Assembly (NCBI RefSeq): GCF_900103485.1
Contig: NZ_FNHW01000001.1
Location: forward strand, 1,771,418 to 1,835,417
Direction of reading: 5' to 3'
DNA from: Fictibacillus solisalsi
GTDB taxonomy: Bacteria > Bacillota > Bacilli > Bacillales > Fictibacillaceae
Length of the DNA: 64,000 bases
Positions 1 to 64,000 of the stretch are shown piece after piece (the stretch's first letter is position 1; each line of letters starts with the position of its first letter). The position numbers and the translations under genes are program-made. A model generated the notes under the pieces. It worked only from the letters and a program-made list of their open reading frames with translations, had not been told where the DNA came from and ran no database searches.

Positions 1-1256
1 CCCACATTTTTCACAAGTTGTTCTTCTTCTGTATAGACAAGACTGTAGCCCCGCTCCATAACAGCTAGCGGGCTAAGTGCGTTCAAACGCGACAGCTTCC
101 CCTGGAAACCTGTCTGGCTGCTTTTTATTTGCTGCAGCATCGAGCGTGAAAGTGACCTTCCCAGCCTTGACTGCCTTTCTTTCCATTTCTGAATCTGATC
201 CGCTGGTGAAAAATAAGAAAGCTGTTTTTGACGCTGATTGACTTTGTTCTTTTGCAGATCAATATTCCGGTGGACTTCCCGGGTCATCGCTTCCATTACC
301 CGGTCCAGTTCAATCTCTTTTTGCTTAATCAGCTGATCCGGATAGCGGAAAGCATACGATTTCTGCAGCCGCGACAGCTGCTTGCGGTATTGGGCAATCT
401 GATCACCCATCGCGCGCTTGAGCCTCGTCGTCCGCTGCCTGAGCCTGTCCTGGAGTTCATCCATATGGGGCACCGCTAATTCCGCCGCCGCAGTGGGTGT
501 TGGAGCCCGCAAATCCGCGACAAAGTCGGCGATCGTAAAGTCGGTCTCATGGCCGACCGCCGAAATAACGGGAATCACTGACCGGTGAATTGCCCGGGCT
601 ACTACTTCCTCATTAAAGGCCCACAGCTCTTCGATTGAACCTCCCCCGCGCCCCACAATAAGTACATGCGCTGAGCCGGCATTCGCTTTTTCAATCGCTG
701 CGGCGATAGAAGCAGCCGCACCTGCTCCCTGGACCAAAACGGGGTATACCGTCACCTTAGTGACGGGAAATCTCCTTTTAATGGTGGTGATAATGTCCCT
801 TACCGCAGCACCGGTCGGCGAAGTAATAACACCTATTTCCGAAGGAAAAGAAGGAATTTCTTTTTTGATGGCATCATCAAACAGACCCTCTTCTTCCAGC
901 TTCCTTTTCAGTTCTTCATAGGCAAGAAAAAGGTTCCCCACACCATCCTTCTTCATCGACCGGGCATATAGCTGATACTGTCCCTGGGGTTCATAAACTG
1001 AAATTTCCCCCTGAATCAAAACCTTCATCCCGTTTTCGGGCTGGAAAGAAAGAAAACGGTTATTGCCGGCAAACATGACCGCATTCACTCTGCTGTGTTC
1101 ATCTTTCAGCGTAAAATACAAATGACCGCGGCTATGTCGTTTCACATTGGACAGTTCCCCGCGGACCCAGACATTATTGAGATTTTGGTCTTCTTCAAAT
1201 ACCCGCTTAATGTAACGGGTAACCGAACTTATCGTTACATAACGGTCATTTTGCAC
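1..1256 (-). CDS. xseA: Exodeoxyribonuclease VII large subunit, 3' end cut off by the window
   Basis: The reading frame runs off the left edge of the window, so the C-terminus is missing. The translation begins VQNDRYVTISSVTRYIKR and contains the OB-fold region (WVRGELSNVKRHSRGHLYFTLKD) and the nuclease core with IGVITSPTGAAVRDI and VGRGGGSIEELW, which identify the ExoVII large subunit. With XseB this enzyme degrades single-stranded DNA to oligonucleotides. I chose the GTG start because AAGGAGA lies about 8 bases upstream; the nearby ATG is out of frame and meets a stop at once. It follows nusB by 12 bp and is probably cotranscribed with it. Confidence 0.96.
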   Translation of the reverse strand, partial: MQNDRYVTISSVTRYIKRVFEEDQNLNNVWVRGELSNVKRHSRGHLYFTLKDEHSRVNAVMFAGNNRFLSFQPENGMKVLIQGEISVYEPQGQYQLYARSMKKDGVGNLFLAYEELKRKLEEEGLFDDAIKKEIPSFPSEIGVITSPTGAAVRDIITTIKRRFPVTKVTVYPVLVQGAGAAASIAAAIEKANAGSAHVLIVGRGGGSIEELWAFNEEVVARAIHRSVIPVISAVGHETDFTIADFVADLRAPTPTAAAELAVPHMDELQDRLRQRTTRLKRAMGDQIAQYRKQLSRLQKSYAFRYPDQLIKQKEIELDRVMEAMTREVHRNIDLQKNKVNQRQKQLSYFSPADQIQKWKERQSRLGRSLSRSMLQQIKSSQTGFQGKLSRLNALSPLAVMERGYSLVYTEEEQLVKNV

Positions 1257-1268
1257 AGAAATGTCTCC

Positions 1269-1664
1269 TTATTTTGAAAAATGCTGTACGACTTTGACGA
1301 GCACGCCATTAACAAAACGCCCTGACTCTTCTCCACCGAAGACCTTTGCAAGTTCAATCGCTTCATTCATGGAGACATTAACCGGAATATCATCAAGAAA
1401 CTGCATTTCGTAAACAGCGAGACGCAATACTGCTTTTTCCACATTAGCCAAGCGTGAGAAACTCCAGTTCTCAAGATGGCTGGAAATCAGTTCGTCGATT
1501 TCCTTTTTGTGTTCTATTGTCCCATAGACAAGATTGTGAAGGAATTCATCCTCTCGTTCTCCTTCTTCCAGAACATGCTTAATTGCCGCTTCCGGTTCAA
1601 TATCACTCACTTCGATTTGAAATAAAGACTGAAATGCCTTTTCTCTTGCCAGTCTACGTTTCAT
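1269..1664 (-). CDS. nusB: Transcription antitermination factor NusB
   Basis: The 131-residue protein matches the usual NusB length and has the all-helical fold signature: MKRRLAREKAFQSLFQIE at the N-terminus and the C-terminal segment IPVNVSMNEAIELAKVFGGE followed by RFVNGVLVKV. NusB binds boxA RNA together with NusE (S10) and supports antitermination on rRNA operons. It sits 12 bp ahead of xseA on the same strand and is separated from the upstream accBC-yqhY operon by a terminator, so it has its own promoter at about 1705-1734. Confidence 0.97.
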   Translation of the reverse strand: MKRRLAREKAFQSLFQIEVSDIEPEAAIKHVLEEGEREDEFLHNLVYGTIEHKKEIDELISSHLENWSFSRLANVEKAVLRLAVYEMQFLDDIPVNVSMNEAIELAKVFGGEESGRFVNGVLVKVVQHFSK

Positions 1665-1704
1665 CTTTTACGTCCTTTCTGCTTCGTACATTAATATAAA
1701 TGAA

Positions 1705-1734
1705 ATCATATCACATGTAGTAAAAGGTTAACAA
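1705..1734 (-). promoter_or_regulatory. Candidate sigma-A promoter of nusB
   Basis: On the minus strand a TTGTTA -35 element and a TATGAT -10 element with an upstream TG (TGTGATATGAT) are separated by 18 bases, about 40 bases before the nusB start. It lies just beyond the terminator of the preceding operon, which makes a promoter here necessary. Confidence 0.5.
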
Positions 1735-1773
1735 CGCAGGTTCCAGATTTACTGCACAATACAACTCATTTTT

Positions 1774-1807
1774 CTCAAAAAAATAAAGGGGATATAAGAA
1801 TCCCCTT
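1774..1807 (-). terminator. Intrinsic terminator after yqhY
   Basis: An 8-bp stem (AAGGGGAT/ATCCCCTT) lies directly downstream of the yqhY stop, followed on the minus strand by TTTATTTTTTT. It ends the accB-accC-yqhY transcript. Confidence 0.85.
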
Positions 1808-1809
1808 CC

Positions 1810-2217
1810 TCAATATGCTTCAGGTGCTTCCAGCGTCTTTTCCTTGGCTGTGTCAAATTGAACGCCAACAACAAAAATGTTTATTTCACTGGCTTCAAGG
1901 GCTGTCATATTCTTCAATCCCTGCCGGATATGATCCTGAATATTCTGAGCCACTTCCGGAATGGAAACCCCATAGTTCATGATTACATAAACACTGATGG
2001 CGATTCCTTCTTCACCAAGCTCCACTTTCACGCCCTTGCTGTGGGACTTCTTGCCGAAACGTTCCGCTACACCGGTTGCAAAGTTCCCTCTCATGGATGC
2101 AACACCTTCAACATCCGAGGCTGCAATGCTTGCAATCACTTCAATCACTTCAGGTGAAATTTCCACCCTTCCAAGCTCTGAATGATGTTCTTCCATTTCA
2201 AATGTAAGCTCACTCAT
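1810..2217 (-). CDS. yqhY: Asp23/Gls24 family envelope stress response protein YqhY
   Basis: This 135-residue protein belongs to the Asp23/Gls24 family (DUF322): an acidic N-terminus, the segment VEISPEVIEVIASIAASDVEGVASMRG, and a C-terminal alpha/beta domain with VYVIMNYGVSIPEVAQNIQ. It has no membrane segment. In B. subtilis the gene also follows accB-accC, and yqhY deletion strains are known to pick up mutations in acetyl-CoA carboxylase genes, which suggests a role in tuning carboxylase activity. Here it lies 17 bp after accC and closes the operon before a terminator, the same arrangement. The biochemical function is not established. Confidence 0.92.
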   Translation of the reverse strand: MSELTFEMEEHHSELGRVEISPEVIEVIASIAASDVEGVASMRGNFATGVAERFGKKSHSKGVKVELGEEGIAISVYVIMNYGVSIPEVAQNIQDHIRQGLKNMTALEASEINIFVVGVQFDTAKEKTLEAPEAY

Positions 2218-2234
2218 TGATTACACCTCCATGC

Positions 2235-3596
2235 CTAATTGACCGACTTTGACGTCAAATCATGAATCTCTAAAAACTTTGTATTAAAGTCGCCGTTTAC
2301 AAACGTCGCGTGGTTTAGTAGACGCAAGTGGAACGGAATCGTTGTATGCACGCCTTCAATGACAAATTCATTCAACGCCCTTTTCATGCGATCGATCGCT
2401 TCTTGTCTTGTGTTTCCGTAAGTGATCACTTTCGCAATCATGGAATCGTAATAAGGAGGTATGGTATACCCCGGGTAGGCGGCAGAATCAACCCGGACAC
2501 CCAGACCGCCGGGAGGAAGATACATTTCGATTTTACCTGCAGATGGCATAAAGTTTTTATCCGGATTTTCCGCATTAATACGGCACTCAATCGACCATCC
2601 CTGAAACTCGATATCTTCCTGTGTAACACTTAAGTGTTCACCGGAAGCGACACGAATTTGCTGTTTGATGAGATCAATTCCTGTTACCATTTCTGTAACA
2701 GGATGTTCCACCTGGATCCTTGTATTCATTTCCATGAAATAAAAATCACCAGTATTATGATCAAAAATAAATTCTACGGTACCCGCACCTGAATAGTTAA
2801 CAGCCTCTGCAGCTTTAACAGCGGCCGACCCCATCTCTTGGCGTTTTTCAGGAGAAATGGCCGGTGATGGTGTTTCCTCAAGAAGCTTTTGCAGTCTTCT
2901 CTGGATGCTGCAATCCCGTTCTCCAAGGTGGATCACGTTCCCATAGTTATCTGCCAGCACCTGGATCTCAACATGGCGGAAATCCTCGATGTATTTTTCA
3001 ATATAAACTCCCGGATTTCCAAATGCGGTAGCCGCTTCCTGCTGGGTGATATTGATTCCCTTCACGAGTTCGGCTTCTGTTCTCGCAATACGGATTCCTT
3101 TCCCGCCTCCGCCTGCGGTTGCTTTTATAATTACAGGATACCCAATTTCTTCCGCAAGTTCAATGGCTTCATCATTTCCGGAGATGATACCTTCAGAACC
3201 CGGTACAATCGGCACACCTGCTTCTTTCATCGTCGCACGGGCAACATCTTTTATACCCATCTTATTAATGGCATCAGCGCTCGGTCCCACAAACTTCACA
3301 TTGCACTCAGCGCATATTTCCGCGAAATCGGCGTTCTCTGCCAAAAATCCGTAGCCCGGATGAATCGCATCGCTTCCTGTCAGCATTGCTGCGCTCATTA
3401 TGTTGGTAAAGTTCAGATAGCTGTCCTTGGATGACTTTGGACCAATGCAATACGCTTCATCGGCCAGGCGGACGTGAAGGGCATCTTTGTCCGCTTCCGA
3501 ATAGACAGCAACCGTTTCGATATTCAATTCCTTACATGCTCTGATGATCCGGACAGCAATTTCTCCCCGGTTGGCAATTAGCAGCTTTTTAATCAT
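2235..3596 (-). CDS. accC: Biotin carboxylase subunit of acetyl-CoA carboxylase
   Basis: AccC carboxylates biotin on AccB using ATP and bicarbonate, the first half-reaction of malonyl-CoA formation for fatty acid synthesis. The N-terminus [17 protein letters not shown], the glycine-rich ATP-grasp loop GGGGKGIR, and the active-site segment [15 protein letters not shown] are all intact. The 453-residue length is normal. The frame is open to a GTG nine bases further upstream, but that GTG is part of the Shine-Dalgarno sequence AGAGGTG, so the ATG giving MIKKLL is the start. It lies 11 bp after accB and ahead of yqhY. Confidence 0.97.
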
Positions 3597-3607
3597 AGGA
3601 GACACCT

Positions 3608-4108
3608 CTATTCCGCTTTAACTAAAAAGAGGGGCTGTCCATATTCAACGAGCTGCCCGTTTTCAACAAGGATTTCAACGATTTCCCCGTTTACTTCTGC
3701 TTCAATTTCATTAAACAGCTTCATCGCTTCAATGATGCAAACGATGGAGTCTTTGCTGACCTTATCTCCTGTTTTCACATAGACAGGGCTTTCCGGTGAA
3801 GGTGATGCATAAAAGGTACCTACCATTGGAGATTCGACTTTATGTAAATTTGCATCTTCCTGTTTCTTTTCCGTAGCTGGAGCCCCAGGCGCTTCTTGCG
3901 CGGCTGGCTGTGCCGGTACGGATGGCGCCGTTTGTACTGGAGGCGCAAAAGGAACTGCGGCAGGAGCTTGCGGTTCTGCAGCCTGCTGTATTTTCACTTC
4001 ATTTTTCTTCAGGACAATTTTTTCTCCGTCATTTTCAAATTGAAATTCATCAATGCTGGATTTGTCAATTAGTTTAATTAATTCTCGGATTTCTTGTATC
4101 TTCAACAC
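3608..4108 (-). CDS. accB: Biotin carboxyl carrier protein of acetyl-CoA carboxylase
   Basis: AccB carries the biotin that shuttles carboxyl groups between AccC and the carboxyltransferase. The 166-residue protein has the expected three parts: an N-terminal segment, a flexible Ala/Pro linker at about residues 43-80, and a C-terminal biotinyl domain with the biotinylation motif EAMKLF, where Lys130 is the modified residue. The start is GTG with AAAGGAG about 10 bases upstream. It is the first gene of accB-accC-yqhY, and the 265-bp leader carries candidate control sites described separately. Confidence 0.97.
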
Positions 4109-4157
4109 GCTACTTCCACTCCTTTGTTCATCTATAAACGGTGTTGTTAGCTTTGAT

Positions 4158-4196
4158 TTAGTACCTTCTTTTGTTACCTGGTACTAGCAAAGCATA
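4158..4196 (-). promoter_or_regulatory. accB promoter region with inverted repeat (possible FapR-type operator)
   Basis: On the minus strand a weak extended -10 (TGATATGCT, hexamer at 4191-4196) is followed at the expected start of transcription by an inverted repeat of TAGTACC and GGTACTA half-sites (4159-4165 and 4180-4186). The segment CTAGTACCAGGTAACAA matches about 13 of 17 positions of the FapR operator consensus as I remember it. FapR senses malonyl-CoA, so control here would make metabolic sense, but the half-sites are spaced more widely than a canonical site. This is a tentative call. Confidence 0.35.
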
Positions 4197-4265
4197 TCAT
4201 AATCGAGGATCAAATAATAGTTTTAATCGCTCTACAAGTACATACTACACGAAATCAAGCTGTTT

Positions 4266-4279
4266 TGTAAGCGTTTGCT
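4266..4279. promoter_or_regulatory. Candidate CcpA (cre) site upstream of accB
   Basis: The 14 bases TGTAAGCGTTTGCT match every position of the cre consensus TGWAARCGYTWNCW. The site lies about 70 bp upstream of the putative accB -10 region, a place used by CcpA-activated promoters. Function is inferred only from the match. Confidence 0.45.
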
Positions 4280-4340
4280 CCTTGTTTTCTCTATTAACAG
4301 CTTGACCAACGTTGCCCCTTAACATACCCTGTATTAGAAT

Positions 4341-4373
4341 GAAAAAAGAAAAGCCGGGGATCATTTCCCCGGC
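4341..4373 (-). terminator. Intrinsic terminator of the spoIIIA operon
   Basis: An 8-bp GC-rich stem (GCCGGGGA/TCCCCGGC) begins right after the spoIIIAH stop codon and is followed on the minus strand by TTTTCTTTTTTC. Confidence 0.92.
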
Positions 4374-4916
4374 TCATTTTGATTTATTTTGAAACTCTAC
4401 CGCTACCTGTTTGTTGCCCAGCTGTTCTTCTGCCTTCTTCATAATGGCTACTGCTTCTTTGGAAGATTTCTTGCCCTTGACTATGATTCTTACTTCATTA
4501 TCCATCGTATTGACCAATGCATCGTCATATCCCATCGTCTTGATCAGCGTCTCCAGGGTGGATTCCTTCATTGTAAGAGACTGAAGCTCGGAAATCTTGG
4601 CAAGCGCTTCTGCCTGAACTTCTGCGGAGGCATTCGGTGAGGCAATGGCTGCCGTATACTGGCTGCTCAACTCATCACGGCTTTCATCCCTTTTCATGCG
4701 CAGCGCTGTAAACAAGTCATCATTGGCAGCCGAGGTGACCGCCGCATCGGAGTTTTTCTTCGATTTTGCTCCCTGCTCCTGCTTGGCCGTATTTTTCCCT
4801 TTTTCAAGGTAAGCCAGATCATCTCCTGATCCTGGGGCCGTAATATAATAGACGGACAATACAATGATCAAACTGAGCATGGTCAGCAGCCAGACGGTTT
4901 GTTTTTTTAATAGCAT
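4374..4916 (-). CDS. spoIIIAH: Stage III sporulation protein AH
   Basis: SpoIIIAH is the mother-cell ring component that binds forespore SpoIIQ across the engulfment membranes. The 180-residue protein starts MLLKKQTVWLLTMLSLIIVLS, a single membrane segment at about residues 8-26, followed by a charged linker rich in Lys/Gln/Ala and a C-terminal ring-building domain of the YscJ/FliF type (about residues 95-178). It is the last of eight spoIIIA genes, 3 bp after spoIIIAG and just before the operon terminator. Confidence 0.95.
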   Translation of the reverse strand: MLLKKQTVWLLTMLSLIIVLSVYYITAPGSGDDLAYLEKGKNTAKQEQGAKSKKNSDAAVTSAANDDLFTALRMKRDESRDELSSQYTAAIASPNASAEVQAEALAKISELQSLTMKESTLETLIKTMGYDDALVNTMDNEVRIIVKGKKSSKEAVAIMKKAEEQLGNKQVAVEFQNKSK

Positions 4917-4919
4917 TCC

Positions 4920-5579
4920 TTATTCCCCCTCAAATTTTTTCGGTATGACCGAGACTTTGTCGCTTCCAATATCAAATACTTTGGTTACGGCATCAATGAT
5001 CATTTCCTTTACGCGCAAATTTTCAGCGCCTTCAGCCGCAACGATAACTCCGCGAACCTTTGGTTTCTCTGTTGTAATCACAATGGGTTTTTCTTCATCC
5101 CCACTTTTTATGGTCACTACTTCTTCGTCGGTTTTATAATCGTTGATTGTGCGTTCTCCCCCATTTTTATCGGTTTCCTTTGTTGTCTGGTTCTGCCTCC
5201 TCTCATTCTTTTGAATTTCTTTGATTTCTGTTGTGTCAAGGGTCACCATGACCCTCACTTTTTGCACACCGGATATCTGTTCAAGAATGTCTTTCAGCTG
5301 TGTGGCATAGGTGTCTTCATAGTCCCTGAACTTTTTGGCCGAAGAAGTTCCCGATGATTTAAAGACTGTCTTTGATTCATCCGGTTTTGTTACGGACATG
5401 GCAGGAAGGTTGGCCTGATCCCCGGAGGATGGAGTAAAAAGCTTGCTGGCAATCATAATGGCGAATCCCAGGAGCAGCAGAATCCATATATAAGGAGAAG
5501 GCCCTTTATTGCTTTTTACTCCCGGGAGCACGTCCATCAATTTCTGAAGCCATCCTTTACTGCTGCCTCTTTTCTCCAT
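4920..5579 (-). CDS. spoIIIAG: Stage III sporulation protein AG
   Basis: SpoIIIAG forms a large oligomeric ring in the space between the mother cell and forespore membranes. The sequence shows a short cytoplasmic N-terminus, one membrane segment (IWILLLLGFAIMIAS, about residues 32-46), a hydrophilic region and the conserved ring domain including YATQLKDILEQISGVQKVRVMVTL. Length 219 matches the family. The start overlaps the end of spoIIIAF by 23 bp, which indicates translational coupling. Confidence 0.95.
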   Translation of the reverse strand: MEKRGSSKGWLQKLMDVLPGVKSNKGPSPYIWILLLLGFAIMIASKLFTPSSGDQANLPAMSVTKPDESKTVFKSSGTSSAKKFRDYEDTYATQLKDILEQISGVQKVRVMVTLDTTEIKEIQKNERRQNQTTKETDKNGGERTINDYKTDEEVVTIKSGDEEKPIVITTEKPKVRGVIVAAEGAENLRVKEMIIDAVTKVFDIGSDKVSVIPKKFEGE

Positions 5580-6201
5580 GCTCTTCTCCTCCTTCCGTAA
5601 AGATCTCTACATTTTTTTCTTTCATCTGCCATTTTTTCGCCAGGAACGCTTGCACAGGCTTGGACTGAAATGGAGCCCGTTTTTCCTGGACTGGCTGTTC
5701 CGAATTAATTTCCACATTCTTTACGGCAGGAACAGTGATCTGTTTCTCATTTTCTGCTGCTGCCAGGGTAACCTGAACCGACTGGATGTCATCAGGATTG
5801 GATGTGCTTTCGGCAGTCTGTTTCGGGACCAGAACAAGATCTGAAATGGTTACTTCATAACGGGTCTTCAACTCCTCTTTCACCAGGTTCTCCATGTGGA
5901 CACGCGTTTGTTCTAAAATATATGCAGACTGAGAGTCTTGTATTTCTTTTTTCTTTGTATCTATCGAATTTTTTATCTCGCTCTCTTTCACTCTTGAATC
6001 AATGCCAATCTTCTCGAACACCTTGTCGACGTTGGAGCCTGCGGCTTTCAGGAGAGGGTTCAGGATGGCAAGAATAAGAAGAAGGCCGACTACCATTTTG
6101 ATATATTTTTGAAAGCCGTTATTCGGCAAAAGCAGATCGACGATGACAGAAAGCAGAATAATCAGCACGATATTCGAGATCCAGTCGGTCAAAAATTCCA
6201 T
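5557..6201 (-). CDS. spoIIIAF: Stage III sporulation protein AF
   Basis: The protein starts MEFLTDWISNIVLIILLSVIVDLLLP and has two membrane helices in its first 52 residues, followed by a soluble C-terminal domain that in known structures resembles a ring-building fold. At 214 residues it is near the usual length. It is a channel component of the SpoIIIA-SpoIIQ complex. It starts 12 bp after spoIIIAE and overlaps spoIIIAG. Confidence 0.94.
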   Translation of the reverse strand: MEFLTDWISNIVLIILLSVIVDLLLPNNGFQKYIKMVVGLLLILAILNPLLKAAGSNVDKVFEKIGIDSRVKESEIKNSIDTKKKEIQDSQSAYILEQTRVHMENLVKEELKTRYEVTISDLVLVPKQTAESTSNPDDIQSVQVTLAAAENEKQITVPAVKNVEINSEQPVQEKRAPFQSKPVQAFLAKKWQMKEKNVEIFTEGGEEHGEKRQQ

Positions 6202-6213
6202 ACCCGCCTCCTG

Positions 6214-7419
6214 CTATCGAATCATTAATGATAGATTGCCGGCAGCAACGATAACAGTGACAGCGATAAAGAACATGATGGATACCGTCGCAAGTGCCGC
6301 AAAGATATAAAATACGCTCTTGCCGATAATGCCAAGACATTCAATGATCGGCCCGCCCCCCAGCGGCTGAAGAACGGCGGCAGCAAAGCTATAAATCAAA
6401 CCGATGGCCAGTACTTTGACCGCCGGAAATACAGCCAGTAGAAAAAGAATTGCCACTCCGGTGATGCCGACCGTATTCTTGAGTAAAACAGAGGCGCTCA
6501 TTACCGTATCGGTCGCATCGGTAAACATCCGTCCCACCACCGGAATAAAGTTGCCCGTGATAAACTTTGCGGTTTTCACTGTGATTCCGTCTGCCACTGC
6601 TGTCGTTGCCCCTTGAACAGAGATGACACTGAGAAATACGGTGAAAAACACAGCCAGCGCCCCCATGCCGATGGACCGGAGCAGCTTGGCCAGCTGGGTG
6701 ACTTTATGGTGTTCGGACAACGTGCTGACAATGCTCAAGAGTGCCGAAAGAAACAACAGTGGAAGTATAAAGCTATTGATCAGGACGGAGCTTGAATTCA
6801 CGAGAAACACAATAATGGGATGAAAAAAGGCAACGGATGTAATACTTCCCACCGTTGCCATGAGCGCCAGCAGGAGAGGCACTAGCGCGATCATAAAGTT
6901 CATCATGGTTTCGATGGCTTCCTTGGAATACTGCATGGCGACATGAAAGCTGTTCAGGGCCAGGATGATCAGAACCATATAAATAATTGCGTAAGCAACC
7001 TTGCTGACACTGTGATGCTCAAAGGCATTTTGTATCGTCTGCAACAGCATGCTGAACACTGTGAGCAGAATAAGCGTGCCGAGCAGCTTTCCCTGAACAA
7101 GAATTTCATAGAATAAGTATTTTATAATGCCAATGGCCCACGCCTTAATGCTAAACTCTTTTTCGCCCTTCACAAATTCAAGCAGGGAGCCTTTTTGTGT
7201 CTCCGGCAGGAACCCGCCATATTCGTTCATAATGGTTGTCCAATACTCTTTAATATCATCTATACCAAGCTTGGACAGCTGTTCGTTCATAATGTTCTCT
7301 GTGATTGAGGCTGCCTGGACGGTTTCCCCGCCGCAGTTCCACAGGTACAACCCCAAAAACAGGCAAAGCAGTACAGCCACCTTTTTAGGTTTTGTCTTTA
7401 ACCATGCCGTCTTCCTCAC
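6214..7419 (-). CDS. spoIIIAE: Stage III sporulation protein AE
   Basis: SpoIIIAE is the large polytopic membrane protein of the feeding-tube complex. It has an N-terminal signal-like segment (KKVAVLLCLFLGLYLW) ending near VQAA, a soluble stretch, and then about seven hydrophobic helices through to the C-terminus, including the conserved run VGRMFTDATDTVMSASVLLKN. Length 401 is typical. It begins 3 bp after spoIIIAD. Confidence 0.95.
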   Translation of the reverse strand: MRKTAWLKTKPKKVAVLLCLFLGLYLWNCGGETVQAASITENIMNEQLSKLGIDDIKEYWTTIMNEYGGFLPETQKGSLLEFVKGEKEFSIKAWAIGIIKYLFYEILVQGKLLGTLILLTVFSMLLQTIQNAFEHHSVSKVAYAIIYMVLIILALNSFHVAMQYSKEAIETMMNFMIALVPLLLALMATVGSITSVAFFHPIIVFLVNSSSVLINSFILPLLFLSALLSIVSTLSEHHKVTQLAKLLRSIGMGALAVFFTVFLSVISVQGATTAVADGITVKTAKFITGNFIPVVGRMFTDATDTVMSASVLLKNTVGITGVAILFLLAVFPAVKVLAIGLIYSFAAAVLQPLGGGPIIECLGIIGKSVFYIFAALATVSIMFFIAVTVIVAAGNLSLMIR

Positions 7420-7422
7420 CTC

Positions 7423-7812
7423 CTATCCGGGGATCAGGTTAATAACCGTTTCAATGATGATGGATAAAATAGGTAACGCCATTACCAGAATCAAAATTTT
7501 CCCCGCCAGTTCTATTTTTGCTGCTATAGCCCCCTGGCCTGCATCCTTTGTAATCTGTGCGCCAAATTCTGCGATGTACGCAATTCCGATAATTTTCATG
7601 ATGGTTTCTACATACATCAAATTGATATGAGCTTCCTCCGCAAGGTGCTGAAGCATTCGTAGTACGAGGGCGATCTGATCGATTAAAAAAAGAAAAATAG
7701 AAATTCCGATAACGAGTGTCAGCAAAAAGGCAAAGGACGTTTTTTGTTCTTTTAGAATGAGGGCAAGAAACGTACCAATCAGGCCTAATCCGACAATTTG
7801 AAGAATTTCAAT
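7423..7812 (-). CDS. spoIIIAD: Stage III sporulation protein AD, probably started at an ATT codon
   Basis: This small membrane protein shows the conserved core QIVGLGLIGTFLALILKEQK and YVETIMKIIGIAYIAEFGAQITKDAGQGAIA. The open frame extends upstream without a family match. No ATG or GTG lies near the expected N-terminus: the strong Shine-Dalgarno AAGGGGGT is followed 8 bases later by ATT GAA ATT CTT, which lines up with the family N-terminus. ATT is therefore the best start (129 residues). The alternative is a TTG at 7830 that overlaps the spoIIIAC stop as TTGA and would add six residues. The gene end is certain. Confidence 0.88.
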   Translation of the reverse strand: MEILQIVGLGLIGTFLALILKEQKTSFAFLLTLVIGISIFLFLIDQIALVLRMLQHLAEEAHINLMYVETIMKIIGIAYIAEFGAQITKDAGQGAIAAKIELAGKILILVMALPILSIIIETVINLIPG

Positions 7813-7826
7813 GTTGGATACCCCCT

Positions 7827-8033
7827 TCAATTTTGAAAAAGAAAAACGCCTTTCACTTTTTGGAATAAATCGTTCAAGAGTGAAATGACAATAAAAAGTG
7901 CGACGATAAAACCCAGCAGCGTAACCCAATTCGCATAATCTTCTTTACCCACCATTTTTAAAACACTGTGAAGCATCGCGACCACTATGCCAAGACCGGC
8001 GATTTGAAAGACGACATTCACGTCAAAACCCAT
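7827..8033 (-). CDS. spoIIIAC: Stage III sporulation protein AC
   Basis: The 68-residue protein MGFDVNVVFQIAGLGIVVAML has two membrane helices and closely follows the family pattern. The frame is open 15 bases further upstream, but GGGAGG lies 7 bases before the internal ATG, so MGFDV is the start. It is part of the mother-cell membrane platform of the SpoIIIA complex and sits between spoIIIAB and spoIIIAD. Confidence 0.94.
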   Translation of the reverse strand: MGFDVNVVFQIAGLGIVVAMLHSVLKMVGKEDYANWVTLLGFIVALFIVISLLNDLFQKVKGVFLFQN

Positions 8034-8050
8034 CTGTTTTCCTCCCATGC

Positions 8051-8563
8051 CTACACCAGTAGAATTATGAGCAGCAGCCCCAACAGGATACCCAGGCTTT
8101 TATACATCTTTTCGTGTTTTAGCTGAGCTTCATTCGCTTCAGCAAGTTCCCGCTCCAAGTGAGCCAGCGCGAGGCGGATCTGTTTTTGCTGGTTTTCCCG
8201 GTCATGCCGTCCCAGCGTTGCTCCAAACTGTCTGAGGATCTCAATCTCTTCTTTCTTAAAAGATGAAGATGCTGATAAGTGGGACAAACCGTTTTCCCAC
8301 GCTTCCTGTACAGATGATACGGATGCTTCAAGCGATTGGCCCGCATAAAGGAAAAATTCAGCCACCGGCCCGCTAAGCTGCCTACTAAGATGCAGAAACG
8401 CTTCATCCAAAGGAATAAGCCCATACATAATCTCAGCCTCGAGCGATTGCAGGCCGACTTTCAGCTGCCTGAGCTGCTTTGGCCGGTCACGCACCTTTTT
8501 GGCCAGTTCGAAGCCAATCCATGTGGTTGAAATAAAAATACAGACAGCACCAAGCCAGCTCAT
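8051..8563 (-). CDS. spoIIIAB: Stage III sporulation protein AB
   Basis: SpoIIIAB is a GspF-like membrane protein of the complex. It has an N-terminal membrane helix (MSWLGAVCIFISTTWIGFEL), a long helical cytoplasmic region (KEEIEILRQFGATLGRHDRENQ) and a C-terminal helix (LGILLGLLLIILLV). The ATG start overlaps the spoIIIAA stop as ATGA and is served by AAGGAG 9 bases upstream; a TTG two codons earlier is too close to that ribosome site. Length is 170 residues. Confidence 0.95.
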   Translation of the reverse strand: MSWLGAVCIFISTTWIGFELAKKVRDRPKQLRQLKVGLQSLEAEIMYGLIPLDEAFLHLSRQLSGPVAEFFLYAGQSLEASVSSVQEAWENGLSHLSASSSFKKEEIEILRQFGATLGRHDRENQQKQIRLALAHLERELAEANEAQLKHEKMYKSLGILLGLLLIILLV

Positions 8564-9516
8564 AGGCAACTGCTCCTTTGTTCCATCAGAAGGGGCTTCC
8601 GGTCCCTGTCGTAAACGCCCTGAACGGTTCCGGGTCTGCCTGTCCGAGTCAATTCCACGTACCGATCAAATAATTTCATTTCCGCAAGAGGGAAAATCGC
8701 GGGTCTCCTGAGAGCTTCCTCAAGTGAGTGCCCGTGAACAGTCATCATCATTTGTACACCCGCGTTCATCGCTTCGAGGATGGCGTCAACATCTTCTTTT
8801 CTGCCGATTTCATCCACAATCAAGACTTCCGGGCTCATCGAGCGGATCATCATCATCATTCCTTCGGCTTTCGGACAGGCGTCGAGAACATCCACCCGTT
8901 CACCCAGCACGAATTGCGGGATCCCCTTTACGCTTCCTGCAATCTCGGACCGCTCATCCACAATACCGACTTTACTTGAGGGAATATTCTTCGTACGGCA
9001 GCCGGCACTGGCTGTTCTGGCCAAATCCCGGAGCAAGGTGGTCTTACCGGTTTGCGGAGCTCCGACGATTAACGTGTTATGCCAGCGTCCTTCTTCGTAA
9101 AGCCTGGATACCAGTCGATCGGCACTACCAATTTTTTGTCTGGCGATTCGGATGTTGTAGGAACCGATATCCCGAATCGCTTTGACTTCTCCTTTTTCTG
9201 TGATCACCTTTCCTGCAAGTCCGACCCGATGCCCGCCCTTGATGGTGATATAGCCTCGTTTCAGTTCCTCTTCAAGGGCATAGAGGGAATACCGGCTCAG
9301 TTTATTAAGAAGCTGCACCCCATCTTCTGGCTGTATAATATATGGGCCGTTCCCTGCAAGGAGAAATTCCGGCCTTCCATTGATAATGAGTTCAAGCGGT
9401 TTCATCAAGCGGAACCGGATTTCTTCAATCCGCTCCTTACGCTCCTGCGGAAGCTGCCGGATAAGCTCTCCAACCGCTTCCGGCAATACGGCCAATACCT
9501 GTTCCAAGTGCACCAC
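8560..9516 (-). CDS. spoIIIAA: Stage III sporulation protein AA, secretion ATPase
   Basis: SpoIIIAA is the GspE/PilT-like ATPase that powers the SpoIIIA-SpoIIQ channel. Walker A is GAPQTGKTT at about residues 152-160 and Walker B VLIVDEIG at about 231-238, with the conserved GHRVGLAGK and SYNIRIARQ segments before them. Start choice is open: two adjacent GTG codons (9516, 9513) or a TTG at 9507, the last having GGGGTG about 6 bases upstream. It is the first gene of the operon; I could not define its sigma-E promoter. Confidence 0.93.
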   Translation of the reverse strand: MVHLEQVLAVLPEAVGELIRQLPQERKERIEEIRFRLMKPLELIINGRPEFLLAGNGPYIIQPEDGVQLLNKLSRYSLYALEEELKRGYITIKGGHRVGLAGKVITEKGEVKAIRDIGSYNIRIARQKIGSADRLVSRLYEEGRWHNTLIVGAPQTGKTTLLRDLARTASAGCRTKNIPSSKVGIVDERSEIAGSVKGIPQFVLGERVDVLDACPKAEGMMMMIRSMSPEVLIVDEIGRKEDVDAILEAMNAGVQMMMTVHGHSLEEALRRPAIFPLAEMKLFDRYVELTRTGRPGTVQGVYDRDRKPLLMEQRSSCL

Positions 9517-9582
9517 CCCAAAAAGAAATTGCTATTATACCTTATGGCTTGTCATCCCCCAATATGACTCCCGGCGACAAAC

Positions 9583-9616
9583 AAAAAAGCTTCACTCCCT
9601 TAGGGAATGAAGCTTT
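9583..9616 (-). terminator. Intrinsic terminator after efp
   Basis: A 14-bp imperfect stem (AAAGCTTCATTCCC/GGGAGTGAAGCTTT) is followed by a T run on the minus strand. It separates the papA-efp unit from spoIIIA. Confidence 0.88.
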
Positions 9617-9631
9617 AGATTCTTCTTTATC

Positions 9632-10189
9632 TTATGCTCTTGAAACATAATCTCCAGAACGTGTATCAATGATTAATCGGTCTCCCTGATTGATGAAGAA
9701 AGGCACTTGAACGATTAAACCTGTTTCAAGTGTAGCCGGTTTTGAACCACCGGAAGCTGTGTCTCCTTTGATTCCTGGTTCGGTTTCTGTTACTTCAAGT
9801 TCAACCGTGTTTGGCAGCTCAACCCCTATGGTTTCTCCTTGATATTGCATGATTTGGACCACCATGTTTTCAAGCAAAAACTTCAATTCGTGCTCAAGTT
9901 GTGCAGAGGAAAGTTCGGTTTGCTCATACGTTTCGTTATCCATGAACGTATGTGTGTCACCGGAAGCATACAAATATTGCATTCTACGGTTTTCAATGTG
10001 GGCTTTGGCTACTTTTTCACCGCCGCGGAATGTTTTTTCCTGAATGGATCCTGTACGAAGGTTACGAAGCTTGGAACGTACAAATGCAGCTCCTTTTCCT
10101 GGCTTCACGTGCTGGAACTCCATTACCTGCCAGATTCCGCCGTCTACCTCAATGGTCAAACCTGTTCTAAAATCGTTTACTGAAATCAT
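9632..10189 (-). CDS. efp: Elongation factor P
   Basis: EF-P relieves ribosome stalling at consecutive prolines. All three beta-barrel domains are present in 185 residues. The modification loop reads KPGKGAAFV, placing the modified lysine at position 32; in B. subtilis this lysine receives a 5-aminopentanol group. The C-terminus ends with the conserved [17 protein letters not shown]. It follows papA by 19 bp, as in B. subtilis. Confidence 0.97.
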
Positions 10190-10208
10190 CGTTTTTCCTC
10201 CTGATTAT

Positions 10209-11282
10209 CTATCCTAAAATAAGAAGCTCTTTTGGAGAATGTGTCAGTGATTCGTTGCCTTCTTTCGTGATCACCGCATCATCTTCAATTCTTACCCCGC
10301 CAAGACCAGAAATATAGATGCCTGGTTCTACCGTTACAATCATTCCCGGCTCCAATACTACTTCCGAATGGAGCGCCAGACTTGGTCCCTCATGGACCTC
10401 AAGGCCTATCCCGTGTCCGGTGGAATGACCGAAATGCTTGCCATAGCCTTTTTCCGTGATATAATCCCTTGTTAAGGCGTCTGCCTGTCTACCTGTCATT
10501 CCCGGTCTAATCCCCTGCATACCCCTTGCTTGTGCTTCGTAAACCGTTTCATAAATGGTTTTAAGCTCTCCATTGATCTCACCAACAGCAACCGTTCGGG
10601 TAATATCTGAGCAATAGCCTTTATAGTATGCACCAAAATCAAGGGTGACCAATTCCCCTTCGCTGATTTTCTTCTCAGACGCCCTGCCATGCGGGAGCGC
10701 AGATCGATAACCAGAAGCAACGATAATATCGAAGGAAGAAGAATCCGCTCCATTTTTTCTCATAAAGAATTCAAGTTCATTAGAAACATCCAGCTCAGTG
10801 ACTCCGGGTTTTATGTATGACGTGATATGCGAGAATGCCGCATCCGCGATTTGCGCAGCTTCCTTTAATATCTTAATCTCTGATTTATCCTTAATCAAGC
10901 GTAATTTTTCAATGAGACCCGAAACGGGTACAAGCTCTGTCCCAACACCGCTTGCGTACTTTTTGTAAGTTTTAAATCCTGCAAAGGTAAGGTGGTCCTG
11001 CTCAAACCCTGCTTTTTGTATGCCCATTTCCTTGAGCGCAGCAGCCACTGTTTCCTGTATCGACGTGCTGTGTCTGACGATTTCAAAATCATTGGCTTGC
11101 TCTGCCGCCTGATCAACATATCTGAAGTCAGTGATTAGCCTTGCTTCTTGTTCTGAGATCACAAGGACACCTGAACTTCCAGTAAAACCGCTGAGATACC
11201 GTCTGTTAATCGCGGATGTGACAATCAACCCGTCTATCTCATGGTTTTCAAAACCATTTCTGAGTTTCTCCAATTTTGCCAT
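10209..11282 (-). CDS. papA: M24 family Xaa-Pro peptidase (YqhT)
   Basis: The 357-residue protein has a creatinase-like N-terminal domain and a C-terminal pita-bread metallopeptidase domain. The metal ligands are visible in [18 protein letters not shown] (two Asp), [12 protein letters not shown] (His), TVEPGIY (Glu) and VRIEDDAV (Glu). Proline peptidases of this family release N-terminal residues ahead of proline. Pairing with efp, 19 bp downstream, is conserved in Bacillus. B. subtilis names are papA or yqhT. Confidence 0.92.
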
Positions 11283-11308
11283 ACCTTTTCCTCCCTGCCT
11301 CTATTTAA

Positions 11309-11737
11309 TTACTCGCCAAGAATCGCCAATATAGCAAGCTCGTAGCCCTTTACACCAAGACCTGCGATCTGGCCTGCTGCAACTGGTGCTATAACGGAAT
11401 GGTGGCGGAACTCTTCTCTTGCATGGATATTTGAAATATGTACCTCAATAACCGGGATATTCACACTTGCAATAGCGTCACGTATCGCATAACTATAATG
11501 AGTAAAGGCGCCTGCATTCAGCACAATACCTTGAAACTCATCCTCTGCTTCGTGAATCCAGTCCAGGATGTCACCTTCATGATTGCTTTGCCGGCAAACA
11601 GCGGAAGCTCCGTTTTCTTCTGCAAACGCAATAAGACGCTCTTCAATGGAGGTCAAGTCATTTTTCCCATAAATGCCGGGCTCTCTTTTGCCAAGCCTGT
11701 TTAAATTCGGGCCATTTACAACTAGTATACGTTTCAT
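11309..11737 (-). CDS. aroQ: Type II 3-dehydroquinate dehydratase
   Basis: This enzyme converts 3-dehydroquinate to 3-dehydroshikimate in aromatic amino acid synthesis. The 142-residue type II fold shows MKRILVVNGPNLNRLGKREPGIYG at the N-terminus with the active-site Arg/Tyr loop, INPGAYTH-type segment as VLNAGAFTHYSYAI, and EVHISNIHAREEFR with the catalytic His. The frame is open 13 codons upstream, but that stretch runs through a terminator hairpin; the ATG used here has GAGGGG 7 bases upstream. B. subtilis name is yqhS. Confidence 0.95.
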   Translation of the reverse strand: MKRILVVNGPNLNRLGKREPGIYGKNDLTSIEERLIAFAEENGASAVCRQSNHEGDILDWIHEAEDEFQGIVLNAGAFTHYSYAIRDAIASVNIPVIEVHISNIHAREEFRHHSVIAPVAAGQIAGLGVKGYELAILAILGE

Positions 11738-11749
11738 CGTTTGTCCCCT

Positions 11750-11781
11750 CAAAAAAATAGAATGTTCCAAGAACATTCTAT
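11750..11781 (-). terminator. Intrinsic terminator after yqhR
   Basis: A perfect 10-bp stem (TAGAATGTTC/GAACATTCTA) with a TTG loop is followed on the minus strand by TTTTTTT. It lies between yqhR and the aroQ ribosome site, so aroQ needs its own start or readthrough. Confidence 0.85.
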
Positions 11782-11804
11782 CACACCCCTATTTTTTTGA
11801 ATAG

Positions 11805-12305
11805 TTAGGTACTTTGTCCGTTTTTGGCCTGCTGTCGTTCCTGATATTCAAAGGAAATGGAATAGCCTACAAATACACCATACAAGATATACAGGCACAA
11901 CGTGGTGGATATCGTGTTCCTGCCTATTTTATTCATTGGCTCGAGGCCGGGGAAAATGGGATGCAGCAAATAGAAAACCAGTATCCAAAGCAGAACTCCG
12001 AAGAAAATGCCGGCAAACTTACTTTTTATCCGAGAAAAAAGATACCGATAAACAATTGCGACCAATATGGAAAGCAGCGCAATGAGCACTATACCGATCA
12101 ATTGCCCCAACCACTGGGTTTTCCATTTTCCCAATGCCCAGGGAGCAAGAATCAGAGCCGGACCAATTTTGGACAAGTTTAAGTAATATGCAAAAAAGCC
12201 GATGACCCCCCAGAACAGGCCTCCAAAAAAGCCTACACTGACCACCCTGCTCATGAAAGAACTTGGTTCATCCCGCTTATTTTTATCTCTGTTCATCTCA
12301 TACAT
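11805..12305 (-). CDS. yqhR: YqhR family membrane protein
   Basis: The 166-residue protein has four hydrophobic segments: SVGFFGGLFWGVIGFFAYYL, the region after KWKTQWLGQLIGIVLIALLSILVAIVY, AGIFFGVLLWILVFYLL and TTLCLYILYGVFVGYSI. Family and position between aroQ and yqhQ identify YqhR, whose function is unknown. GGAGGTG about 10 bases before the chosen ATG supports this start; upstream in-frame codons are not needed. It reads away from yqhQ. Confidence 0.85.
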   Translation of the reverse strand: MYEMNRDKNKRDEPSSFMSRVVSVGFFGGLFWGVIGFFAYYLNLSKIGPALILAPWALGKWKTQWLGQLIGIVLIALLSILVAIVYRYLFSRIKSKFAGIFFGVLLWILVFYLLHPIFPGLEPMNKIGRNTISTTLCLYILYGVFVGYSISFEYQERQQAKNGQST

Positions 12306-12492
12306 TATATAAGTACACCTCCCTATTTTAGTATGTCCCTTTTTCTTCATCTCTTATCACCATAGGTTCTATTAATATTCCGTGTTAAAACTGTATAAAA
12401 TGGGAAAAATAAAGTTAAAGCACGATTGCCTAGAGGTTTATAGCGTTTTCCTGTAGAATTAAAGTTATAAACAATAAGGTAGAGGTGTAGAA

Positions 12493-13443
12493 ATGACAGA
12501 TCAGAAGAAACCGGCATACGGCGGCCAGGCAGTCGTTGAAGGGGTTATGTTTGCCGGCAAGCACACATACGTCACCGCCATCCGCAGAATTGATGACAGC
12601 ATTGATTATTACGAAGTGATGAAACCATACAACCCGTGGATGAACAAAATAAAAAAAATTCCTTTCCTTCGTGGAATTGCAGCGATTCTGGAAGCCAGCT
12701 CCAACGGCACCAAGCATCTGAACTTTTCTACGGAGCGCTACAATGTAACACCTGGAGAGGAACTTAAAAAGGAAGAACCAGCTTCTTCCAAGGCTATGTT
12801 TATTTTTAGCCTGGCGGTCGTCGGCATACTAACTTTCCTCTTTGGAAAGTTTGTTTTCACTCTTGTACCCGTGTTCCTGGCAGAAGCTTTCCGGCCCTGG
12901 GTTCAAAGCCATGTGGGCCAAAACCTGCTGGAAGGGTTGTTCAAGTTTCTTTTTCTTCTCTCCTATATTTACTTTGTGTCGATGACTCCCACTGTAAAAC
13001 GCGTATTCCAGTACCATGGGGCCGAACATAAAGTCATTAACGCCTATGAAAACGGCTATGAACTTACCGTGGAAAATGTCAAAAAGCAGTCACGCCTACA
13101 TTACCGGTGCGGCAGCAGCTTTATACTGTTTACGGTAGTCGTCGGAGTGTTTGTCTATTTGTTTGTACCGTCTGACCCTCTGTGGCAGCGTGTGATATAC
13201 CGGGTCGTCTTGATCCCTGTGGTCCTTGGCATCTCCTTTGAAGTCCTGCAGATCACAAACAAACTACGAAACATTCCTGTGTTGCGATATCTCGGATATC
13301 CGGGATTATGGCTTCAGCTTCTCACAACAAAGGAACCTGACCGAAAGCAAGCGGAAGTAGCGATTCTTTCTTTTACCGAAATGCTGAAGCGGGATGAGGA
13401 GCATGAAAAAAGAAAAATTGAAAACACTACTAAAATCGTTTAA
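12493..13443 (+). CDS. yqhQ: DUF1385 family protein YqhQ
   Basis: The protein begins TDQKKPAYGGQAVVEGVMFAG, the DUF1385 signature, and contains three or four membrane segments plus the conserved YHGAEHKVINAYENG and CGSSFILFTV motifs. Length is 316 residues. The His/Glu-rich cluster suggests metal binding but no reaction has been assigned that I know of. It starts a plus-strand pair with yqhP, 21 bp upstream of that gene. Confidence 0.9.
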   Translation: MTDQKKPAYGGQAVVEGVMFAGKHTYVTAIRRIDDSIDYYEVMKPYNPWMNKIKKIPFLRGIAAILEASSNGTKHLNFSTERYNVTPGEELKKEEPASSKAMFIFSLAVVGILTFLFGKFVFTLVPVFLAEAFRPWVQSHVGQNLLEGLFKFLFLLSYIYFVSMTPTVKRVFQYHGAEHKVINAYENGYELTVENVKKQSRLHYRCGSSFILFTVVVGVFVYLFVPSDPLWQRVIYRVVLIPVVLGISFEVLQITNKLRNIPVLRYLGYPGLWLQLLTTKEPDRKQAEVAILSFTEMLKRDEEHEKRKIENTTKIV

Positions 13444-13464
13444 TTTTCCAAGGAGGTGAACCTG

Positions 13465-13815
13465 TTGCACCGAAGATCATTTCATCCAGTGATTTGGGTT
13501 ATTATCGTGTTGGCAGTAGTTGGACTTGTTTCACAATTGTTTACTTCACCTCGAAATTTATTTACGCAGCTGCTTATGGCCGGCTTGGTCATAGCTGTCA
13601 TCTATTTCATTTTCCAGCGGTTCCGTCCGGGGGAAAATGGAAAATATAAAAAGGCCGTCAAGCAGTCAAAACGGAGATACAGCCAAAGTGCGGCTCCGGT
13701 CAGAAAAAACACTTCGTCCAATAAACCGGCAGCCTTTAAAAAGCGGAGAAGAGAGCATAACCTTACCGTTATTGAAGGAAAGAAAAATAAGAAAAAAAAT
13801 CGAGCTTCGTTCTAA
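13465..13815 (+). CDS. yqhP: YqhP (SA1362 family) small membrane protein
   Basis: Two N-terminal membrane helices (VIWVIIVLAVVGLVSQLF and LFTQLLMAGLVIAVIYFIF) are followed by a very basic tail rich in Lys, Arg and Ser. The frame is open to a GTG nine bases earlier, but that GTG lies in the Shine-Dalgarno AAGGAGGTG; the TTG 6 bases downstream of it is the start, giving 116 residues. Function unknown. The stop codon lies inside the shared terminator with the convergent yqhO. Confidence 0.82.
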   Translation: MHRRSFHPVIWVIIVLAVVGLVSQLFTSPRNLFTQLLMAGLVIAVIYFIFQRFRPGENGKYKKAVKQSKRRYSQSAAPVRKNTSSNKPAAFKKRRREHNLTVIEGKKNKKKNRASF

Positions 13816-13828
13816 GCTCGATTTTTTT
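13792..13828. terminator. Bidirectional terminator between yqhP and yqhO
   Basis: A 10-bp stem (AAATCGAGCTT/AAGCTCGATTT) is flanked by an A run on the left and a T run on the right, so it can stop transcripts from both convergent genes. Both stop codons overlap it. Confidence 0.9.
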
Positions 13829-14738
13829 GTGGTGTCCATATTTTTTTGCCTGCAATCCACCGGTTTAAAAATGCGGCTCCCTGCGAATAACCAAAATCCA
13901 TGAGCGCATTTTTGGTTTCTCCCGTCAAATCAAAGTCAACCACAGAAATCTCTTTTACCGGTATGAAAATAATATCCCTGGCATCGTAGTTGGATATATG
14001 CCGGTTGTCGTGCGCTTCCATCATTGTCTGAAACAAGGCCTTAAACAGGTTAAACGCGTTGTTCACCTGATGGGCCTGGACCTTTCCATAGGAACTGCTT
14101 AGCTGAAACCCCAGGACAGGCCGCTCTGATGTCCGGTCTTTACGCTGAAACAGCCACATCGGGAAATTGCTCAACACACCCCCATCGACAATATAGCTTT
14201 TTTGACCAATCCGGTTGTAAAGTTTGATTGGATAAAAAAAGTATGGGATGCTGCAGCTCATCCGGACCGCACGGGCAATCGGAAACTTTTCTTTTAGCAA
14301 ACCGTATTCCTGGAGATCATCTGGCAGCACCACCAGCCGGCCACGAGTGATATCCGAAGCTACTAATTTCAGCGAACCTTCGGGAATATCAGCAAAGGTC
14401 TCAATGCCCTTTGCCTTCAACAGCTCTTTTACCCACTTTTCAAGCGCATCCCCTTTGTAGAGCCCCAACTTCCAGTACACCTTCAGCCAGTTCATGAATG
14501 GCACAGGCACCAGCGATTTTTTTTCGTCCATAAATCGCTTGAGGTCGACCGTATGAATCAATGTTTTCATTTCACTTGAACTGTACCCCGCATTCAAAAG
14601 ACAAGCGACCAGCGCTCCTGCACTTGTTCCTGCAATCCGTTGGAAAGAGATTCCCCGTTCTTCCGCTGCCTGAATGGCTCCGATCAATGCGATACCTTTA
14701 ATACCACCGCCCGAAAATACGCAGTCAACCTTCATCAT
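13812..14738 (-). CDS. yqhO: Patatin-like phospholipase YqhO
   Basis: The patatin fold is clear: oxyanion loop SGGGIKG at about residues 9-15, nucleophile motif GTSAGAL at about 38-44, and the catalytic Asp in VDGGVLSNFP near residue 187. Such enzymes hydrolyse acyl esters of phospholipids through a Ser-Asp dyad. There is no signal peptide, so it probably acts in the cytoplasm or at the inner membrane face. Length 308. It is convergent with yqhP and upstream of mntR's end. Confidence 0.9.
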   Translation of the reverse strand: MMKVDCVFSGGGIKGIALIGAIQAAEERGISFQRIAGTSAGALVACLLNAGYSSSEMKTLIHTVDLKRFMDEKKSLVPVPFMNWLKVYWKLGLYKGDALEKWVKELLKAKGIETFADIPEGSLKLVASDITRGRLVVLPDDLQEYGLLKEKFPIARAVRMSCSIPYFFYPIKLYNRIGQKSYIVDGGVLSNFPMWLFQRKDRTSERPVLGFQLSSSYGKVQAHQVNNAFNLFKALFQTMMEAHDNRHISNYDARDIIFIPVKEISVVDFDLTGETKNALMDFGYSQGAAFLNRWIAGKKIWTPQKNRA

Positions 14739-14819
14739 GCACTCCCCCCATCATTATCCTAATCATGAGGGGAAGTACAATATTCAATAAAAGGCAAAAT
14801 AAAAACAACCACAACAGAG

Positions 14820-15248
14820 TTATGATTGTTCCTGATTTCTTTGCTGAACTTCTTTTAGTGCTTCAATCCGCTTCGGATCTTCCTCAAAATACTGCAAAAG
14901 ATCTCCGATCCTGTCAATAGCATTCCAGCTCAGATGATGCTCGATGCCTTCCACATCTTCAAAAATATTTTCTTCATCAACGCCGATGACCTTGAGAAAC
15001 CCTTCCAGCAGTTCATGCCGATAAACCAGGCGTTTCCCCAGCTTTTTTCCATTTGGCGTTAATACAAATCCGCGATACTTCTCATAAACGAGGTATTTTC
15101 CTTTATCCAGCTTTTGGATCATTTTCGTAACGGAGGAGGGGTGGACTTCCAGGCTTTCAGCAAGATCTGAAACCCTTGCGTATCCCTTTTCTTCAATTAA
15201 TGCGTATATTCGTTCGATATAATCTTCCATGCTCGGTGTTGGGGGCAT
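14820..15248 (-). CDS. mntR: Manganese-responsive transcriptional regulator MntR
   Basis: MntR is a DtxR-family repressor of manganese uptake genes and activator of efflux. The 142-residue protein has the winged helix ([22 protein letters not shown]) and the metal-binding dimerization domain, with ligands visible as the Asp and Glu in [10 protein letters not shown], the His in VYRHELLE and the Glu-Glu-His in [11 protein letters not shown]. It is monocistronic with a good promoter just upstream. Confidence 0.96.
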
Positions 15249-15288
15249 GCTGTTCCCTCCGATTCATTCTTTCACTGTTCTGTCTAAA

Positions 15289-15317
15289 ATTTTACTATAC
15301 AAAAGATAGTGTGACAA
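15289..15317 (-). promoter_or_regulatory. Candidate sigma-A promoter of mntR
   Basis: TTGTCA and TAAAAT are separated by 17 bases on the minus strand, about 40 bases ahead of the mntR start. Confidence 0.55.
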
Positions 15318-15346
15318 GGGAGTTTGGATTTTATGAGTCGCTGCGT

Positions 15347-15382
15347 AAAAAAAAGAGGCAGACCCTCAGGTCATACCTCTTC
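15347..15382 (-). terminator. Intrinsic terminator after nrdJ
   Basis: An interrupted stem (GAGGTATGACC/GGGTCTGCCTC) is followed by eight T on the minus strand, directly after the nrdJ stop. Confidence 0.85.
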
Positions 15383-15396
15383 AATAAACTTACCGT

Positions 15397-17955
15397 TTAC
15401 AGTCCGCATTTCAATTGCGTGTTGCAGTTTGTGCAGGTATTGCAGCCGCCGATTTCTTTAACTTTTCCTTTGCGGCATACAGGGCACGTATTGCCGACTT
15501 CGTTTCCGACCGTAACATCGGTGGACCGAAGATCCGTAATGGTGTCCACCAGCACTACCTTGCTTTTTTCCTCTTCTCCGAGATTCATCTCAGTTTGCTC
15601 AAAGGATTCCTCCGCTTTAAGAGTAAGCACTTGTGCATCACGGCTTCCGTCTACATAGACTGTTCCGCCTTTTGCTCCTCCCTTGTAGAGACGCTCGTAC
15701 ACTTTTTTCACTTGGTCCACAGAGTAGCCTTTTGGCGCGTTTACCGTTTTACTGATGGAGCTGTCCACCCAGTGTTGGATGACACATTGCGTATCCGCGT
15801 GTGCTTCCGGTGAAAGTTCCATGGCTGATACAAAGAATTCAGGCAGATTGTTTTCATCCGCCTCCGGGTTGCTGGCCAGGTATTCTTTTACTATGTCAGC
15901 CTTCACTTCAATAAATTTGCCTAAACGTCCGCTTCTGAAATAAGAGAAGGAGAAGTAAGGTTCTAATCCTGTGGAGACTCCAACCATGGTTCCTGTGCTT
16001 CCAGTTGGCGCCACAGTAAGCAAATGGGAGTTCCTGATGCCGTATTTCAAGATTCCTTGATGGATTTCTTCCGGCAGTTTTTTCATATAACCGGTCTTGA
16101 TAAAATTTTCACGAAGCTGCTTTGTTTCTGCTTCTGTTTTGCCCACCAAGAACGGGAAGCTGCCTTTTTCTTTGGCCAGCTCAATGGATGTGCGGTAAGC
16201 GGTCGTTGCGATGGTTTCAAAGATTTTATCAACCATGGCATTCCCTTCTTTTGACCCGTACATCGTTTCGCAATAGATGAGAAGATCGTGAAGACCCATC
16301 ACTCCAAGACCGACACGGCGCTCTCCAAGAGCTTGAATACGGTTCGGTTCAAGAAAATACGGAGTTGCATCAATTACGTTATCCTGCATCCGTACGCCGA
16401 CTTCAACGGTGCGTTCCAGCTTCTCAAAATCAATCGTTTTATTCACCTTGTCCGCCATGTTGCCAAGGTTGACCGCAGCAAGGTTGCAGACAGAGTATGG
16501 TGCGAGAGGTTGCTCGCCACATGGGTTTGTTGCAACTACCTTCTGACCGTAGGCAACAGCATTGGTCATGTCGTTGGCATTATCGATAAAGAAGATACCA
16601 GGCTCAGCAGAATAAGTAGCACAAATGTTAATGAGATTCCAAAGCTCTCTTGCCTTAATGCGCTTGTAAACACGGATGCTGTAGCCTTTTTCTTCCCAGA
16701 CACGAACATCCCCTGTTTCATGCCATTCTTCGTTGTAGGCCCTCATTTCTTCAGGCGTATAATTTTCAACATTCGGGAAGCGCAAAGCATATTCCGCATC
16801 CTTCTCTACGGCTTCCATAAAGTCTTTAGTAATGGTTACAGAGATGTTTGCCCCTGTAAGAAAATCCGGATTATGGACGCTGTATGTTCCGCCGTCACGA
16901 AGCATACGTTCCGCTTCGTGATGGACATCCGCATCAAATCCCCCTGTCCCCGGGATTTCTTTGTAACGGAGAATTCCCTCGTACATAGCTTTTTCCGTTG
17001 GAGTAAGCGGCGTAAACTTCAGCTTGTCCTGAGCCACCTGCTTAATCTTCTCATCCTCGGTGTTTTCAATAAGGTAGCGAAGAATTCTTGGGTTTTGCAT
17101 TTTTGAAATGATGAAATCGATGATATCAGGGTGCCAGTCTGCAAGCATGATCATCTGAGCCCCCCTGCGGGACCCGCCCTGCTCGACCAGATGGGTTAGC
17201 TTTGCAATATCATCAAGCCATGAAACCGATCCGGACGATTTTCCGTTAACTCCCCGGGCAAGCGCGTTCTTCGGACGAAGGGTGGAACCGTTCGTTCCAA
17301 CACCGCCTCCGCGGCTCATTATCTCCATAACCTGCTTGCGGTGATCAGAAATTCCTTCACGGGAGTCCTTCACATAAGGCATCACATAGCAGTTGAAGTA
17401 CGTAACATCCGTTTCGGCCCCGGCACCGTAAAGAACACGGCCGGCAGGAATAAAATTCATCTCGGAAAGTTCCTTGTAGAACTTCTCAAACGATTCCTGG
17501 CGCTTTTCCTCGGTCGTTTCCACGCTTGCAAGCCCTGTTGCATTCCGCTTGGCAATCTGCTCATAAAAGATTTCAAGCGGCTTGTCCATCACATCAAGCG
17601 AACGGTTGATAATGCCTGATTCCGCTTCTTCCGGCTTGTCGAGCACGGCTTTAAATTCATCCTCCACCCGGACACGAGCTGTTTTCGCTTCCCAATCGAT
17701 GCTTACGATGTATCCAAGCCCTCTTGCCGGGAACTTCGGGTCTTCTTTTACAGTCAGAACGACAAAGTCTCCTTCTTTTAACGTTTTCCTTTCCGTATCT
17801 TTAAAGCTGTACCTGTCCAGCATGACCAGCCGTGATACACCTTTATGTGCTGTTTTCATGTCGCTGCTTACCGGATGTACTTGAGGAAATTGCTCAATAT
17901 CCTTATTCAGCATTTCAATGTTGATTCCTGAAGGGTCATGTACTGCTACTCCCAT
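15397..17955 (-). CDS. nrdJ: Adenosylcobalamin-dependent (class II) ribonucleoside-diphosphate reductase
   Basis: This 852-residue protein reduces ribonucleotides to deoxyribonucleotides without oxygen or a second subunit, using adenosylcobalamin to make the thiyl radical. Diagnostic segments are AGRVLYGAG, YFNCYVMPYV, GSRRGAQM, the finger-loop motif NPCGEQPLAPYSVCNL, VAPTGSTGTMVG and the C-terminal cysteine cluster CPVC...CNTCTNC that re-reduces the active site. Among several clustered starts, the ATG at 17955 has the best spacing from AGGAGGAG. Candidate NrdR boxes overlap the promoter. B. subtilis uses class Ib NrdEF instead, so this gene is a clear difference from that species. Confidence 0.96.
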   Translation of the reverse strand: MGVAVHDPSGINIEMLNKDIEQFPQVHPVSSDMKTAHKGVSRLVMLDRYSFKDTERKTLKEGDFVVLTVKEDPKFPARGLGYIVSIDWEAKTARVRVEDEFKAVLDKPEEAESGIINRSLDVMDKPLEIFYEQIAKRNATGLASVETTEEKRQESFEKFYKELSEMNFIPAGRVLYGAGAETDVTYFNCYVMPYVKDSREGISDHRKQVMEIMSRGGGVGTNGSTLRPKNALARGVNGKSSGSVSWLDDIAKLTHLVEQGGSRRGAQMIMLADWHPDIIDFIISKMQNPRILRYLIENTEDEKIKQVAQDKLKFTPLTPTEKAMYEGILRYKEIPGTGGFDADVHHEAERMLRDGGTYSVHNPDFLTGANISVTITKDFMEAVEKDAEYALRFPNVENYTPEEMRAYNEEWHETGDVRVWEEKGYSIRVYKRIKARELWNLINICATYSAEPGIFFIDNANDMTNAVAYGQKVVATNPCGEQPLAPYSVCNLAAVNLGNMADKVNKTIDFEKLERTVEVGVRMQDNVIDATPYFLEPNRIQALGERRVGLGVMGLHDLLIYCETMYGSKEGNAMVDKIFETIATTAYRTSIELAKEKGSFPFLVGKTEAETKQLRENFIKTGYMKKLPEEIHQGILKYGIRNSHLLTVAPTGSTGTMVGVSTGLEPYFSFSYFRSGRLGKFIEVKADIVKEYLASNPEADENNLPEFFVSAMELSPEAHADTQCVIQHWVDSSISKTVNAPKGYSVDQVKKVYERLYKGGAKGGTVYVDGSRDAQVLTLKAEESFEQTEMNLGEEEKSKVVLVDTITDLRSTDVTVGNEVGNTCPVCRKGKVKEIGGCNTCTNCNTQLKCGL

Positions 17956-17989
17956 CATTCTCCTCCTCATTATTAAACTAGAAGATTCT

Positions 17990-18037
17990 ATCTATATGTT
18001 GTATGTAGTTAAGTTACCACTATACTATATATAGGTA
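17990..18037 (-). promoter_or_regulatory. Candidate NrdR box pair upstream of nrdJ
   Basis: Two AT-rich boxes with cores CTATATATAG (18025-18034) and CTATATGTTG (17992-18001) lie about 33 bp apart, close to the three-turn spacing usual for NrdR sites. The first overlaps the putative -10 element of nrdJ, as expected for a repressor. The match is by eye to the general NrdR pattern. Confidence 0.45.
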
Positions 18038-18050
18038 AACCTGTTGTCAA
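18022..18050 (-). promoter_or_regulatory. Candidate sigma-A promoter of nrdJ
   Basis: A perfect TTGACA -35 is followed after 17 bases by TAGTAT. The 10-mer TTTGACAACA containing the -35 is repeated 17 bp further upstream (18059-18068). The rest of the gap up to lipM shows only the lipM terminator and no recognisable cobalamin riboswitch. Confidence 0.55.
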
Positions 18051-18249
18051 AATATTTATGTTGTCAAACTAGGAAAACCAAGCTTTCGTAAGAAAATCAG
18101 TGAACGAATTGTTTTTCCTGCATCAAACCGCCTTAAATCCTATAGATTTAAAGATTGAAAAATGGCCGCTTTTTAGGAACGTTGAAACAACAAGCATTTT
18201 GAAGTTGGGTCAGAAAAGCAAAAAAAATTTTTTCTGCTCTTGACATCCA

Positions 18250-18286
18250 AAAATAAAAACCGAGACAACAAAATCTTGTCCCGATT
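18250..18286 (-). terminator. Intrinsic terminator after lipM
   Basis: An 8-bp stem (CGGGACAA/TTGTCTCG with one G-T pair) is followed by TTTTTATTTTT on the minus strand. Confidence 0.82.
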
Positions 18287-18292
18287 TTCGCC

Positions 18293-19129
18293 TTATCTTC
18301 TAAACGTCCACTCTTTGCTTCTATATCTTGTTTCTGCAATCTGTTCAACTTCTCTTTTTTGCTCGTCGCTTAACTCATATGGCTGCAAATTAAGATTCAA
18401 ACCGGATTCAAACCCGTCATAAAAAGCTTGTTTGGCCTCTTCGGGCGTAACCGGTTTTTCACGAAGCTCATTCATCGCCACCGCTTTGCTTTTAAATGCT
18501 CTTTGCATTCTCTCCCTCACCCGGTCGCTTGGATAAACAAACAGGTCAAACAGCTTGTCTTCGTCAAGATCCAGCAAGATGGAACCGTGCTGTAGGATCA
18601 CACCTTTTTGACGGGTTTGGGCGCTTCCGGCGACTTTTCGTCCTTCCACCACGAGCTCATACCAGGAAGGAGCGTCAAAACAGACAGCAGAGCGGGGATT
18701 TTTCAAGCCTGCTTTTTCTTCTTCCGTACGGGGAATGGCAAAATAGGCTTCGAGGCCTAGATTGCGAAATCCCTGCAGAATACCTTCAGAAATAACACGG
18801 TACGCCTCGGTTACCGTTTTTGGCATGTTGGGATGCTCTTCACTCACGATCACACTGTATGTAAGCTCTTTGTCATGAAGAACGCCGCGTCCGCCGGTTG
18901 GCCGGCGCACAAAACCGAGTCCGTATTGTTTTACCGCCTCTAGGTTAATTTCCTTCTCAGCTTTTTGAAAATAACCAATGGACAAGGTAGCGGGATTCCA
19001 TCCATAAAACCGGATAACAGGGGGAATCTTTCCTTCGCTGTGCCATGTCAGCAACGCTTCATCCAACGCCATATTGTAGGCAGGATCGCAATTTCCTGAA
19101 TCAATGAATAACCACTTTTCTCTTTCCAT
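18293..19129 (-). CDS. lipM: Octanoyl-[carrier protein]:GcvH octanoyltransferase LipM
   Basis: LipM moves octanoate from acyl carrier protein to GcvH, the first step of lipoate assembly in Bacillus. The 278-residue protein contains the catalytic cysteine at position 150 in [12 protein letters not shown], the same number as in B. subtilis, plus [12 protein letters not shown] and the lysine motif [11 protein letters not shown]. The frame is open upstream for 63 codons, but AAAGGAGATAG lies just before the ATG of MEREKW and a promoter falls inside the extension. Nearby gcv genes use lipoylated GcvH, so the location is functionally sensible. Confidence 0.95.
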
Positions 19130-19157
19130 ATAACTATCTCCTTTTTGATACCTTACT

Positions 19158-19185
19158 AGTTTATCAAAACTATAACTTCTGTCAA
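19158..19185 (-). promoter_or_regulatory. Candidate sigma-A promoter of lipM
   Basis: A perfect TTGACA and TAAACT are 16 bases apart on the minus strand, about 30 bases ahead of the lipM start. Confidence 0.55.
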
Positions 19186-19220
19186 AACACAAAGTACTGC
19201 CAATTTTTAATATTATTCTT

Positions 19221-19249
19221 TTGATTCTGGACCTCGGTGAAGATATAAT
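19221..19249 (+). promoter_or_regulatory. Sigma-A promoter of yqhL
   Basis: TTGATT and a perfect TATAAT are separated by 17 bases, ending about 30 bases upstream of the yqhL ATG. It diverges from the lipM promoter. Confidence 0.7.
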
Positions 19250-19280
19250 TAAAGGAGATATAAAAAAGGAGTGCAAGCAT

Positions 19281-19658
19281 ATGGAATGGATTATCGTTCT
19301 TGTCATTTTGGCAGCCATACTTGTTTATCTTGTTGTAACTGCCCTGAACCAAAAAAGATACTTAAAGACATTGAGTGAAGAGGAATTTAGAGCGGGCTAC
19401 CGAAAAGCCCAGCTAATTGATGTGCGTGAACCGGATGAGTTCAAAAAAGGGCATATCCTTGGCGCCAGAAACATTCCCCTTACCCAGATGAAGCAGCGAA
19501 AAATGGAAATACGCCCGGACAAGCCGGTTTATCTATATTGCGAAAGCGGCATGCGCAGCGCCAGAGCGGCACAATTCTTGCGCAAAAACAAATATACAGA
19601 TCTTTCTCAATTACGAGGCGGATTTAAAAAATGGACAGGCAAGGTAAAATCTTCATAA
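19281..19658 (+). CDS. yqhL: Membrane-anchored rhodanese-like protein YqhL
   Basis: An N-terminal membrane helix ([20 protein letters not shown]) carries a cytoplasmic rhodanese domain with [21 protein letters not shown] and the active-site loop YCESGMRS, whose Cys would accept sulfur. Length is 125 residues. The ATG follows AAGGAG at good spacing; an upstream in-frame extension overlaps the promoter and is not used. Its sulfur substrate is unknown. Confidence 0.93.
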
Positions 19659-19660
19659 AC

Positions 19661-19702
19661 AAAAATAAAAGGTTCGGGATTATTTTCCCGAACCTTTTTT
19701 CT
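19661..19702. terminator. Bidirectional terminator between yqhL and gcvPB
   Basis: A stem of about 13 bp (AAAAGGTTCGGGA/TCCCGAACCTTTT) flanked by A-rich sequence and TTTTTT serves both convergent genes. Confidence 0.92.
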
Positions 19703-19710
19703 ATTGCTCT

Positions 19711-21168
19711 TTACTTTACATAACGTAATACCGGTTTACGGGCAGCCATCGCTTCATCCAGCCGCTTAACGACAGTGGAGTGAGGCGCTTCCTGTACAAC
19801 CTCCGGTGACTCTTCTGCTTCTTTGGCGATTTGGATCATAGCATCGATGAATTCATCGAGCGTTTCCTTGGATTCGGTTTCCGTCGGCTCAATCATGATC
19901 GCTTCCTCGACAGATAGCGGGAAGTAGATAGTAGGCGGATGATACCCGAAATCAAGCAGGCGTTTCGCCATATCCAAGGTTCGAACACCAAGCTTCTTCT
20001 GTCTTTTTCCGGACAGAACAAACTCATGCTTACAATGCTGGGTGAACGGCAGATCAAAATGCGGCTCAAGCCTTCTCATCAAATAGTTGGCATTCAGTAC
20101 CGCATACTCGGACACCTGTTTCAGCCCGATCGGTCCCATTGTGCGAATATACGTATACGCACGGACATTGATGCCAAAGTTTCCGTAGTACGGTTTTACC
20201 CGGCCAATGGACTGTGGACGGTCGTATTCAAACGTAAACCCTTCCCCTTTTTTCATCAATACCGGCTTTGGAAGGAATGGAATCAGATCCTTTTTCACAC
20301 CAACAGGTCCTGATCCCGGTCCCCCCCCGCCGTGCGGCCCTGTGAAGGTTTTATGCAGGTTAAGATGGACGACATCAAAGCCCATATCTCCTGGACGCGT
20401 ATAACCCATAATCGCGTTCATATTCGCCCCGTCATAATACAGCTTACCGCCGGCTTCATGGACGATTGCTGCCATCTCAAGGATATGTTCTTCAAACAAA
20501 CCAAGCGTATTCGGATTCGTCAGCATAAGTGCAGCCGTATCTTCTCCTACCACACGCCGTAAATCATCAAGGTCCACCAATCCGCGGTCATCCGATTTGA
20601 CCGTAATGGAATCAAAGCCGGCTACTGTGGCAGAAGCAGGATTAGTTCCGTGTGCGGAATCGGGTACAATAACCTTTGTGCGCTTTTGATCGCCATTGGC
20701 TTCATGATAGGCACGGATCATCATAAGCCCGGTCCACTCCCCATGAGCACCAGCAGCAGGCTGAAGCGTTACCTCGTCCATGCCTGTGATTTCAGCCAGC
20801 GACGTTTGCAGGTTATACATCATCTCCATGGCACCCTGAACCGTTTCTTCTTCCTGAAGCGGATGAATTTGTGCAAAACCGGCATACCGGGCCACGTCTT
20901 CATTGATTTTCGGATTGTATTTCATCGTGCACGAGCCGAGTGGATAAAATCCCGAGTCAACGCCGTGGTTGCGTTTGGAAAGCGCGGTATAGTGGCGCAT
21001 GATTTGCAGCTCGGAAACTTGCGGCAGCTCTGCAGGCTCGGTGCGGACGTAATCATCGGGCAGCAGCGAACCAAGGTCTGCTTCCGGAACATCGAGAGCC
21101 GGGAGACTGTAACCCACTCTGCCTTCTTTTGATAGTTCAAAGATAAGTGACTGATCTTGAGTGTTCAT
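19711..21168 (-). CDS. gcvPB: Glycine dehydrogenase (P protein) subunit 2
   Basis: This is the PLP-binding half of the two-subunit glycine decarboxylase. The PLP lysine lies in [19 protein letters not shown], and the sequence also shows [10 protein letters not shown] and [12 protein letters not shown]. Length 485 is normal. The ATG overlaps the gcvPA stop by one base (TAATG), so translation is coupled, as expected for subunits of one enzyme. It is the last gene of gcvT-gcvPA-gcvPB. Confidence 0.96.
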
Positions 21169-22508
21169 TATAGCCCCTCCAATACGTTTGCCATTTTATC
21201 AATCTCGCTCTTGGTGCGAAGTTCAGTTACGGCAATCAGCATATGATTTTCGAGTTCAGGAAAGTCCCTTCCAAGGTCATAGCCGCCGATCATTCCGTGT
21301 TCAAGCAGCTTTTTATTGATTTTTTTGACCGGACCATTCAGCTTCACAACAAATTCATTAAAAAATGGCGCTTTATATGGAATGCTGAATCCTTTTTCAG
21401 AGAGAATGTTTTTCGCATAATGTGCTTTTTGGATGTTTTGTACCGCAATCTCTTTTATCCCCTGCTTGCCAAGGGCTGTCATGGCAACAGATGCAGCCAG
21501 CGCATTCAGCGCCTGGTTGGAACAAATGTTGGACGTTGCCTTATCACGGCGGATATGCTGCTCACGCGCCTGAAGGGTTAAAACAAAACCGCGTTTACCG
21601 TTTTCATCCACTGTTTGGCCGACAAGCCGCCCCGGCACCTTTCTCATCAGCTTTTTGGTTACAGCAAAATAACCGCAATGCGGGCCGCCGAATCCCTGAG
21701 GAATCCCAAATACTTGTGCATCTCCTACGACAATGTCCGCTCCGAATTTCCCAGGAGGAGTCAATACACCAAGAGAGAGTGGATTGCTTGAAACGACAAA
21801 CATGGCTTTTTGGCTGTGAACAATTTCTTCAATTTCCTTCAAAGGTTCCACATTGCCAAAGAAGTTCGGATATTGGACAAGGACACAGGCTGTTTCTTCG
21901 TCCACCGCGCTTTTTAATTCTTCCAGATTTGTTAATCCATCCTTCGTTCCAACTTCCACCACTTCAAGACGCTGCCCGTTGGCATACGTTTGAAGCACTG
22001 CAAGAGATTCGGGATGAACACTTTTGGATACGATAATTTTTTTGCGTTTTGTCTGTCCTGCCGAAAGGAGAGCAGCTTCTGCAAAGGCTGTTCCCCCATC
22101 ATACATGGATGAATTCGCCACATCCATGCCTGTCAGCTCACAGATCATCGTTTGAAATTCAAAGATCGCCTGCAGCTCTCCCTGGGAGATTTCCGGCTGG
22201 TATGGGGTATAGGCGGTATAAAATTCTGAACGCAATGTCACATGGTTCACAATAGAAGGCGTGTAGTGATCGTACACCCCAGCTCCCAAAAAGCTTGTGT
22301 AATCCTTGGTGTTGATATTTTTCTGCGACAGCGCAGTCATATATTTTACAAGCTCAGGTTCAGGCAGTGCAGGTTCGATCTGCAAGTCGCCCTTAAAACG
22401 TACGTTTTCCGGAATGTCTTTAAACAGTTCTTCTGTGGATGAAATGCCGGCCGCTTCCATCATTTCCTTTTTGTCTTGCTCGGTCATTGGCAAATAACGA
22501 AATGTCAT
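21168..22508 (-). CDS. gcvPA: Glycine dehydrogenase (P protein) subunit 1
   Basis: The protein begins [17 protein letters not shown] and includes [36 protein letters not shown] and [14 protein letters not shown], typical of the N-terminal subunit of the split P protein. With GcvPB it decarboxylates glycine and transfers the aminomethyl group to lipoyl-GcvH. An in-frame GTG lies one codon upstream; ATG has the better spacing from GGGAGG. It follows gcvT by 27 bp. Confidence 0.96.
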
Positions 22509-22535
22509 CACTGTGTCCTCCCTTTAGGGCTTTGA

Positions 22536-23633
22536 TTAGCTGCGTTTATAAAATGGCGACTTTACAACAACCGCCTTCAAGCGTTTCTGCCTGATTTGCA
22601 CATCGACTTCGGTTCCTAATTCGGCAAATTCTGTTTTGATGAGCGCGAGACCCAAGTTCTTCTTCAAGGTTGGTGATTGTGTTCCGGTTGTAACCTCACC
22701 AATCTGTTCGCCATCCTTGAACACTTCATATTGAGAACGCGGAATCCCTTTATCAATCATCTCAAGGCCGACCAGTTTTCTTGGTGCCCCTTCTTCCTTC
22801 TGTTTCTTTAACACTTCTTTGCCGATAAAGTCAGCTTCTTTATCTGTTTTTACCGCAAAGCCAATCCCTGCTTCAATTGGGGTAATGTCTTTAGTGAGCT
22901 CCTGTCCGTAAAGCGCAAGTTTCGCTTCAAACCGTAGCGTATCGCGTGCACCCAATCCGCAAGGAACCACGCCTTCTTCCTTGCCCGTTTCAAGAATTAC
23001 ATCCCAGAGCTTGACGGCCGCTTCAGGAGAGCAGTAAATTTCAAATCCGTCTTCGCCTGTATAGCCCGTGCGCGATACGAGCGCATGGACTCCCTGAAGG
23101 CTGACATCACGTTTGAATTTGAAAAAGCCAATGGAGGACAGATCGGTCTCTGTCAGCTTTTGCAGTACACTTTCTGCGAGCGGTCCCTGTAATGCTAGCT
23201 GGGCTGTTTCTGCAGAAATATTGGTCAGCTCAACCCCTTCAACCAGATGTGACTGTAGCCAGTCAAAGTCCTTTTCGATGTTGGACGCATTGACAACAAG
23301 CAAGTAGTGGTGGTCGCTGTACTTATACACCAGCAGGTCATCTACCGTGCCGCCGTTTTCGTAGCACATCACCGTATATTGAGCGCCGCCTTCCTTTAAT
23401 TTGGAAAGGTCATTGGTCAGCATGCGCTGTAAAAAGTCACTTGCTCCTTCTCCTTTTACTTCAAATTCACCCATGTGCGAAACATCAAACAGCCCTGCTT
23501 TCGTACGAACCGCTTCGTGTTCCTCGCCAATACGGGAAAACTGGACAGGTAGCTCCCAGCCTCCAAAGTCAATCACTTTTCCGCCATGACCTTTGTAAAT
23601 GTCAAAAAGTGGTGTGCGCTTTAAGTCCCCCAT
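22536..23633 (-). CDS. gcvT: Glycine cleavage system aminomethyltransferase (T protein)
   Basis: GcvT takes the aminomethyl group from GcvH to tetrahydrofolate, releasing ammonia. The 365-residue sequence has [25 protein letters not shown], the folate-binding segment [15 protein letters not shown], and [15 protein letters not shown] near the middle. It is the first gene after the glycine riboswitch, with GGGAGG upstream of the ATG. GcvH is not in this window. Confidence 0.97.
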
Positions 23634-23717
23634 TACGTTTCCTCCCTTTCATCCATCATTGGTAATATTCAAACAATTCCAAGTAAATAAACCATCCGCC
23701 TGCAGAATATGGAAAAC

Positions 23718-23763
23718 ACAAAAAAGGACAGAGAAATACCCTTATTCAGGTATCCCTCTGTCC
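23718..23763 (-). terminator. Riboswitch attenuator ahead of gcvT
   Basis: A stem of about 15 bp begins with GGACAGAGGGATACC, whose 5' arm overlaps the last strand of the second aptamer, and ends with TTTTTT on the minus strand. In the ligand-free RNA this hairpin would end transcription; glycine binding would sequester the 5' arm and allow readthrough. Confidence 0.88.
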
Positions 23764-23945
23764 TTCAACCAGTAAGTTTGGAAAGGGGCATGCCCCTTCG
23801 TTTCTTCGTTGGTGGTCCATAGTGGACGCTCTCCAGAGACGCGTCAAACAAGAGTCTTTTTGCCTGAGAGTTTCGCTCCTGCTTGCTCCTTCGGCGCTAC
23901 CGAAATAGTCTCTCCTCTTGCCTTCATTCGCAAGTATGTTATTGT
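23757..23945 (-). promoter_or_regulatory. Tandem glycine riboswitch controlling gcvT-gcvPA-gcvPB
   Basis: Read on the minus strand, the first aptamer has the canonical landmarks GGAGAGAC, GCGCCGAAGGAGCAA, and AACTCTCAGGCAAAAAGAC. A linker leads to a second aptamer starting TCTGGAGAGCG and ending in AAGGACAGAGG. The second aptamer contains a self-complementary GGGGCATGCCCC arm, and its core reads ACTTACTGG where most members have CTYTCAGG. The element activates the glycine cleavage operon when glycine is abundant. Confidence 0.93.
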
Positions 23946-24091
23946 TGTCCGTCGTCCATACTAGTAAATAGGTTTTGCCTTGGAAACACATTATTATCCT
24001 ATCATTATTTTAGTTTAAAAAGCAACGCAATTTTGAGAATTGAAAACCGCTGTGTGCAGGCGGATTATGATACATAGAAAGGAAAGCGGCC

Positions 24092-25780
24092 ATGAATCTT
24101 AATATCAACTTTAACCGGGAATGGCATGACGAATTTATTAAACGAATGGACGATGATGGCCCCTGGACAAAATGGGAGTTATATAACCTGGCGCTTGAAG
24201 CGGAAAAGAACTTATCAATCCCCGATTTTCTCGGTCTGCAGGCTCCGGGACATCTTCCGCAGCTTACCTTCCTTCCCCATCAGCTTGAGGTTGCAAAAAC
24301 CGTGATTGAAAAAATGAACGGCAAAGCCATCCTCGCCGATGAGGTCGGGCTTGGAAAAACGATTGAAGCCGGGCTGATCCTGAAAGAATACATGATCAGG
24401 GGGCTTGCCAAAAAGGTTCTTATCCTCGTTCCCGCTTCCCTTGTATTGCAGTGGACCGGAGAATTAAACTCCAAGTTTTTTATACCTGCGGTGGCGCAAA
24501 AAAAATCATACGTTTGGGAGCAGTGCGAAGTGGTCGTATCCTCAATCGATACCGCAAAGCGACAGCCTCACCGTGACATTGTCCTGAACCAGGATTATGA
24601 CATTATCGTGATCGATGAAGCTCACAAGCTTAAAAACAAAAACACGAAAAACTATGAATTTGTTCAGCATTTAAAAAAGAAGTTCTGCCTTCTCCTCACT
24701 GCTACACCGGTTCAAAACCGCGTAGAGGAAATCTTTAATCTTGTTTCCTTATTAAAACCCGGGCATCTTGGCAATCAGGAAAACTTTGATAAAGATTTCA
24801 GAAACGACAAGCATTCCTTAAAGAACGAAGAAAAGCTGAAGCAGCTTGTAAACAAAGTGATGGTCCGGAACCGAAGGGAAGAAACAGGGCTAAAATGGCC
24901 CAAACGGTTTGTTAAAACCATACCGATCACCCTTTCTGAGACCGAGCGCAATTTGTACAGCAGCATTTCGGATCTTAAGGAACTGCCTCAGTTCAGCCGA
25001 AGCAAATTTTCAGTTTTAACCTTGCAGCGCGAAGTCTGCAGTTCAAGAGAAGCCTGCTTCATGACACTTAAGAACATGCTTCAAAAAGACCCTAATTCCG
25101 AACATACGATTGTTCCTATCATGAAAAAAATAGAAGAGGTCACCCAAAACTCCAAGGCAATGAAAACGCTCGAGCTCGTACAGTCGATCAATGACAAAGT
25201 GATCATCTTTACCGAATATCGCGCCACCCAGCTCTATCTGCAATGGTATTTGCAGCAGCATGGCATCTCTTCGGTACCGTTTCGCGGCGGATTTAAGCGG
25301 AGCAAGAAAGACTACATGACCCATCTGTTTAAAAACCATGCACAGGTGCTCATTGCCACAGAAGCAGGGGGAGAAGGCATTAACCTCCAATTTTGCCAGC
25401 ATATCATTAACTATGACCTGCCGTGGAATCCGATGCGAATTGAACAGCGGATCGGCCGGATTCATCGGATCGGACAAAAAGGTGACGTTCATATTTATAA
25501 TTTTGCAACAGAGAATACCATAGAAGAACGTATATTGAACCTCCTCTATAACAAGATCAATCTGTTTGAAAGCGTGATTGGTGAGCTTGATGAGATTCTG
25601 GCTAAGTTTGAACTGAAAAACATTGAAACTTACATCTCTGATATTATGCTGAACTCGGAAAGTGAAGGAGAGATGAAAGTGAAAATGGACAATCTTGCCT
25701 CGCTAATCAATCTGGGCGGAGGCATAAAAAAGAAAGGCTGGGAAGAACATGCAACAGCACGAGATTCATCATTTTCTTGA
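24092..25780 (+). CDS. yqhH: SNF2/RapA-like DEAD/DEAH-box helicase YqhH
   Basis: The 562-residue protein has both helicase lobes: Walker A in LADEVGLGKTIEA at about residues 81-93, the DEAH box VIDEAHKLKN, motif III LLLTATPVQN, and lobe two with ATEAGGEGINLQFCQ and QRIGRIHRIGQ. It is close to the HepA/RapA branch of SNF2 ATPases, which remodel nucleic acid-protein complexes, but it lacks the RapA extra domains. It overlaps yqhG by 32 bp. Its role in Bacillus is not established as far as I know. Confidence 0.92.
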   Translation: MNLNINFNREWHDEFIKRMDDDGPWTKWELYNLALEAEKNLSIPDFLGLQAPGHLPQLTFLPHQLEVAKTVIEKMNGKAILADEVGLGKTIEAGLILKEYMIRGLAKKVLILVPASLVLQWTGELNSKFFIPAVAQKKSYVWEQCEVVVSSIDTAKRQPHRDIVLNQDYDIIVIDEAHKLKNKNTKNYEFVQHLKKKFCLLLTATPVQNRVEEIFNLVSLLKPGHLGNQENFDKDFRNDKHSLKNEEKLKQLVNKVMVRNRREETGLKWPKRFVKTIPITLSETERNLYSSISDLKELPQFSRSKFSVLTLQREVCSSREACFMTLKNMLQKDPNSEHTIVPIMKKIEEVTQNSKAMKTLELVQSINDKVIIFTEYRATQLYLQWYLQQHGISSVPFRGGFKRSKKDYMTHLFKNHAQVLIATEAGGEGINLQFCQHIINYDLPWNPMRIEQRIGRIHRIGQKGDVHIYNFATENTIEERILNLLYNKINLFESVIGELDEILAKFELKNIETYISDIMLNSESEGEMKVKMDNLASLINLGGGIKKKGWEEHATARDSSFS

Positions 25781-26543
25781 ACGTTATTTTGAAGCCAATG
25801 AATGCACGGTGGAGGCACGGCACCCCAGCTATATGAAGATTCAGCTGACCGTGGAACTTGATAAGCTATTGATGAACCGACCGTTTTACTGGCACTATCT
25901 GGAGAAAACCGGCGGTGTTCCCAATCCCCTGGCCCTCACACTTGTAACGGGTCAACAAACCCCTCCGGACGGTGGTGGAGAGTTTATCCATTTTGGTTCG
26001 CCCCGGCTTCACCAAATTTTTGCTTCCACCAAGAAACTGGGTTCTTTCATTCGGATGTATGAATCCATCACCCAGCATTCCGGGCAAAACATTGCTCTTC
26101 ACCCTTGGCTGTGTGTAAATATGAAAACCTCATACCAGTGCGACCGCAAAAAAGACCGGATTTCTTCCTATGGGATTCACCTCATTACTGGACGCATGGT
26201 AGAATCTTTTCATGACAAGCTCTCAAATCTTCCGCTGACGCGCAAGATCCCTGACTTCTGTTACACCCTTTCCCCATTCATCCGGCCCATTAGTGGGTTA
26301 AAACGGATCGAAGCGCTTGTGGAACAGGAAATCCGGCAAGATGACCACAGCTGGGCGGAAGATGCCAAGACAAGATGGCGTGAAGACGAAGAGCTTTTGG
26401 ACCGCTTTTATGAGGATGAAGAGGAAAAGCCGGAGTACTACCACGTGGAAAAAGAAGCACTCCGCACTCAGTATGAACCAAAAATCAACGTTGATATCAT
26501 TAATGGCGGATTATTTTATTTGTCTGAGACGGTGATGTCATAA
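25749..26543 (+). CDS. yqhG: YqhG family protein of unknown function, partner gene of helicase yqhH
   Basis: The 264-residue soluble protein begins MQQHEIHHFLERYFEANEC and has the conserved stretch KLLMNRPFYWHYLEKTGGVPNP. The C-terminal third is highly acidic and charged. No catalytic motif is evident. The start lies inside yqhH in another frame (32-bp overlap) and the pair is kept together in Bacillus, so the two products probably act together; this is inference from gene order. Confidence 0.88.
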   Translation: MQQHEIHHFLERYFEANECTVEARHPSYMKIQLTVELDKLLMNRPFYWHYLEKTGGVPNPLALTLVTGQQTPPDGGGEFIHFGSPRLHQIFASTKKLGSFIRMYESITQHSGQNIALHPWLCVNMKTSYQCDRKKDRISSYGIHLITGRMVESFHDKLSNLPLTRKIPDFCYTLSPFIRPISGLKRIEALVEQEIRQDDHSWAEDAKTRWREDEELLDRFYEDEEEKPEYYHVEKEALRTQYEPKINVDIINGGLFYLSETVMS

Positions 26544-26552
26544 TCCTCACAA

Positions 26553-26577
26553 CAAAAAAGAGAGCTGCAATCAGCCC
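26553..26577 (-). terminator. Weak terminator after moaA
   Basis: A 6-bp stem (GGGCTG/CAGCTC with one G-T pair) overlapping the moaA stop is followed on the minus strand by TCTTTTTTG. It may be read from the other side poorly. Confidence 0.5.
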
Positions 26578-27590
26578 CCAATATAAGACATCTCAATTTT
26601 CTTTCTTGTAGCCGCACCCTCCCGGCGTTCGTCGGAATAACGGTCAGTACGATTTTCCCAAATTCTGGAAATAAGTGTATCCAGCTCTTGATCTGTAGCC
26701 CCTTCTCGAAGGGGTGTTTTAATGTCGGTTCCGTTCGAAGCAAACAGGCATGTGTACACCTTGCCGTCAGCAGACAACCTTGCTCTCGTGCAGGAGGAAC
26801 AAAAGGAATCGCTGATGGATGAGATGATGCCAATCTCATTTTCTCCATCGGCAAACTGATAGCGGGAAGCAACCTCACCGTAATAGTTTTCCGGCACGTG
26901 TTGAAGAGGCAGTTCGCTTTGAACGGTCTTAAGAATTTCTTCCTTCGTAACAACTTCTTTCATGTTCCATCCGTTCGTAGTCCCTACATCCATAAATTCA
27001 ATAAACCGAAGAATATAAGGTGTTTTCTTAAAATACTTGGCCATAGGGAGAATTTCCTGTTCGTTCACTCCTTTTCGGACCATCATGTTAACTTTCACTT
27101 GCAGACCCGCTTCATGAGCAGCCTTCATACCTTCGAGCACCGGCTTCACGCCGATTCCCCTGCCGTTGATTCGGCCAAAAAGGTCGGAATTAAGAGAATC
27201 GAGGCTGACGGTAACCCGGTCCATCCCGGCTTTCTTAAGCTCATGGGCGACACGCGGCAAGAGAACACCATTTGTCGTGAGAGCAAGATCTTCGAGACCC
27301 TTGAGCTGGTTCAGTTTCCCGATGAGATCCGGAAGGTCCTTTCTCATCAGCGGTTCACCGCCCGTAATTCTCAACTTGGTTACACCTGAAGCAACAAAAC
27401 GCTCAGCAACCTTAATTATTTCATCAAAGCTTAAGAGCTCTGTCTTTTCCAAAAAAGGATAGTCCTTGTCAAAAATTTCTTTCGGCATACAGTAGGTACA
27501 CCGGAAATTGCATTGGTCTGTTACTGAAATCCGTAAATCTTTCAGAGGCCGTTTCAACCGGTCCAGCAATGCTTTTTCATTTCCCATCAT
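26571..27590 (-). CDS. moaA: GTP 3',8-cyclase MoaA, molybdenum cofactor synthesis
   Basis: MoaA is a radical SAM enzyme that starts molybdopterin synthesis from GTP. The N-terminal cluster motif is CNFRCTYC (Cys near residues 27, 31, 34), the C-terminal cluster is CSSCTRARLSADGKVYTC, and the chain ends in the essential Gly-Gly. Length about 339. Two ATG codons in tandem and an upstream GTG are possible starts. No other early molybdopterin gene lies next to it; mobA is 15 kb away. Confidence 0.96.
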   Translation of the reverse strand: MMGNEKALLDRLKRPLKDLRISVTDQCNFRCTYCMPKEIFDKDYPFLEKTELLSFDEIIKVAERFVASGVTKLRITGGEPLMRKDLPDLIGKLNQLKGLEDLALTTNGVLLPRVAHELKKAGMDRVTVSLDSLNSDLFGRINGRGIGVKPVLEGMKAAHEAGLQVKVNMMVRKGVNEQEILPMAKYFKKTPYILRFIEFMDVGTTNGWNMKEVVTKEEILKTVQSELPLQHVPENYYGEVASRYQFADGENEIGIISSISDSFCSSCTRARLSADGKVYTCLFASNGTDIKTPLREGATDQELDTLISRIWENRTDRYSDERREGAATRKKIEMSYIGG

Positions 27591-27672
27591 TACCACACTT
27601 CTTCATTATAGGTTAATTCAACCCTATCATATATTTTACAAAATGAACAATGTTAGGATTGTACTGTCACTA

Positions 27673-27849
27673 CTACTTTTTGTTCTTTTTAAACGCCATT
27701 CCAAGTGAGAACGGAAGCATGCCAAAAAGCGAAACGAGAACTGGCTGTTTTCGCTCCGCTTTTTGCTGTTTCAGATAAACTTTTTCCTCTTGTGTCCGGC
27801 TCAGCCGTTTAACAAGAGACTCAATCAAAAATTTAAAATACGCATTCAC
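27673..27849 (-). CDS. yqzE: YqzE family small basic protein
   Basis: A 58-residue protein, NAYFKFLIESLVKRLSRTQEEKVYLKQQKAERKQ followed by a hydrophobic FGMLPFSLGMAF and a basic end; this order resembles YqzE of the comG region in B. subtilis. I chose the GTG preceded by AAAGGTG; a TTG four codons upstream is less likely. It follows aroK by 17 bp and ends the comG-aroK-yqzE series. Function unknown. Confidence 0.7.
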   Translation of the reverse strand: MNAYFKFLIESLVKRLSRTQEEKVYLKQQKAERKQPVLVSLFGMLPFSLGMAFKKNKK

Positions 27850-27866
27850 GGGAAACAACACCTTTT

Positions 27867-28394
27867 TTATCGTTTGTCCCCAGTGTATCCCATTTCAGAG
27901 CGCTTTAACCTTGCTGCAATGCGTTCGGCCGCTTCCTCCGGATCGCATCCTCCCGTCTCGAGCGCCCAGTGGCAATCCCGGTAAAACGGAAGCCGCGCTT
28001 CAAATAGCTTTTGCATTTCCTTCTTTTTTTTCTGGTTAAACAGTGGACGGCTTGTGTCTTCTTTCAGCCGTTCAAAAATAGTTTCCAGGGAACAGCTCAA
28101 AAAAATGACAAATCCATTCTCCATCATAAATTTTCGGTTTTCCGCGGAAACCGCCAGACCTCCGCCTGTCGTAATGACGGCATCTTCCTTTGGGAGTTCA
28201 GCAAGAATGGCTGCTTCATAGCTTCGGAAAACCGCTTCTCCATCTTCGGCGAAGATTTCGGCTACGGTCTTTCCGTATGTTTCTTCAATCAAATGGTCCG
28301 TATCAATGACCGGCAAGTCCAGCTCTTCACCGAGCAGGGATCCCACTGTCGTCTTTCCGGAACCCATGAATCCTGTTAAAAATATCGGCTTCAA
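27867..28394 (-). CDS. aroK: Shikimate kinase
   Basis: The enzyme phosphorylates shikimate at the 3-OH. The 175-residue P-loop protein has Walker A GFMGSGKTTVG, the shikimate-binding Asp in DTDHLIE, FRSYE with the substrate Arg, TGGGLAV, and the lid Arg in RPLF. The start is a TTG with GGAGGG 6 bases upstream, and it overlaps the comGG stop as TTGA. In B. subtilis shikimate kinase (aroI) is also near comG. This coupling to competence genes is notable because aroK is needed for growth. Confidence 0.93.
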   Translation of the reverse strand: MKPIFLTGFMGSGKTTVGSLLGEELDLPVIDTDHLIEETYGKTVAEIFAEDGEAVFRSYEAAILAELPKEDAVITTGGGLAVSAENRKFMMENGFVIFLSCSLETIFERLKEDTSRPLFNQKKKKEMQKLFEARLPFYRDCHWALETGGCDPEEAAERIAARLKRSEMGYTGDKR

Positions 28395-28771
28395 CTTGTA
28401 CCCTCCACCCACTTGGTAATCTTTTTTGTCTCGCTATTATAATATAAAATTACGCTTTTTGTCTGAACGTTTTTCAAACTGGCTGATAGTTTTATCTCAA
28501 TTACATGTAGCCCTGTCTTATTTATCTGACAGTCCACTACTCCTTCACCGAACTCATACCGGCTTGCAGGAACATTATCATTGTCCTGTTTTAAAGTTCG
28601 GAGGATTTCACTGCTTGTTATTTCAATCATCTGATCGAGTTGAAAGCGGTGCTTTTGGTCCGCTAAGAATTGTTTTTCTCCCAAATACATAAAGAGCTGA
28701 TGAGCAGTCAGCATGGAAATAATCAGACAGAACACCAGCACCACCGGAAAAATATATCCCTTTTCATTCAT
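28391..28771 (-). CDS. comGG: Competence pseudopilin ComGG
   Basis: The 126-residue protein starts MNEKGYIFPVVLVFCLIISMLTAHQ, an N-terminal helix typical of a minor pseudopilin, but without the usual Glu at position 5 after the processing Gly. The rest is soluble and poorly conserved, which is usual for ComGG. Order within comG and ATGA overlap with comGF confirm the identity. Confidence 0.88.
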   Translation of the reverse strand: MNEKGYIFPVVLVFCLIISMLTAHQLFMYLGEKQFLADQKHRFQLDQMIEITSSEILRTLKQDNDNVPASRYEFGEGVVDCQINKTGLHVIEIKLSASLKNVQTKSVILYYNSETKKITKWVEGTS

Positions 28772-29208
28772 GGAGACAGCCCGTTCTTGCGGACAAAAAC
28801 CCTCTTATACACATGGGAAGCTGTATCGGTAATCACCAATGTAACGGCAGAATCACTAATAGAAGGTCGGAATTGCTTAACGCAAAACAGCCACGTCTCA
28901 TATCCTTGTCCATTGATTTGTTTTCGAATTCTGTTTTGATAATAAGAAAAGCTGATCTGCTGGCCGGATTCTGAAGTAAGAAGCAGCACTTCAGCATTCG
29001 CAGTAACCTGATTGGCTTCCCGAATCAACGGGCCAATGGACATATAGAAAGATTCCAGCTCTTCTGCAGGAACCTTGTTCTCCATTGGAGGGGAAAGAAC
29101 CTTTATTAAAAGGGGAGAAAGCGAGGCAAGTATCAGAAAAATAGCAAGGGCAATTACCGTTTCGATGAGGGTAAAGCCATTTGGTTGACTTTTTTTATTA
29201 CACCACAT
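28768..29208 (-). CDS. comGF: Competence pseudopilin ComGF
   Basis: The prepilin signature NGFTLIETVIALAIFLILA near residue 10 has the expected Gly-Phe cleavage site and Glu5. The 146-residue length fits ComGF. Its start lies 55 bp inside comGE in another frame, and no later start codon precedes the signature, so this long overlap is real. It overlaps comGG by ATGA. Confidence 0.92.
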   Translation of the reverse strand: MWCNKKSQPNGFTLIETVIALAIFLILASLSPLLIKVLSPPMENKVPAEELESFYMSIGPLIREANQVTANAEVLLLTSESGQQISFSYYQNRIRKQINGQGYETWLFCVKQFRPSISDSAVTLVITDTASHVYKRVFVRKNGLSP

Positions 29209-29495
29209 TCACTGTACATCCTTTTATTTTTACCGGTAAATGCAATACAAAGCGCTCCTTCCCGGAATTCCCATTTGAATTCCCCTGTTTCTCCTGCCAC
29301 CGCCCCTTCTTTCAACTCACTTTCATCACTGAGCTTATTGGAAAGAAGCTCTAGCGCTTCCCGTTGCTGCTGAAGGGTAAAGCGTTCATGATAAATCCGG
29401 TAAAGCACGGGAGCGGCGGCACCGATCACGATTGAAAGCACACTCATGGCAAGCAGTGTTTCCATGAGATAAAAGCCATTACAATTTCTCCACAT
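29154..29495 (-). CDS. comGE: Competence pseudopilin ComGE
   Basis: The prepilin-like N-terminus NGFYLMETLLAMSVLSIVIG retains the Gly-Phe site and Glu5. I chose the ATG of MWRNCNG, six codons into the open frame, because AAGGGCGG lies just upstream; this overlaps comGD by 17 bp. Length is 113 residues. It is a minor pseudopilin of the DNA-uptake pilus. Confidence 0.9.
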   Translation of the reverse strand: MWRNCNGFYLMETLLAMSVLSIVIGAAAPVLYRIYHERFTLQQQREALELLSNKLSDESELKEGAVAGETGEFKWEFREGALCIAFTGKNKRMYSECGVIKKVNQMALPSSKR

Positions 29496-29922
29496 AAAAC
29501 CGCCCTTTACCAAGCAAAAACACTAGCCGGTATTTCCCGGCACTCGTTTTAATCAGCAATGTACCCGATGAACTGATGTTTCCGTTTTTCGTGTACGTGA
29601 TTTTCATGGTCATGGTGGAAGATTCCACATCAACCTGATCCGCATACCTAACCTCTTTGAATACACTGCTTGTCCCGCTGCCTACCACATAACGATGCTG
29701 ATCGGGGTAAATGTGCAGGAAAACTACCTTTTGGTGTACCACAGCCTGCCGCTGTGTAAAATACAGATCTCTTTTTAACTGTTCCAGAAAAAAATGCACC
29801 TCCCTGCTTTTGTAGTAGCTTTGCAATGAAACCGCTGTTACTCCAAGCAAAATGCCGCTGATGGATAAGACGATCAACAGCTCAACCAAGGAGTATCCGT
29901 TTACCTCAGTTCCCCGCTTCAA
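29479..29922 (-). CDS. comGD: Competence pseudopilin ComGD
   Basis: The signature NGYSLVELLIVLSISGILLG begins at about residue 8. The only sensible start is a TTG that overlaps the last codons of comGC by 17 bp, so synthesis is probably coupled. The 147-residue length is normal. Confidence 0.91.
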   Translation of the reverse strand: MKRGTEVNGYSLVELLIVLSISGILLGVTAVSLQSYYKSREVHFFLEQLKRDLYFTQRQAVVHQKVVFLHIYPDQHRYVVGSGTSSVFKEVRYADQVDVESSTMTMKITYTKNGNISSSGTLLIKTSAGKYRLVFLLGKGRFYVEKL

Positions 29923-30211
29923 CCACTACACCGTTTTGAAGTTCCAGTGCTTTGCCGCTTGGACACTTTACGGTATCTACATAATCTTCTGTTACCAGTT
30001 GACCGAGGTCCGTTAGTTTCGTCCCTTTTTCCGCTTCATACGCTCCAACCTGTCCCTGAACGAGATCGATCGTCGCCTTGCAGCCTATATCCTTTGCGAC
30101 ACCCAAATTTTTCGCCATGCTCGGCAAGGCGATCAAAAGGAGCACAGAAATAATGAGAAGCACGATCATCATTTCGATCAGGGTGAAGCCGTCTTCGTTT
30201 AATTCTTTCAT
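29906..30211 (-). CDS. comGC: Major competence pseudopilin ComGC
   Basis: ComGC is the main subunit of the competence pilus that brings DNA to ComEA. The signature DGFTLIEMMIVLLIISVLLL starts at residue 7 and is cut by ComC after the Gly. Two cysteines (in DIGCKAT and VKCPSG) match the intramolecular disulfide of the family. Length 101. It lies 13 bp after comGB. Confidence 0.95.
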   Translation of the reverse strand: MKELNEDGFTLIEMMIVLLIISVLLLIALPSMAKNLGVAKDIGCKATIDLVQGQVGAYEAEKGTKLTDLGQLVTEDYVDTVKCPSGKALELQNGVVVEAGN

Positions 30212-30224
30212 TAACCCACCTCTT

Positions 30225-31265
30225 TTATTGAATTGAATCCATCATATTAAACATCGGAAGCAGCATCGACACAAACATAACTAGAATAGTGCTGCCGATA
30301 AAAAGGAATAATACCGGCTGCACGATGACAATGTATCTGGACAATTTTTCTTCTGCGAAACTCATCAGCATTTCACTATAGTCAATCAACTCTTTGCCGA
30401 GCAGCCCCGACGTATGGCCATGTGCAATAATCACTGAGAGTTCCGGAACAAAATAACGTCGTTGTGCAACAATGTCCTCAAACTTCAATCCATTCAGCAG
30501 ATCCTGCTTCATCTTGATGGCTTCATACCGAAAAAAACGCATGTATTGGTTCCCTTCAAGGATGACGAGCGCATCATTGATCCCCAGACCTCCTTTTAGA
30601 AGACTTCCAATCTGTATAGAAAACTGATGGGTGATCCAGACAGCAAGAAGTTTGTTTAAAAGCGGAATACGGAGAAGAAAGCTAATTTGTCTCGATGGGT
30701 GCATGTTTTTTAATATAAAAAAATAGACAGCGCCAATTGCTGCAACTCCTGCTAACATCCATCCCAGGAAAAACGGAAGTTTTTTTAATAAATCGATCAT
30801 GAAGGTCGTAAACCAGGGGAAATCAATGTTCAATGAGGAATACAGAGAGAGAAAATGAGGAATAAGAAGGCGGAACATAATAAAACAAACAGAAAGAACA
30901 ATAAAAAACAGAAATACAGGATAGCGCACAGCTTTTAAAAACCGTTCTTTCATCTCTTCTTTTTTTCTTAACATCTTGCCCCCTTCCATTACACTGAAAC
31001 ACAAATCACCATGCTTTTCGGATAGCTCTAAAAACCCTAAAACTTCACTTGAAAATTTTTCTGAAGCCAATGCTTCATGAAGAGAATAACCTTTAACAAG
31101 TGAATCATACACCCGGTACATTCCATTTTTCATCCACTGATGTTGATGAAGCTTGAGAATGTGAATCGCTTTGGGAAGTGTGTAGCCCTGTTCTAGCAGA
31201 CGGCCCAGACGGAGCAAGAAATCTCCCTGCTGCTTTTTGCTCCAGCCCCTTTCCCTGTTTCTCAT
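30225..31265 (-). CDS. comGB: Competence pilus assembly membrane protein ComGB
   Basis: This is the GspF/PilC-type inner membrane platform of the pilus. The 346-residue protein has two copies of the GspF domain, with membrane segments near residues 130-150, 180-200 and 315-335. The frame is open 40 codons upstream, but the ATG overlapping the comGA stop (ATGA) has GGGGAGTGG at good distance and matches family length. Confidence 0.94.
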   Translation of the reverse strand: MRNRERGWSKKQQGDFLLRLGRLLEQGYTLPKAIHILKLHQHQWMKNGMYRVYDSLVKGYSLHEALASEKFSSEVLGFLELSEKHGDLCFSVMEGGKMLRKKEEMKERFLKAVRYPVFLFFIVLSVCFIMFRLLIPHFLSLYSSLNIDFPWFTTFMIDLLKKLPFFLGWMLAGVAAIGAVYFFILKNMHPSRQISFLLRIPLLNKLLAVWITHQFSIQIGSLLKGGLGINDALVILEGNQYMRFFRYEAIKMKQDLLNGLKFEDIVAQRRYFVPELSVIIAHGHTSGLLGKELIDYSEMLMSFAEEKLSRYIVIVQPVLFLFIGSTILVMFVSMLLPMFNMMDSIQ

Positions 31266-32323
31266 CGACCCACTCCCCACCTGTGAAGAGTGTTCATCGG
31301 CAGAAATCCCAGCGCCATACCCTGCTTCATAAAATAATTCAGTGTTTGTAAACCACCTGGCCGATCCGAGTTGCCCCGGATCCATTTGATCCCTTTTTCC
31401 AGCCCGGATTCTGACAATAATTCATATAACCCCATTCGTTTGTCATTTCTTCGCATAAAGCAGTATGGTTCACAATAGAGACCGCAATACGGACAGCTTA
31501 GCGAAAGCAGCCGTTGCGAAACAATTCCAAGCAATGTTTGCTCAATTTCCTGAACCGAAAGCCCGAATTCGACCAACCGGTACAGGCAGCCGAGGGCATC
31601 CTCTGCATGCACAGTAGACAAGACCAGATGCCCGGTCATTCCCGCCCGGATAACCAGCTTCGCGGTGGTCTCATCCCGGATTTCTCCGATCATGATCACA
31701 TCGGGATCGTGACGAAGCAGTGATTTAAATCCTTCACCGTAAGTAATTCCTGCTTTTTCATTGACTTCCATCTGCAAAAACAGATCCATTTTCTTTTCTA
31801 CCGGATCTTCAAGCGTCAATATATTTCTGATGTCCTTGGTTTGGAGGTATTGAAGAAGAGAATACATAATTGTAGTTTTGCCCGAGCCGGTCGGCCCGGA
31901 AAAGAGGATAAGTCCGCTTGAGCGGTTGAGTAATGAATGAAGGCCTTTCAGGGAGTGAGGAAAAAGAGCAAGCGATTCAAAATGAGCAGGACCACTTTGG
32001 GGGAGCAGCCGGATGACAAGACTTTCATGGAAAGCTGTTGGCAGCGTGGAGAGCCGGAGATGAAGCAATGTTCCGTTCAGATCAAGGTCCATCGAGCCGT
32101 CCTGTGGCCTGCGTTTTTCACCAATATCCATGCCGGCCTTAAATTTAAAATGGGAAATGAGCCGCTCAAAAAACACGTACGGAACTTTTTCAACAGGGTG
32201 CAACTGACCGTCAACCCGAAGCTGGATCAGCCCTTGATTGCGCAGGGGTACAAAATGGATATCAGAGGCATTGGTTCTGGAGGCTAGCTGAAGCAATTCT
32301 TCGCTTTTTGATTCAATCGGCAA
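31262..32323 (-). CDS. comGA: Competence traffic ATPase ComGA
   Basis: ComGA is the GspE-type ATPase for pilus assembly. It shows NASDIHF near the N-terminus, Walker A FSGPTGSGKTT, the Asp box LTLEDPVE, Walker B VIMIGEIRDE, the His box GHLVLSTVHA, and a cysteine cluster CPYCGLYCEPYC. I take the TTG preceded by AAGGTGATAG as the start (353 residues), which fits the family N-terminus; a TTG 12 codons upstream lacks a ribosome site. It is the first gene of comG. Confidence 0.93.
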   Translation of the reverse strand: MPIESKSEELLQLASRTNASDIHFVPLRNQGLIQLRVDGQLHPVEKVPYVFFERLISHFKFKAGMDIGEKRRPQDGSMDLDLNGTLLHLRLSTLPTAFHESLVIRLLPQSGPAHFESLALFPHSLKGLHSLLNRSSGLILFSGPTGSGKTTIMYSLLQYLQTKDIRNILTLEDPVEKKMDLFLQMEVNEKAGITYGEGFKSLLRHDPDVIMIGEIRDETTAKLVIRAGMTGHLVLSTVHAEDALGCLYRLVEFGLSVQEIEQTLLGIVSQRLLSLSCPYCGLYCEPYCFMRRNDKRMGLYELLSESGLEKGIKWIRGNSDRPGGLQTLNYFMKQGMALGFLPMNTLHRWGVGR

Positions 32324-32359
32324 TGAACTATCACCTTCTTTCTGTGGTTTCTGAATCAA

Positions 32360-32421
32360 TTCGACAATATGCGCGCATTCCCTTTTAAAAAATCATCTTT
32401 TTTTGTATATTTCGTTCGACA
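32360..32421 (-). promoter_or_regulatory. comGA upstream region with ComK-type AT box and two Spo0A-type boxes
   Basis: AAAA-N5-TTTT, the ComK half-site pattern, occurs at 32389-32401. Two exact TGTCGAA heptamers (Spo0A box, minus strand) lie at 32360-32366 and 32415-32421, flanking it. I could not find a clear second ComK half-site or confident -35/-10 elements. Confidence 0.35.
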
Positions 32422-32446
32422 CGAGCCATACTAGAAGTAGTGCCGA

Positions 32447-32518
32447 TGGGCTATAGCCAAGTGGTAAGGCAACGGACTTTGACTCCGTCATTCGTTGGTT
32501 CGAATCCAGCTAGCCCAG
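32447..32518 (+). tRNA. tRNA-Gln (anticodon TTG)
   Basis: The 72-base gene folds with acceptor arms TGGGCTA/TAGCCCA, a D arm AGCCAAGTGGTAAGGC, anticodon loop CTTTGAC reading TTG, and T arm TTGGTTCGAATCCAG. No CCA is encoded at the 3' end. It stands alone between comG and yqgY. Confidence 0.95.
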
Positions 32519-32529
32519 CCAACTTTTGT

Positions 32530-32563
32530 GAAAGAACACCTACCTTGTGTTCTTTTTTTGTTT
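32530..32563 (+). terminator. Intrinsic terminator after tRNA-Gln
   Basis: An 8-bp stem (AAGAACAC/GTGTTCTT) is followed by seven T on the plus strand. Confidence 0.9.
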
Positions 32564-32652
32564 TTCCAAATCCAGTTAGATTGGCATTTACAATTGTGTA
32601 AAAATTCATATATAATACAGGTGAGTTCTTCGGTGAAAAGGGAGGGATACAT

Positions 32653-32895
32653 ATGGCAAGAATGTACAAGGTTTTGGGCTTTTGGACTGGAATTATTGCA
32701 GTGATGGCCTATCTTGGAGATCTGACTGACATGTCTCTATTATTTTTGGGCCAAACGATTTTATTTGTTTCATTAAGTTACCTGAATTTATCTGAGCGTA
32801 TGTATATTTATATTTTTGGCGCTTATTTAACAGTCTTTTTTGTCGGCTTTACATACTGGACAACATTCATGATGACTCCCGGTGGCGGTCACTAA
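32653..32895 (+). CDS. yqgY: DUF2626 family membrane protein (YqgY)
   Basis: The 80-residue protein MARMYKVLGFWTGIIAVMAY has three hydrophobic helices and ends MMTPGGGH. It matches the small YqgY/DUF2626 family found in spore-forming bacilli. GGGAGG lies upstream of the ATG. Function unknown. A structured repeat follows directly after its stop codon. Confidence 0.85.
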   Translation: MARMYKVLGFWTGIIAVMAYLGDLTDMSLLFLGQTILFVSLSYLNLSERMYIYIFGAYLTVFFVGFTYWTTFMMTPGGGH

Positions 32896-33072
32896 AGAAA
32901 AGCGTAAGCGGCCTGTTAAAGTCCGACAAGCGCTGGAGGTCTTACACAACAACACGCTTTTTGTGTTGTGGAGTAAGAGTGAAGCGACCGATGACGAAAT
33001 GGAATTCAATTTCGTCTTTCGAGGACTTATGCTGAAAACGAGTTTTCAGCCCTGGACGCTGAAGCTGGACAT
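32896..33072. repeat. Structured intergenic repeat-like element
   Basis: This segment encodes no protein that I can support but is dense in stem-loops: ACAACAC/GTGTTGT (32949-32969) inside an outer TCTTAC/GTAAGA pair (32940-32978), GACGAAAT/ATTTCGTC (32993-33016), and GCTGAAAA/TTTTCAGC (33031-33050). The opening GAAAAGCGTAAGCGGCC...GACAAGCGCTGGAGG resembles short intergenic repeats of Bacillaceae genomes as I recall them. Only one copy is present in this window. Confidence 0.6.
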
Positions 33073-33081
33073 TACTTCTAC

Positions 33082-33124
33082 AAAAAAAAGAAAACGGTTG
33101 CTTAAGAGCAGCCGTCTTTTTTTT
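33082..33124. terminator. Bidirectional terminator
   Basis: The 9-bp stem ACGGTTGCT/AGCAGCCGT (one G-T pair) is flanked by an A run and eight T, and separates the yqgY side from the convergent methyltransferase gene. Confidence 0.88.
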
Positions 33125-34178
33125 GGATTAATATTTGAAAATACCGGCTGATGCTGTTGTCCATGATCAACGAGCGGATCGCACGGTTTTTTTTATGTTC
33201 AGGAGAAAAAGGATCCCTGCCAGCGTTTTTAACCAGGTGGTCCAGTATCCCGTTTTCAAGCAAAAACTCCTGCTGCGATTGGAAGCAGGATGTTGAGCAT
33301 CCATAATCTCCTCCCACTTTCCGTACGCAGTCCCAGTGCACATGGGAGGTTAAATCCATTTCTCCCGGATGGGAAAGCGGATTTGGAATGAGCTGGTGGC
33401 GGTAATAGCCCCGCAAGCTTCCTTCCCGAATCTCCGGCCGCCTCCATTCCTCTTCTGTATAACCATAATCCGCACAAACAACAAATCCCCGCCTTATCCA
33501 CTCATACAGCATACCTAGCCAACTGGTCATAGCAAGCGGAATCTCCATCGTTTGTCCGGGTTCCAGTTCTCTTTGGTAGTCCTCGATCCACTTCCTAAGT
33601 TGACCATCCGCATGGACTGCAACATTAATAAGGTCCCCATTTTCGTTCAGAGCCACCCGTACTTCTTTTAAACCGCTTGATGTTTGCTTGACAACATGGA
33701 CCGGCAAGGCATCGAGCAGCTCATTTCCAAACACAATCCCGTGAAATGAGGGACACACAGACTGAAATTCTTCAAGAGATGAGTAACACGACCAAGAATG
33801 ACCTACGAGCTTTCTTCCGACTCGTTCCGCATGATACGGACTTGATTCGATCACCACATAGTCCAGTGCCGGATATCCTTTCGCCTGCCACTCGTCAAGG
33901 ACACTTTTGGCAAAGGAACCGTCTCCCGCCCCGATCTCACAAATGACAAATGGAATTTCGAGCTCCCTGAACATGGAATAAAAGACATCGGCCCAAACAG
34001 CGCCATACACGGCTGAAGTTGTGCCGCTTGTATAAAAATCCCCATTTCGGCCAATTTTTTCCTTATTCTTTTGGTAATACCCATGTTTCGGGTGATACAG
34101 CGCCATTTCCATGAACGTCGCATAAGAAACAGAGCCGCCAGGAGCATTTTTTATGCGTTCCCGGATGACGGAGAGCAT
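33102..34178 (-). CDS. MidA/NDUFAF7-family SAM-dependent methyltransferase
   Basis: The 358-residue protein belongs to the COG1565 class I methyltransferase family. It has the SAM motif VICEIGAGDGSFA at about residues 78-90, the acidic VVIESSPYH, and the family-specific FGNELLDALPVHVV. Human and Dictyostelium relatives dimethylate an arginine of a complex I subunit; the bacterial substrate is unknown. It lies 1 bp after yqgX and is likely cotranscribed. Two Cys-rich spots (YGCSTSCFQ) appear near the C-terminus. Confidence 0.88.
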   Translation of the reverse strand: MLSVIRERIKNAPGGSVSYATFMEMALYHPKHGYYQKNKEKIGRNGDFYTSGTTSAVYGAVWADVFYSMFRELEIPFVICEIGAGDGSFAKSVLDEWQAKGYPALDYVVIESSPYHAERVGRKLVGHSWSCYSSLEEFQSVCPSFHGIVFGNELLDALPVHVVKQTSSGLKEVRVALNENGDLINVAVHADGQLRKWIEDYQRELEPGQTMEIPLAMTSWLGMLYEWIRRGFVVCADYGYTEEEWRRPEIREGSLRGYYRHQLIPNPLSHPGEMDLTSHVHWDCVRKVGGDYGCSTSCFQSQQEFLLENGILDHLVKNAGRDPFSPEHKKNRAIRSLIMDNSISRYFQILIQKKDGCS

Positions 34179-34179
34179 A

Positions 34180-34809
34180 TCAAAAACCGCTTAAAAAAGG
34201 ATTGGAGTCCATTTCGGCACCAATGGACGTTTCCGGTCCGTGGCCGGAAAGAACGAGCGTTTCTTCCGGAAGGTTTAAGAGCTTGTCGTGAATACTTTTT
34301 AGTAAAAGCTCGTGATTGCCTCCATACAGGTCGGTCCTTCCAATGCTGCCAGAAAAGAGCGCATCTCCAGAGAAAACAACTTCCTCTTCTGCTGCATAAT
34401 AGGACACACTTCCAGGGGAATGCCCCGGTGTTTCAAATACCTTAAAGGTAAAGCTGCCGATCTTCAGCTCACCCTCCTGTGTAATCAGATGGTCAGCATC
34501 CTTGGCGACAATTCGCTGCATAAAATGAGCCGAACCGTTTTTGCTCGTGTCTCCGAGCCAGTCCTCTTCCTTCTTATGTATGTAAACCGGAATGCCCCAT
34601 TTTTCACGGACTTCATCCACTGCACCAATATGGTCAAAATGCGCATGCGTAAGAAGGATGGCAAGCGGCTTCACTCCTCTTTTTTCAATCAAGGTAATAA
34701 TTTTCTTGCCTTCACTTCCCGGATCAAAAATGATTCCTTCCTTATTTTTATTCCACAATACATATGTATTTTCCTGAACAGGGCCCACGGTCAATCGTTC
34801 CCAACTCAT
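34180..34809 (-). CDS. yqgX: Metallo-beta-lactamase fold hydrolase YqgX
   Basis: The MBL fold is clear: metal motif THAHFDHIGA, further ligands in ETPGHSPGS and FSGDALF, and HG near the C-terminus (LSGHGPET). Length 209 matches the glyoxalase II-like YqgX group, which probably hydrolyses a thioester. It is separated from the divergent plus-strand gene by 72 bp. Confidence 0.92.
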   Translation of the reverse strand: MSWERLTVGPVQENTYVLWNKNKEGIIFDPGSEGKKIITLIEKRGVKPLAILLTHAHFDHIGAVDEVREKWGIPVYIHKKEEDWLGDTSKNGSAHFMQRIVAKDADHLITQEGELKIGSFTFKVFETPGHSPGSVSYYAAEEEVVFSGDALFSGSIGRTDLYGGNHELLLKSIHDKLLNLPEETLVLSGHGPETSIGAEMDSNPFLSGF

Positions 34810-34822
34810 AGCTATCCCTCCA

Positions 34823-34851
34823 TTGCAATCTGTTTTCCCCTATTTTACACT
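34823..34851 (+). promoter_or_regulatory. Candidate sigma-A promoter of the unknown gene at 34882
   Basis: TTGCAA and TACACT are 17 bases apart, about 30 bases ahead of the GTG start. Confidence 0.5.
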
Positions 34852-34881
34852 AAAAACAAAAACGATGTGGAGGAAAGACAT

Positions 34882-35364
34882 GTGACAATTTGCTATGGGA
34901 TTGAAATGAAACCAGACACGACCAAAAAGCCAGGTGCCCTTGCCCAGGTGGTCAGAAAGACAGCAAGCCTCGTTTCTGTCTCAGACCGGGACGGTGAAAT
35001 TGCCATTGTTGAGACCAAGGAAGAAGCGTTGCGGTTAAAGGAGTATTATGTATCACAAGGCATGTTTGAAGACATCCATCCACTAATCCGAATGGAAACA
35101 TTCCAGCCCACCGGACACTTTCCTGATTATGGGCTCCTTTCCGCTGCACATCGTTATTACCTGTTTGCGGATCTCGTGTTCGGTTTTCACCTTTCAAACC
35201 CGCAATCCGGTGAGACGGACCAGTTTATATTTCAATTGGAAGAGCACCTAATTGGAACTGACACAACAAAACAAGAAAAAGTCTATTATGCCGACCGGGC
35301 TGAGCGGGAACTCATTGAAAAATATGCAAGTGCTTACAATGTCTCCATTACAGTTGATTTGTGA
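34882..35364 (+). CDS. Hypothetical protein, 160 residues
   Basis: I do not recognise this protein. The translation starts TICYGIEMKPDTTKKPGALA and contains SAAHRYYLFADLVFGFHLS near the centre and an acidic, Tyr-rich end. No membrane segment, signal peptide or known motif is visible. The open frame extends far upstream through yqgX in antisense, but GGAGGAAAG lies 5 bases before the GTG chosen here and a promoter sits just ahead, so the longer form is not real. Confidence 0.75.
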   Translation: MTICYGIEMKPDTTKKPGALAQVVRKTASLVSVSDRDGEIAIVETKEEALRLKEYYVSQGMFEDIHPLIRMETFQPTGHFPDYGLLSAAHRYYLFADLVFGFHLSNPQSGETDQFIFQLEEHLIGTDTTKQEKVYYADRAERELIEKYASAYNVSITVDL

Positions 35365-35489
35365 AAAAAGGACACTGTACAAACGGTTACAAAACAAGTA
35401 AAATAGTACAAGGTAGTATCCGTCTGATTTGCTATACATAGGAAATTTAGGAAGAACTTAGATTACTACAGAGTAAGGGGGCATAGGAT

Positions 35490-35672
35490 ATGGGATTAGC
35501 CATCATTTTTGCTATTGTTACGATTTTAGCTGCTCTAGGTTTACTGCGTTCTTTAAAAATTAAAAATATGTTAGGTTCCGGTTTTGCATTCCTTACATTG
35601 GCCGTATTCGGCTGGTTTACCGTTATGACCTTTATTGATGTGTTCACAGGCGGAGGCTCTACAGGTCACTAA
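35490..35672 (+). CDS. yqgW: DUF2759 family small membrane protein (YqgW)
   Basis: A 60-residue protein with two membrane helices, MGLAIIFAIVTILAALGLLRS and FAFLTLAVFGWFTVMTFIDV, ending in GGGSTGH. It matches the YqgW/DUF2759 group of spore formers. Its C-terminal Gly-rich His end resembles that of YqgY nearby. Function unknown. Confidence 0.85.
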   Translation: MGLAIIFAIVTILAALGLLRSLKIKNMLGSGFAFLTLAVFGWFTVMTFIDVFTGGGSTGH

Positions 35673-35682
35673 ACCAACCAGC

Positions 35683-35720
35683 AAAAACCCATCGGGCACT
35701 TCCTGTGCCGATGGGTTTTT
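35683..35720. terminator. Bidirectional terminator between yqgW and yqgV
   Basis: A long stem (AAAAACCCATCGGGCAC with its complement) has A and T runs at both ends, serving both convergent genes. Confidence 0.94.
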
Positions 35721-35725
35721 GTTTT

Positions 35726-36031
35726 TTAATTCATTTGGGCTCGGACACTCTCGAGCTTCGATTTCATCGTTGATGGCTTGTCCCTGCGGTCATCAATGCG
35801 GATATTGGTTGCCACGCGCTGGATCCCCTGAGCGAAAGGAGCCTCATGCATATCTTTAATCACTTGCAAAAGCACGTCCAGTTCCCCTTCAACTATGGTG
35901 TTCATCGGAGTCAATTCATAGTTGATTTGCTCTCCATAGCTTTCCAGTACACGCTGAATTCCGGCCACATACATGCTGACACTGGGAGTCTCTGTCCCAA
36001 TCGGTATCACTGTGATATCAATAATCGCCAT
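35726..36031 (-). CDS. yqgV: MTH1187-type thiamine-binding protein YqgV
   Basis: The 101-residue ferredoxin-like protein starts MAIIDITVIPIGTETPSVSMYVAGI and contains NYELTPMNTIVEGELDVLLQVI, the core of the thiamine-binding (DUF77) family. Relatives bind hydroxymethylpyrimidine or thiamine. It is monocistronic by context. Confidence 0.9.
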   Translation of the reverse strand: MAIIDITVIPIGTETPSVSMYVAGIQRVLESYGEQINYELTPMNTIVEGELDVLLQVIKDMHEAPFAQGIQRVATNIRIDDRRDKPSTMKSKLESVRAQMN

Positions 36032-36089
36032 TTTCTTACCTCCAATAAAATGATTTCCCTATTAGTTTATCATGCATGACAACAGATCT

Positions 36090-36132
36090 AAAAAGCAAAA
36101 ACCCGGAATGGAGTTCCGGATTTTTGCTTTTT
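36090..36132 (-). terminator. Intrinsic terminator after yqgT
   Basis: A stem of about 19 bp with one mismatch (AAAAAGCAAAAATCCGGAA and complement) overlaps the yqgT stop and ends in a T-rich tract on the minus strand. Confidence 0.88.
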
Positions 36133-37321
36133 ACATATACAGACCCGCAAGAAAAATCCCGAGTATATCTTGGTAGATTTCGTCAAACTGTGAGAGCGGC
36201 AAAGGGTTGACTCCGTACCCGAGTTCAATCGTAAAGCCCGGACGCCGAAATTCCTGAATAAACCAGTCTTTATAGCCGGCATAACTGTCAACATACTGTA
36301 CAGCTTTGTAGCCGCTCACTCTCTCAAACTCCCGTGCTATCTCTTCCGCTTCAGGCGGTTCTTCCTTTTCAAACCCCCAGTAAAACTCCTTCCCCTGTGT
36401 ATGGAGAGCAATGACCCGGTCAAAATCTTCCGCAAAGGCAAGATCTGCCATCGCCCGGGCTTCCGGCTCTGAAAGCGGATAGTCTCCGGGATAATCACGT
36501 GGAGCGGCTTTCTGCGGCTTTCTGACTTTTTCCTTTTCCCAGCGGGCCGGAAGCTGGTTGTTCAGGTCGACTCCCCGGATGTTGGCTTTCCAGTCTTTAA
36601 AGTCAATTGACTCCTTGTTTAGGGACTTAACAAGACTATGAAAAGGCTCCTGCACCGGCGGTCCATGCAGCACAAGATCGACACCGTCCGCATCCACCAT
36701 AGGTACAGCAGACAGCGTTGCTTGTTCATAGAGGGTAAGCATATTGATTCCGCGGATCGGGATATTGTTGGTCAGTGCGAGCAAGTAATCATTCAAGAAT
36801 GTCATTAATATCCCCGTAGTTATCCATTCATTCGCATGAAAAGAAGCATTAACATGCACCTTTTTTGCTCCTCTTCCGCATTTCAGCTGAACAAGTTCTT
36901 TTTTTAAAACCGAGTGCCCAATGATTTCACTCTGTATAAAGGGATACAGTTCACATAACTTCTGAAGATCCTTTTGAAGGGTAGGATAGTCATAAGGTAC
37001 CCCGGAGGACACCACTCTTGCTGATGCACGCTTTGGTACGAAGAGCTTAGCACCAATATGAAGGAACTGGGTATCAACGAGTGGATTTAATAAACCTATG
37101 GCATCCGGGTGAACACGGCAGGTTTGAGAGATGGAATGCACCGTATCTCCTTGTTTGATCAATATGTCCTCTGCAAAATACCCGGGCAGCCGAACGAAAG
37201 ATCCTGGCTGCAACTCTTCCGGATTCAGCTTAGGATTGGAATCAAGCAGCAGCTGTAAGGGGAGATCAAATAATTGGCTGTAGTAGGAGAACGTATCTCC
37301 TTTTCTTACCGTTATCTTCAT
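36131..37321 (-). CDS. yqgT: M14 gamma-D-glutamyl-meso-diaminopimelate peptidase YqgT
   Basis: Two LysM domains at about residues 2-46 and 52-96 are followed by a carboxypeptidase-type M14 domain. Zinc ligands are in NASFHANEW (His, Glu) and ALHTQGKEFYWG (His), and the base is the Glu in FTIELGYG. Such enzymes cut gamma-D-Glu-mDAP bonds in peptidoglycan peptides, often during sporulation. There is no classical signal peptide. Length 396. Confidence 0.93.
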   Translation of the reverse strand: MKITVRKGDTFSYYSQLFDLPLQLLLDSNPKLNPEELQPGSFVRLPGYFAEDILIKQGDTVHSISQTCRVHPDAIGLLNPLVDTQFLHIGAKLFVPKRASARVVSSGVPYDYPTLQKDLQKLCELYPFIQSEIIGHSVLKKELVQLKCGRGAKKVHVNASFHANEWITTGILMTFLNDYLLALTNNIPIRGINMLTLYEQATLSAVPMVDADGVDLVLHGPPVQEPFHSLVKSLNKESIDFKDWKANIRGVDLNNQLPARWEKEKVRKPQKAAPRDYPGDYPLSEPEARAMADLAFAEDFDRVIALHTQGKEFYWGFEKEEPPEAEEIAREFERVSGYKAVQYVDSYAGYKDWFIQEFRRPGFTIELGYGVNPLPLSQFDEIYQDILGIFLAGLYM

Positions 37322-37380
37322 AAGCTCCTCCTCCTGAATTCGCCTCTACCTTTCATTTTATTCGTCTCACACTGTGGATA

Positions 37381-37420
37381 TGAAAATAAAGAAAACCATG
37401 CTTGATTCATAAGCATGGAT
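37381..37420 (-). terminator. Intrinsic terminator after glcK
   Basis: An 8-bp stem (CCATGCTT/AAGCATGG) is followed by TTTTCTTTATTTTC on the minus strand. Confidence 0.82.
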
Positions 37421-37439
37421 TCTTCCTATCTTTATTTGA

Positions 37440-38417
37440 TTACATTACCATTTCTTCATGAAGGGTTTTGGCCATATAGGCGCCACCGTAGACACCGGCA
37501 TCGTTTCCTAAGGAAGCGATCGCAAACTCTGTTCCTTCTTTTACAAGGGGGAGGGCAAACTTTTCAAAGTTTCGTTTTACCGGCTCGAGGATTTTATCCC
37601 CTGCTTTTGACACACCGCCGCCTAGAACAATTTTTCCAGGATTGATGGTACATCCCAGGTTGGCAAGCATAAAGCCGAGGTGATACCCGACAAGCTCAAG
37701 CACATAAAGAGCAAGCTCATCTTTTTTGTCAGCCGCATCAAAAACATCCTTGGACGTGATGCCGCCTTCTTTTTCCTCTTCCTTGTGCAAGAGCGAACCA
37801 GGATAATTCTGCAGTCCTTCTCTTGCCAAACGGCATATGCCTGTTGCTGAGGCAACAGTTTCGATACATCCTGTCTTTCCGCAGTTACATGGGGCACCGC
37901 CTTCAGGAATCGCTGTGATGTGGCCGATTTCCCCGCCCATGCCGTTTTTGCCGTGAACAATTTTTCCGTTGGAAACAATTCCGCCACCGACTCCCGTTCC
38001 GAGCGTGACACAAAGAAGATCTTTCGCACCATCTCCAGCGCCTCTCCACATCTCGCCTACAGCAGCCAGGTTTGCGTCATTGTCCACTACTACCGGAAGA
38101 CCGGTTTCCATTTCCAAGCGTTCTTTTAACGGAAAGTTAACCCAGCCGATATTGACCGCGTGGTAAATGAATCCTCTGGACAAGTCAATAAATCCGGGGG
38201 CACCCATTCCTATGCCATGAAGTCTCGACTTGCTGGTACCAAGCTCGTCCAGCACAGAATCAATGCTCTTGGCGATATCCTTCGTGATGTTCTTTCCTTT
38301 ATCCGAAATATCCGTGGGAATTTCCCACTTTTTGATCAGGTCGCCATAATCGCTGATAAATGCCATCTTGATGGTTGTTCCACCCAAATCAACGCCTACA
38401 TACCATTTCTCATCCAT
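37440..38417 (-). CDS. glcK: ROK-family glucokinase
   Basis: GlcK phosphorylates glucose with ATP. The 325-residue protein has the phosphate motif GVDLGGTTIKMA, the sugar-binding GNELE-type region as VDNDANLAAVGE and GGEIGHIT, and the ROK zinc motif CNCGKTGCIETVAS. An in-frame GTG three codons upstream is part of the ribosome site AAAGGGTG; ATG is used. It lies 27 bp after yqgQ, the B. subtilis arrangement. It could feed the glucan locus 6 kb away with glucose 6-phosphate. Confidence 0.96.
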   Translation of the reverse strand: MDEKWYVGVDLGGTTIKMAFISDYGDLIKKWEIPTDISDKGKNITKDIAKSIDSVLDELGTSKSRLHGIGMGAPGFIDLSRGFIYHAVNIGWVNFPLKERLEMETGLPVVVDNDANLAAVGEMWRGAGDGAKDLLCVTLGTGVGGGIVSNGKIVHGKNGMGGEIGHITAIPEGGAPCNCGKTGCIETVASATGICRLAREGLQNYPGSLLHKEEEKEGGITSKDVFDAADKKDELALYVLELVGYHLGFMLANLGCTINPGKIVLGGGVSKAGDKILEPVKRNFEKFALPLVKEGTEFAIASLGNDAGVYGGAYMAKTLHEEMVM

Positions 38418-38444
38418 TGCTGTCACCCTTTATATGAATTTTAA

Positions 38445-38636
38445 TTAGCTGTATTTTTGCATGTTTGACTTGATCACAAGGAGTGCCATCTTATAGTCCT
38501 GCGGATCGATCATCCCGGACTCATACAGAGACCGCACTTCTTCCTCCATCATTTCCAGGTCCGCGAGCCGATGGCCTGTATAAATGAAGATGCCAAACCT
38601 TTTTAATAGCTGCTGTACATCATATAGCGTTTTCAT
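38445..38636 (-). CDS. yqgQ: YqgQ family (DUF910) protein
   Basis: A 63-residue helical protein, MKTLYDVQQLLKRFGIFIYTGHR, that matches DUF910. It is known only as a small three-helix protein possibly binding nucleic acid. It lies immediately upstream of glcK and is likely cotranscribed. Confidence 0.9.
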   Translation of the reverse strand: MKTLYDVQQLLKRFGIFIYTGHRLADLEMMEEEVRSLYESGMIDPQDYKMALLVIKSNMQKYS

Positions 38637-38669
38637 TTTATCACCCTGCTTATTATAGCAGAGACTGAC

Positions 38670-38699
38670 GAAAAAAACCGCTGAAAAGACAGCGGTTTC
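38670..38699 (-). terminator. Intrinsic terminator after the M42 peptidase
   Basis: A 9-bp stem (AACCGCTGT/ACAGCGGTT, loop of CTTTTC type) is followed by seven T on the minus strand. Confidence 0.9.
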
Positions 38700-38708
38700 T
38701 TTTGCTTT

Positions 38709-39749
38709 TTATGCAAGTTTTGATTGTACATAATGAAGAAGCAAATTTGCAGTATGCCGAAGTGAGCTCACATGAGTGCGCTCGTAGGCATGGGAGTCAG
38801 CAATTCCCGCCCCGACTAGTCCGTGCTTAATATCAAAGCCCGCCTTGATCGCTGCCGAAGCATCGGATCCGTAATAAGGATAAATGTCCACGCGGTAATC
38901 CACACTGTGTTCCTGGGCAAGCTTCACTAAATGTTTGCGCAGTTCGTAATGGTACGGGCCGCTTGAATCTTTCGCACAAATGGAAACACTGAATTCGTCT
39001 GTGGATTGTCCGTCTCCGATGGCGCCCATGTCAACCGCGATGTATTCTACTGTCTCTTCTGTGATATTGGAATTGCCTCCATAACCGATCTCTTCATTGT
39101 TGGAGATCAGAAAATTAACCGTATAAGGAAGTTCGATTTTATGGTCTTTGACTACCTTGATGAGGTGCAAGAGAATCCCGACACTGGCTTTGTCATCAAG
39201 ATGCCTGGATTTAATAAACCCGCTTTCCGAGATTTCCACACGCGGTTCGAAGGAAACAAAATCACCAACTGAAATGCCGAGTTTCTCTGTTTCTTCTTTT
39301 GTTTTTACTACTTCATCGATCCGCACTTCGATATTTTGCTCATCGCGCTTCGCATCGCCGGCATCTTTATACACATGAACCGATGTCTGATGCATAAGAA
39401 TGGTTCCCGTATACGTTTTTCCGTCTGCGGTATGAATCTTGCAGTACTCACCTTCTACAGCATTCCAGCGGAATCCCCCGATCATTGTGAGCTTTAGTCT
39501 CCCGCTGCTTTTGATTTCCTTTACCATCGCTCCAAGCGTATCTACATGAGCCGTCAACAGACGATGCTTGCTGTCGTCATTTCCTTTCAGGGTAGCAATC
39601 AATCCCCCTTTATGGTTCAGGTAAAACGGCACATTTTCTTTCTTGAGAAAATCACTGACATAGGAAATGGCATCCCTTGTAAAGCCTGAAGGGCTTGGAA
39701 TGCTGACCAGATCCTTAATGTTCTGTACAATTTCTTTTTCATTAATCAT
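38709..39749 (-). CDS. M42 family metallopeptidase
   Basis: The 346-residue protein is a dinuclear aminopeptidase of the glutamyl/leucyl aminopeptidase group. Metal ligands are in LTAHVDTLG, HLDDKAS, ISNNEEIGYGG, VDMGAIG and SHAYERTH. Members form large tetrahedral or ring complexes that trim peptides. The start ATG follows GGAGAGAGG. It is separated from yqgQ by the terminator above. No equivalent sits here in B. subtilis. Confidence 0.92.
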   Translation of the reverse strand: MINEKEIVQNIKDLVSIPSPSGFTRDAISYVSDFLKKENVPFYLNHKGGLIATLKGNDDSKHRLLTAHVDTLGAMVKEIKSSGRLKLTMIGGFRWNAVEGEYCKIHTADGKTYTGTILMHQTSVHVYKDAGDAKRDEQNIEVRIDEVVKTKEETEKLGISVGDFVSFEPRVEISESGFIKSRHLDDKASVGILLHLIKVVKDHKIELPYTVNFLISNNEEIGYGGNSNITEETVEYIAVDMGAIGDGQSTDEFSVSICAKDSSGPYHYELRKHLVKLAQEHSVDYRVDIYPYYGSDASAAIKAGFDIKHGLVGAGIADSHAYERTHVSSLRHTANLLLHYVQSKLA

Positions 39750-39877
39750 AAAATTCCTCTCTCCTATCTGAACCTTCTTTTAACGATTTCTTTTCTTTCC
39801 GCTCATTTCCTTCTTCTTTCTTTAACGTTTGCTGCATACACATGGAACAACAGTCTGTCCAACGGGGTGGTATTAAG

Positions 39878-40744
39878 ATGAAAATGAGAAATTGGCTCGG
39901 CATAGTTCTTCCTGCATTTTTCGCAATCCTCTTTTTTATGTATCATTTTGGCAAGGAACCTGTAAAAGAAAGTATCATTTTCTTTCCGATTGATAATCAA
40001 GTTTATTTTACAAAAGCGAATACAAGTGTCCGTTTGAGCGGTTCCACCCCTGAAAACTATACGCTTCAGTGGAACGTGGCTTCCGAAACCAATCAATCAG
40101 TCTATCTTCGCCAGGATATCTCCCTGTTGTATGGCAACGGCGTCCTGGCCAGCACAATGAATAAATGGAAACAGGATACCAAAATCATCGAGGAATCCAA
40201 AAAGGTTTCCGGGCGAAATGAACGGCTGTCCCAGAGCGTCAGCTTTCATTATGCTGAAATCCACAAAAACGAAAACACGTATCGAAGTGCACAGGCCATG
40301 AGCGGACAACGTATGTACGTCTATCAAAAGGGGGCTTCCTTCGCGTCGTTCCAAAAGCCACAATCACAGGCAGAGCGGACTGCGAAAACGAAGCTGGATG
40401 TAAAAACCTACTCTTTTCTGCAAAAAACATGGACCGGCGCAAAACAATTTTACAATGTAACCGGTGCAAATTACTATTCAGTTGCTCTCACAGACCTGCC
40501 ACAATACCAAAAGAACCCCCTCCCTGGCTTTACGCAAGAGCAAACCAATAAGATTATCGGAAACCTGTGGGAAGGGCTTTACAAAAATTATTTTCTCGGG
40601 GTGAAGAAAAGCAACGGCCAAAAGGTCAGCCCGATCGGCAGCAGTATGCCGCTGATTATGTTCAGTAAAGACAAAACCCATCTCATGGTATTGTTCAACC
40701 TGAAGGATGGGGAATTCATCCAGCTTATTCAATATACGAGATAA
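39878..40744 (+). CDS. Hypothetical membrane-anchored protein, 288 residues
   Basis: I do not recognise this protein. After MKMRNWLGIVLPAFFAILFFMYHFG, a single N-terminal anchor, the remainder is an extracytoplasmic-type domain rich in Gln, Asn, Lys and Tyr, without cysteines. The segment SQSVSFHYAEIHKNENTYRSAQAMS and the C-terminal HLMVLFNLKDGEFIQLI may be core strands. GGGGTGG before the internal ATG decides the start; an upstream ATG lacks a ribosome site. The last 20 bp overlap the convergent HAD gene. Confidence 0.82.
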   Translation: MKMRNWLGIVLPAFFAILFFMYHFGKEPVKESIIFFPIDNQVYFTKANTSVRLSGSTPENYTLQWNVASETNQSVYLRQDISLLYGNGVLASTMNKWKQDTKIIEESKKVSGRNERLSQSVSFHYAEIHKNENTYRSAQAMSGQRMYVYQKGASFASFQKPQSQAERTAKTKLDVKTYSFLQKTWTGAKQFYNVTGANYYSVALTDLPQYQKNPLPGFTQEQTNKIIGNLWEGLYKNYFLGVKKSNGQKVSPIGSSMPLIMFSKDKTHLMVLFNLKDGEFIQLIQYTR

Positions 40745-41441
40745 GCAGTTTGTGCAGCTGACAAATGGAGAAGACTGCATGTCCGACAATCCCTGTGTTT
40801 TCACTTTGCGTTGTCATCCAGATGGCGTCCCATCCCGCATTTTGGGCGGGCATTATATCAAGCAGCCAAGTGTCACCCACGTATAAAGGATGTTTGCAGC
40901 CGGTTTGCTTTTGAACAAGGTAGAAAACCTGGGGATCTGGTTTTTCAAATGGCATTGTACCCGAAATAAAAACCGTTTCAGTAGATATCCAGTCATCAAG
41001 TGATAGAGCCTTTATTTTTTTCTTCTGTAGCTCCTCTTCCCCGTTGGTAATGATGCCTGTAAGGATCTGATGGTCCTTTAATGCTTGAAGCAGCCCTTCC
41101 ATGCCTGCGAAAAGTACACAATAGGAAGGAATATAATGGCGAAGAAGTTGTTCAAACGAGCTTGCATCTCCCGAAACTGATAACATCCCGCACTCCTTCA
41201 AAGAGAGTAAAAATCTTTTTTTCTGATAAGCGGACCGGGAAAGTTTCCCGTTTTCGTATTCTCCCCAGAACCGGTCACAGCAAGCTTTAAAGCGCCGAAA
41301 CCATTGTTCGGCGCTTGCCCCTCCAGTAATGTCCCCTTTTTTCCAAAGTTCTGCAAAGCTTTGCAGAGCAGCGAGCCGGAATACCCGTTCATAATCATAC
41401 ACTGTATTATCCAAATCAAAAAAAACAGCATCAACTTTCAT
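40725..41441 (-). CDS. HAD-superfamily hydrolase
   Basis: The 238-residue protein has all four HAD motifs: FFDLDNT (Asp8, Asp10), ITNGEEE, the Lys of FEKPDPQVF, and GDTWLLD. It is close to the YjjG/pyrimidine 5'-nucleotidase type of small phosphatases, but the substrate cannot be told. No Shine-Dalgarno sequence lies before the ATG, which comes right after the terminator of the upstream small gene; this is unusual. Its 3' end overlaps the convergent unknown gene. Confidence 0.88.
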   Translation of the reverse strand: MKVDAVFFDLDNTVYDYERVFRLAALQSFAELWKKGDITGGASAEQWFRRFKACCDRFWGEYENGKLSRSAYQKKRFLLSLKECGMLSVSGDASSFEQLLRHYIPSYCVLFAGMEGLLQALKDHQILTGIITNGEEELQKKKIKALSLDDWISTETVFISGTMPFEKPDPQVFYLVQKQTGCKHPLYVGDTWLLDIMPAQNAGWDAIWMTTQSENTGIVGHAVFSICQLHKLLISYIE

Positions 41442-41443
41442 GG

Positions 41444-41475
41444 GGATAAAAGAAGAGGCGCAAAGAAGCGCCTCA
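41444..41475 (-). terminator. Terminator-like hairpin after the small gene at 41473
   Basis: A 7-bp GC stem (GAGGCGC/GCGCCTC) overlaps the stop codon and is followed by TTCTTTT on the minus strand, only a few bases before the start of the HAD gene. Confidence 0.72.
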
Positions 41476-41649
41476 AAACATTTCCTTCATAAATTTATCA
41501 CGGACACCTGGAAACGACATCATTTTGCCAACCGCCACACGCCGGATCAGCGGTACTCCAAGTATGACGTTTAGCAGCCGGTAGCGATATTGATAACCAA
41601 TCAGAACCAAAGCAACAAAAAGGACAAGCTTGATGAAAAATCTGGTCAC
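41473..41649 (-). CDS. Small membrane protein, 58 residues (YqgO-like position)
   Basis: Translation of this short frame gives TRFFIKLVLFVALVLIGYQ, one membrane helix, then YRYRLLNVILGVPLIRR and a basic end with KMMSFPGVRDKFMKEMF. The GTG start has a perfect AAGGAGG 7 bases upstream, strong support for a real gene. B. subtilis has a similarly small gene, yqgO, near yqgN, and this may be its counterpart, but I am not certain. Function unknown. Confidence 0.7.
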   Translation of the reverse strand: MTRFFIKLVLFVALVLIGYQYRYRLLNVILGVPLIRRVAVGKMMSFPGVRDKFMKEMF

Positions 41650-41693
41650 AGAACATTCCTCCTTGTCCTTACTGTTTGCATAGACACCCGAAA

Positions 41694-42305
41694 TTATTCG
41701 AATCGCCCCTTTTCGATATATTGCTTGTACTCTTCATCCGTGTTAATGTTGATAAACATCTCCCGAGGAAGATCATAATCCTCTGCCTCAACAAAAATGG
41801 TATTCACCGACTGCAGCAAGCTGTTCATGCTTCGCCTTTCCCCCAAAAGAAGCCGGACAATGTGATCTTTACAGCTTTTATGATAAATGGCAGCGAGCGG
41901 TTGATTTCTGCCCGAGGCCACAGGAACAACAGCTTGGGTACCCTGTTTCTGATCAGCTACGGAGAACAGCTTCTCAAACAGGAGGGGCAAAACAAACGGC
42001 ATATCACAGGTAACAACCGCATACCAATCCGGCTCATCTCTGCTTACCATCCCCGAAAGAATTCCTGCGAGGGGACCTTGACCCTGATATTGGGGAAGGT
42101 CGAATATTAATATTGCCTCTGCATGCTTCATACGATCTGAAATGTCACACCGTGAAACAAGAACAACATCATCCGTTATTTGTTTCAAACAACCAACCGC
42201 ATGTTCATAAAAATACCTATCTTTATATCTTGCGAACGCTTTATGAAACGGGAAACGCGTTGATCCGCCCCCTGCCAGCACAATGCCTGCCTTTATTGAA
42301 GCCAA
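41694..42305 (-). CDS. mobA: Molybdenum cofactor guanylyltransferase
   Basis: MobA links GMP to molybdopterin. The 203-residue nucleotidyltransferase has the signature GIVLAGGGSTRF, the Asp motif VVTCDMPFV and PVASGRNQPLAAIYH. The start is TTG, preceded by AGGGGTGATG, and it overlaps the end of the DUF92 gene by 13 bp. It is remote from other molybdopterin genes in this window except moaA at 26.6-27.6 kb. Confidence 0.9.
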   Translation of the reverse strand: MASIKAGIVLAGGGSTRFPFHKAFARYKDRYFYEHAVGCLKQITDDVVLVSRCDISDRMKHAEAILIFDLPQYQGQGPLAGILSGMVSRDEPDWYAVVTCDMPFVLPLLFEKLFSVADQKQGTQAVVPVASGRNQPLAAIYHKSCKDHIVRLLLGERRSMNSLLQSVNTIFVEAEDYDLPREMFININTDEEYKQYIEKGRFE

Positions 42306-43087
42306 AACATCATCACCCCTGCCGCGAGACCTGCCAGCATGCTCGAAATAAAATTGACTGTGTTGTTGTTAACCGAAGACCAGCCCTTGATTTGTTCGGT
42401 TGGAACCCCGCAATGGGTGTGTTCTTCAACTTCCGATCCGCATATAGAACAGCGAAAGCCAAGCTGTACCGAGCCTCCAATAATAGTATCGAGAACATTA
42501 CCGAGAAATCCTGCTAAAAATGTCAAAAACAAAACATAAATCGTCCATCTGCTTTCAAAAAACAGCAAAGCACCTGTAACACTGATCAAGAGCGAGCCCA
42601 ACGCAGCCGCTGTCAGACCAAGTGGAGAAACTGCTCCAGATATTCCTCGTTCCACCCGGCTTCTGCGCAAAATATGATATGGCTCACCTTTTGAAAGAAC
42701 ACCGACTTCTGATGCCCATGTATCAGCGGCCGCTTCTGCAAGACTGGCAATAAACAGGGCAAGCCAAAAAGGATGTGGAAAAAGAAGATAACCTCCTCCC
42801 GCAAGGAACGCAGCACCTCCGTTGGCAAAGACCTGTCCTGCATTTCTTCCCTTTGATTCAACCGACAATGTGCGCAGTTCCTTCTTTTTTTCTTTTCCCC
42901 ATTTGCTCAGTAATGATGAGCTGATAAAGAATAACAGCAATAAACCGAAGCCTTGATATCCAAAAGCCGCGCATACCACTACGCCAAGCCCCCAACTCGA
43001 GAAAGCACCATCGAGTGTCAGCATCCGAAGCTTATAAGCAATGGCGACAAACAGGCCGAGAACCACCATAAAAAAGGCAAAAACCAT
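42293..43087 (-). CDS. DUF92 (TMEM19-like) membrane protein
   Basis: The 264-residue protein has six or seven membrane helices and the DUF92 motifs SKGRNAGQVFANGG, AAADTWASEVGVLS and FLGNVLDTIIGGSVQ. Relatives include phytol kinase-like and TMEM19 proteins of unsettled function. A CxxC-type pair with His (CSICGSEVEEHTHCG) may bind zinc. ATG overlaps the yqgN stop as TGATG. Confidence 0.88.
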   Translation of the reverse strand: MVFAFFMVVLGLFVAIAYKLRMLTLDGAFSSWGLGVVVCAAFGYQGFGLLLLFFISSSLLSKWGKEKKKELRTLSVESKGRNAGQVFANGGAAFLAGGGYLLFPHPFWLALFIASLAEAAADTWASEVGVLSKGEPYHILRRSRVERGISGAVSPLGLTAAALGSLLISVTGALLFFESRWTIYVLFLTFLAGFLGNVLDTIIGGSVQLGFRCSICGSEVEEHTHCGVPTEQIKGWSSVNNNTVNFISSMLAGLAAGVMMFWLQ

Positions 43088-43659
43088 CACTTTCCGTCCT
43101 TCTTTACGCCTTTATCCGTAATAATCCACTCCACAGGTACATCAAACGATTCAACCGGAATACTGTTCATATACTGAAAGTCAAAGGCAAGTGAAACGGT
43201 TGTGCCATGGTAACCGGCGAGATACCGGTCATAAAAACCGCCCCCAAATCCAATGCGGTAACCATCGGGATTGAAAATCAATCCCGGAACAACCATAAGA
43301 TCCATATCCTCCGCCGGTGTAAGTTCAGTCATGCCGATAATTGGTTCGTAAAGATCCATGTACACGTTTTCAAGCTCCTGGAACGATGTAATCCGATGAA
43401 AATCCATTAGCCGTTCACTGACCGTGCTGCACTTTGGCACACTCACCTTTTTTTCATCATCCCATGCTTTTTGTATGATCTGTTTCGTATCCACTTCAAA
43501 CCCTCTAGAAACCGTAATTCCAATATGCTTTGCGTTCTTCCATACAGGCAAACTGAACAGTTGCTGTGCGATGTCTCCGCTTTTTCTTTTATGTATGGCA
43601 GGATCGAGTGAAAGGAGTTGTTCCTTCATCATTTTGCGCAATTGCTTTTTTGTTTCCAT
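43087..43659 (-). CDS. yqgN: 5-formyltetrahydrofolate cyclo-ligase
   Basis: The enzyme converts 5-formyl-THF to 5,10-methenyl-THF using ATP. The 190-residue protein has KKQLRKMMKEQL at the N-terminus, the folate-binding MDLMVVPGLIFN and the phosphate loop RIGFGGGFYDRYLA. It starts 103 bp after the rpmG terminator region and is coupled to the DUF92 gene and mobA. Confidence 0.95.
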   Translation of the reverse strand: METKKQLRKMMKEQLLSLDPAIHKRKSGDIAQQLFSLPVWKNAKHIGITVSRGFEVDTKQIIQKAWDDEKKVSVPKCSTVSERLMDFHRITSFQELENVYMDLYEPIIGMTELTPAEDMDLMVVPGLIFNPDGYRIGFGGGFYDRYLAGYHGTTVSLAFDFQYMNSIPVESFDVPVEWIITDKGVKKDGK

Positions 43660-43713
43660 GCTGCAGCTCCTCTTATGTGTAATACTATTCTTATTTTATC
43701 AGGGTCAGCGCCA

Positions 43714-43753
43714 TGAAAAAAGCCGCCAGTCTTCCTTATGGAATGTGGCGGCC
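43714..43753 (-). terminator. Intrinsic terminator after rpmG
   Basis: A 7-bp GC stem (GCCGCCA/TGGCGGC) with a long loop is followed by TTTTTT on the minus strand. Confidence 0.82.
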
Positions 43754-43762
43754 TTTCGTACA

Positions 43763-43912
43763 TTACTTCGTTTCACGGTGCAATGTGTATCTTTTTAGTC
43801 GTGGGCTGTATTTTTTAAGCTCCAAACGCTCTGGGTTATTACGCTTGTTTTTCTTAGTGATATAGTTACGATCACCAGTCTCAGTGCAAGCAAGAGTGAT
43901 GTTTACACGCAT
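43763..43912 (-). CDS. rpmG: 50S ribosomal protein L33, single-cysteine form
   Basis: The translation [19 protein letters not shown] and [20 protein letters not shown] is unmistakably L33 (49 residues). Only one cysteine is present, so the protein lacks the two CxxC pairs of the zinc-binding form; a zinc-containing or zinc-free paralogue may exist elsewhere. GGAGGG precedes the ATG. It is monocistronic. Confidence 0.97.
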
Positions 43913-43995
43913 GTATTTTCCCTCCAAACCTTAACCATTACAAAAATGGTGTACTGCTTTGATTGATTTGTTTCCAAATTAATTCATACTTTAAT

Positions 43996-44024
43996 ATAAT
44001 AGCAGACACATTCATTTTCAGCAA
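43996..44024 (-). promoter_or_regulatory. Sigma-A promoter of rpmG
   Basis: TTGCTG and an extended -10 (TGCTATTAT) are 17 bases apart on the minus strand. It lies only about 8 bases beyond the stop codon of the GH15 gene, so cassette transcripts may read into rpmG. Confidence 0.6.
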
Positions 44025-44031
44025 GTGGTAT

Positions 44032-45999
44032 TTATCGAAGACGTTCATAAGCTTGCATGTAATCCACGACCACATCAGCAAACGTGGCGTGAGACCAGGT
44101 CAGCGGTGCTACTGAGAGCGGATCACCGGTAAAAGGATGCAGTTGTTCGGGAAGAACCCCACTCGTAAACGCATGATCAGCCACCCAATCAAGATAGCGA
44201 CGGCATTCCTGCAATTCCGATAAACGCTGTGCCGTATAGATTTTCCACTTTGCCAGCCAAAGGGTGCAGATAATCCATGGATTACCAGGAACTTTCTCCA
44301 CCTCATGGGTCTGCTGAAAATAATAGTCGTTAAAATAACGGGCAACACCGCCGACATCCGTTTTGATATAGAGCTCACGCTCAATCGCTTCCATGGTGGA
44401 ACAGATGCGCGGATCGTCAGGAGAAAACACCCCAAAGGCAAACAGGCCGTAAATGCTGCTTTCGATCGTATAATCTTTTTTGATTTCGCGGGTTTCTTCA
44501 TCAAGGTAGATTCCGCGCAGGAACCGGCCCGCCTCTTCATCATACAGATGCGTTTCAATCCCTTTTTTCACGCGCTCTGCACCCGTTTTATAACGGGCCG
44601 CCCGGTCATCCTCTCCAAATAAAAGAGCAAAATTATGTGCAGCCATCAAACCACCGTAAACACCCGCACATGTAAAGGAAAAAATGCCTCGTCTTTCTTC
44701 CCAAAGATCGTACGAAGGGTTTGGCAAATCCAATGCTGCATCCATGAATCCCAGTAAAAAGCGAGCTCCGGGTCTGACCAGCGACCGGTAAAGAGATTGT
44801 GCAAATTCAATGTCACCAGTCTCTTTATAATGCTCCCAGAATGCCCATAATACAAGAGCTGTTTCATCCTCCTGAATAGGCAGCTGCTCCTTACCGTTCT
44901 TCCCAATAGTTGGATGCCAACTCGAACCAATGGAGCCGTCCGGATTGTATTTATGATGCAGATAGCCTTCCTTTGTAAGGACATCGGAACACCGTCGGTA
45001 GAAGTTTTTCACCATTCCCTGGTAACCTGACTTGGCGATTGCCGCCGCAACCAGCGCACCGTCCCTTGGCCACATATAGCTGTAATGGTCCCTGTTATAC
45101 TGCTGGATATCAGAATCATTTGCAGCCATGATATAGCCATTCTCATTGGTCTGTGTCCGCACAATAAGAAGGCTTCGTTTATAGAGAGAAAGGATTTCAT
45201 CACTCAGGTCGGTTTCCGGTAAGTGAGACTTGTTTGCCCACCTTCGCCAGTAGATCAAAATTTTATCAATAGTTAAAGAAGGGCCGATTTCCTGGACATA
45301 GTCATTCAGGGCAACTACTTCATCACGGTTGCGGCCGATCGTCATCCAATAAAAGGCTTCAACCGTCTGCTCTCCGCCTACGGTATGTTCCACAGCAAAG
45401 GTACTGTCCACAGACCCCTGTGCAATAGGATTAATATGCAGGGATCCGTCCTCCGCATCCTTCCAGGTACCCTCTGCACTTTGAAACCGTTTAATACCGG
45501 TCGTATACTGCGAGATTCCGTTATTGCCAAAAAGGGCATTAAACAAAAAGTAGCGGTTCTTTTTATAGTGAACAATGGATTTTGAATCAGGAGCAAAATA
45601 TGCAGTGTCCCCGACTTCTGTTTCATAAATATTAAGATCTTGGTGAAAAAACAGCCGGATCTTTTTTTCATGAGGTGAGGTATTCGTTACTTTAATTCTT
45701 CGTACAAACATGTTTTCACGCTGATGAACTCCGTCCTCAAAAACGAGGCGGAGGCCCATCTGCTTATTTTCTGCTGTACAGCAGGTCACAAGAGAATCTT
45801 TATGATAATCATTGTGAATCGACCAAGATTCAGAGGAAAGCCAGGAGAATTGGCCGTCTGACCAAATCCCCACTCTGTTGGCATGTCCTTGTACGTGATT
45901 TTGTTGTCCGACATATGGGTAATAGATATCTCTGATCTGAAGATGCTGATCGATGTTAACGAGAATCTTGCCGTTTCCGGCCACAAGCTCCCTTGGCAT
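44032..45999 (-). CDS. Glycoside hydrolase family 15 (glucoamylase-like) protein
   Basis: The 655-residue protein has the N-terminal beta-sandwich of bacterial GH15 enzymes and an (alpha/alpha)6 barrel. Landmarks are YSYMWPRDGALVAAA, the general acid Glu in DLWEERRG, and the general base Glu in LPEQLHPFTGDPLSVAPLTWSH. Such enzymes release glucose or trim alpha-linked glucans; trehalose and dextran cleavage also occur in the family. There is no signal peptide, so it should act inside the cell. It is the last gene of a four-gene operon, 6 bp after the nucleotidyltransferase fusion, with no clear terminator behind it. Confidence 0.93.
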   Translation of the reverse strand: MPRELVAGNGKILVNIDQHLQIRDIYYPYVGQQNHVQGHANRVGIWSDGQFSWLSSESWSIHNDYHKDSLVTCCTAENKQMGLRLVFEDGVHQRENMFVRRIKVTNTSPHEKKIRLFFHQDLNIYETEVGDTAYFAPDSKSIVHYKKNRYFLFNALFGNNGISQYTTGIKRFQSAEGTWKDAEDGSLHINPIAQGSVDSTFAVEHTVGGEQTVEAFYWMTIGRNRDEVVALNDYVQEIGPSLTIDKILIYWRRWANKSHLPETDLSDEILSLYKRSLLIVRTQTNENGYIMAANDSDIQQYNRDHYSYMWPRDGALVAAAIAKSGYQGMVKNFYRRCSDVLTKEGYLHHKYNPDGSIGSSWHPTIGKNGKEQLPIQEDETALVLWAFWEHYKETGDIEFAQSLYRSLVRPGARFLLGFMDAALDLPNPSYDLWEERRGIFSFTCAGVYGGLMAAHNFALLFGEDDRAARYKTGAERVKKGIETHLYDEEAGRFLRGIYLDEETREIKKDYTIESSIYGLFAFGVFSPDDPRICSTMEAIERELYIKTDVGGVARYFNDYYFQQTHEVEKVPGNPWIICTLWLAKWKIYTAQRLSELQECRRYLDWVADHAFTSGVLPEQLHPFTGDPLSVAPLTWSHATFADVVVDYMQAYERLR

Positions 46000-46005
46000 A
46001 TTGGA

Positions 46006-48417
46006 TCAGACCTGCTGATACTGCCGGATTTTGTTGATAAATTCCGCTGCAGCTTCTTTCGCTTGATCCATATCCGATCCCTGGGAATAGACGGTAAAGA
46101 TCGGCTGCTCCACATCCGGCAGTATCAATGTCCATCCTCCCTGCGGATGAAAGACTTTAATCCCGTCAACCAGTTCTACATTGTTATCGCGGATATCTTC
46201 CATTAAGCGTCTCATGACTTTTCCTTTTTTATCCCACGGACAAGGTACATATTCTCTCAGCATATTTACATTCGGAAGTAGATCGACCAGTTCAGACAGC
46301 GAAATCTGCTGGGTCGACATCATTTCCAAAATGTGAATAAGCGCATACTGTGCATCGTATTGGAAGTTCATCACTCCACTGCCCACTTCCATGATCGACC
46401 GCGGATTCGCTTTTGTTCGGATGAGCCTTCCGTTCAGACGACCGGCCAGGCTGTCAAGATCGGATGATCCGTAAATTGGAATCGCCATTTCATTTTGTTT
46501 TCCTTCATAGAAGGTTACCAGAACATATAGGGAAAGCATTGTTTCTTCATCAAGCAGCTTTCCGGATTCTGTAATCAGGCTGAGTGTTTCTCCCGCTTCA
46601 CCAACCAGAATACCGAGATTGGCATTGGTCACCCGCACAAATGATGCCATTTCCTCTGCTCCCGTCTGGGAAGGCACGGTTAAAAATTCGCAGTCCAGTT
46701 TGTTGAAAAGAATCGGAATAAAGCTCAAATATGGCTGGTGGTTATAGTTTACGACAATTCGAAACTTGGAATTTCTGATGCGCTTTGTGTTCACCGTTTG
46801 AAGGAGCGCTTCGATATATTCCTCATTTTTGAAATTGTTGTATGTCCCCTTTCCGATCATGTCAAAGGCTGCACGCCGGTAATCTTCCTGCCAATAAGCG
46901 TTTTCAATCTTTCTCTCAAAGTCAGGGTGGATAGGAAGTCCTTTGTGGTCATAGAACTCAATAAACACCTGCTTCTCTCCGCCTCTGTTCGAGAACCGGA
47001 TGTACACACCGCCCTGGAGGTTCTCTTCTTCTATCGCAAACCGAACAACAGGTGCCACAGTTGGGCTTGTGTCGCATGTATTGATTCCGGAAGACAAAAG
47101 TCCCTGAATGAAGGCCCCTTTGATCAGCTCTGAAAAAGAATGGGAATCGCTTGCAATGGCAATGTGGCATCCGTGTGGAAGCACTGCTCCATAGGCTGAT
47201 GCAAGTCTTGCGATATAATCCGGTGTAATTTCCACGTTGGCAATACCGGAAACCCCGCGTCCGCCGAACAGCGATTTGGTAGCTTTGCGTCCCCAGATCA
47301 ATGAGGTATGAACCAGCGCTTCATCATAAATTTCTTTTTCCGGCCAGATTTTCACTTCCGGTTTTAAGGTGGAGCGTTTTCCGATTTTGCAGTGGTTACC
47401 CACAACAGCATGCTCATAAATGGTGGCTCCCTGTTCGACCATGATACCGTTGGCAAGTGTGGCACCTCTGAGCTCACACTCTGAACCCACATACACATCA
47501 TGCCAGAGGATGCTCTTTTTTAAGGATGCCTGGGAGGAGATCACGTTGTTTCGGCCAATAACGGAGTAGCTTTTCACATCTGCACCTGATCGGATAACCG
47601 CACCGTCTGCTATATGAACCGGGCGTTCCAGCTTTGCCCCTTCTTCAATGACCACATTGTTTCCAACCCAGATTCCTTTATCGATTTCGTGGCCCGAAAA
47701 TGGCAGATTAACCAGTCCGTCGAGCATGTCGCGGTGTGACTGGCGGTATTGCTGCAAGCTGCCGATATCGGACCAGTACCCTTCCGCAGGGAACCCGTAC
47801 AGCGGGCGTCCTTCTTTCATGAGAAGAGGGAACAGGTCTTTACTGAAATCGGTTTGTACGTCCTTCTCCATATAGTTGAAAATCTCCGGTTCAAGTACAT
47901 AAATTCCGGTGTTGACTGTATCACTGAAGACCTCGCTCCAGCTTGGTTTTTCAAGGAAACGGATGATTTCTCCATCCTGATTGGTCATAATAACGCCGTA
48001 TTCCAGCGGAGACTCCACCTGTTTCATAAAAATGGTCACAAGTGAATCCTTTTCAGCATGATAATTAATGCCTTTTGACAGATCAAAGTCAGTTAATGCA
48101 TCACCGCTGATCACAATAAAGCGCTCGTCCAAAAACTCTTCGGCATTCTTGATACTGCCCGCTGTTCCAAGTGGAGTGGTTTCCTCGAAATAATGGAGAT
48201 TCACTCCGAAATCACTGCCATCACCAAAATAATTTTTGATCGCTTCAGGCATATAGTGAAGTGTGACAGCAATATCAGTAATGCCGTATTTTTTAAGCAA
48301 TTCTATACTGTACTCCATAACAGGCTTATGAAGCAGCGGCACCATTGGTTTAGGTAAATTGCAAGTTAACGGACGAAGACGGGTTCCTTTTCCCCCAGCC
48401 ATTATTACACCTTTCAT
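46006..48417 (-). CDS. Nucleotidyltransferase fused to a degenerate phosphohexomutase-like domain
   Basis: Residues 1 to about 235 form a sugar-nucleotide pyrophosphorylase (MAGGKGTRLRPLT, LPKPMVPL, GTAGSIKNA, SGDALTDFD). Residues about 245-370 form a left-handed beta-helix of hexapeptide repeats. Residues about 375-803 resemble phosphoglucomutase/phosphomannomutase. In that part the phosphoserine loop (usually TASHNP) reads IRFSNRGGEK and the metal loop (usually DGDGDR) reads VGEAGE, so mutase activity is doubtful. The substrate may be glucose 1-phosphate or mannose 1-phosphate. It lies 14 bp after the GH57/GT4 gene. Confidence 0.92.
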   Translation of the reverse strand: MKGVIMAGGKGTRLRPLTCNLPKPMVPLLHKPVMEYSIELLKKYGITDIAVTLHYMPEAIKNYFGDGSDFGVNLHYFEETTPLGTAGSIKNAEEFLDERFIVISGDALTDFDLSKGINYHAEKDSLVTIFMKQVESPLEYGVIMTNQDGEIIRFLEKPSWSEVFSDTVNTGIYVLEPEIFNYMEKDVQTDFSKDLFPLLMKEGRPLYGFPAEGYWSDIGSLQQYRQSHRDMLDGLVNLPFSGHEIDKGIWVGNNVVIEEGAKLERPVHIADGAVIRSGADVKSYSVIGRNNVISSQASLKKSILWHDVYVGSECELRGATLANGIMVEQGATIYEHAVVGNHCKIGKRSTLKPEVKIWPEKEIYDEALVHTSLIWGRKATKSLFGGRGVSGIANVEITPDYIARLASAYGAVLPHGCHIAIASDSHSFSELIKGAFIQGLLSSGINTCDTSPTVAPVVRFAIEEENLQGGVYIRFSNRGGEKQVFIEFYDHKGLPIHPDFERKIENAYWQEDYRRAAFDMIGKGTYNNFKNEEYIEALLQTVNTKRIRNSKFRIVVNYNHQPYLSFIPILFNKLDCEFLTVPSQTGAEEMASFVRVTNANLGILVGEAGETLSLITESGKLLDEETMLSLYVLVTFYEGKQNEMAIPIYGSSDLDSLAGRLNGRLIRTKANPRSIMEVGSGVMNFQYDAQYALIHILEMMSTQQISLSELVDLLPNVNMLREYVPCPWDKKGKVMRRLMEDIRDNNVELVDGIKVFHPQGGWTLILPDVEQPIFTVYSQGSDMDQAKEAAAEFINKIRQYQQV

Positions 48418-48431
48418 TTATACACAGCCCC

Positions 48432-51209
48432 TTATACCGGATTTTTTTGTAAACATTGTTCATACAATGCGCTAGTTTGTTGAGCAATTTTATTCCAGTT
48501 AAAAACAGTTTCCGCTTCTCTTTTGCCGTTGCTGGCGAGAGTGCGCCTCAGATGTTCATTTTGAGCAAGCGTGAGGACTGCCCATGCTAGGCTTTCTGCA
48601 TTACCCGGATAAATTTTCAATCCGGTTTCTTCATGACGGACAATGTCTTTCAAGCCGCCAGTGTCTGAAACAACGGTTGCTTTTCCTGCAGCCATTCCCT
48701 CCAGTGCCACAATGCCAAAAGGTTCATACAAACTTGGAAACAACGCGATATCACATTCAGACAGCAGCCGGTTACGGTCGTCATCTGAGACAAAACCGCT
48801 GAAGGTGACAGTGCCTTCGAGTCCTTCCTGATGGACCCGGCTGCGATATTCATCGAGCATCGGTCCTTTTCCGGCAATGATAAATTTGATATTGTGATTT
48901 TGCTGCCGGATTAATTGAGCCGCATCAATAATGGTTTGAAATCCTTTTTCTTTTACGACACGGCCGACAGAAAACACAAGCACTTCATGCGATTCCTTAA
49001 ACCGGTAGCCATCGGTCACTTCTTCCGTTTGTATTAATTCAGGATCGACCCCGTTTGGAAGGACCGTGATCTTATCCTCCGGAACACTGAATACGGTCGC
49101 CACTTCATCTTTCATGTATGGGCTGCAAACAATCACTTCGCTCGCTTCATAACAAAGCTCCCATTCCTTCTGATTGATTTCGTATTGAAGCGCATTATGA
49201 ATGCCATTGTTTCGTCCATGTTCCGTTGCATGGATGGTGGCAATCAACGGAATGTTCAGTTCATGCTTCAGACCCTTGGCCGCTACACAGACGAGCCAGT
49301 CGTGCGCATGAATGCAGTCGAAGTTAATTTTCTTCGCCAATTCCCTTCCCTGGTCCGCTATAGCCAGATTCAAACTTCCTGTCCAATGGAAAAATTGATC
49401 CGTTTGTGGCTGATTGGATTGTACACGGTACACATGAATTCCCTGATTCACTTCGTAGGATGGATATCCATCCACATGACACGTGATAACGTGTACCTCC
49501 TGACCCTGTTTTACAAGCGTTTTGGCGAGATCGAATACGTGCCGGGCCAGTCCGCCGACAACCATTGGCGGGAACTCCCATGAAAGCATTAAAATTTTTA
49601 ATTTGTTTGTTTCAGAAATAGAGCTGTGATGGTGTTGGATATATTGGTCATGAGGAGTTTCAAAATAGCTGGTATCAATATCGTTTAAAAACGGAAAGTC
49701 CTGTTCAAAAGCTTCTATGGCTGCTGTGTCTTGAGGTGATTGATTTAACATTTCTCTAATGATATGGAAGCGTTCAATATGTGTGTTGAAACGCTCATTC
49801 GCATATTGTGCGGCCGTCTCATTGTCGACAATAAATGCCCAGTCTGAACTTGCGGCAAGCATCCATTCCCGGATCATCTGCTTGATGTAGCGTTTGGTAA
49901 CCGGCGTAAGCGGCGAATGGGTGGCGGCAGCTGTAATGATTTCTCTTTCGCATTTATGCAAATGGCGGTACATCCAGGCATTTTTTTCGTTCAACCAGAC
50001 CTCTCCGTATTCATTCCTGCCCCATGTTGAAAACGAGGCATGTACCGTTTGCAAGTCTTGATAATGACGGTTGATGAATGAATTCGGTGTTATCCATTCC
50101 ACCCTTCCCTTGCAGGCTTCCTGGACAGCGGAAATCCAGTCTGTTCCCTCATACCACCAGTGACCGAATAACTCTGCGTCAAAAGGTGCAGTAATCAAAT
50201 GCGGAGGAAAGCATTCCTCTTCTTTTTCGCCGAGCGTATGTTCCAGTGTTTGAACAAAATGCTCTGCATGCTTCTGTACTTTTCCTTCCGCCCATTCGCG
50301 AATATAAATTTGTTTTTGTTCAACAGGCCCGGTGATCCTGTGATACTTCAAACCTGTGTCAATCCTGATTCCTTCGGGGTGAATGTGAGGAAGGATGTAA
50401 TCAAGATCCCTGTTATAAGCAATGTCGCGGTAAAACTCCCGATAGTCGGGGTCTCCAGGGTATCCGTCGACTGAACTCCAGACTTTTCCTGATATTTCGC
50501 GGTTTCTTGGAAAGAGCGCGATTCCGTGCGGTGAGAATACGGGGGATCCAATACCTCTTGTCGCTCTTGGACTGCTGTTCAGGAGAGTTTGTTCATCTAC
50601 AAACGTATATCTTATGCCTTTTTGATGGAGCAGCTTATCAATGCCAGGAGTATATGCACATTCAGGCAGCCAAAAGCCCTTTGGCATTTCACCGAAGTAT
50701 TTCTTAAAGGTTTTGATCCCCATATCCACCTGGGCCTCCAGCGCTTCCTGGGTTTGAATATAAGGCAAAAAGGCATGAGTTGCTGCTGTTGTAAAGCATT
50801 CAACCGCCCCACGCTGGTGATGATACTTAAATCCAGCGAGCAAATTCTGATTCCATTTGAAGAATGTCTCGCGGATGTTTTCATATCGGCCGCTGTAAAA
50901 CCGAATCACTTCGGTTTCTTCTTGATCAAGGGATCGAAGCTTTTCTTTTTTGATTAAATGATCGATGCTGTCCAGATACTCCAGATATCTTCGTTGAAGC
51001 ACAGGGTCTGACAGCATCTCCATTACTGGGGGAGAAAAGGAAATACTCCACGTAAAACCTTCAGGCTGGCGGTCAAGCGCCCAAAGCAACGGAATGTAGG
51101 TTTCTGTCATTGCTTCAAATACCCACCGCTCTTCCAGGCGATTGGCTTCCTTGTGCTTAACATATGGAAGATGGGCATGCAGTATAAATGTGAAATATCC
51201 ACTTTTCAT
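48432..51209 (-). CDS. GH57 branching enzyme-GT4 glycosyltransferase fusion
   Basis: This 925-residue protein joins two enzymes. Residues 1 to about 525 are a GH57 alpha-glucan branching enzyme with its C-terminal helical domain: HAHLPYV, the nucleophile Glu in GFWLPECAYTPG, and the acid Asp in APFDAELFGHWWYEG. After a linker at about 525-545, residues about 545-925 are a GT-B glycosyltransferase of family 4: SWEFPPMVVGGLARHV, HAHDWLV, FSVGRVVKEKG, and LYEPFGIVALEGMAAG. The pair implies one protein that extends and branches an alpha-glucan. It follows the DUF4912 gene by 13 bp. Confidence 0.94.
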   Translation of the reverse strand: MKSGYFTFILHAHLPYVKHKEANRLEERWVFEAMTETYIPLLWALDRQPEGFTWSISFSPPVMEMLSDPVLQRRYLEYLDSIDHLIKKEKLRSLDQEETEVIRFYSGRYENIRETFFKWNQNLLAGFKYHHQRGAVECFTTAATHAFLPYIQTQEALEAQVDMGIKTFKKYFGEMPKGFWLPECAYTPGIDKLLHQKGIRYTFVDEQTLLNSSPRATRGIGSPVFSPHGIALFPRNREISGKVWSSVDGYPGDPDYREFYRDIAYNRDLDYILPHIHPEGIRIDTGLKYHRITGPVEQKQIYIREWAEGKVQKHAEHFVQTLEHTLGEKEEECFPPHLITAPFDAELFGHWWYEGTDWISAVQEACKGRVEWITPNSFINRHYQDLQTVHASFSTWGRNEYGEVWLNEKNAWMYRHLHKCEREIITAAATHSPLTPVTKRYIKQMIREWMLAASSDWAFIVDNETAAQYANERFNTHIERFHIIREMLNQSPQDTAAIEAFEQDFPFLNDIDTSYFETPHDQYIQHHHSSISETNKLKILMLSWEFPPMVVGGLARHVFDLAKTLVKQGQEVHVITCHVDGYPSYEVNQGIHVYRVQSNQPQTDQFFHWTGSLNLAIADQGRELAKKINFDCIHAHDWLVCVAAKGLKHELNIPLIATIHATEHGRNNGIHNALQYEINQKEWELCYEASEVIVCSPYMKDEVATVFSVPEDKITVLPNGVDPELIQTEEVTDGYRFKESHEVLVFSVGRVVKEKGFQTIIDAAQLIRQQNHNIKFIIAGKGPMLDEYRSRVHQEGLEGTVTFSGFVSDDDRNRLLSECDIALFPSLYEPFGIVALEGMAAGKATVVSDTGGLKDIVRHEETGLKIYPGNAESLAWAVLTLAQNEHLRRTLASNGKREAETVFNWNKIAQQTSALYEQCLQKNPV

Positions 51210-51222
51210 CGGTTAAAAGCTC

Positions 51223-51909
51223 CTATCTGATTTTTTGATAGTATGAATAGCTGCTGAAATTCTCCATCCACTCCGGTTCATATGCATTACCGTTTTTCCA
51301 ATTCAGCACGTTTTGTGTTCGATGGTCGTTCGCAACGTCTCGCGGGGTTTCAATAGGGTTTGATCTCAATACAGTAAAGAAGCTTCCATCGAACGTTTTG
51401 GTGCCAATGTCGACCACATACGTACGGTCTGGCTCCAAATGCTGCAAAAACCAATTGTTAGTCATTTCCGGAAGGTCAATTTCAAAGCTTCGATGAGAGT
51501 TATGTCCTTGGAAGATGATATCTGTAACATCGTAGATTTTCATCTTTTTGGGAAGGTTGTTCCAGCTGGTCCGGAAATGATGTTCTACCATTTGTCGCTT
51601 CATGGCTGAAATGCTCCAATAGACAAAAATACTCGTTGGAGACTGCACCATCGCAAATAGAGTATCTTCGTCAAATTCATACGGCATTACCCAATGAATC
51701 TTGGGCGGATCTACAATCATTTCACTCGGTTCAGCCGGTTTTTCCTGAACATTGCCTTCCTTTTTGCTGTTTGGCTCCGATGCTTTACCAGCTTCCTGAC
51801 GGTATTTGTTCCACCGGTATTGGACTTTGCCGATCGAGAGGTTCATCCTATCGGCAATCTGCTGAAGAGTCAGCCCTTTTTCCTTCATTTTGACAATTTC
51901 ATTAATCAT
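51223..51909 (-). CDS. HTH and DUF4912 domain protein, first gene of the glucan operon
   Basis: The N-terminus, MINEIVKMKEKGLTLQQIADRMNLSIGKVQYRWNKYR, is a helix-turn-helix; after a Glu/Pro/Lys linker the C-terminal 150 residues are a DUF4912 domain (TSIFVYWSISAMKR, SFEIDLPEMTNNWFLQHLEPDRTYVVDIG), which has an immunoglobulin or carbohydrate-binding-like appearance. The ATG with GGGGTG upstream gives 228 residues; earlier codons are not needed. It may sense glucan or sugar and regulate the operon, which is inference. Confidence 0.88.
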   Translation of the reverse strand: MINEIVKMKEKGLTLQQIADRMNLSIGKVQYRWNKYRQEAGKASEPNSKKEGNVQEKPAEPSEMIVDPPKIHWVMPYEFDEDTLFAMVQSPTSIFVYWSISAMKRQMVEHHFRTSWNNLPKKMKIYDVTDIIFQGHNSHRSFEIDLPEMTNNWFLQHLEPDRTYVVDIGTKTFDGSFFTVLRSNPIETPRDVANDHRTQNVLNWKNGNAYEPEWMENFSSYSYYQKIR

Positions 51910-51992
51910 TTTCTTCACCCCGGTTTTTTGTCTCCAATCGCCTGCCACTTCTACCAAAATACTTTTAAAAGCCTACCGAATTATTTGAAAAC

Positions 51993-52021
51993 ATCGTATC
52001 ATTATGCATTTATTTTCACAA
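51993..52021 (-). promoter_or_regulatory. Candidate sigma-A promoter of the glucan operon
   Basis: TTGTGA and TACGAT are 17 bases apart on the minus strand, about 85 bases before the first start codon. The remaining gap up to 52302 holds an exact Spo0A-type heptamer TTCGACA at 52112-52118 and a 12/14 match to the cre consensus (TGTAACCGCTTGAA, 52089-52102). I see nothing else in this 390-bp intergenic region. Confidence 0.4.
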
Positions 52022-52302
52022 TATACAGAATTTGTAGAATTTTGTTGGTTGCTTGTCCTGTCTAAGAAAATCAATAATGTAAATTTTTTGTAACCGCTTG
52101 AATTCACTTCATTCGACAAAATCAAGGGATAAATTGGCATAATTCTACAAGAGACGTGTCACCAGCTTCTTCATACTGGAAATAACGCAGAAATCCTCGT
52201 CGAAATACCGCAAAAAGTTTAACGATTTGGCGAAATATCTACATTTCAAAGGAATACTATGGTATAAAAAATAAGGGGCAGGTTAAATATGAGGAGGTTT
52301 AT

Positions 52303-52500
52303 ATGAATATCATTATTTTTTCCTTGTTGGCTTTAGGACTGATTCTTCTTGCCATCTCTTATCGAAAAGATAAAGGAAACAATCTGGAAGTACAGCTAGA
52401 GAATTTTTCAATACAAATTTTAAAAGAAATGTACCAGCTAAAAAAGAAGCTAAAGGTCATTGAAGATGCAATGCCAACGCAAAATAAATCTAAATACTAA
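52303..52500 (+). CDS. Small membrane-anchored coiled-coil protein, 65 residues
   Basis: One membrane helix (IIIFSLLALGLILLAIS) is followed by a predicted coiled coil with LENFSIQILKEMYQLKKKLKVIEDAM. GAGGAGG lies 5 bases before the ATG, giving good support. I do not recognise a family. It lies 18 bp upstream of the next gene and probably forms an operon with it. Confidence 0.75.
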   Translation: MNIIIFSLLALGLILLAISYRKDKGNNLEVQLENFSIQILKEMYQLKKKLKVIEDAMPTQNKSKY

Positions 52501-52518
52501 AATACTGGGGATTTGAGA

Positions 52519-52995
52519 ATGACAAATACAACACTACGAGGTTTCGCTGCGGGAATGATTATATCTTCCGGATTGATCGCAGGCGTATATTATTCACAAA
52601 CGCCACCCGAAAAGGAAGTAAAGGCCGAATTAAACGACAGCACAGTCAATACATATTTACATTCAAAGAACATGACAGCCATTACGACCGAAGAATTGCA
52701 GCGTCTGAAAGAAAACCGGGTGGCTGCGGCCGCTGAACCGCAAGGGCAGGAGAAGCCTGATGAAGGAAAACAAGAGAAAGAGAAACCAAAGGTTTATCAA
52801 GCGACCCTTCATGTGACAAGAGGTATGAGCACTGGAGAGGTTTGTAACTTTCTCGAAAATGAGAACATTATTAAAGACAGCAAGTCTTTCCTGAAATACT
52901 TGCGCAAAAACAAACTTGAAGGCCAAGTCCGATTTGGTACATTTAAGGTCAACAGCAGCATGGACTTTAAAAAACTCGCCGATGCCATCACATAA
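52519..52995 (+). CDS. MltG-related membrane-anchored protein (YqzC-like position)
   Basis: The 158-residue protein has an N-terminal anchor (GFAAGMIISSGLIAGVYY), a charged Lys/Glu/Gln/Pro linker at about residues 70-95, and a C-terminal domain (HVTRGMSTGEVCNFLENENIIKDSKSFLKYLRKN and GQVRFGTFKVNSSM) that resembles the LysM-like half of MltG. The catalytic transglycosylase part of MltG is absent. The position next to pst matches yqzC of B. subtilis. It may bind peptidoglycan. Confidence 0.78.
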   Translation: MTNTTLRGFAAGMIISSGLIAGVYYSQTPPEKEVKAELNDSTVNTYLHSKNMTAITTEELQRLKENRVAAAAEPQGQEKPDEGKQEKEKPKVYQATLHVTRGMSTGEVCNFLENENIIKDSKSFLKYLRKNKLEGQVRFGTFKVNSSMDFKKLADAIT

Positions 52996-53010
52996 CCTTT
53001 AAAATATTAA

Positions 53011-53045
53011 GAAGGGAGCCTGCAGCGTACAGGCTCCCTTCTTTG
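53011..53045. terminator. Bidirectional terminator between the MltG-like gene and phoU
   Basis: A strong 12-bp stem (GAAGGGAGCCTG/CAGGCTCCCTTC) lies between two convergent genes; both flanks have short T-rich tails. Confidence 0.88.
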
Positions 53046-53048
53046 CGT

Positions 53049-53708
53049 CTATTCGTTTAAACCATAGCGTTTGCCTTTTACCAGGAAAATAATACTTTCA
53101 GCAATATTGGTGGCGTGGTCTGCTGTACGTTCAATATAACGGCATACAAACGACAGCTGTGTAATCTGAGCAAGAGATTCCGGATGCTTGGTCATCAGTT
53201 CCAAAAGCTCCCTGATGATTTTCCCATAGAGCTCATCAACGGAATCATCAGTATCAGCAAGATTCTTCGCCAATACAACATCTTCGTCCACATACGCTTT
53301 AATGGAATCGGAGAGCATGCCAATGGCAATCTCCGCCATTCGGGGCAGATCAACCAAAGGTTTAATCAGCGGCTTCTCTCCGATGCGAATGGTCGATTTA
53401 GCAATATTTACCGCAAAATCAGCCATCCGTTCCACATCGGAAGAGATTTTGATGGCGGCAATAATTCTCCGTAGGTCTGAGGCTACTGGTGCCTGCTTGG
53501 CGATCAGCAAAATGGCAGCGTCATTGATTTCATCCTCCAGTTGATTAATCCGCTGGTCATTCTCAATCACTTCAAGAGCTTTGTCTACATTCTGTTCTTT
53601 AAGAGCTTCAATTGATTCTTTTAATGCGTGCTCGGTAAGTTCTCCGATTTCCACAAGCATCGCCTTTAATTCGTTCAATTGAATCTGAAAGTTTTCCCGT
53701 ACAACCAT
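53049..53708 (-). CDS. phoU: Phosphate signalling and transport regulator PhoU
   Basis: The 219-residue, all-helical protein has two PhoU repeats with E/DxxxD metal-binding patterns (VERMADFAVNIAKS and IERTADHATNIAES). PhoU restrains the Pst transporter and the PhoR signal. It is the last gene of the pst operon, 22 bp after the second pstB. Confidence 0.96.
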   Translation of the reverse strand: MVVRENFQIQLNELKAMLVEIGELTEHALKESIEALKEQNVDKALEVIENDQRINQLEDEINDAAILLIAKQAPVASDLRRIIAAIKISSDVERMADFAVNIAKSTIRIGEKPLIKPLVDLPRMAEIAIGMLSDSIKAYVDEDVVLAKNLADTDDSVDELYGKIIRELLELMTKHPESLAQITQLSFVCRYIERTADHATNIAESIIFLVKGKRYGLNE

Positions 53709-53730
53709 CTGCTTTTCACTCCTCTAATTT

Positions 53731-54519
53731 TTATCCAAACCGCCCTGTAACATAATCTTCTGTCCGCTTGTCAGAAGGAGCCGAAAAGATCTTGTCTGTT
53801 TGATCATATTCGATCAGTTCACCCATCAGGAAGAAGGCCGTTCGGTCGGAAACACGTGCTGCCTGCTGCATGTTGTGCGTAACCATGACAATCGAATAAT
53901 TTTTTTTCAGTTCAAGTGCCAGTTCCTCTATTTTAATAGTTGAAATAGGATCGAGTGCAGAAGTCGGCTCATCCATCAAAATGACATCCGGCGTTGTAGC
54001 GATAGCTCTCGCAATACATAGACGCTGCTGCTGTCCACCTGATAGACCTAAAGCAGATGTATTCAGGCGATCCTTCACTTCATCCCATAAGAATACATCT
54101 TTTAATGAACGTTCTACAATTTCGTCCAATTTTCCTTTTTTCTTAATCCCATGGATTTTTGGCCCGTACGCCACATTTTCGTAAATGGATTTCGGAAATG
54201 GGTTGGCTTTTTGAAAAACCATCCCCACTTTTTTCCGTAAATCCACCAGATCCACCCTGTCATGCAGCAGATTTGTTTGTTCATAATTAATCTCACCAGA
54301 CATTCTTACACCGGGGATATTTTGGATCATCAAATTCAAGGTTTTAATAAACGTAGATTTCCCGCAACCGGATGGACCGATGATAGCTGTAATTTCATTA
54401 TTGTAAATTTTAAAGTCAATATCCTTCAATGCAAGGTTTTTGCCGTACCATAAATTCAAATTCCTGATATCAAAAACCGGTTTTTCCATTACTGGTTGTG
54501 TTGCTGTTGCTTGTCCCAT
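53731..54519 (-). CDS. pstB: Phosphate ABC transporter ATP-binding protein PstB (copy 2)
   Basis: Walker [10 protein letters not shown], signature [14 protein letters not shown], Walker [15 protein letters not shown] and the H-loop VTHNM are intact. The 262-residue protein energises PstCA. It is the second of two adjacent pstB genes, a common arrangement in Bacillus (pstBA/pstBB), and lies 12 bp after the first. Confidence 0.95.
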
Positions 54520-54531
54520 TTTCTTCCCCCC

Positions 54532-55362
54532 TTATCCGAACCGTCCGGTAATATAATCTTCCGTATCTTTTTTGGATGGATTGGTGAAAATTTTATCGGT
54601 CTTGTCAAATTCCACTAATACACCATTTAAAAAAAACGCAGTCTTGTCCGAAATACGGGAAGCCTGATGCATGTTATGTGTTACGATGACAATTGTATAC
54701 TCTTTTTTCAATCCCATGATCAAGTCTTCAATTTTGGCATTGGAAATAGGGTCCAGTGCTGACGCAGGCTCATCGAGCAACAGAATATTCGGTTTCATGG
54801 CCAGTGTTCTCGCTATGCACAAACGCTGCTGCTGTCCTCCCGACAAGGAAAGCGCGGATTCATGCAGCCTGTCTTTTACCTCATCCCACAATGCAGCTTT
54901 GCGTAAACTTTCTTCCACAATTCCATCGAGCTTTTTCTTCGAACGGATTCCGTTAAATTTTAACGCATGAACGATATTGTTATAAATGGACTTTGGAAAC
55001 GGATTTGGCTTTTGGAACACCATACCGATCTCTTTTCGCAGTGCCACGACATTGATGTCATCACCGATCAGGTTGACATCATCATACTGAATCTCTCCTG
55101 TGCTCCGTGCACCCGGAATAAGATCATTCATCCGATTGATTGAGCGCAGAAATGTAGATTTCCCGCACCCTGAAGGACCGATCAATGCTGTAACCGTATT
55201 TTGGTCAATCGAAAAATTAACATCCTTTACAGCATGGTTCTCACCATAATAGATATTTAAATGTTTAACATCCAAAGCAACCGGCTTCTTCTCTGTTTTT
55301 TCTGTTAGCGGCTGTTCGGCAAAAGTTGTATTCGTTCGTTTTGGTTCCATCACAGTTTTCAT
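54532..55362 (-). CDS. pstB: Phosphate ABC transporter ATP-binding protein PstB (copy 1)
   Basis: The 276-residue paralogue carries [38 protein letters not shown] and VTHNMHQ. It has an N-terminal extension of about 25 residues compared with copy 2. Having two ATPases could make a heterodimer on PstCA or give two activity states. It follows pstA by 25 bp. Confidence 0.95.
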
Positions 55363-55387
55363 GTTACCCCACCTAATTTCTAAAAAT

Positions 55388-56275
55388 TTATTTAGAAGCT
55401 GTTATCTTTTTGTGTACGATACTGCCAATCCAGCGGGCAAGCAGGTTGAAAAGCAACACAGAAATAATCAGCACAGCAGAAGAACCATCCGCCACTTCTC
55501 GAACATCCGGGATCAGTCCTTGTGTATTGACAGCCCAAATATGGACAGCCAGGGTTTCAGCCGGCCTGAAAATATTCAAAGGCGATGTCGCATCAAACGG
55601 ATTCCAATTGGAGAAATCCAGTGTTGGTGTTGTTAATCCTGCTGTAAACAGCAATGCAGCCGCTTCCCCGAATACACGTCCGGAAGCAAGAATCGCTCCT
55701 GTCAGGATGCTTGGAAAGGCTGCAGGTAAAAGAACCGTTTTAATGGTGTGCCAGTGAGTGATTCCCAGGGCCAGACTCGCTTCTTTTTGATCTCTTGCCA
55801 CTGTACGCAATGCGTCTTCACACACACGGACCATAACAGGAAGGTTAAATACGGTAAGTGCAAGGGCACCACCAAGAATGGAGTAACCCCAGCCTGTCAG
55901 GTTAACGAACATCAACAATCCAAACATGCCGATTACAATAGAGGGAAGTGAAGCCAGTACTTCAATACATGTTCTAATGGCGTTCGTCAGCCTTCCTGGA
56001 CGTGCGTACTCAGCCATGTAAATGCCGCCACCAAGACCAAGAGGTACAGTGAACACCATGGTTAAAAAAAGGATATAGAAAGAATTAAACAACTGGTTGC
56101 CAATTCCCCCTCCCGCTCTGAATGAGCTGGACGGTGACGTTAGAAAATCCAAATTCAGTTTGGAGAAACCATGATAAATGATATAGCCTAGCAGTCCCAC
56201 CAGTACGGTTACGATGGTCGCTGCAATCAAGTAAAAAATCGTGGTTGCGATACGGTCTGCAACTTTACTGTTCAT
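55388..56275 (-). CDS. pstA: Phosphate ABC transporter permease PstA
   Basis: The 295-residue permease has six membrane helices and the EAA motif near [22 protein letters not shown]. The frame is open 28 codons into pstC, but AAGGAGG lies 10 bases before the ATG of MNSKVADR, which overlaps the pstC stop by one base (TAATG). Confidence 0.95.
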
Positions 56276-57204
56276 TAGAACTGCCTCCTTGAAGAAAGAT
56301 AACGGATCAACAGTATAAAGATAAAGGACATAACCAACAAAATAAGGGCAAGAGACCAAAGAACATTGTTTTCAACACTTCCAAAGGTCGTGTGTCCCAT
56401 ATTCAACGTAATAATGGTCGTCAGTGTAGCCGATGGATCAGTAATAGCAGAAGGCAAGGAACGAACATTACCGATAACCATCTGAACCGCCAGTGCTTCT
56501 CCGAAGGCACGGGCCATTCCAAGAACGATGGCTGTTAAAAGCGTAGGCATAGCTGCCGGAACGAGTACTCTCCAGATCGTTTGCCACCGTGTTGCACCAA
56601 TTGCATAGGATGATTCCCGCAGTCCTTTTGGAAGAGAACTCATCGCGTCTGTGGCAATACTTGTGACGGTTGGCAAAATCATAATGGAGAGAACGATCAT
56701 TCCAGCCAGCAAGCTGAATCCTTGTCCTCCAACCGTTTCCCGAAGGAACGGAACGAGAACAGAAAGGCCGATGAATCCATAAACAACAGATGGAATACCA
56801 ACAAGCAGCTCGATAACCGGCTGAAGAATCTTTTTTCCCCATGAAGGAGCAATTTCCGTCATGAAGATGGCGCCGCCAATACCGAGCGGAGCCGCTATTA
56901 AAGCGGAAAGAATGGTTACTGCAAAAGATCCTAGTATAAACGGAACCGCACCATACAATGGATTCTCAGCAGTTGGATTCCACTTCGTGCTGGTTAAAAA
57001 TTCATATATACTTACGCCGTTGCTGATAAATGCCTGCAACCCTTTGGAACCAAGAAAAATGGTAATTGCAATAGTTGCCGTGATAATCAATAGAGCACTG
57101 GCCAACACCAGGTATTTTCCCCGCTTCTCTTTTTGTAGCGCGGATTTGTTTGATTTCTTTAGCAGCCTTTGACTGGCTGCCAGGGTCATTGTTTTGTTAT
57201 CCAT
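56275..57204 (-). CDS. pstC: Phosphate ABC transporter permease PstC
   Basis: The 309-residue permease has six or seven membrane helices, the first at about residues 31-53, and the EAA loop RESSYAIGATRWQTIWRVLVPAAMP. GGGGAGG precedes the chosen ATG; the upstream extension crosses the pstS-pstC hairpins. PstC pairs with PstA to form the phosphate channel. Confidence 0.95.
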   Translation of the reverse strand: MDNKTMTLAASQRLLKKSNKSALQKEKRGKYLVLASALLIITATIAITIFLGSKGLQAFISNGVSIYEFLTSTKWNPTAENPLYGAVPFILGSFAVTILSALIAAPLGIGGAIFMTEIAPSWGKKILQPVIELLVGIPSVVYGFIGLSVLVPFLRETVGGQGFSLLAGMIVLSIMILPTVTSIATDAMSSLPKGLRESSYAIGATRWQTIWRVLVPAAMPTLLTAIVLGMARAFGEALAVQMVIGNVRSLPSAITDPSATLTTIITLNMGHTTFGSVENNVLWSLALILLVMSFIFILLIRYLSSRRQF

Positions 57205-57230
57205 TTTCGTACCTCCCCAAAACGCCCTAA

Positions 57231-57297
57231 CAGGGTAAATATCCACTTTCATCGGACACTTACCCTGATTTCAGGCTGCTTAACGGTTTAATCCGTT
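57231..57297 (-). promoter_or_regulatory. Stem-loops between pstS and pstC
   Basis: AACGGATTAAACCGTT forms a hairpin at the pstS stop codon (57282-57297), and CAGGGTAA (57231-57238) pairs with TTACCCTG (57260-57267). Neither is followed by a T run, so they are not plain terminators. They may protect the pstS part of the mRNA and allow more PstS than PstCAB, which is inference. Confidence 0.5.
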
Positions 57298-58201
57298 ACT
57301 TCTTTGTAATCTTACCCTCTGCATCACGCTTAACTTCCATTTTGTTAGCAGGGATATATCCTTGCTCAGGTACAAGATTGTGTTGGATTTCGTCACTCAT
57401 CATATAGTCAAGGAACTCTTTTTCCAATCCTTTAGGCTCGCCTTTCGTATAGGAGTGCTCATAAGCCCAGATCGGAAATTTACCTTTTTGAACATTTTCG
57501 TCTGTCGGTTTTACACCATCAATGCTAAGCGGAGTAATGCCGCTGTTGTCAGTGAAGTAAGAGAATGCAAGGTACCCGATGGCTCCAGGTGTTTCCTTGA
57601 TCAATTTTTGAACAGTGTTTGAAGAATCTTCTGTTGCTGCACCTTCGACCGGTTCTTTGCCATCAAGAGCATATTTTACAAAAGTAGCACGTGTTCCAGA
57701 GGAGTCCGGACGGTTGATCAATGCAATCTTTTGGTCTTTTCCGCCAAGCTCTTTCCAGTTTTTCACTTCGCCAGTAAAGACTTTAATCAGGTCTTTTTTG
57801 GAAATATCCTTAATACCTACCTCAGGGTTTACTGCTGCAGACATACCGACTACTGCGATTTGGTGATCTTTAAGCTTGTCCGCCGGGATGCCTTCTTTCT
57901 CTTCAGCAAAAACATCAGAGTTACCAATCTTAACCGCGCCTTCTGACACTTGGCTTAAGCCTGTTCCGCTTCCGCCAGCTTGTACTTGAATGTCAGCATC
58001 AGGGTTCTTTTCTTTGAATTGTTCAGCGGCTGCTGCTACAAGCGGCTGCATTGCACTTGAACCGGAAACAACAATTGAACCGGATGCCGATTTACTGTCG
58101 CCGTTTGCGTTCCCCTCTGTGCCTTTGTTCCCACATGCCGTGGCAACAACCAGAATCAAAGCCATTACTGCCAAAAGATAAACGGATTTCATTTTCTTCA
58201 T
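57296..58201 (-). CDS. pstS: Phosphate-binding lipoprotein PstS
   Basis: PstS captures phosphate outside the membrane. The 301-residue protein has a lipoprotein signal MKKMKSVYLLAVMALILVV with lipobox ending in Cys at ATAC, followed by the phosphate-binding segments VSGSSAMQPL, GSGTGLSQVSEGAVKIGNSDVF and RPDSSGTRATF. The frame extends 45 codons upstream through the PhoP-controlled promoter region and is not used there. GGAGGG lies ahead of the ATG. Confidence 0.96.
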   Translation of the reverse strand: MKKMKSVYLLAVMALILVVATACGNKGTEGNANGDSKSASGSIVVSGSSAMQPLVAAAAEQFKEKNPDADIQVQAGGSGTGLSQVSEGAVKIGNSDVFAEEKEGIPADKLKDHQIAVVGMSAAVNPEVGIKDISKKDLIKVFTGEVKNWKELGGKDQKIALINRPDSSGTRATFVKYALDGKEPVEGAATEDSSNTVQKLIKETPGAIGYLAFSYFTDNSGITPLSIDGVKPTDENVQKGKFPIWAYEHSYTKGEPKGLEKEFLDYMMSDEIQHNLVPEQGYIPANKMEVKRDAEGKITKK

Positions 58202-58321
58202 TGTCTTAGGTCCCTCCACATGTTTTAAAAGATTTTTTATTGATAGAGATCTTGCTATTTCTATACTGTCTTTGTCTCTATCGCCCACCCCCAACAATCG
58301 GTTAATCACTTTACATCTACT

Positions 58322-58375
58322 ACAATAAGCGACCATTATTAATGCTGTTTGAACCTAATGTTAAGAGATTGTAAA
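58322..58375 (-). promoter_or_regulatory. PhoP-controlled pst promoter with four Pho half-sites
   Basis: On the minus strand TTTACA, TTAACA, TTCAAA and TTAATA start at exactly 11-base intervals (58375, 58364, 58353, 58342), the spacing of PhoP dimers in Bacillus. TATTGT at 58322-58327 is a plausible -10 element. This predicts phosphate-starvation induction of the whole pst-phoU operon. Confidence 0.8.
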
Positions 58376-58427
58376 GAAAGCACGACATCTGTACTAGTGT
58401 TTCTGGCAAAAAATGATTTATGCACAC

Positions 58428-58454
58428 AAAAAAACGCGCCCAAAGGACGCGTTT
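58428..58454 (-). terminator. Intrinsic terminator after pbpA
   Basis: A stem of about 9 bp (AAAACGCGTCC/GGGCGCGTTTT) is followed by TTTTTTT on the minus strand. Confidence 0.87.
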
Positions 58455-58471
58455 TCTTTACAAACAGCTAG

Positions 58472-60487
58472 TTATTTCGTCTTATTTCCGTCTTTTTTCA
58501 ATTTAAAATAGGCATCAAGTGCCCCTGCACCAATCTCAAGGTTGATCGAACCTTCTCGGACCTTTGGAACCACAACCGCAAATGAGACTTCCGGGTTGTC
58601 ATACGGTGCATAACCAACAAGGGTTTTATTGTTTAATCCCGACTTTACATCAACCTGAGCAGTACCTGTCTTTCCTGCCGGCTGATAACTCTTGTTTTTA
58701 AAATACGCAGCCGCCGTACCATGGCTTCCCACCATAACCTCTCGGAAGCCCTGATGGACCACATCGAGGTATTCCTGTTTCATTTCAATTTTGTTCATAA
58801 TATGCGGTTCAAATTTATAATCCAATTTGCCAAGCTTCCCTGGTTGAGTGGAAGGTTCCCGCACTTCTTTTAAAAGATGCGGCTGCATCCGGTAGCCATT
58901 GTTGGCAATGGTCGATACATACTGGGCCATCTGCAGCGGTGTGTACGTATCAAACTGTCCGATGGCAAAGAACATCGCCTGGGCAAGCTGATCGCTCATT
59001 CCTGTGTTATAGCCTGTCGCCTCAGAAGGCAAATCAATACCTGTTGGTACGCCGAGACCAAATTGGCTGTAAGAATCCCGCAGTACTCTGAACGCCTCGT
59101 CTACGTGGTGGTCAATAAACCGTTTATGTGAATAGTCATAGCCAGCAAGCTTCATTGCGACATGCCACATATAAACGTTGGAAGAAGCCTCGAGTGCTTC
59201 CACAGGTCCGATGCTGCCAAGACCGGAGTGCGCTGATTTCATTTTTCTTCCGTCACCGAATACGAGTGGAGCATCGTAGAAATGCGTGGCTGGTGTAATC
59301 GCCCCCTGCTGCAATCCAGTGAGCACTGTCGCACCTTTTACCGCTGAACCCATTTCAAACGAGTTATACACAGTACCGAATGGCGCGTTTTTATATTGGC
59401 CGGTTTTTTTATCGTATTTTTTTCCCGCCATGGAAAGAATCTCTCCATTTTCAGGATTCATCATAACGACATAAGCTTCCGTTAAATCTCGGTTGGCATA
59501 GGCAGAACCACCGGATTTTGCTTTTTTCATGGCTTTTTCAATAACGTCTTCCACTTTCTGCTGAAGCTCCATATTAACGGTAAGCGTAAGGTCCTTGCCT
59601 CGTGAACCTTCTACTTCTACCGGTTCGCCAACCGGGTTGCCTGCTTTGTCTGTTACATATTTAACGCTTGATTTTTTTCCTCTGAGCAAAGATTCGTATT
59701 GCTCTTCAAGAAAACTTGTTCCGACTAAATCATTTCGTTCGTTTCCCCGTGATAAATAAAAATCCATTTTGCTGGAAGGAATTTGTTTCACCTGTCCAAA
59801 CAACGCTTTGAATGTATCACCATATGGATAATCCCGTTTGGCATCCGGCTTAATATCAATGCCGGGCAGCTCGGAAAGATGCTCACTGATCGTGGCGATC
59901 TCCTTTTGAGTTGCACCGATTTTTATACGCTGTGGTGTCAGGGCATAACCGCTGTCCATTTCCCTCTTGATTGCCAGTACTTCAATTTGGTGAGAAGTAA
60001 AGGAATCAAGATCCTTTTTGGTGATGCGGTCAAGCATAAGTTTGTAATACTGATCATCATTCAATTGCTTTTTTTCAGCAGGCGAAATGCGGCTTTCTAC
60101 TTCCTTTTGATGCAAAAAGATAAAATAATCCTTTTTATCCCGCTCTGTTACATTTTTTGTATCTTTTTTGATATAACCAGCCAACTTTTCAGCAATGGCT
60201 TCACGGTCCTCCGCACTTGTTTTCTGTGTACGTGTATACGTAATGGAATATACCGGTTTATTATCCACCACTACACGGTTTTCCGTATCCATCATCTTCC
60301 CTCTCGGCGCATCCAGCCGTGCGGTTACATTATCCTTTTTATCCGCCGAGCGCTGATACTCTTCCCCCTGGACAATCTGTACATACCCCAGACGGAAAAT
60401 TAATATTGAGAAAAGAAAGAACACCGCAAGAAACAAGGCGTTCAGACGTATAGGGACATGATTCTTTTTCTTCTTTTCTTTCGTCAT
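58472..60487 (-). CDS. pbpA: Class B penicillin-binding protein (transpeptidase) PbpA
   Basis: The 671-residue protein has a short cytoplasmic start, a membrane anchor (LNALFLAVFFLFSILIFRLG), a class B N-terminal domain and a transpeptidase domain. The active-site motifs are SAVK (in FEMGSAVKGAT), SSN (EASSNVYM) and KTGT (PAGKTGTAQ). In B. subtilis PbpA (PBP2a) supports side-wall synthesis and germination outgrowth. It lies upstream of the pst operon as in B. subtilis. Confidence 0.94.
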   Translation of the reverse strand: MTKEKKKKNHVPIRLNALFLAVFFLFSILIFRLGYVQIVQGEEYQRSADKKDNVTARLDAPRGKMMDTENRVVVDNKPVYSITYTRTQKTSAEDREAIAEKLAGYIKKDTKNVTERDKKDYFIFLHQKEVESRISPAEKKQLNDDQYYKLMLDRITKKDLDSFTSHQIEVLAIKREMDSGYALTPQRIKIGATQKEIATISEHLSELPGIDIKPDAKRDYPYGDTFKALFGQVKQIPSSKMDFYLSRGNERNDLVGTSFLEEQYESLLRGKKSSVKYVTDKAGNPVGEPVEVEGSRGKDLTLTVNMELQQKVEDVIEKAMKKAKSGGSAYANRDLTEAYVVMMNPENGEILSMAGKKYDKKTGQYKNAPFGTVYNSFEMGSAVKGATVLTGLQQGAITPATHFYDAPLVFGDGRKMKSAHSGLGSIGPVEALEASSNVYMWHVAMKLAGYDYSHKRFIDHHVDEAFRVLRDSYSQFGLGVPTGIDLPSEATGYNTGMSDQLAQAMFFAIGQFDTYTPLQMAQYVSTIANNGYRMQPHLLKEVREPSTQPGKLGKLDYKFEPHIMNKIEMKQEYLDVVHQGFREVMVGSHGTAAAYFKNKSYQPAGKTGTAQVDVKSGLNNKTLVGYAPYDNPEVSFAVVVPKVREGSINLEIGAGALDAYFKLKKDGNKTK

Positions 60488-60598
60488 TCATTCCACCCTT
60501 ACCTATGTATGGAAAGAGTTTCTCCTCATTTCCATTTTCCACAAATTGATTTACTACAATAATACTAACAGTAAATCACTGTTTCGGAAAGAAAAATG

Positions 60599-61876
60599 TC
60601 ACACTCTGCTGCCGTCTTCCCGATCTGTATTATTCTGTGAATAGTTGGATATAATATCCGATTTTTGAAGGGTTGAAAAACGAATGGAACGCACACAAAA
60701 GTAAATGACAAAATGCCCGGCTCCCAAGATTGGAAGCAACAGAGGAATGCTGTAGTCCCCATTAAAGAACTGAATCGTGATCAACAGAATAACAATCGAA
60801 AGGATTCGTCCGGCATTTAAAAAAAGTTCTCTCACGACAATATACTCCACTCTCATCGGCCCCGCATCGTCACATCTTCCGATCACATCATAGGTCAAAG
60901 AAACATAAGGAACAAGAAGGAGCGGATAGGCGATCGAGATCACTACACCGTAAAACATTAATAGTGGAAAGGTGACATTCATTAAAAACAAAAACGGAGA
61001 AAGAAACAGGATCAAACCTCCAACAAAAATGGATTTTTTCCTTCGCTCCTTTTTCATGTACCGGGATACCACAAAATAACCGATGAAGGATACCGCCGAC
61101 TGAACAAGTCCAAACGTGCCAAGCGCAAATTCGCTGTCTGAAATAATATAAACCCAAATGACGATCAAAAAGATAAATGTGCCTTCGCGAAACCCCTGAA
61201 AGAAATGAGCATTCAAAATACGAGCCCAGTTTCGATTGTCCACCCGGGATTTAAGGATTTTCCAGAAAAAAAACTTTCCTTCTGCTTTTTGCCGTTTCAG
61301 AAAAAAGCTGATTATTACAGCTGTAAAAAACAAAAACAGAGATACGGTAAAAATAATGCGATATCCAGTAAACTTATCCAGCTGGGAAATTAAAAACCCC
61401 GAGGTCATGGGTCCCACCATACCTGATAACGACGTCAATACACCAAGATAGCCGTTAAACGAATCACGCGTGTCGGGCTCAGTTACCTCAAACGTCAACA
61501 CATTAAATGCCAGCCAGTAAAACCCTGATCCCGCCCCAAGAAGGCCGCCAAGCATAAGAAGACGGTCGCTTGCCTGATCTCCCAGAAAAAGCACAAACAA
61601 ATAAAACAGCGACAGGATGGTAACACCAATCCGAAGTACAATAACTCTGTCAATTTTTTTGGTTAATCTTCCGGCAATAAAAAAAGCAACAGGCTGAATG
61701 CACACAATGGATAAATTATATAGAGCAATGTCTCTCAATTCGCCAGACTGTTTCCACAAATAGATGTTAACAAATGTATTGGACAAGGCAGTGCTCAGCG
61801 AGAAAAGTCCGCCAATCACAAGCAATAAAAGCAATTCCTTCGTTCTGTCTGTATCTCCGAACAATTTAAATTTCAT
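60599..61876 (-). CDS. yqgE: MFS transporter YqgE
   Basis: The 425-residue protein has about twelve membrane helices and the order of an MFS transporter (YNLSIVCIQPVAFFIAGRLTKKIDRV as the loop 2-3 region). The ATG of MKFKLFGDTD follows AAAGGGGCGAG; eight upstream codons are not needed. Between sodA and pbpA in B. subtilis the equivalent is yqgE. Substrate unknown. Confidence 0.9.
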   Translation of the reverse strand: MKFKLFGDTDRTKELLLLLVIGGLFSLSTALSNTFVNIYLWKQSGELRDIALYNLSIVCIQPVAFFIAGRLTKKIDRVIVLRIGVTILSLFYLFVLFLGDQASDRLLMLGGLLGAGSGFYWLAFNVLTFEVTEPDTRDSFNGYLGVLTSLSGMVGPMTSGFLISQLDKFTGYRIIFTVSLFLFFTAVIISFFLKRQKAEGKFFFWKILKSRVDNRNWARILNAHFFQGFREGTFIFLIVIWVYIISDSEFALGTFGLVQSAVSFIGYFVVSRYMKKERRKKSIFVGGLILFLSPFLFLMNVTFPLLMFYGVVISIAYPLLLVPYVSLTYDVIGRCDDAGPMRVEYIVVRELFLNAGRILSIVILLITIQFFNGDYSIPLLLPILGAGHFVIYFCVRSIRFSTLQKSDIISNYSQNNTDREDGSRV

Positions 61877-61976
61877 AATTCTCGCCCCTTTGCAATTCAC
61901 ATGTAGTTTTCACCACTTGTAAGGGGCTATTCGCCAATCAGGAAATTGGTTTTTATTGTAATCTCAAGATACAAAA

Positions 61977-62009
61977 CAAAAGCCGGCTCCCCTGTGGAAA
62001 CCGGCTTTC
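61977..62009 (-). terminator. Intrinsic terminator after sodA
   Basis: A stem (GAAAGCCGGTTTCC with its partner GGGGAGCCGGCTTTT) is followed by a T-rich tract on the minus strand. Confidence 0.87.
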
Positions 62010-62024
62010 ACCTGAAATACTTGC

Positions 62025-62636
62025 TTATTTTGCTTCGTTGTAGCGTTTTTCAACTTCATCCCAGTTTACAACATTCCAGAATGCGTTGATATAGTCAGGA
62101 CGTTTGTTTTGATACTTGAGGTAATAGGCGTGTTCCCAAACATCAAGTCCAAGAATCGGTGTTTTGCCTTCCATTACAGGGTTGTCCTGGTTTGGAGTGC
62201 TTGTTACTTCCAACTCACCGTTATTTACAACAAGCCATGCCCAGCCAGATCCGAAACGGCCTTTTGCAGCGTTTGCGAACTGTTCCTTGAAAGCATCAAG
62301 GCTTCCAAATTTGTTGTTAATGGCATCAGCCACTTCACCAGTTGGTTCATTGGATCCGCCTGGTTTAAGGATTTCCCAGAACAAGCTGTGGTTCGCATGC
62401 CCGCCGCCGTTATTGCGTACAGCCGTGCGAATGTTTTCTGGCAGAGAATCAAGGTTAGTCAGAATGTCAACTAAGTTTTTGCTTTCAAACTCAGATTGGC
62501 CTTCAAGAGCTGCGTTCAAGTTGTCAACATATGTCTTGTGATGACGGTCATGGTGGATATTCATCGTATCCTCATCAATGTGTGGTTCAAGTGCGTTTGC
62601 GGCATAAGGTAAAGCAGGCAGTTCAAACTTTGCCAT
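62025..62636 (-). CDS. sodA: Superoxide dismutase [Mn]
   Basis: The 203-residue enzyme converts superoxide to peroxide and oxygen. Metal ligands appear in [12 protein letters not shown] (His), [11 protein letters not shown] (His), [11 protein letters not shown] (Asp and His). The pattern agrees with Mn-type Bacillus SodA. AAGGAGGAG lies before the chosen ATG; ten upstream codons are unlikely. It is monocistronic. Confidence 0.97.
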
Positions 62637-62960
62637 GATACATCTCCTCCTTGATATGTAGTTCATTTTTTTATTTCATTTTGGGAAAACCCAAATTGAA
62701 AACTTAGTCAACAAGAATGTTTAATAAGTAGCACAACACATACATTATCAGATTTTCCCTTATCTTTCAACGATAAACCCTTATTCACCGAAGCTTATTA
62801 TGTACAACAGAATAGAGCACGATACCTTGTTTACTTTAAAATGGTTTAAAAAGCGGTAAATCTCATCCAAAATGCTGAGTTTAACAACTTTTTTTGTCAA
62901 GTCTCTGATGAAGAGCAGCAGATCTCCCCTTATTTAGCCTCATTTTGGCAGAAGATATTT
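62637..62960. other. Intergenic region upstream of sodA
   Basis: About 520 bp separate sodA from the tRNA cluster. This part holds a perfect inverted repeat TTTGGG-AAAA-CCCAAA (62680-62695) in the sodA leader and the candidate promoter listed separately. I see no gene in it. Confidence 0.6.
62742..62770 (-). promoter_or_regulatory. Weak candidate promoter of sodA
   Basis: TTGAAA and TAATGT (within TGATAATGT) are 17 bases apart on the minus strand, about 105 bases upstream of the sodA ATG. Confidence 0.35.
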
Positions 62961-62962
62961 AC

Positions 62963-63066
62963 TTACTCTCGAAATCCCTGTATTATTCTCAAACATTGAA
63001 TGGTTATTCTCAAAATAAAGCGATTTATTCTCAAAAAAACCCTATTTACTCTCAAACAGTTTATAT
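62963..63066. repeat. Five-unit degenerate tandem repeat, 21-bp period
   Basis: TTAYTCTCAAA begins at 62963, 62983, 63004, 63025 and 63046, so the spacing is 20, 21, 21 and 21 bases. Only the first 11 bases of each unit are conserved; the remaining 10 vary. The first unit has one G for A. It lies between sodA and the tRNA terminator. Confidence 0.8.
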
Positions 63067-63114
63067 CGACCCTATTCGAGTATATTCGACTCATTGATTT
63101 TGAAAGTATGCAAA

Positions 63115-63144
63115 CAAAAAACCTTTGCCTGAAAGGCAAAGGTT
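63115..63144 (-). terminator. Intrinsic terminator of the tRNA cluster
   Basis: A 9-bp stem (ACCTTTGCC/GGCAAAGGT) is followed by six T on the minus strand, 16 bp after tRNA-Phe. Confidence 0.92.
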
Positions 63145-63159
63145 ACGTATGTATAGAAA

Positions 63160-63235
<76 letters not shown>

Positions 63236-63239
63236 ACTT

Positions 63240-63316
<77 letters not shown>

Positions 63317-63435
63317 ATGATATTAAGGTTTTGGACGATGAGTCCAAGTTTGTTGTCTCTTCCTCTACGCGATTTTTTCTTGAAGTGTATCCGTCGAGAC
63401 AAGCCATCATTGGTGCTGATTCACCGTCGTAGGCT

Positions 63436-63473
63436 TGCTCCACCCCGCGATGATATTATGGTTTTGGACGATG
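63436..63473 (-). repeat. Duplicate of the tRNA-fMet 5' end and its flank
   Basis: These 38 bases repeat 63303-63340 with one change (T for A). The copy contains the first 14 bases of tRNA-fMet (CGCGGGGTGGAGCA) plus 24 bases of upstream flank, but no remaining tRNA body. It is a pseudogene fragment. The rest of the 202-bp gap between tRNA-fMet and tRNA-Ser shows no gene. Confidence 0.85.
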
Positions 63474-63518
63474 TTTCTGTCCACAGATGAGGAACTTTTC
63501 CTCTATAAAATAAGTAAA

Positions 63519-63611
63519 TGGAGGAGGTAGAGGGATTCGAACCCCCGCGAGCCGCTAAGCCCCTGTCGGTTTTCAAGACCGATCCCTTCAGCCAGACTTG
63601 GGTATACCTCC
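63519..63611 (-). tRNA. tRNA-Ser (anticodon TGA)
   Basis: The 93-base gene has acceptor arms GGAGGTA/TACCTCC, a long variable arm, anticodon loop CTTGAAA reading TGA, and an encoded CCA. The discriminator base reads T, where serine tRNAs usually have G. Confidence 0.95.
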
Positions 63612-63624
63612 GTATGATTGTATG

Positions 63625-63701
63625 TGGTGGACCCTGTAGGACTCGAACCTACGACCAATCGGTTATGAGCCGACCGCTCTGACCAACTGAGCTAAGGGTC
63701 C
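63625..63701 (-). tRNA. tRNA-Ile2 (CAT anticodon, lysidine type)
   Basis: Acceptor GGACCCT/AGGGTCC, D arm AGCTCAGTTGGTCAGAGC, anticodon loop CTCATAA and T arm GTAGGTTCGAGTCCTAC closely resemble the Bacillus tRNA-Ile with CAT anticodon, which TilS converts to read ATA. Elongator Met is less likely because a typical elongator Met gene lies two genes upstream. CCA is encoded. Confidence 0.75.
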
Positions 63702-63735
63702 ATGTGGTTTCAGTATATCATATATGTAAGTAAAA

Positions 63736-63812
63736 TGGGGCGACCGATGGGAATCGAACCCACGAATGCCGGAACCACAATCCGGTGCGTTAACCACTTC
63801 GCCACGATCGCC
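63736..63812 (-). tRNA. tRNA-His (anticodon GTG)
   Basis: The extra G at position -1 opposite C73, acceptor GCGATCG/CGGTCGC, anticodon loop TTGTGGT reading GTG and encoded CCA are typical of tRNA-His. Confidence 0.96.
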
Positions 63813-63826
63813 ATCGCCTAAAAGAA

Positions 63827-63903
63827 TGGTAGCGGCGGAGGGGATCGAACCCCCGACCTCACGGGTATGAACCGTACGCTCTAGCCAGCTGAGCTACACC
63901 GCC
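63827..63903 (-). tRNA. Elongator tRNA-Met (anticodon CAT)
   Basis: Acceptor GGCGGTG/CGCCGCT, D arm AGCTCAGCTGGCTAGAGC, anticodon loop TTCATAC and T arm GGGGGTTCGATCCCC match Bacillus elongator Met. CCA is encoded. Confidence 0.93.
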
Positions 63904-63908
63904 ATAGT

Positions 63909-63983
63909 TGGCTCCACAGGTAGGACTCGAACCTACGACCGATCGGTTAACAGCCGATAGCTCTACCACTGAGCTACTGTGGA
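63909..63983 (-). tRNA. tRNA-Asn (anticodon GTT)
   Basis: Acceptor TCCACAG/CTGTGGA, D arm AGCTCAGTGGTAGAGC, anticodon loop CTGTTAA reading GTT, discriminator G and encoded CCA. The cluster probably continues beyond the right edge. Confidence 0.95.
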
Positions 63984-64000
63984 ACAATTATGTTGTCCGC

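Follow-up and report, generated by a model that had tools for sequence, protein, structure and literature searches.

The window analysed here is the whole 64,000-nucleotide stretch of contig NZ_FNHW01000001.1 from Fictibacillus solisalsi. It carries four tightly packed genes with the domains of a route for synthesis and breakdown of an alpha-glucan, and it raises the question of what these genes do together and how they relate to the classical glg genes. The answer that we consider rather probable is that the operon is predicted to code for a self-contained intracellular alpha-glucan pathway of glycogen type, which would stand in for the classical glg genes in Fictibacillus and its kin. A literature search confined largely to open-access journals yielded no description of the cassette.

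Organization of the Operon

The cassette has four minus-strand genes coding, in order, for a DUF4912 protein, a GH57-GT4 fusion, a nucleotidyltransferase-mutase (NTP-PGM) fusion and a GH15 hydrolase. The intergenic gaps are exactly 13, 14 and 6 bp, so that gene number, order, strand and spacing are as an earlier sequence-only reading of this DNA had given them. That reading placed the cassette between rpmG and pst. The downstream neighbour is indeed rpmG (43763..43927, minus strand; Pfam Ribosomal_L33), followed by the conserved flank at 43087..43659 (minus), recognized by Pfam and position, which we take to be yqgN coding for 5-formyl-THF cyclo-ligase. On the upstream side the conserved flank phoU (53049..53708, minus; Pfam PhoU) ends the pst operon, but a divergent gene in between had gone unmentioned. 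This conserved neighbour (52513..52995, plus) has a weak YceG-like Pfam match below the cut-off and is called sweC-like from its conserved position and PMC6705773. A 65-aa ORF (52303..52500, plus) occupies the sweD position and is assigned by position only.

The best 15-residue mean hydropathy of the cassette proteins is 0.25-0.83, compared with 1.92 for the adjacent SweC-like protein. None has a hydrophobic amino terminus, in line with the proposed absence of signal peptides. Selection on the cassette domains is strongly purifying (dN/dS 0.01-0.14, 4 pairs). A PhoP-box scan gave a single imperfect repeat upstream of the operon (52078-52094); matches in the window number 6 against 3.9 expected by chance, and no PhoP control is claimed. 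A promoter scan returned 15 matches for 17.1 expected.

Predicted Activities of the Four Proteins

The first gene (51223..51909, minus) codes a protein of 228 aa from an ATG codon, while an alternative TTG start at 51957 would give 244 aa. It matches Pfam DUF4912 (108.8 bits, E 2.5e-31). Weak profile matches to response-regulator HTHs and to fibronectin point to a possible HTH in the amino terminus and a possible FN3-like domain in the carboxyl terminus; of the HTH-DUF4912 protein initially described, the DUF4912 domain is thus secured by Pfam and the HTH is weakly supported. Of the 98 loci presented below, most have DUF4912 next to GT4.

The GH57-GT4 fusion (48432..51209, minus; 925 aa) has a branching-enzyme part in residues 1-530 and a glucosyltransferase part in residues 531-925 (GH57 170 bits, BE_C 89 bits, Glycos_transf_1 149 bits). 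Alignment identifies E183 and D344, which we take to be the GH57 nucleophile and acid/base, respectively. The Glu and Asp of GH57 branching enzymes and the BE_C domain (E 2.2e-25) are all present, and the domain is predicted to be a branching enzyme creating alpha-1,6 linkages. The solved structure nearest to it is 2b5d, an 'alpha-amylase' (393 bits). This is the sole GH57 found in the genome, the weak Pfam match of a second candidate having turned out to be a GH38 alpha-mannosidase. The B. subtilis control also exceeds the GH57 Pfam cut-off, which may be a similar mannosidase match. A search of viral contigs, with a reach limited to close relatives, found no relative of the fusion and at that depth discards a viral origin.

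The GT4 half is nearest to 6kih (Tll1590) and the archaeal-type GlgA structures 2bis/3fro (92-93 bits), followed by 6tvp (maltose-1-phosphate synthase, 82 bits), 5d00 (BshA, 79 bits) and 7qsg (inositol-phosphate glycosyltransferase, 78 bits). GT4 is a broad family, and with these different activities lying within about 15 bits, sequence does not decide for 'synthase'. The top NCBIfam subfamily, glgA_Coryne, scores 159 bits, under its cut-off of 302. The domain is a predicted alpha-glucan synthase with a putative glucan acceptor, and its nearest relatives use several acceptors. Its E-x7-E and GR..EKG motifs, presumably the active-site residues of this retaining GT-B enzyme, are kept in all 98 loci.

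The third gene (46006..48417, minus; 803 aa) fuses a sugar-1-phosphate nucleotidyltransferase (residues 1-375; NTP_transferase 198 bits) to a phosphohexomutase-like domain (376-803; PGM_PMM_I 87 bits). The former is probably a UDP-glucose pyrophosphorylase. Its top solved relative is 8x7s, a UTP-glucose-1-phosphate uridylyltransferase (234 bits; runner-up 160) presumably of cyanobacterial origin and linked to CugP. It thus resembles the cyanobacterial-type (non-GalU) UDP-glucose pyrophosphorylases, differing from them in its fusion to a dead mutase-like domain. That domain looks catalytically dead, as had been proposed: the DGDADR and RxSGTEP loops are lost, and this protein retains Ser at the phosphoserine position. 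The metal (DGDxDR), phosphate (SGTEP) and serine (TASHNP) loops are absent from all 80 fusions (78 distinct), and an active phosphomutase is excluded on these motifs. Seven stand-alone mutase-like neighbours served as control; five have all three motifs, one only the metal loop and one, in locus L219, none. The L219 protein is of the same dead type, unfused.

The last gene (44032..45999, minus; 655 aa; Pfam GH15 100 bits, E 1.6e-28) codes a predicted glucoamylase-type hydrolase with an N-terminal domain (~1-255) and a catalytic domain (~270-640). Two Glu regions, which we assume to hold the catalytic residues, align with those of glucoamylase 1lf6 (WEER/LPEQ compared to WEEI/SEQ), and both motifs are found in 24 of the 25 long GH15 proteins of the order-level loci. 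The protein matches the TIGR01577 oligosaccharide amylase over its full length, but its 353 bits are far under the curated cut-off of 820.7.

Distribution and Genomic Position

Within one bacterial order, 98 loci have the cassette slot between pst/phoU/sweC and yqgN, both flanks being present in 90 and one flank in 8. The four-gene block with full-length GH15 occurs in 25 of 34 family genomes (12 loci including this one, plus 13). Genomes G267 and G270 were left out of the family cassette-locus set, and G270 is not among the 25. The complete set in the same order is also found at L243 and L245, from one other family of the class, and at L174; related gene sets are present in other Bacilli and Clostridia. 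Locus L202 has DUF4912, GH57-GT4 and GH15 and, one gene further on, a glycogen-debranching enzyme (GDE_C 440 bits). Such recurrence of the block across genomes is not due to chance. It is possible that GH15 alone was gained in this family.

The assertion that B. subtilis has unrelated genes in this slot is doubtful. The control search was positive for DUF4912 in B. subtilis, and at the slot of two Bacillus-named relatives, L163 and L175, DUF4912 is followed by GT4 and then by yqgN. According to the literature, YqgL overlaps the 5'-UTR of yqzDC (sweDC) and one GT-B family is named after YqgM.

Classical Glycogen Genes

The operon was originally thought to be separate from the classical glg genes, a view that fails in this genome, where no recognizable copies were found and a parallel pathway is rejected. 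Searches at E 1e-40 detected GlgA (TIGR02095) neither in the F. solisalsi genome nor in 33 of the 34 family genomes, and GlgP (PF00343) has no match at E 0.001 in any of the 34, this one included, with 12 of 14 control genomes positive. GlgC (TIGR02091) and GlgB (TIGR01515) are not found over cut-off in the F. solisalsi genome and exceed it in the family only in G270; 7 and 4 of the 14 control genomes, respectively, are over cut-off. The single family copies of GlgA, GlgB and GlgC (1/34 each) all lie on one G270 contig. Matches to GlgB and GlgC below cut-off, seen in 34/34 genomes, are other GH13 enzymes and nucleotidyltransferases, and the best such GlgC match in F. solisalsi is the NTP half of the cassette itself. 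In the order as a whole GlgA is found in 193 of 249 genomes.

Erosion of the Cassette in Relatives

The GH57 catalytic pair, called intact or lost by alignment, is kept in this locus and 36 others and lost in 61 of the 98. At least 6 losses are required, a parsimony minimum on a quick tree in which 40 forks are open (weak) and several branches are long. It was unexpected that the GT4 residues stay intact throughout. The GH57 domain that has lost the pair often persists as a pseudo-domain under purifying selection, with dN/dS of 0.15-0.31, compared to 0.04-0.12 for the attached GT4, in the 9 pairs (out of 11) for which dS could be measured. GH15 is often reduced to its N-terminal domain (GH15-N), and a count from non-overlapping ORFs finds such a protein retained at no fewer than 34 of the 98 loci. 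L059, L060, L068 and L076, scored 'none', have a GH15-like frame overlapping a neighbour, so that 34 is a minimum.

No GlgA-negative genome is found among the 61 with lost GH57, against 11 of the 32 others (Fisher p 2e-6). The 94 GT4-positive genomes contributed 93 to this table and 90 to a tree-based test, G131 (167 bits) being left out. On the tree, with only 3 to 6 independent events, the association of GH57 loss with GlgA retention is not significant. That GH57 is lost only where GlgA exists is therefore a hint and not a rule. One of the 11 GlgA-negative genomes is only 62% complete.

A Putative Glycogen-Type Pathway

From the observed gene content, catalytic residues, conservation and absence of recognizable classical genes we infer the substrates, product, direction of flux and roles of the dead mutase and DUF4912. 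The nucleotidyltransferase would convert glucose-1-phosphate to an NDP-glucose, most likely UDP-glucose, and the apparently dead mutase fused to it may bind a sugar phosphate, tuning the enzyme or holding a complex together. GT4 would lengthen the alpha-1,4 chain, whose ends the fused GH57 would cut and re-attach as alpha-1,6 branches. GH15 would trim non-reducing ends to free glucose, replacing the missing glycogen phosphorylase, while DUF4912 may bind glucan and/or regulate the operon. Activation, extension, branching and trimming within one intracellular operon had been suggested before and agree with the catalytic residues present in GT4, GH57 and GH15. The glycogen-type interpretation rests on these residues, on a UDP-glucose pyrophosphorylase as best relative of the NTP half, on the missing classical genes, on purifying selection and on distant relatives with the same genes.

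Like GlgC-GlgA-GlgB-GlgP, the cassette would activate the sugar, elongate and branch an intracellular alpha-glucan and break it down again, but with a UDP-glucose pyrophosphorylase-like enzyme in place of GlgC, GT4 in place of GT5, GH57 in place of GH13, and GH15 hydrolysis in place of phosphorolysis. The glycogen metabolism of S. acidocaldarius also involves GH57 and a GH15 glucoamylase, and the role of archaeal GT4 genes beside GH57 is called unclear (Chem Rev, PMC11046441). In the cassette GT4 is fused to GH57; the passages of that article on the archaeal sets make no mention of DUF4912 or of a nucleotidyltransferase fused to a dead mutase.

The main alternative, which we consider unlikely, is that the operon makes no storage polymer but an alpha-glucan oligomer that is short or decorated, the head group of a glycolipid, or a glucan of the envelope or spore, with GH57 and GH15 setting the length of the product. 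The model for this is the mycobacterial pair Rv3031-Rv3032, two adjacent genes with methyl- and acyltransferase genes of the methylglucose lipopolysaccharide (MGLP) system nearby. Rv3031 (GH57) and Rv3032 (GT4) belong to one proposed pathway for oligomeric MGLP, with UDP- and ADP-glucose as the presumed donors of Rv3032 (PMC6629080, PMC4981310). Rv3032 is reported to contribute little, if anything, to bulk alpha-glucan, which also weighs against the glycogen interpretation, and a GT family making membrane glycolipids is described as YqgM-like. All 61 loci retaining GT4 without an intact GH57 pair are in GlgA-positive genomes, so the conserved core need not serve storage. The mycobacterial genes are separate, with no GH15 mentioned in the passages on them; the cassette has the two domains fused and includes GH15. 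Against the alternative, an intracellular glucoamylase suits turnover. No methyl- or acyltransferase gene is found among the immediate neighbours examined (pst, phoU, sweC-like, rpmG, yqgN), the only adjacent transport genes are pst, for phosphate, and the fullest form of the cassette occurs in a family where classical storage genes were not found.

Distinctly less probable is that GT4 was re-used in the eroded lineages for an unrelated glycan, with pseudo-GH57 and GH15-N as acceptor-binding adaptors, and that the complete form here may already share this function. The constraint on pseudo-GH57 and the retention of GH15-N would fit such adaptors, but GH57, GH15 and GT4 of this locus are themselves strongly constrained and have their catalytic residues. 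The inserted module suggested originally, taken as a recent horizontal acquisition, is scarcely credible: its absence from one same-genus species (G003) is all that speaks for it, against the shared phoU-yqgN slot across the order (both flanks in 90 of 98 loci), an order-level GT4 clade (support 99) and the lack of compositional anomaly (GC 0.457 in the cassette, 0.448 in the window), and synteny rules it out for this locus.

The glycogen-type pathway can be extended, quite tentatively, to an evolutionary scenario. Bacillota might have had an ancient route to glycogen that needed neither GlgA nor GlgC but used UDP-glucose and GT4-GH57 as synthase and brancher, under the control of the dead mutase acting as sensor of a sugar phosphate. 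Where Bacillales acquired or retained classical genes, the hydrolase-fold enzymes might several times have become glucan-binding pseudo-domains that still serve GT4, itself always intact, in some second role; the B. subtilis form of this would probably be YqgL-YqgM.

If the glycogen-type pathway is real, most members of this family of Bacillus relatives store sugar by a compact route without any classical glycogen gene, and surveys of presence or absence based on glgA would miscall them. Graded erosion at one fixed slot provides a natural series from enzyme to pseudoenzyme fused to a still intact transferase. The operon would also give a pointer to the function of DUF4912 and of the poorly studied yqgL and yqgM of B. 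subtilis.

Organization of the cassette and its upstream region

The four cassette genes lie on the minus strand of the window and code for a DUF4912 protein (51223-51909), a GH57-GT4 fusion (48432-51209), a nucleotidyltransferase-mutase-like fusion (46006-48417) and a GH15 protein (44032-45999). Their spacing of 13, 14 and 6 bp, put forward in the sequence-only reading, was confirmed and, in line with the absence of signal peptides stated there, none of the proteins has a hydrophobic amino terminus. The cassette is followed downstream by rpmG and yqgN, while a divergent SweC-like gene and then phoU/pst are localized upstream. No GH57 other than that of the cassette was detected in the genome, one further weak match being a GH38 mannosidase.

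Upstream of the operon, an imperfect TT.ACA repeat with 11-bp spacing (52078-52094) has a 3' half that is identical in all seven aligned sequences, the window included, and resembles half a PhoP box. A perfect TT.ACA pair with a neighbour is found at 58348-58375, matches to this repeat in the window being overall not above chance. The sweD position is occupied by an ORF of 65 amino acids (52303-52500). ORFs of 63-91 amino acids are found there at 12 loci from two family genera, and ORFs of at least 100 amino acids in 67 of the 71 other loci. The short candidates may lack the carboxyl-terminal HTH with which SweD is described in the available text of PMC6705773.

Full-length GH15 is encoded in 25/34 family genomes (6/7 in the window's genus; 18/18, 1/1 and 0/8 in the second, third and fourth genera, respectively) and is the last cassette gene in all 25. 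Neither GH57 nor GT4 of cassette type was found in G003, a genome of the window's genus. Fictibacillus is among the relatives of this group: the nucleotidyltransferase-mutase proteins of relatives G004 and G259 are identical to those from the named loci of Fictibacillus sp. FJAT-27399 and F. norfolkensis.

Conservation of the locus

The cassette occupies an ancestral locus of the order. Orthologues of the GT4 (E <= 1e-45) occur in 94/249 genomes and 35/105 genera, while GH57 (E <= 1e-30) is present in 33/249 genomes and DUF4912 in 75/249. Pst/phoU/sweC upstream and yqgN downstream bracket 90 of the 98 loci compared (97 plus that of the window), the remaining eight having one flank in view.

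A scan of named records, from which the best 80 of 588 relatives were taken, has phoU or yqgN in view at 18 of them, L180 included. The other 62, half of which (31) are on stretches shorter than 15 kb, belong mostly, as judged from their titles, to Clostridia, Alicyclobacillaceae and unclassified Bacillota. Of these 62, 30 show a GH57 (joined to GT4 in eight), 24 the nucleotidyltransferase-mutase fusion, 22 a DUF4912 match above 25 bits and three a full GH15, while 18 have no cassette partner in view. In the usual clostridial layout the nucleotidyltransferase-mutase fusion adjoins GT4, and GH57 and DUF4912 are encoded by the other strand. The full four-gene order is found outside the order in loci L243 and L245, from one family, and in L174; L244, of the same family as the first two, has this order minus a called DUF4912. 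Locus L202 carries the block without the nucleotidyltransferase, then a glycogen-debranching enzyme one gene further on.

The genes of this slot in B. subtilis had been considered unrelated to the cassette, which is doubtful. B. subtilis, used as a control in the DUF4912 search, is positive, and the Bacillus-named relatives L163 and L175 have DUF4912, GT4 and yqgN in the cassette slot. In the text available from the respective sources, YqgL is overlapped on the opposite strand by the yqzDC 5'-UTR (PMC3297567), yqzDC corresponds to sweDC (PMC6705773) and a glycosyltransferase family is named "YqgM-like" (PMC3901891). Taken together, yqgL-yqgM is thus probably an eroded form of the cassette.

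Catalytic residues and selection

The GT4 motifs E-x7-E and GR..EKG are kept in 98/98 loci. The GH57 nucleophile and acid/base pair (E183 and D344 in the window) is found in 37/98 and lost or missing in 61, of which L093 retains the nucleophile. A second sample, made up of the window together with named and class-level loci, retains the pair in 25/32 GH57 domains fused to GT4, the seven exceptions being L255 and the named Bacillaceae-type L176, L189, L205, L226, L227 and L235. Among the named and class-level GH57 without fusion to a full GT4 the pair is present in 26/27, the exception being a 164-residue fragment. Twelve of the 98 loci have a full-length GH15 and at least 34 only its amino-terminal domain, no GH15 being called in 52.

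Other arrangements were also observed. Loci L240-L242, from another family of the class, show the reverse erosion in the phoU-yqgN slot, with GH57 intact and a GT4 fragment of ~150-180 amino acids. L102-L107, L115, L116 and L188 code for GT4 proteins of 561-593 amino acids with DUF4912 matches in the same frame, forming DUF4912-GT4 fusions from which GH57 is missing. In the genus shared by L079, L080 and L092, the GH57-GT4 fusion is intact in two species but only GT4 is left in the third, where the domain may have been lost comparatively recently.

The order-level GT4 clade (support 99 in a quick tree of 133 rows) requires at least six changes between intact and lost GH57. Domains without the pair have dN/dS of 0.15-0.31 versus 0.04-0.12 for the attached GT4 (9/11 pairs with measurable rates), while in intact pairs (7/8 measurable) the values are 0.06-0.19 for GH57 and 0.04-0.29 for GT4, some of the pairs compared sharing a species. 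Constraint on the pseudo-GH57 has thus weakened without disappearing. Shorter GH57 remnants gave 0.29-0.53 (three pairs).

The strings DGDxDR, SGTEP and TASHNP are absent from the mutase-like half of all 80 fusions (78 distinct; 43 from the order, 26 named and 11 class-level). Of seven stand-alone mutase-like neighbours used as control, five have all three strings and one has just the metal loop, whereas L219, similar to the dead mutase type, has none. Despite the missing motifs, few parts of the operon are as strongly constrained as the mutase-like half of the fusions (dN/dS 0.01-0.02, four pairs).

Relation to classical glycogen genes

The cassette had been described as separate from the classical glg genes, a statement that fails for the window's genome since no recognisable classical genes are found there. 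GlgA (E 1e-40), GlgB and GlgC above cut-off are each found in 1/34 family genomes, the window's not among them, and glycogen phosphorylase in 0/34. All classical GlgA, GlgB and GlgC of the family are on contig C107 of genome G270, whose assembly has 5% contamination. Matches to GlgB and GlgC below cut-off occur in 34/34, the best for GlgC in the window's genome being the cassette's own nucleotidyltransferase. In contrast to the family, 193/249 genomes sampled across the order have GlgA. The GH57 pair is lost solely in GlgA-positive genomes (0/61 GlgA-negative versus 11/32 others), an association that is not significant after tree correction because there are only three to six independent events.

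Proposed pathway and product

The solved protein closest to the nucleotidyltransferase half is a UTP-glucose-1-phosphate uridylyltransferase (234 bits; next 160), making UDP-glucose the likely sugar donor. The GT4 matches archaeal-type GlgA, maltose-1-phosphate synthase, BshA and inositol-phosphate glycosyltransferase within ~15 bits, and its top NCBIfam subfamily, glgA_Coryne (159 bits), is below the cut-off of 302. The mycobacterial GT4 Rv3032 has a minor part in bulk glucan and is linked to oligomers (available text of PMC4981310), which counts against a glucan pathway, while Rv3031 is presented as uncharacterised in the text available from PMC6629080.

DUF4912 has only weak HTH and fibronectin-like profile matches (best fibronectin E 0.0014) and might be a glucan binder or regulator; the dead mutase could act as an allosteric sensor. 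The fused branching enzyme GH57 is related to 2b5d (393 bits), presumably T. maritima AmyC, and the GH15 glucoamylase has both catalytic Glu. With these two enzymes, the simplest candidate product, as judged from the encoded domains, is a branched alpha-1,4/1,6-glucan, which would be synthesised and digested in the cytoplasm.
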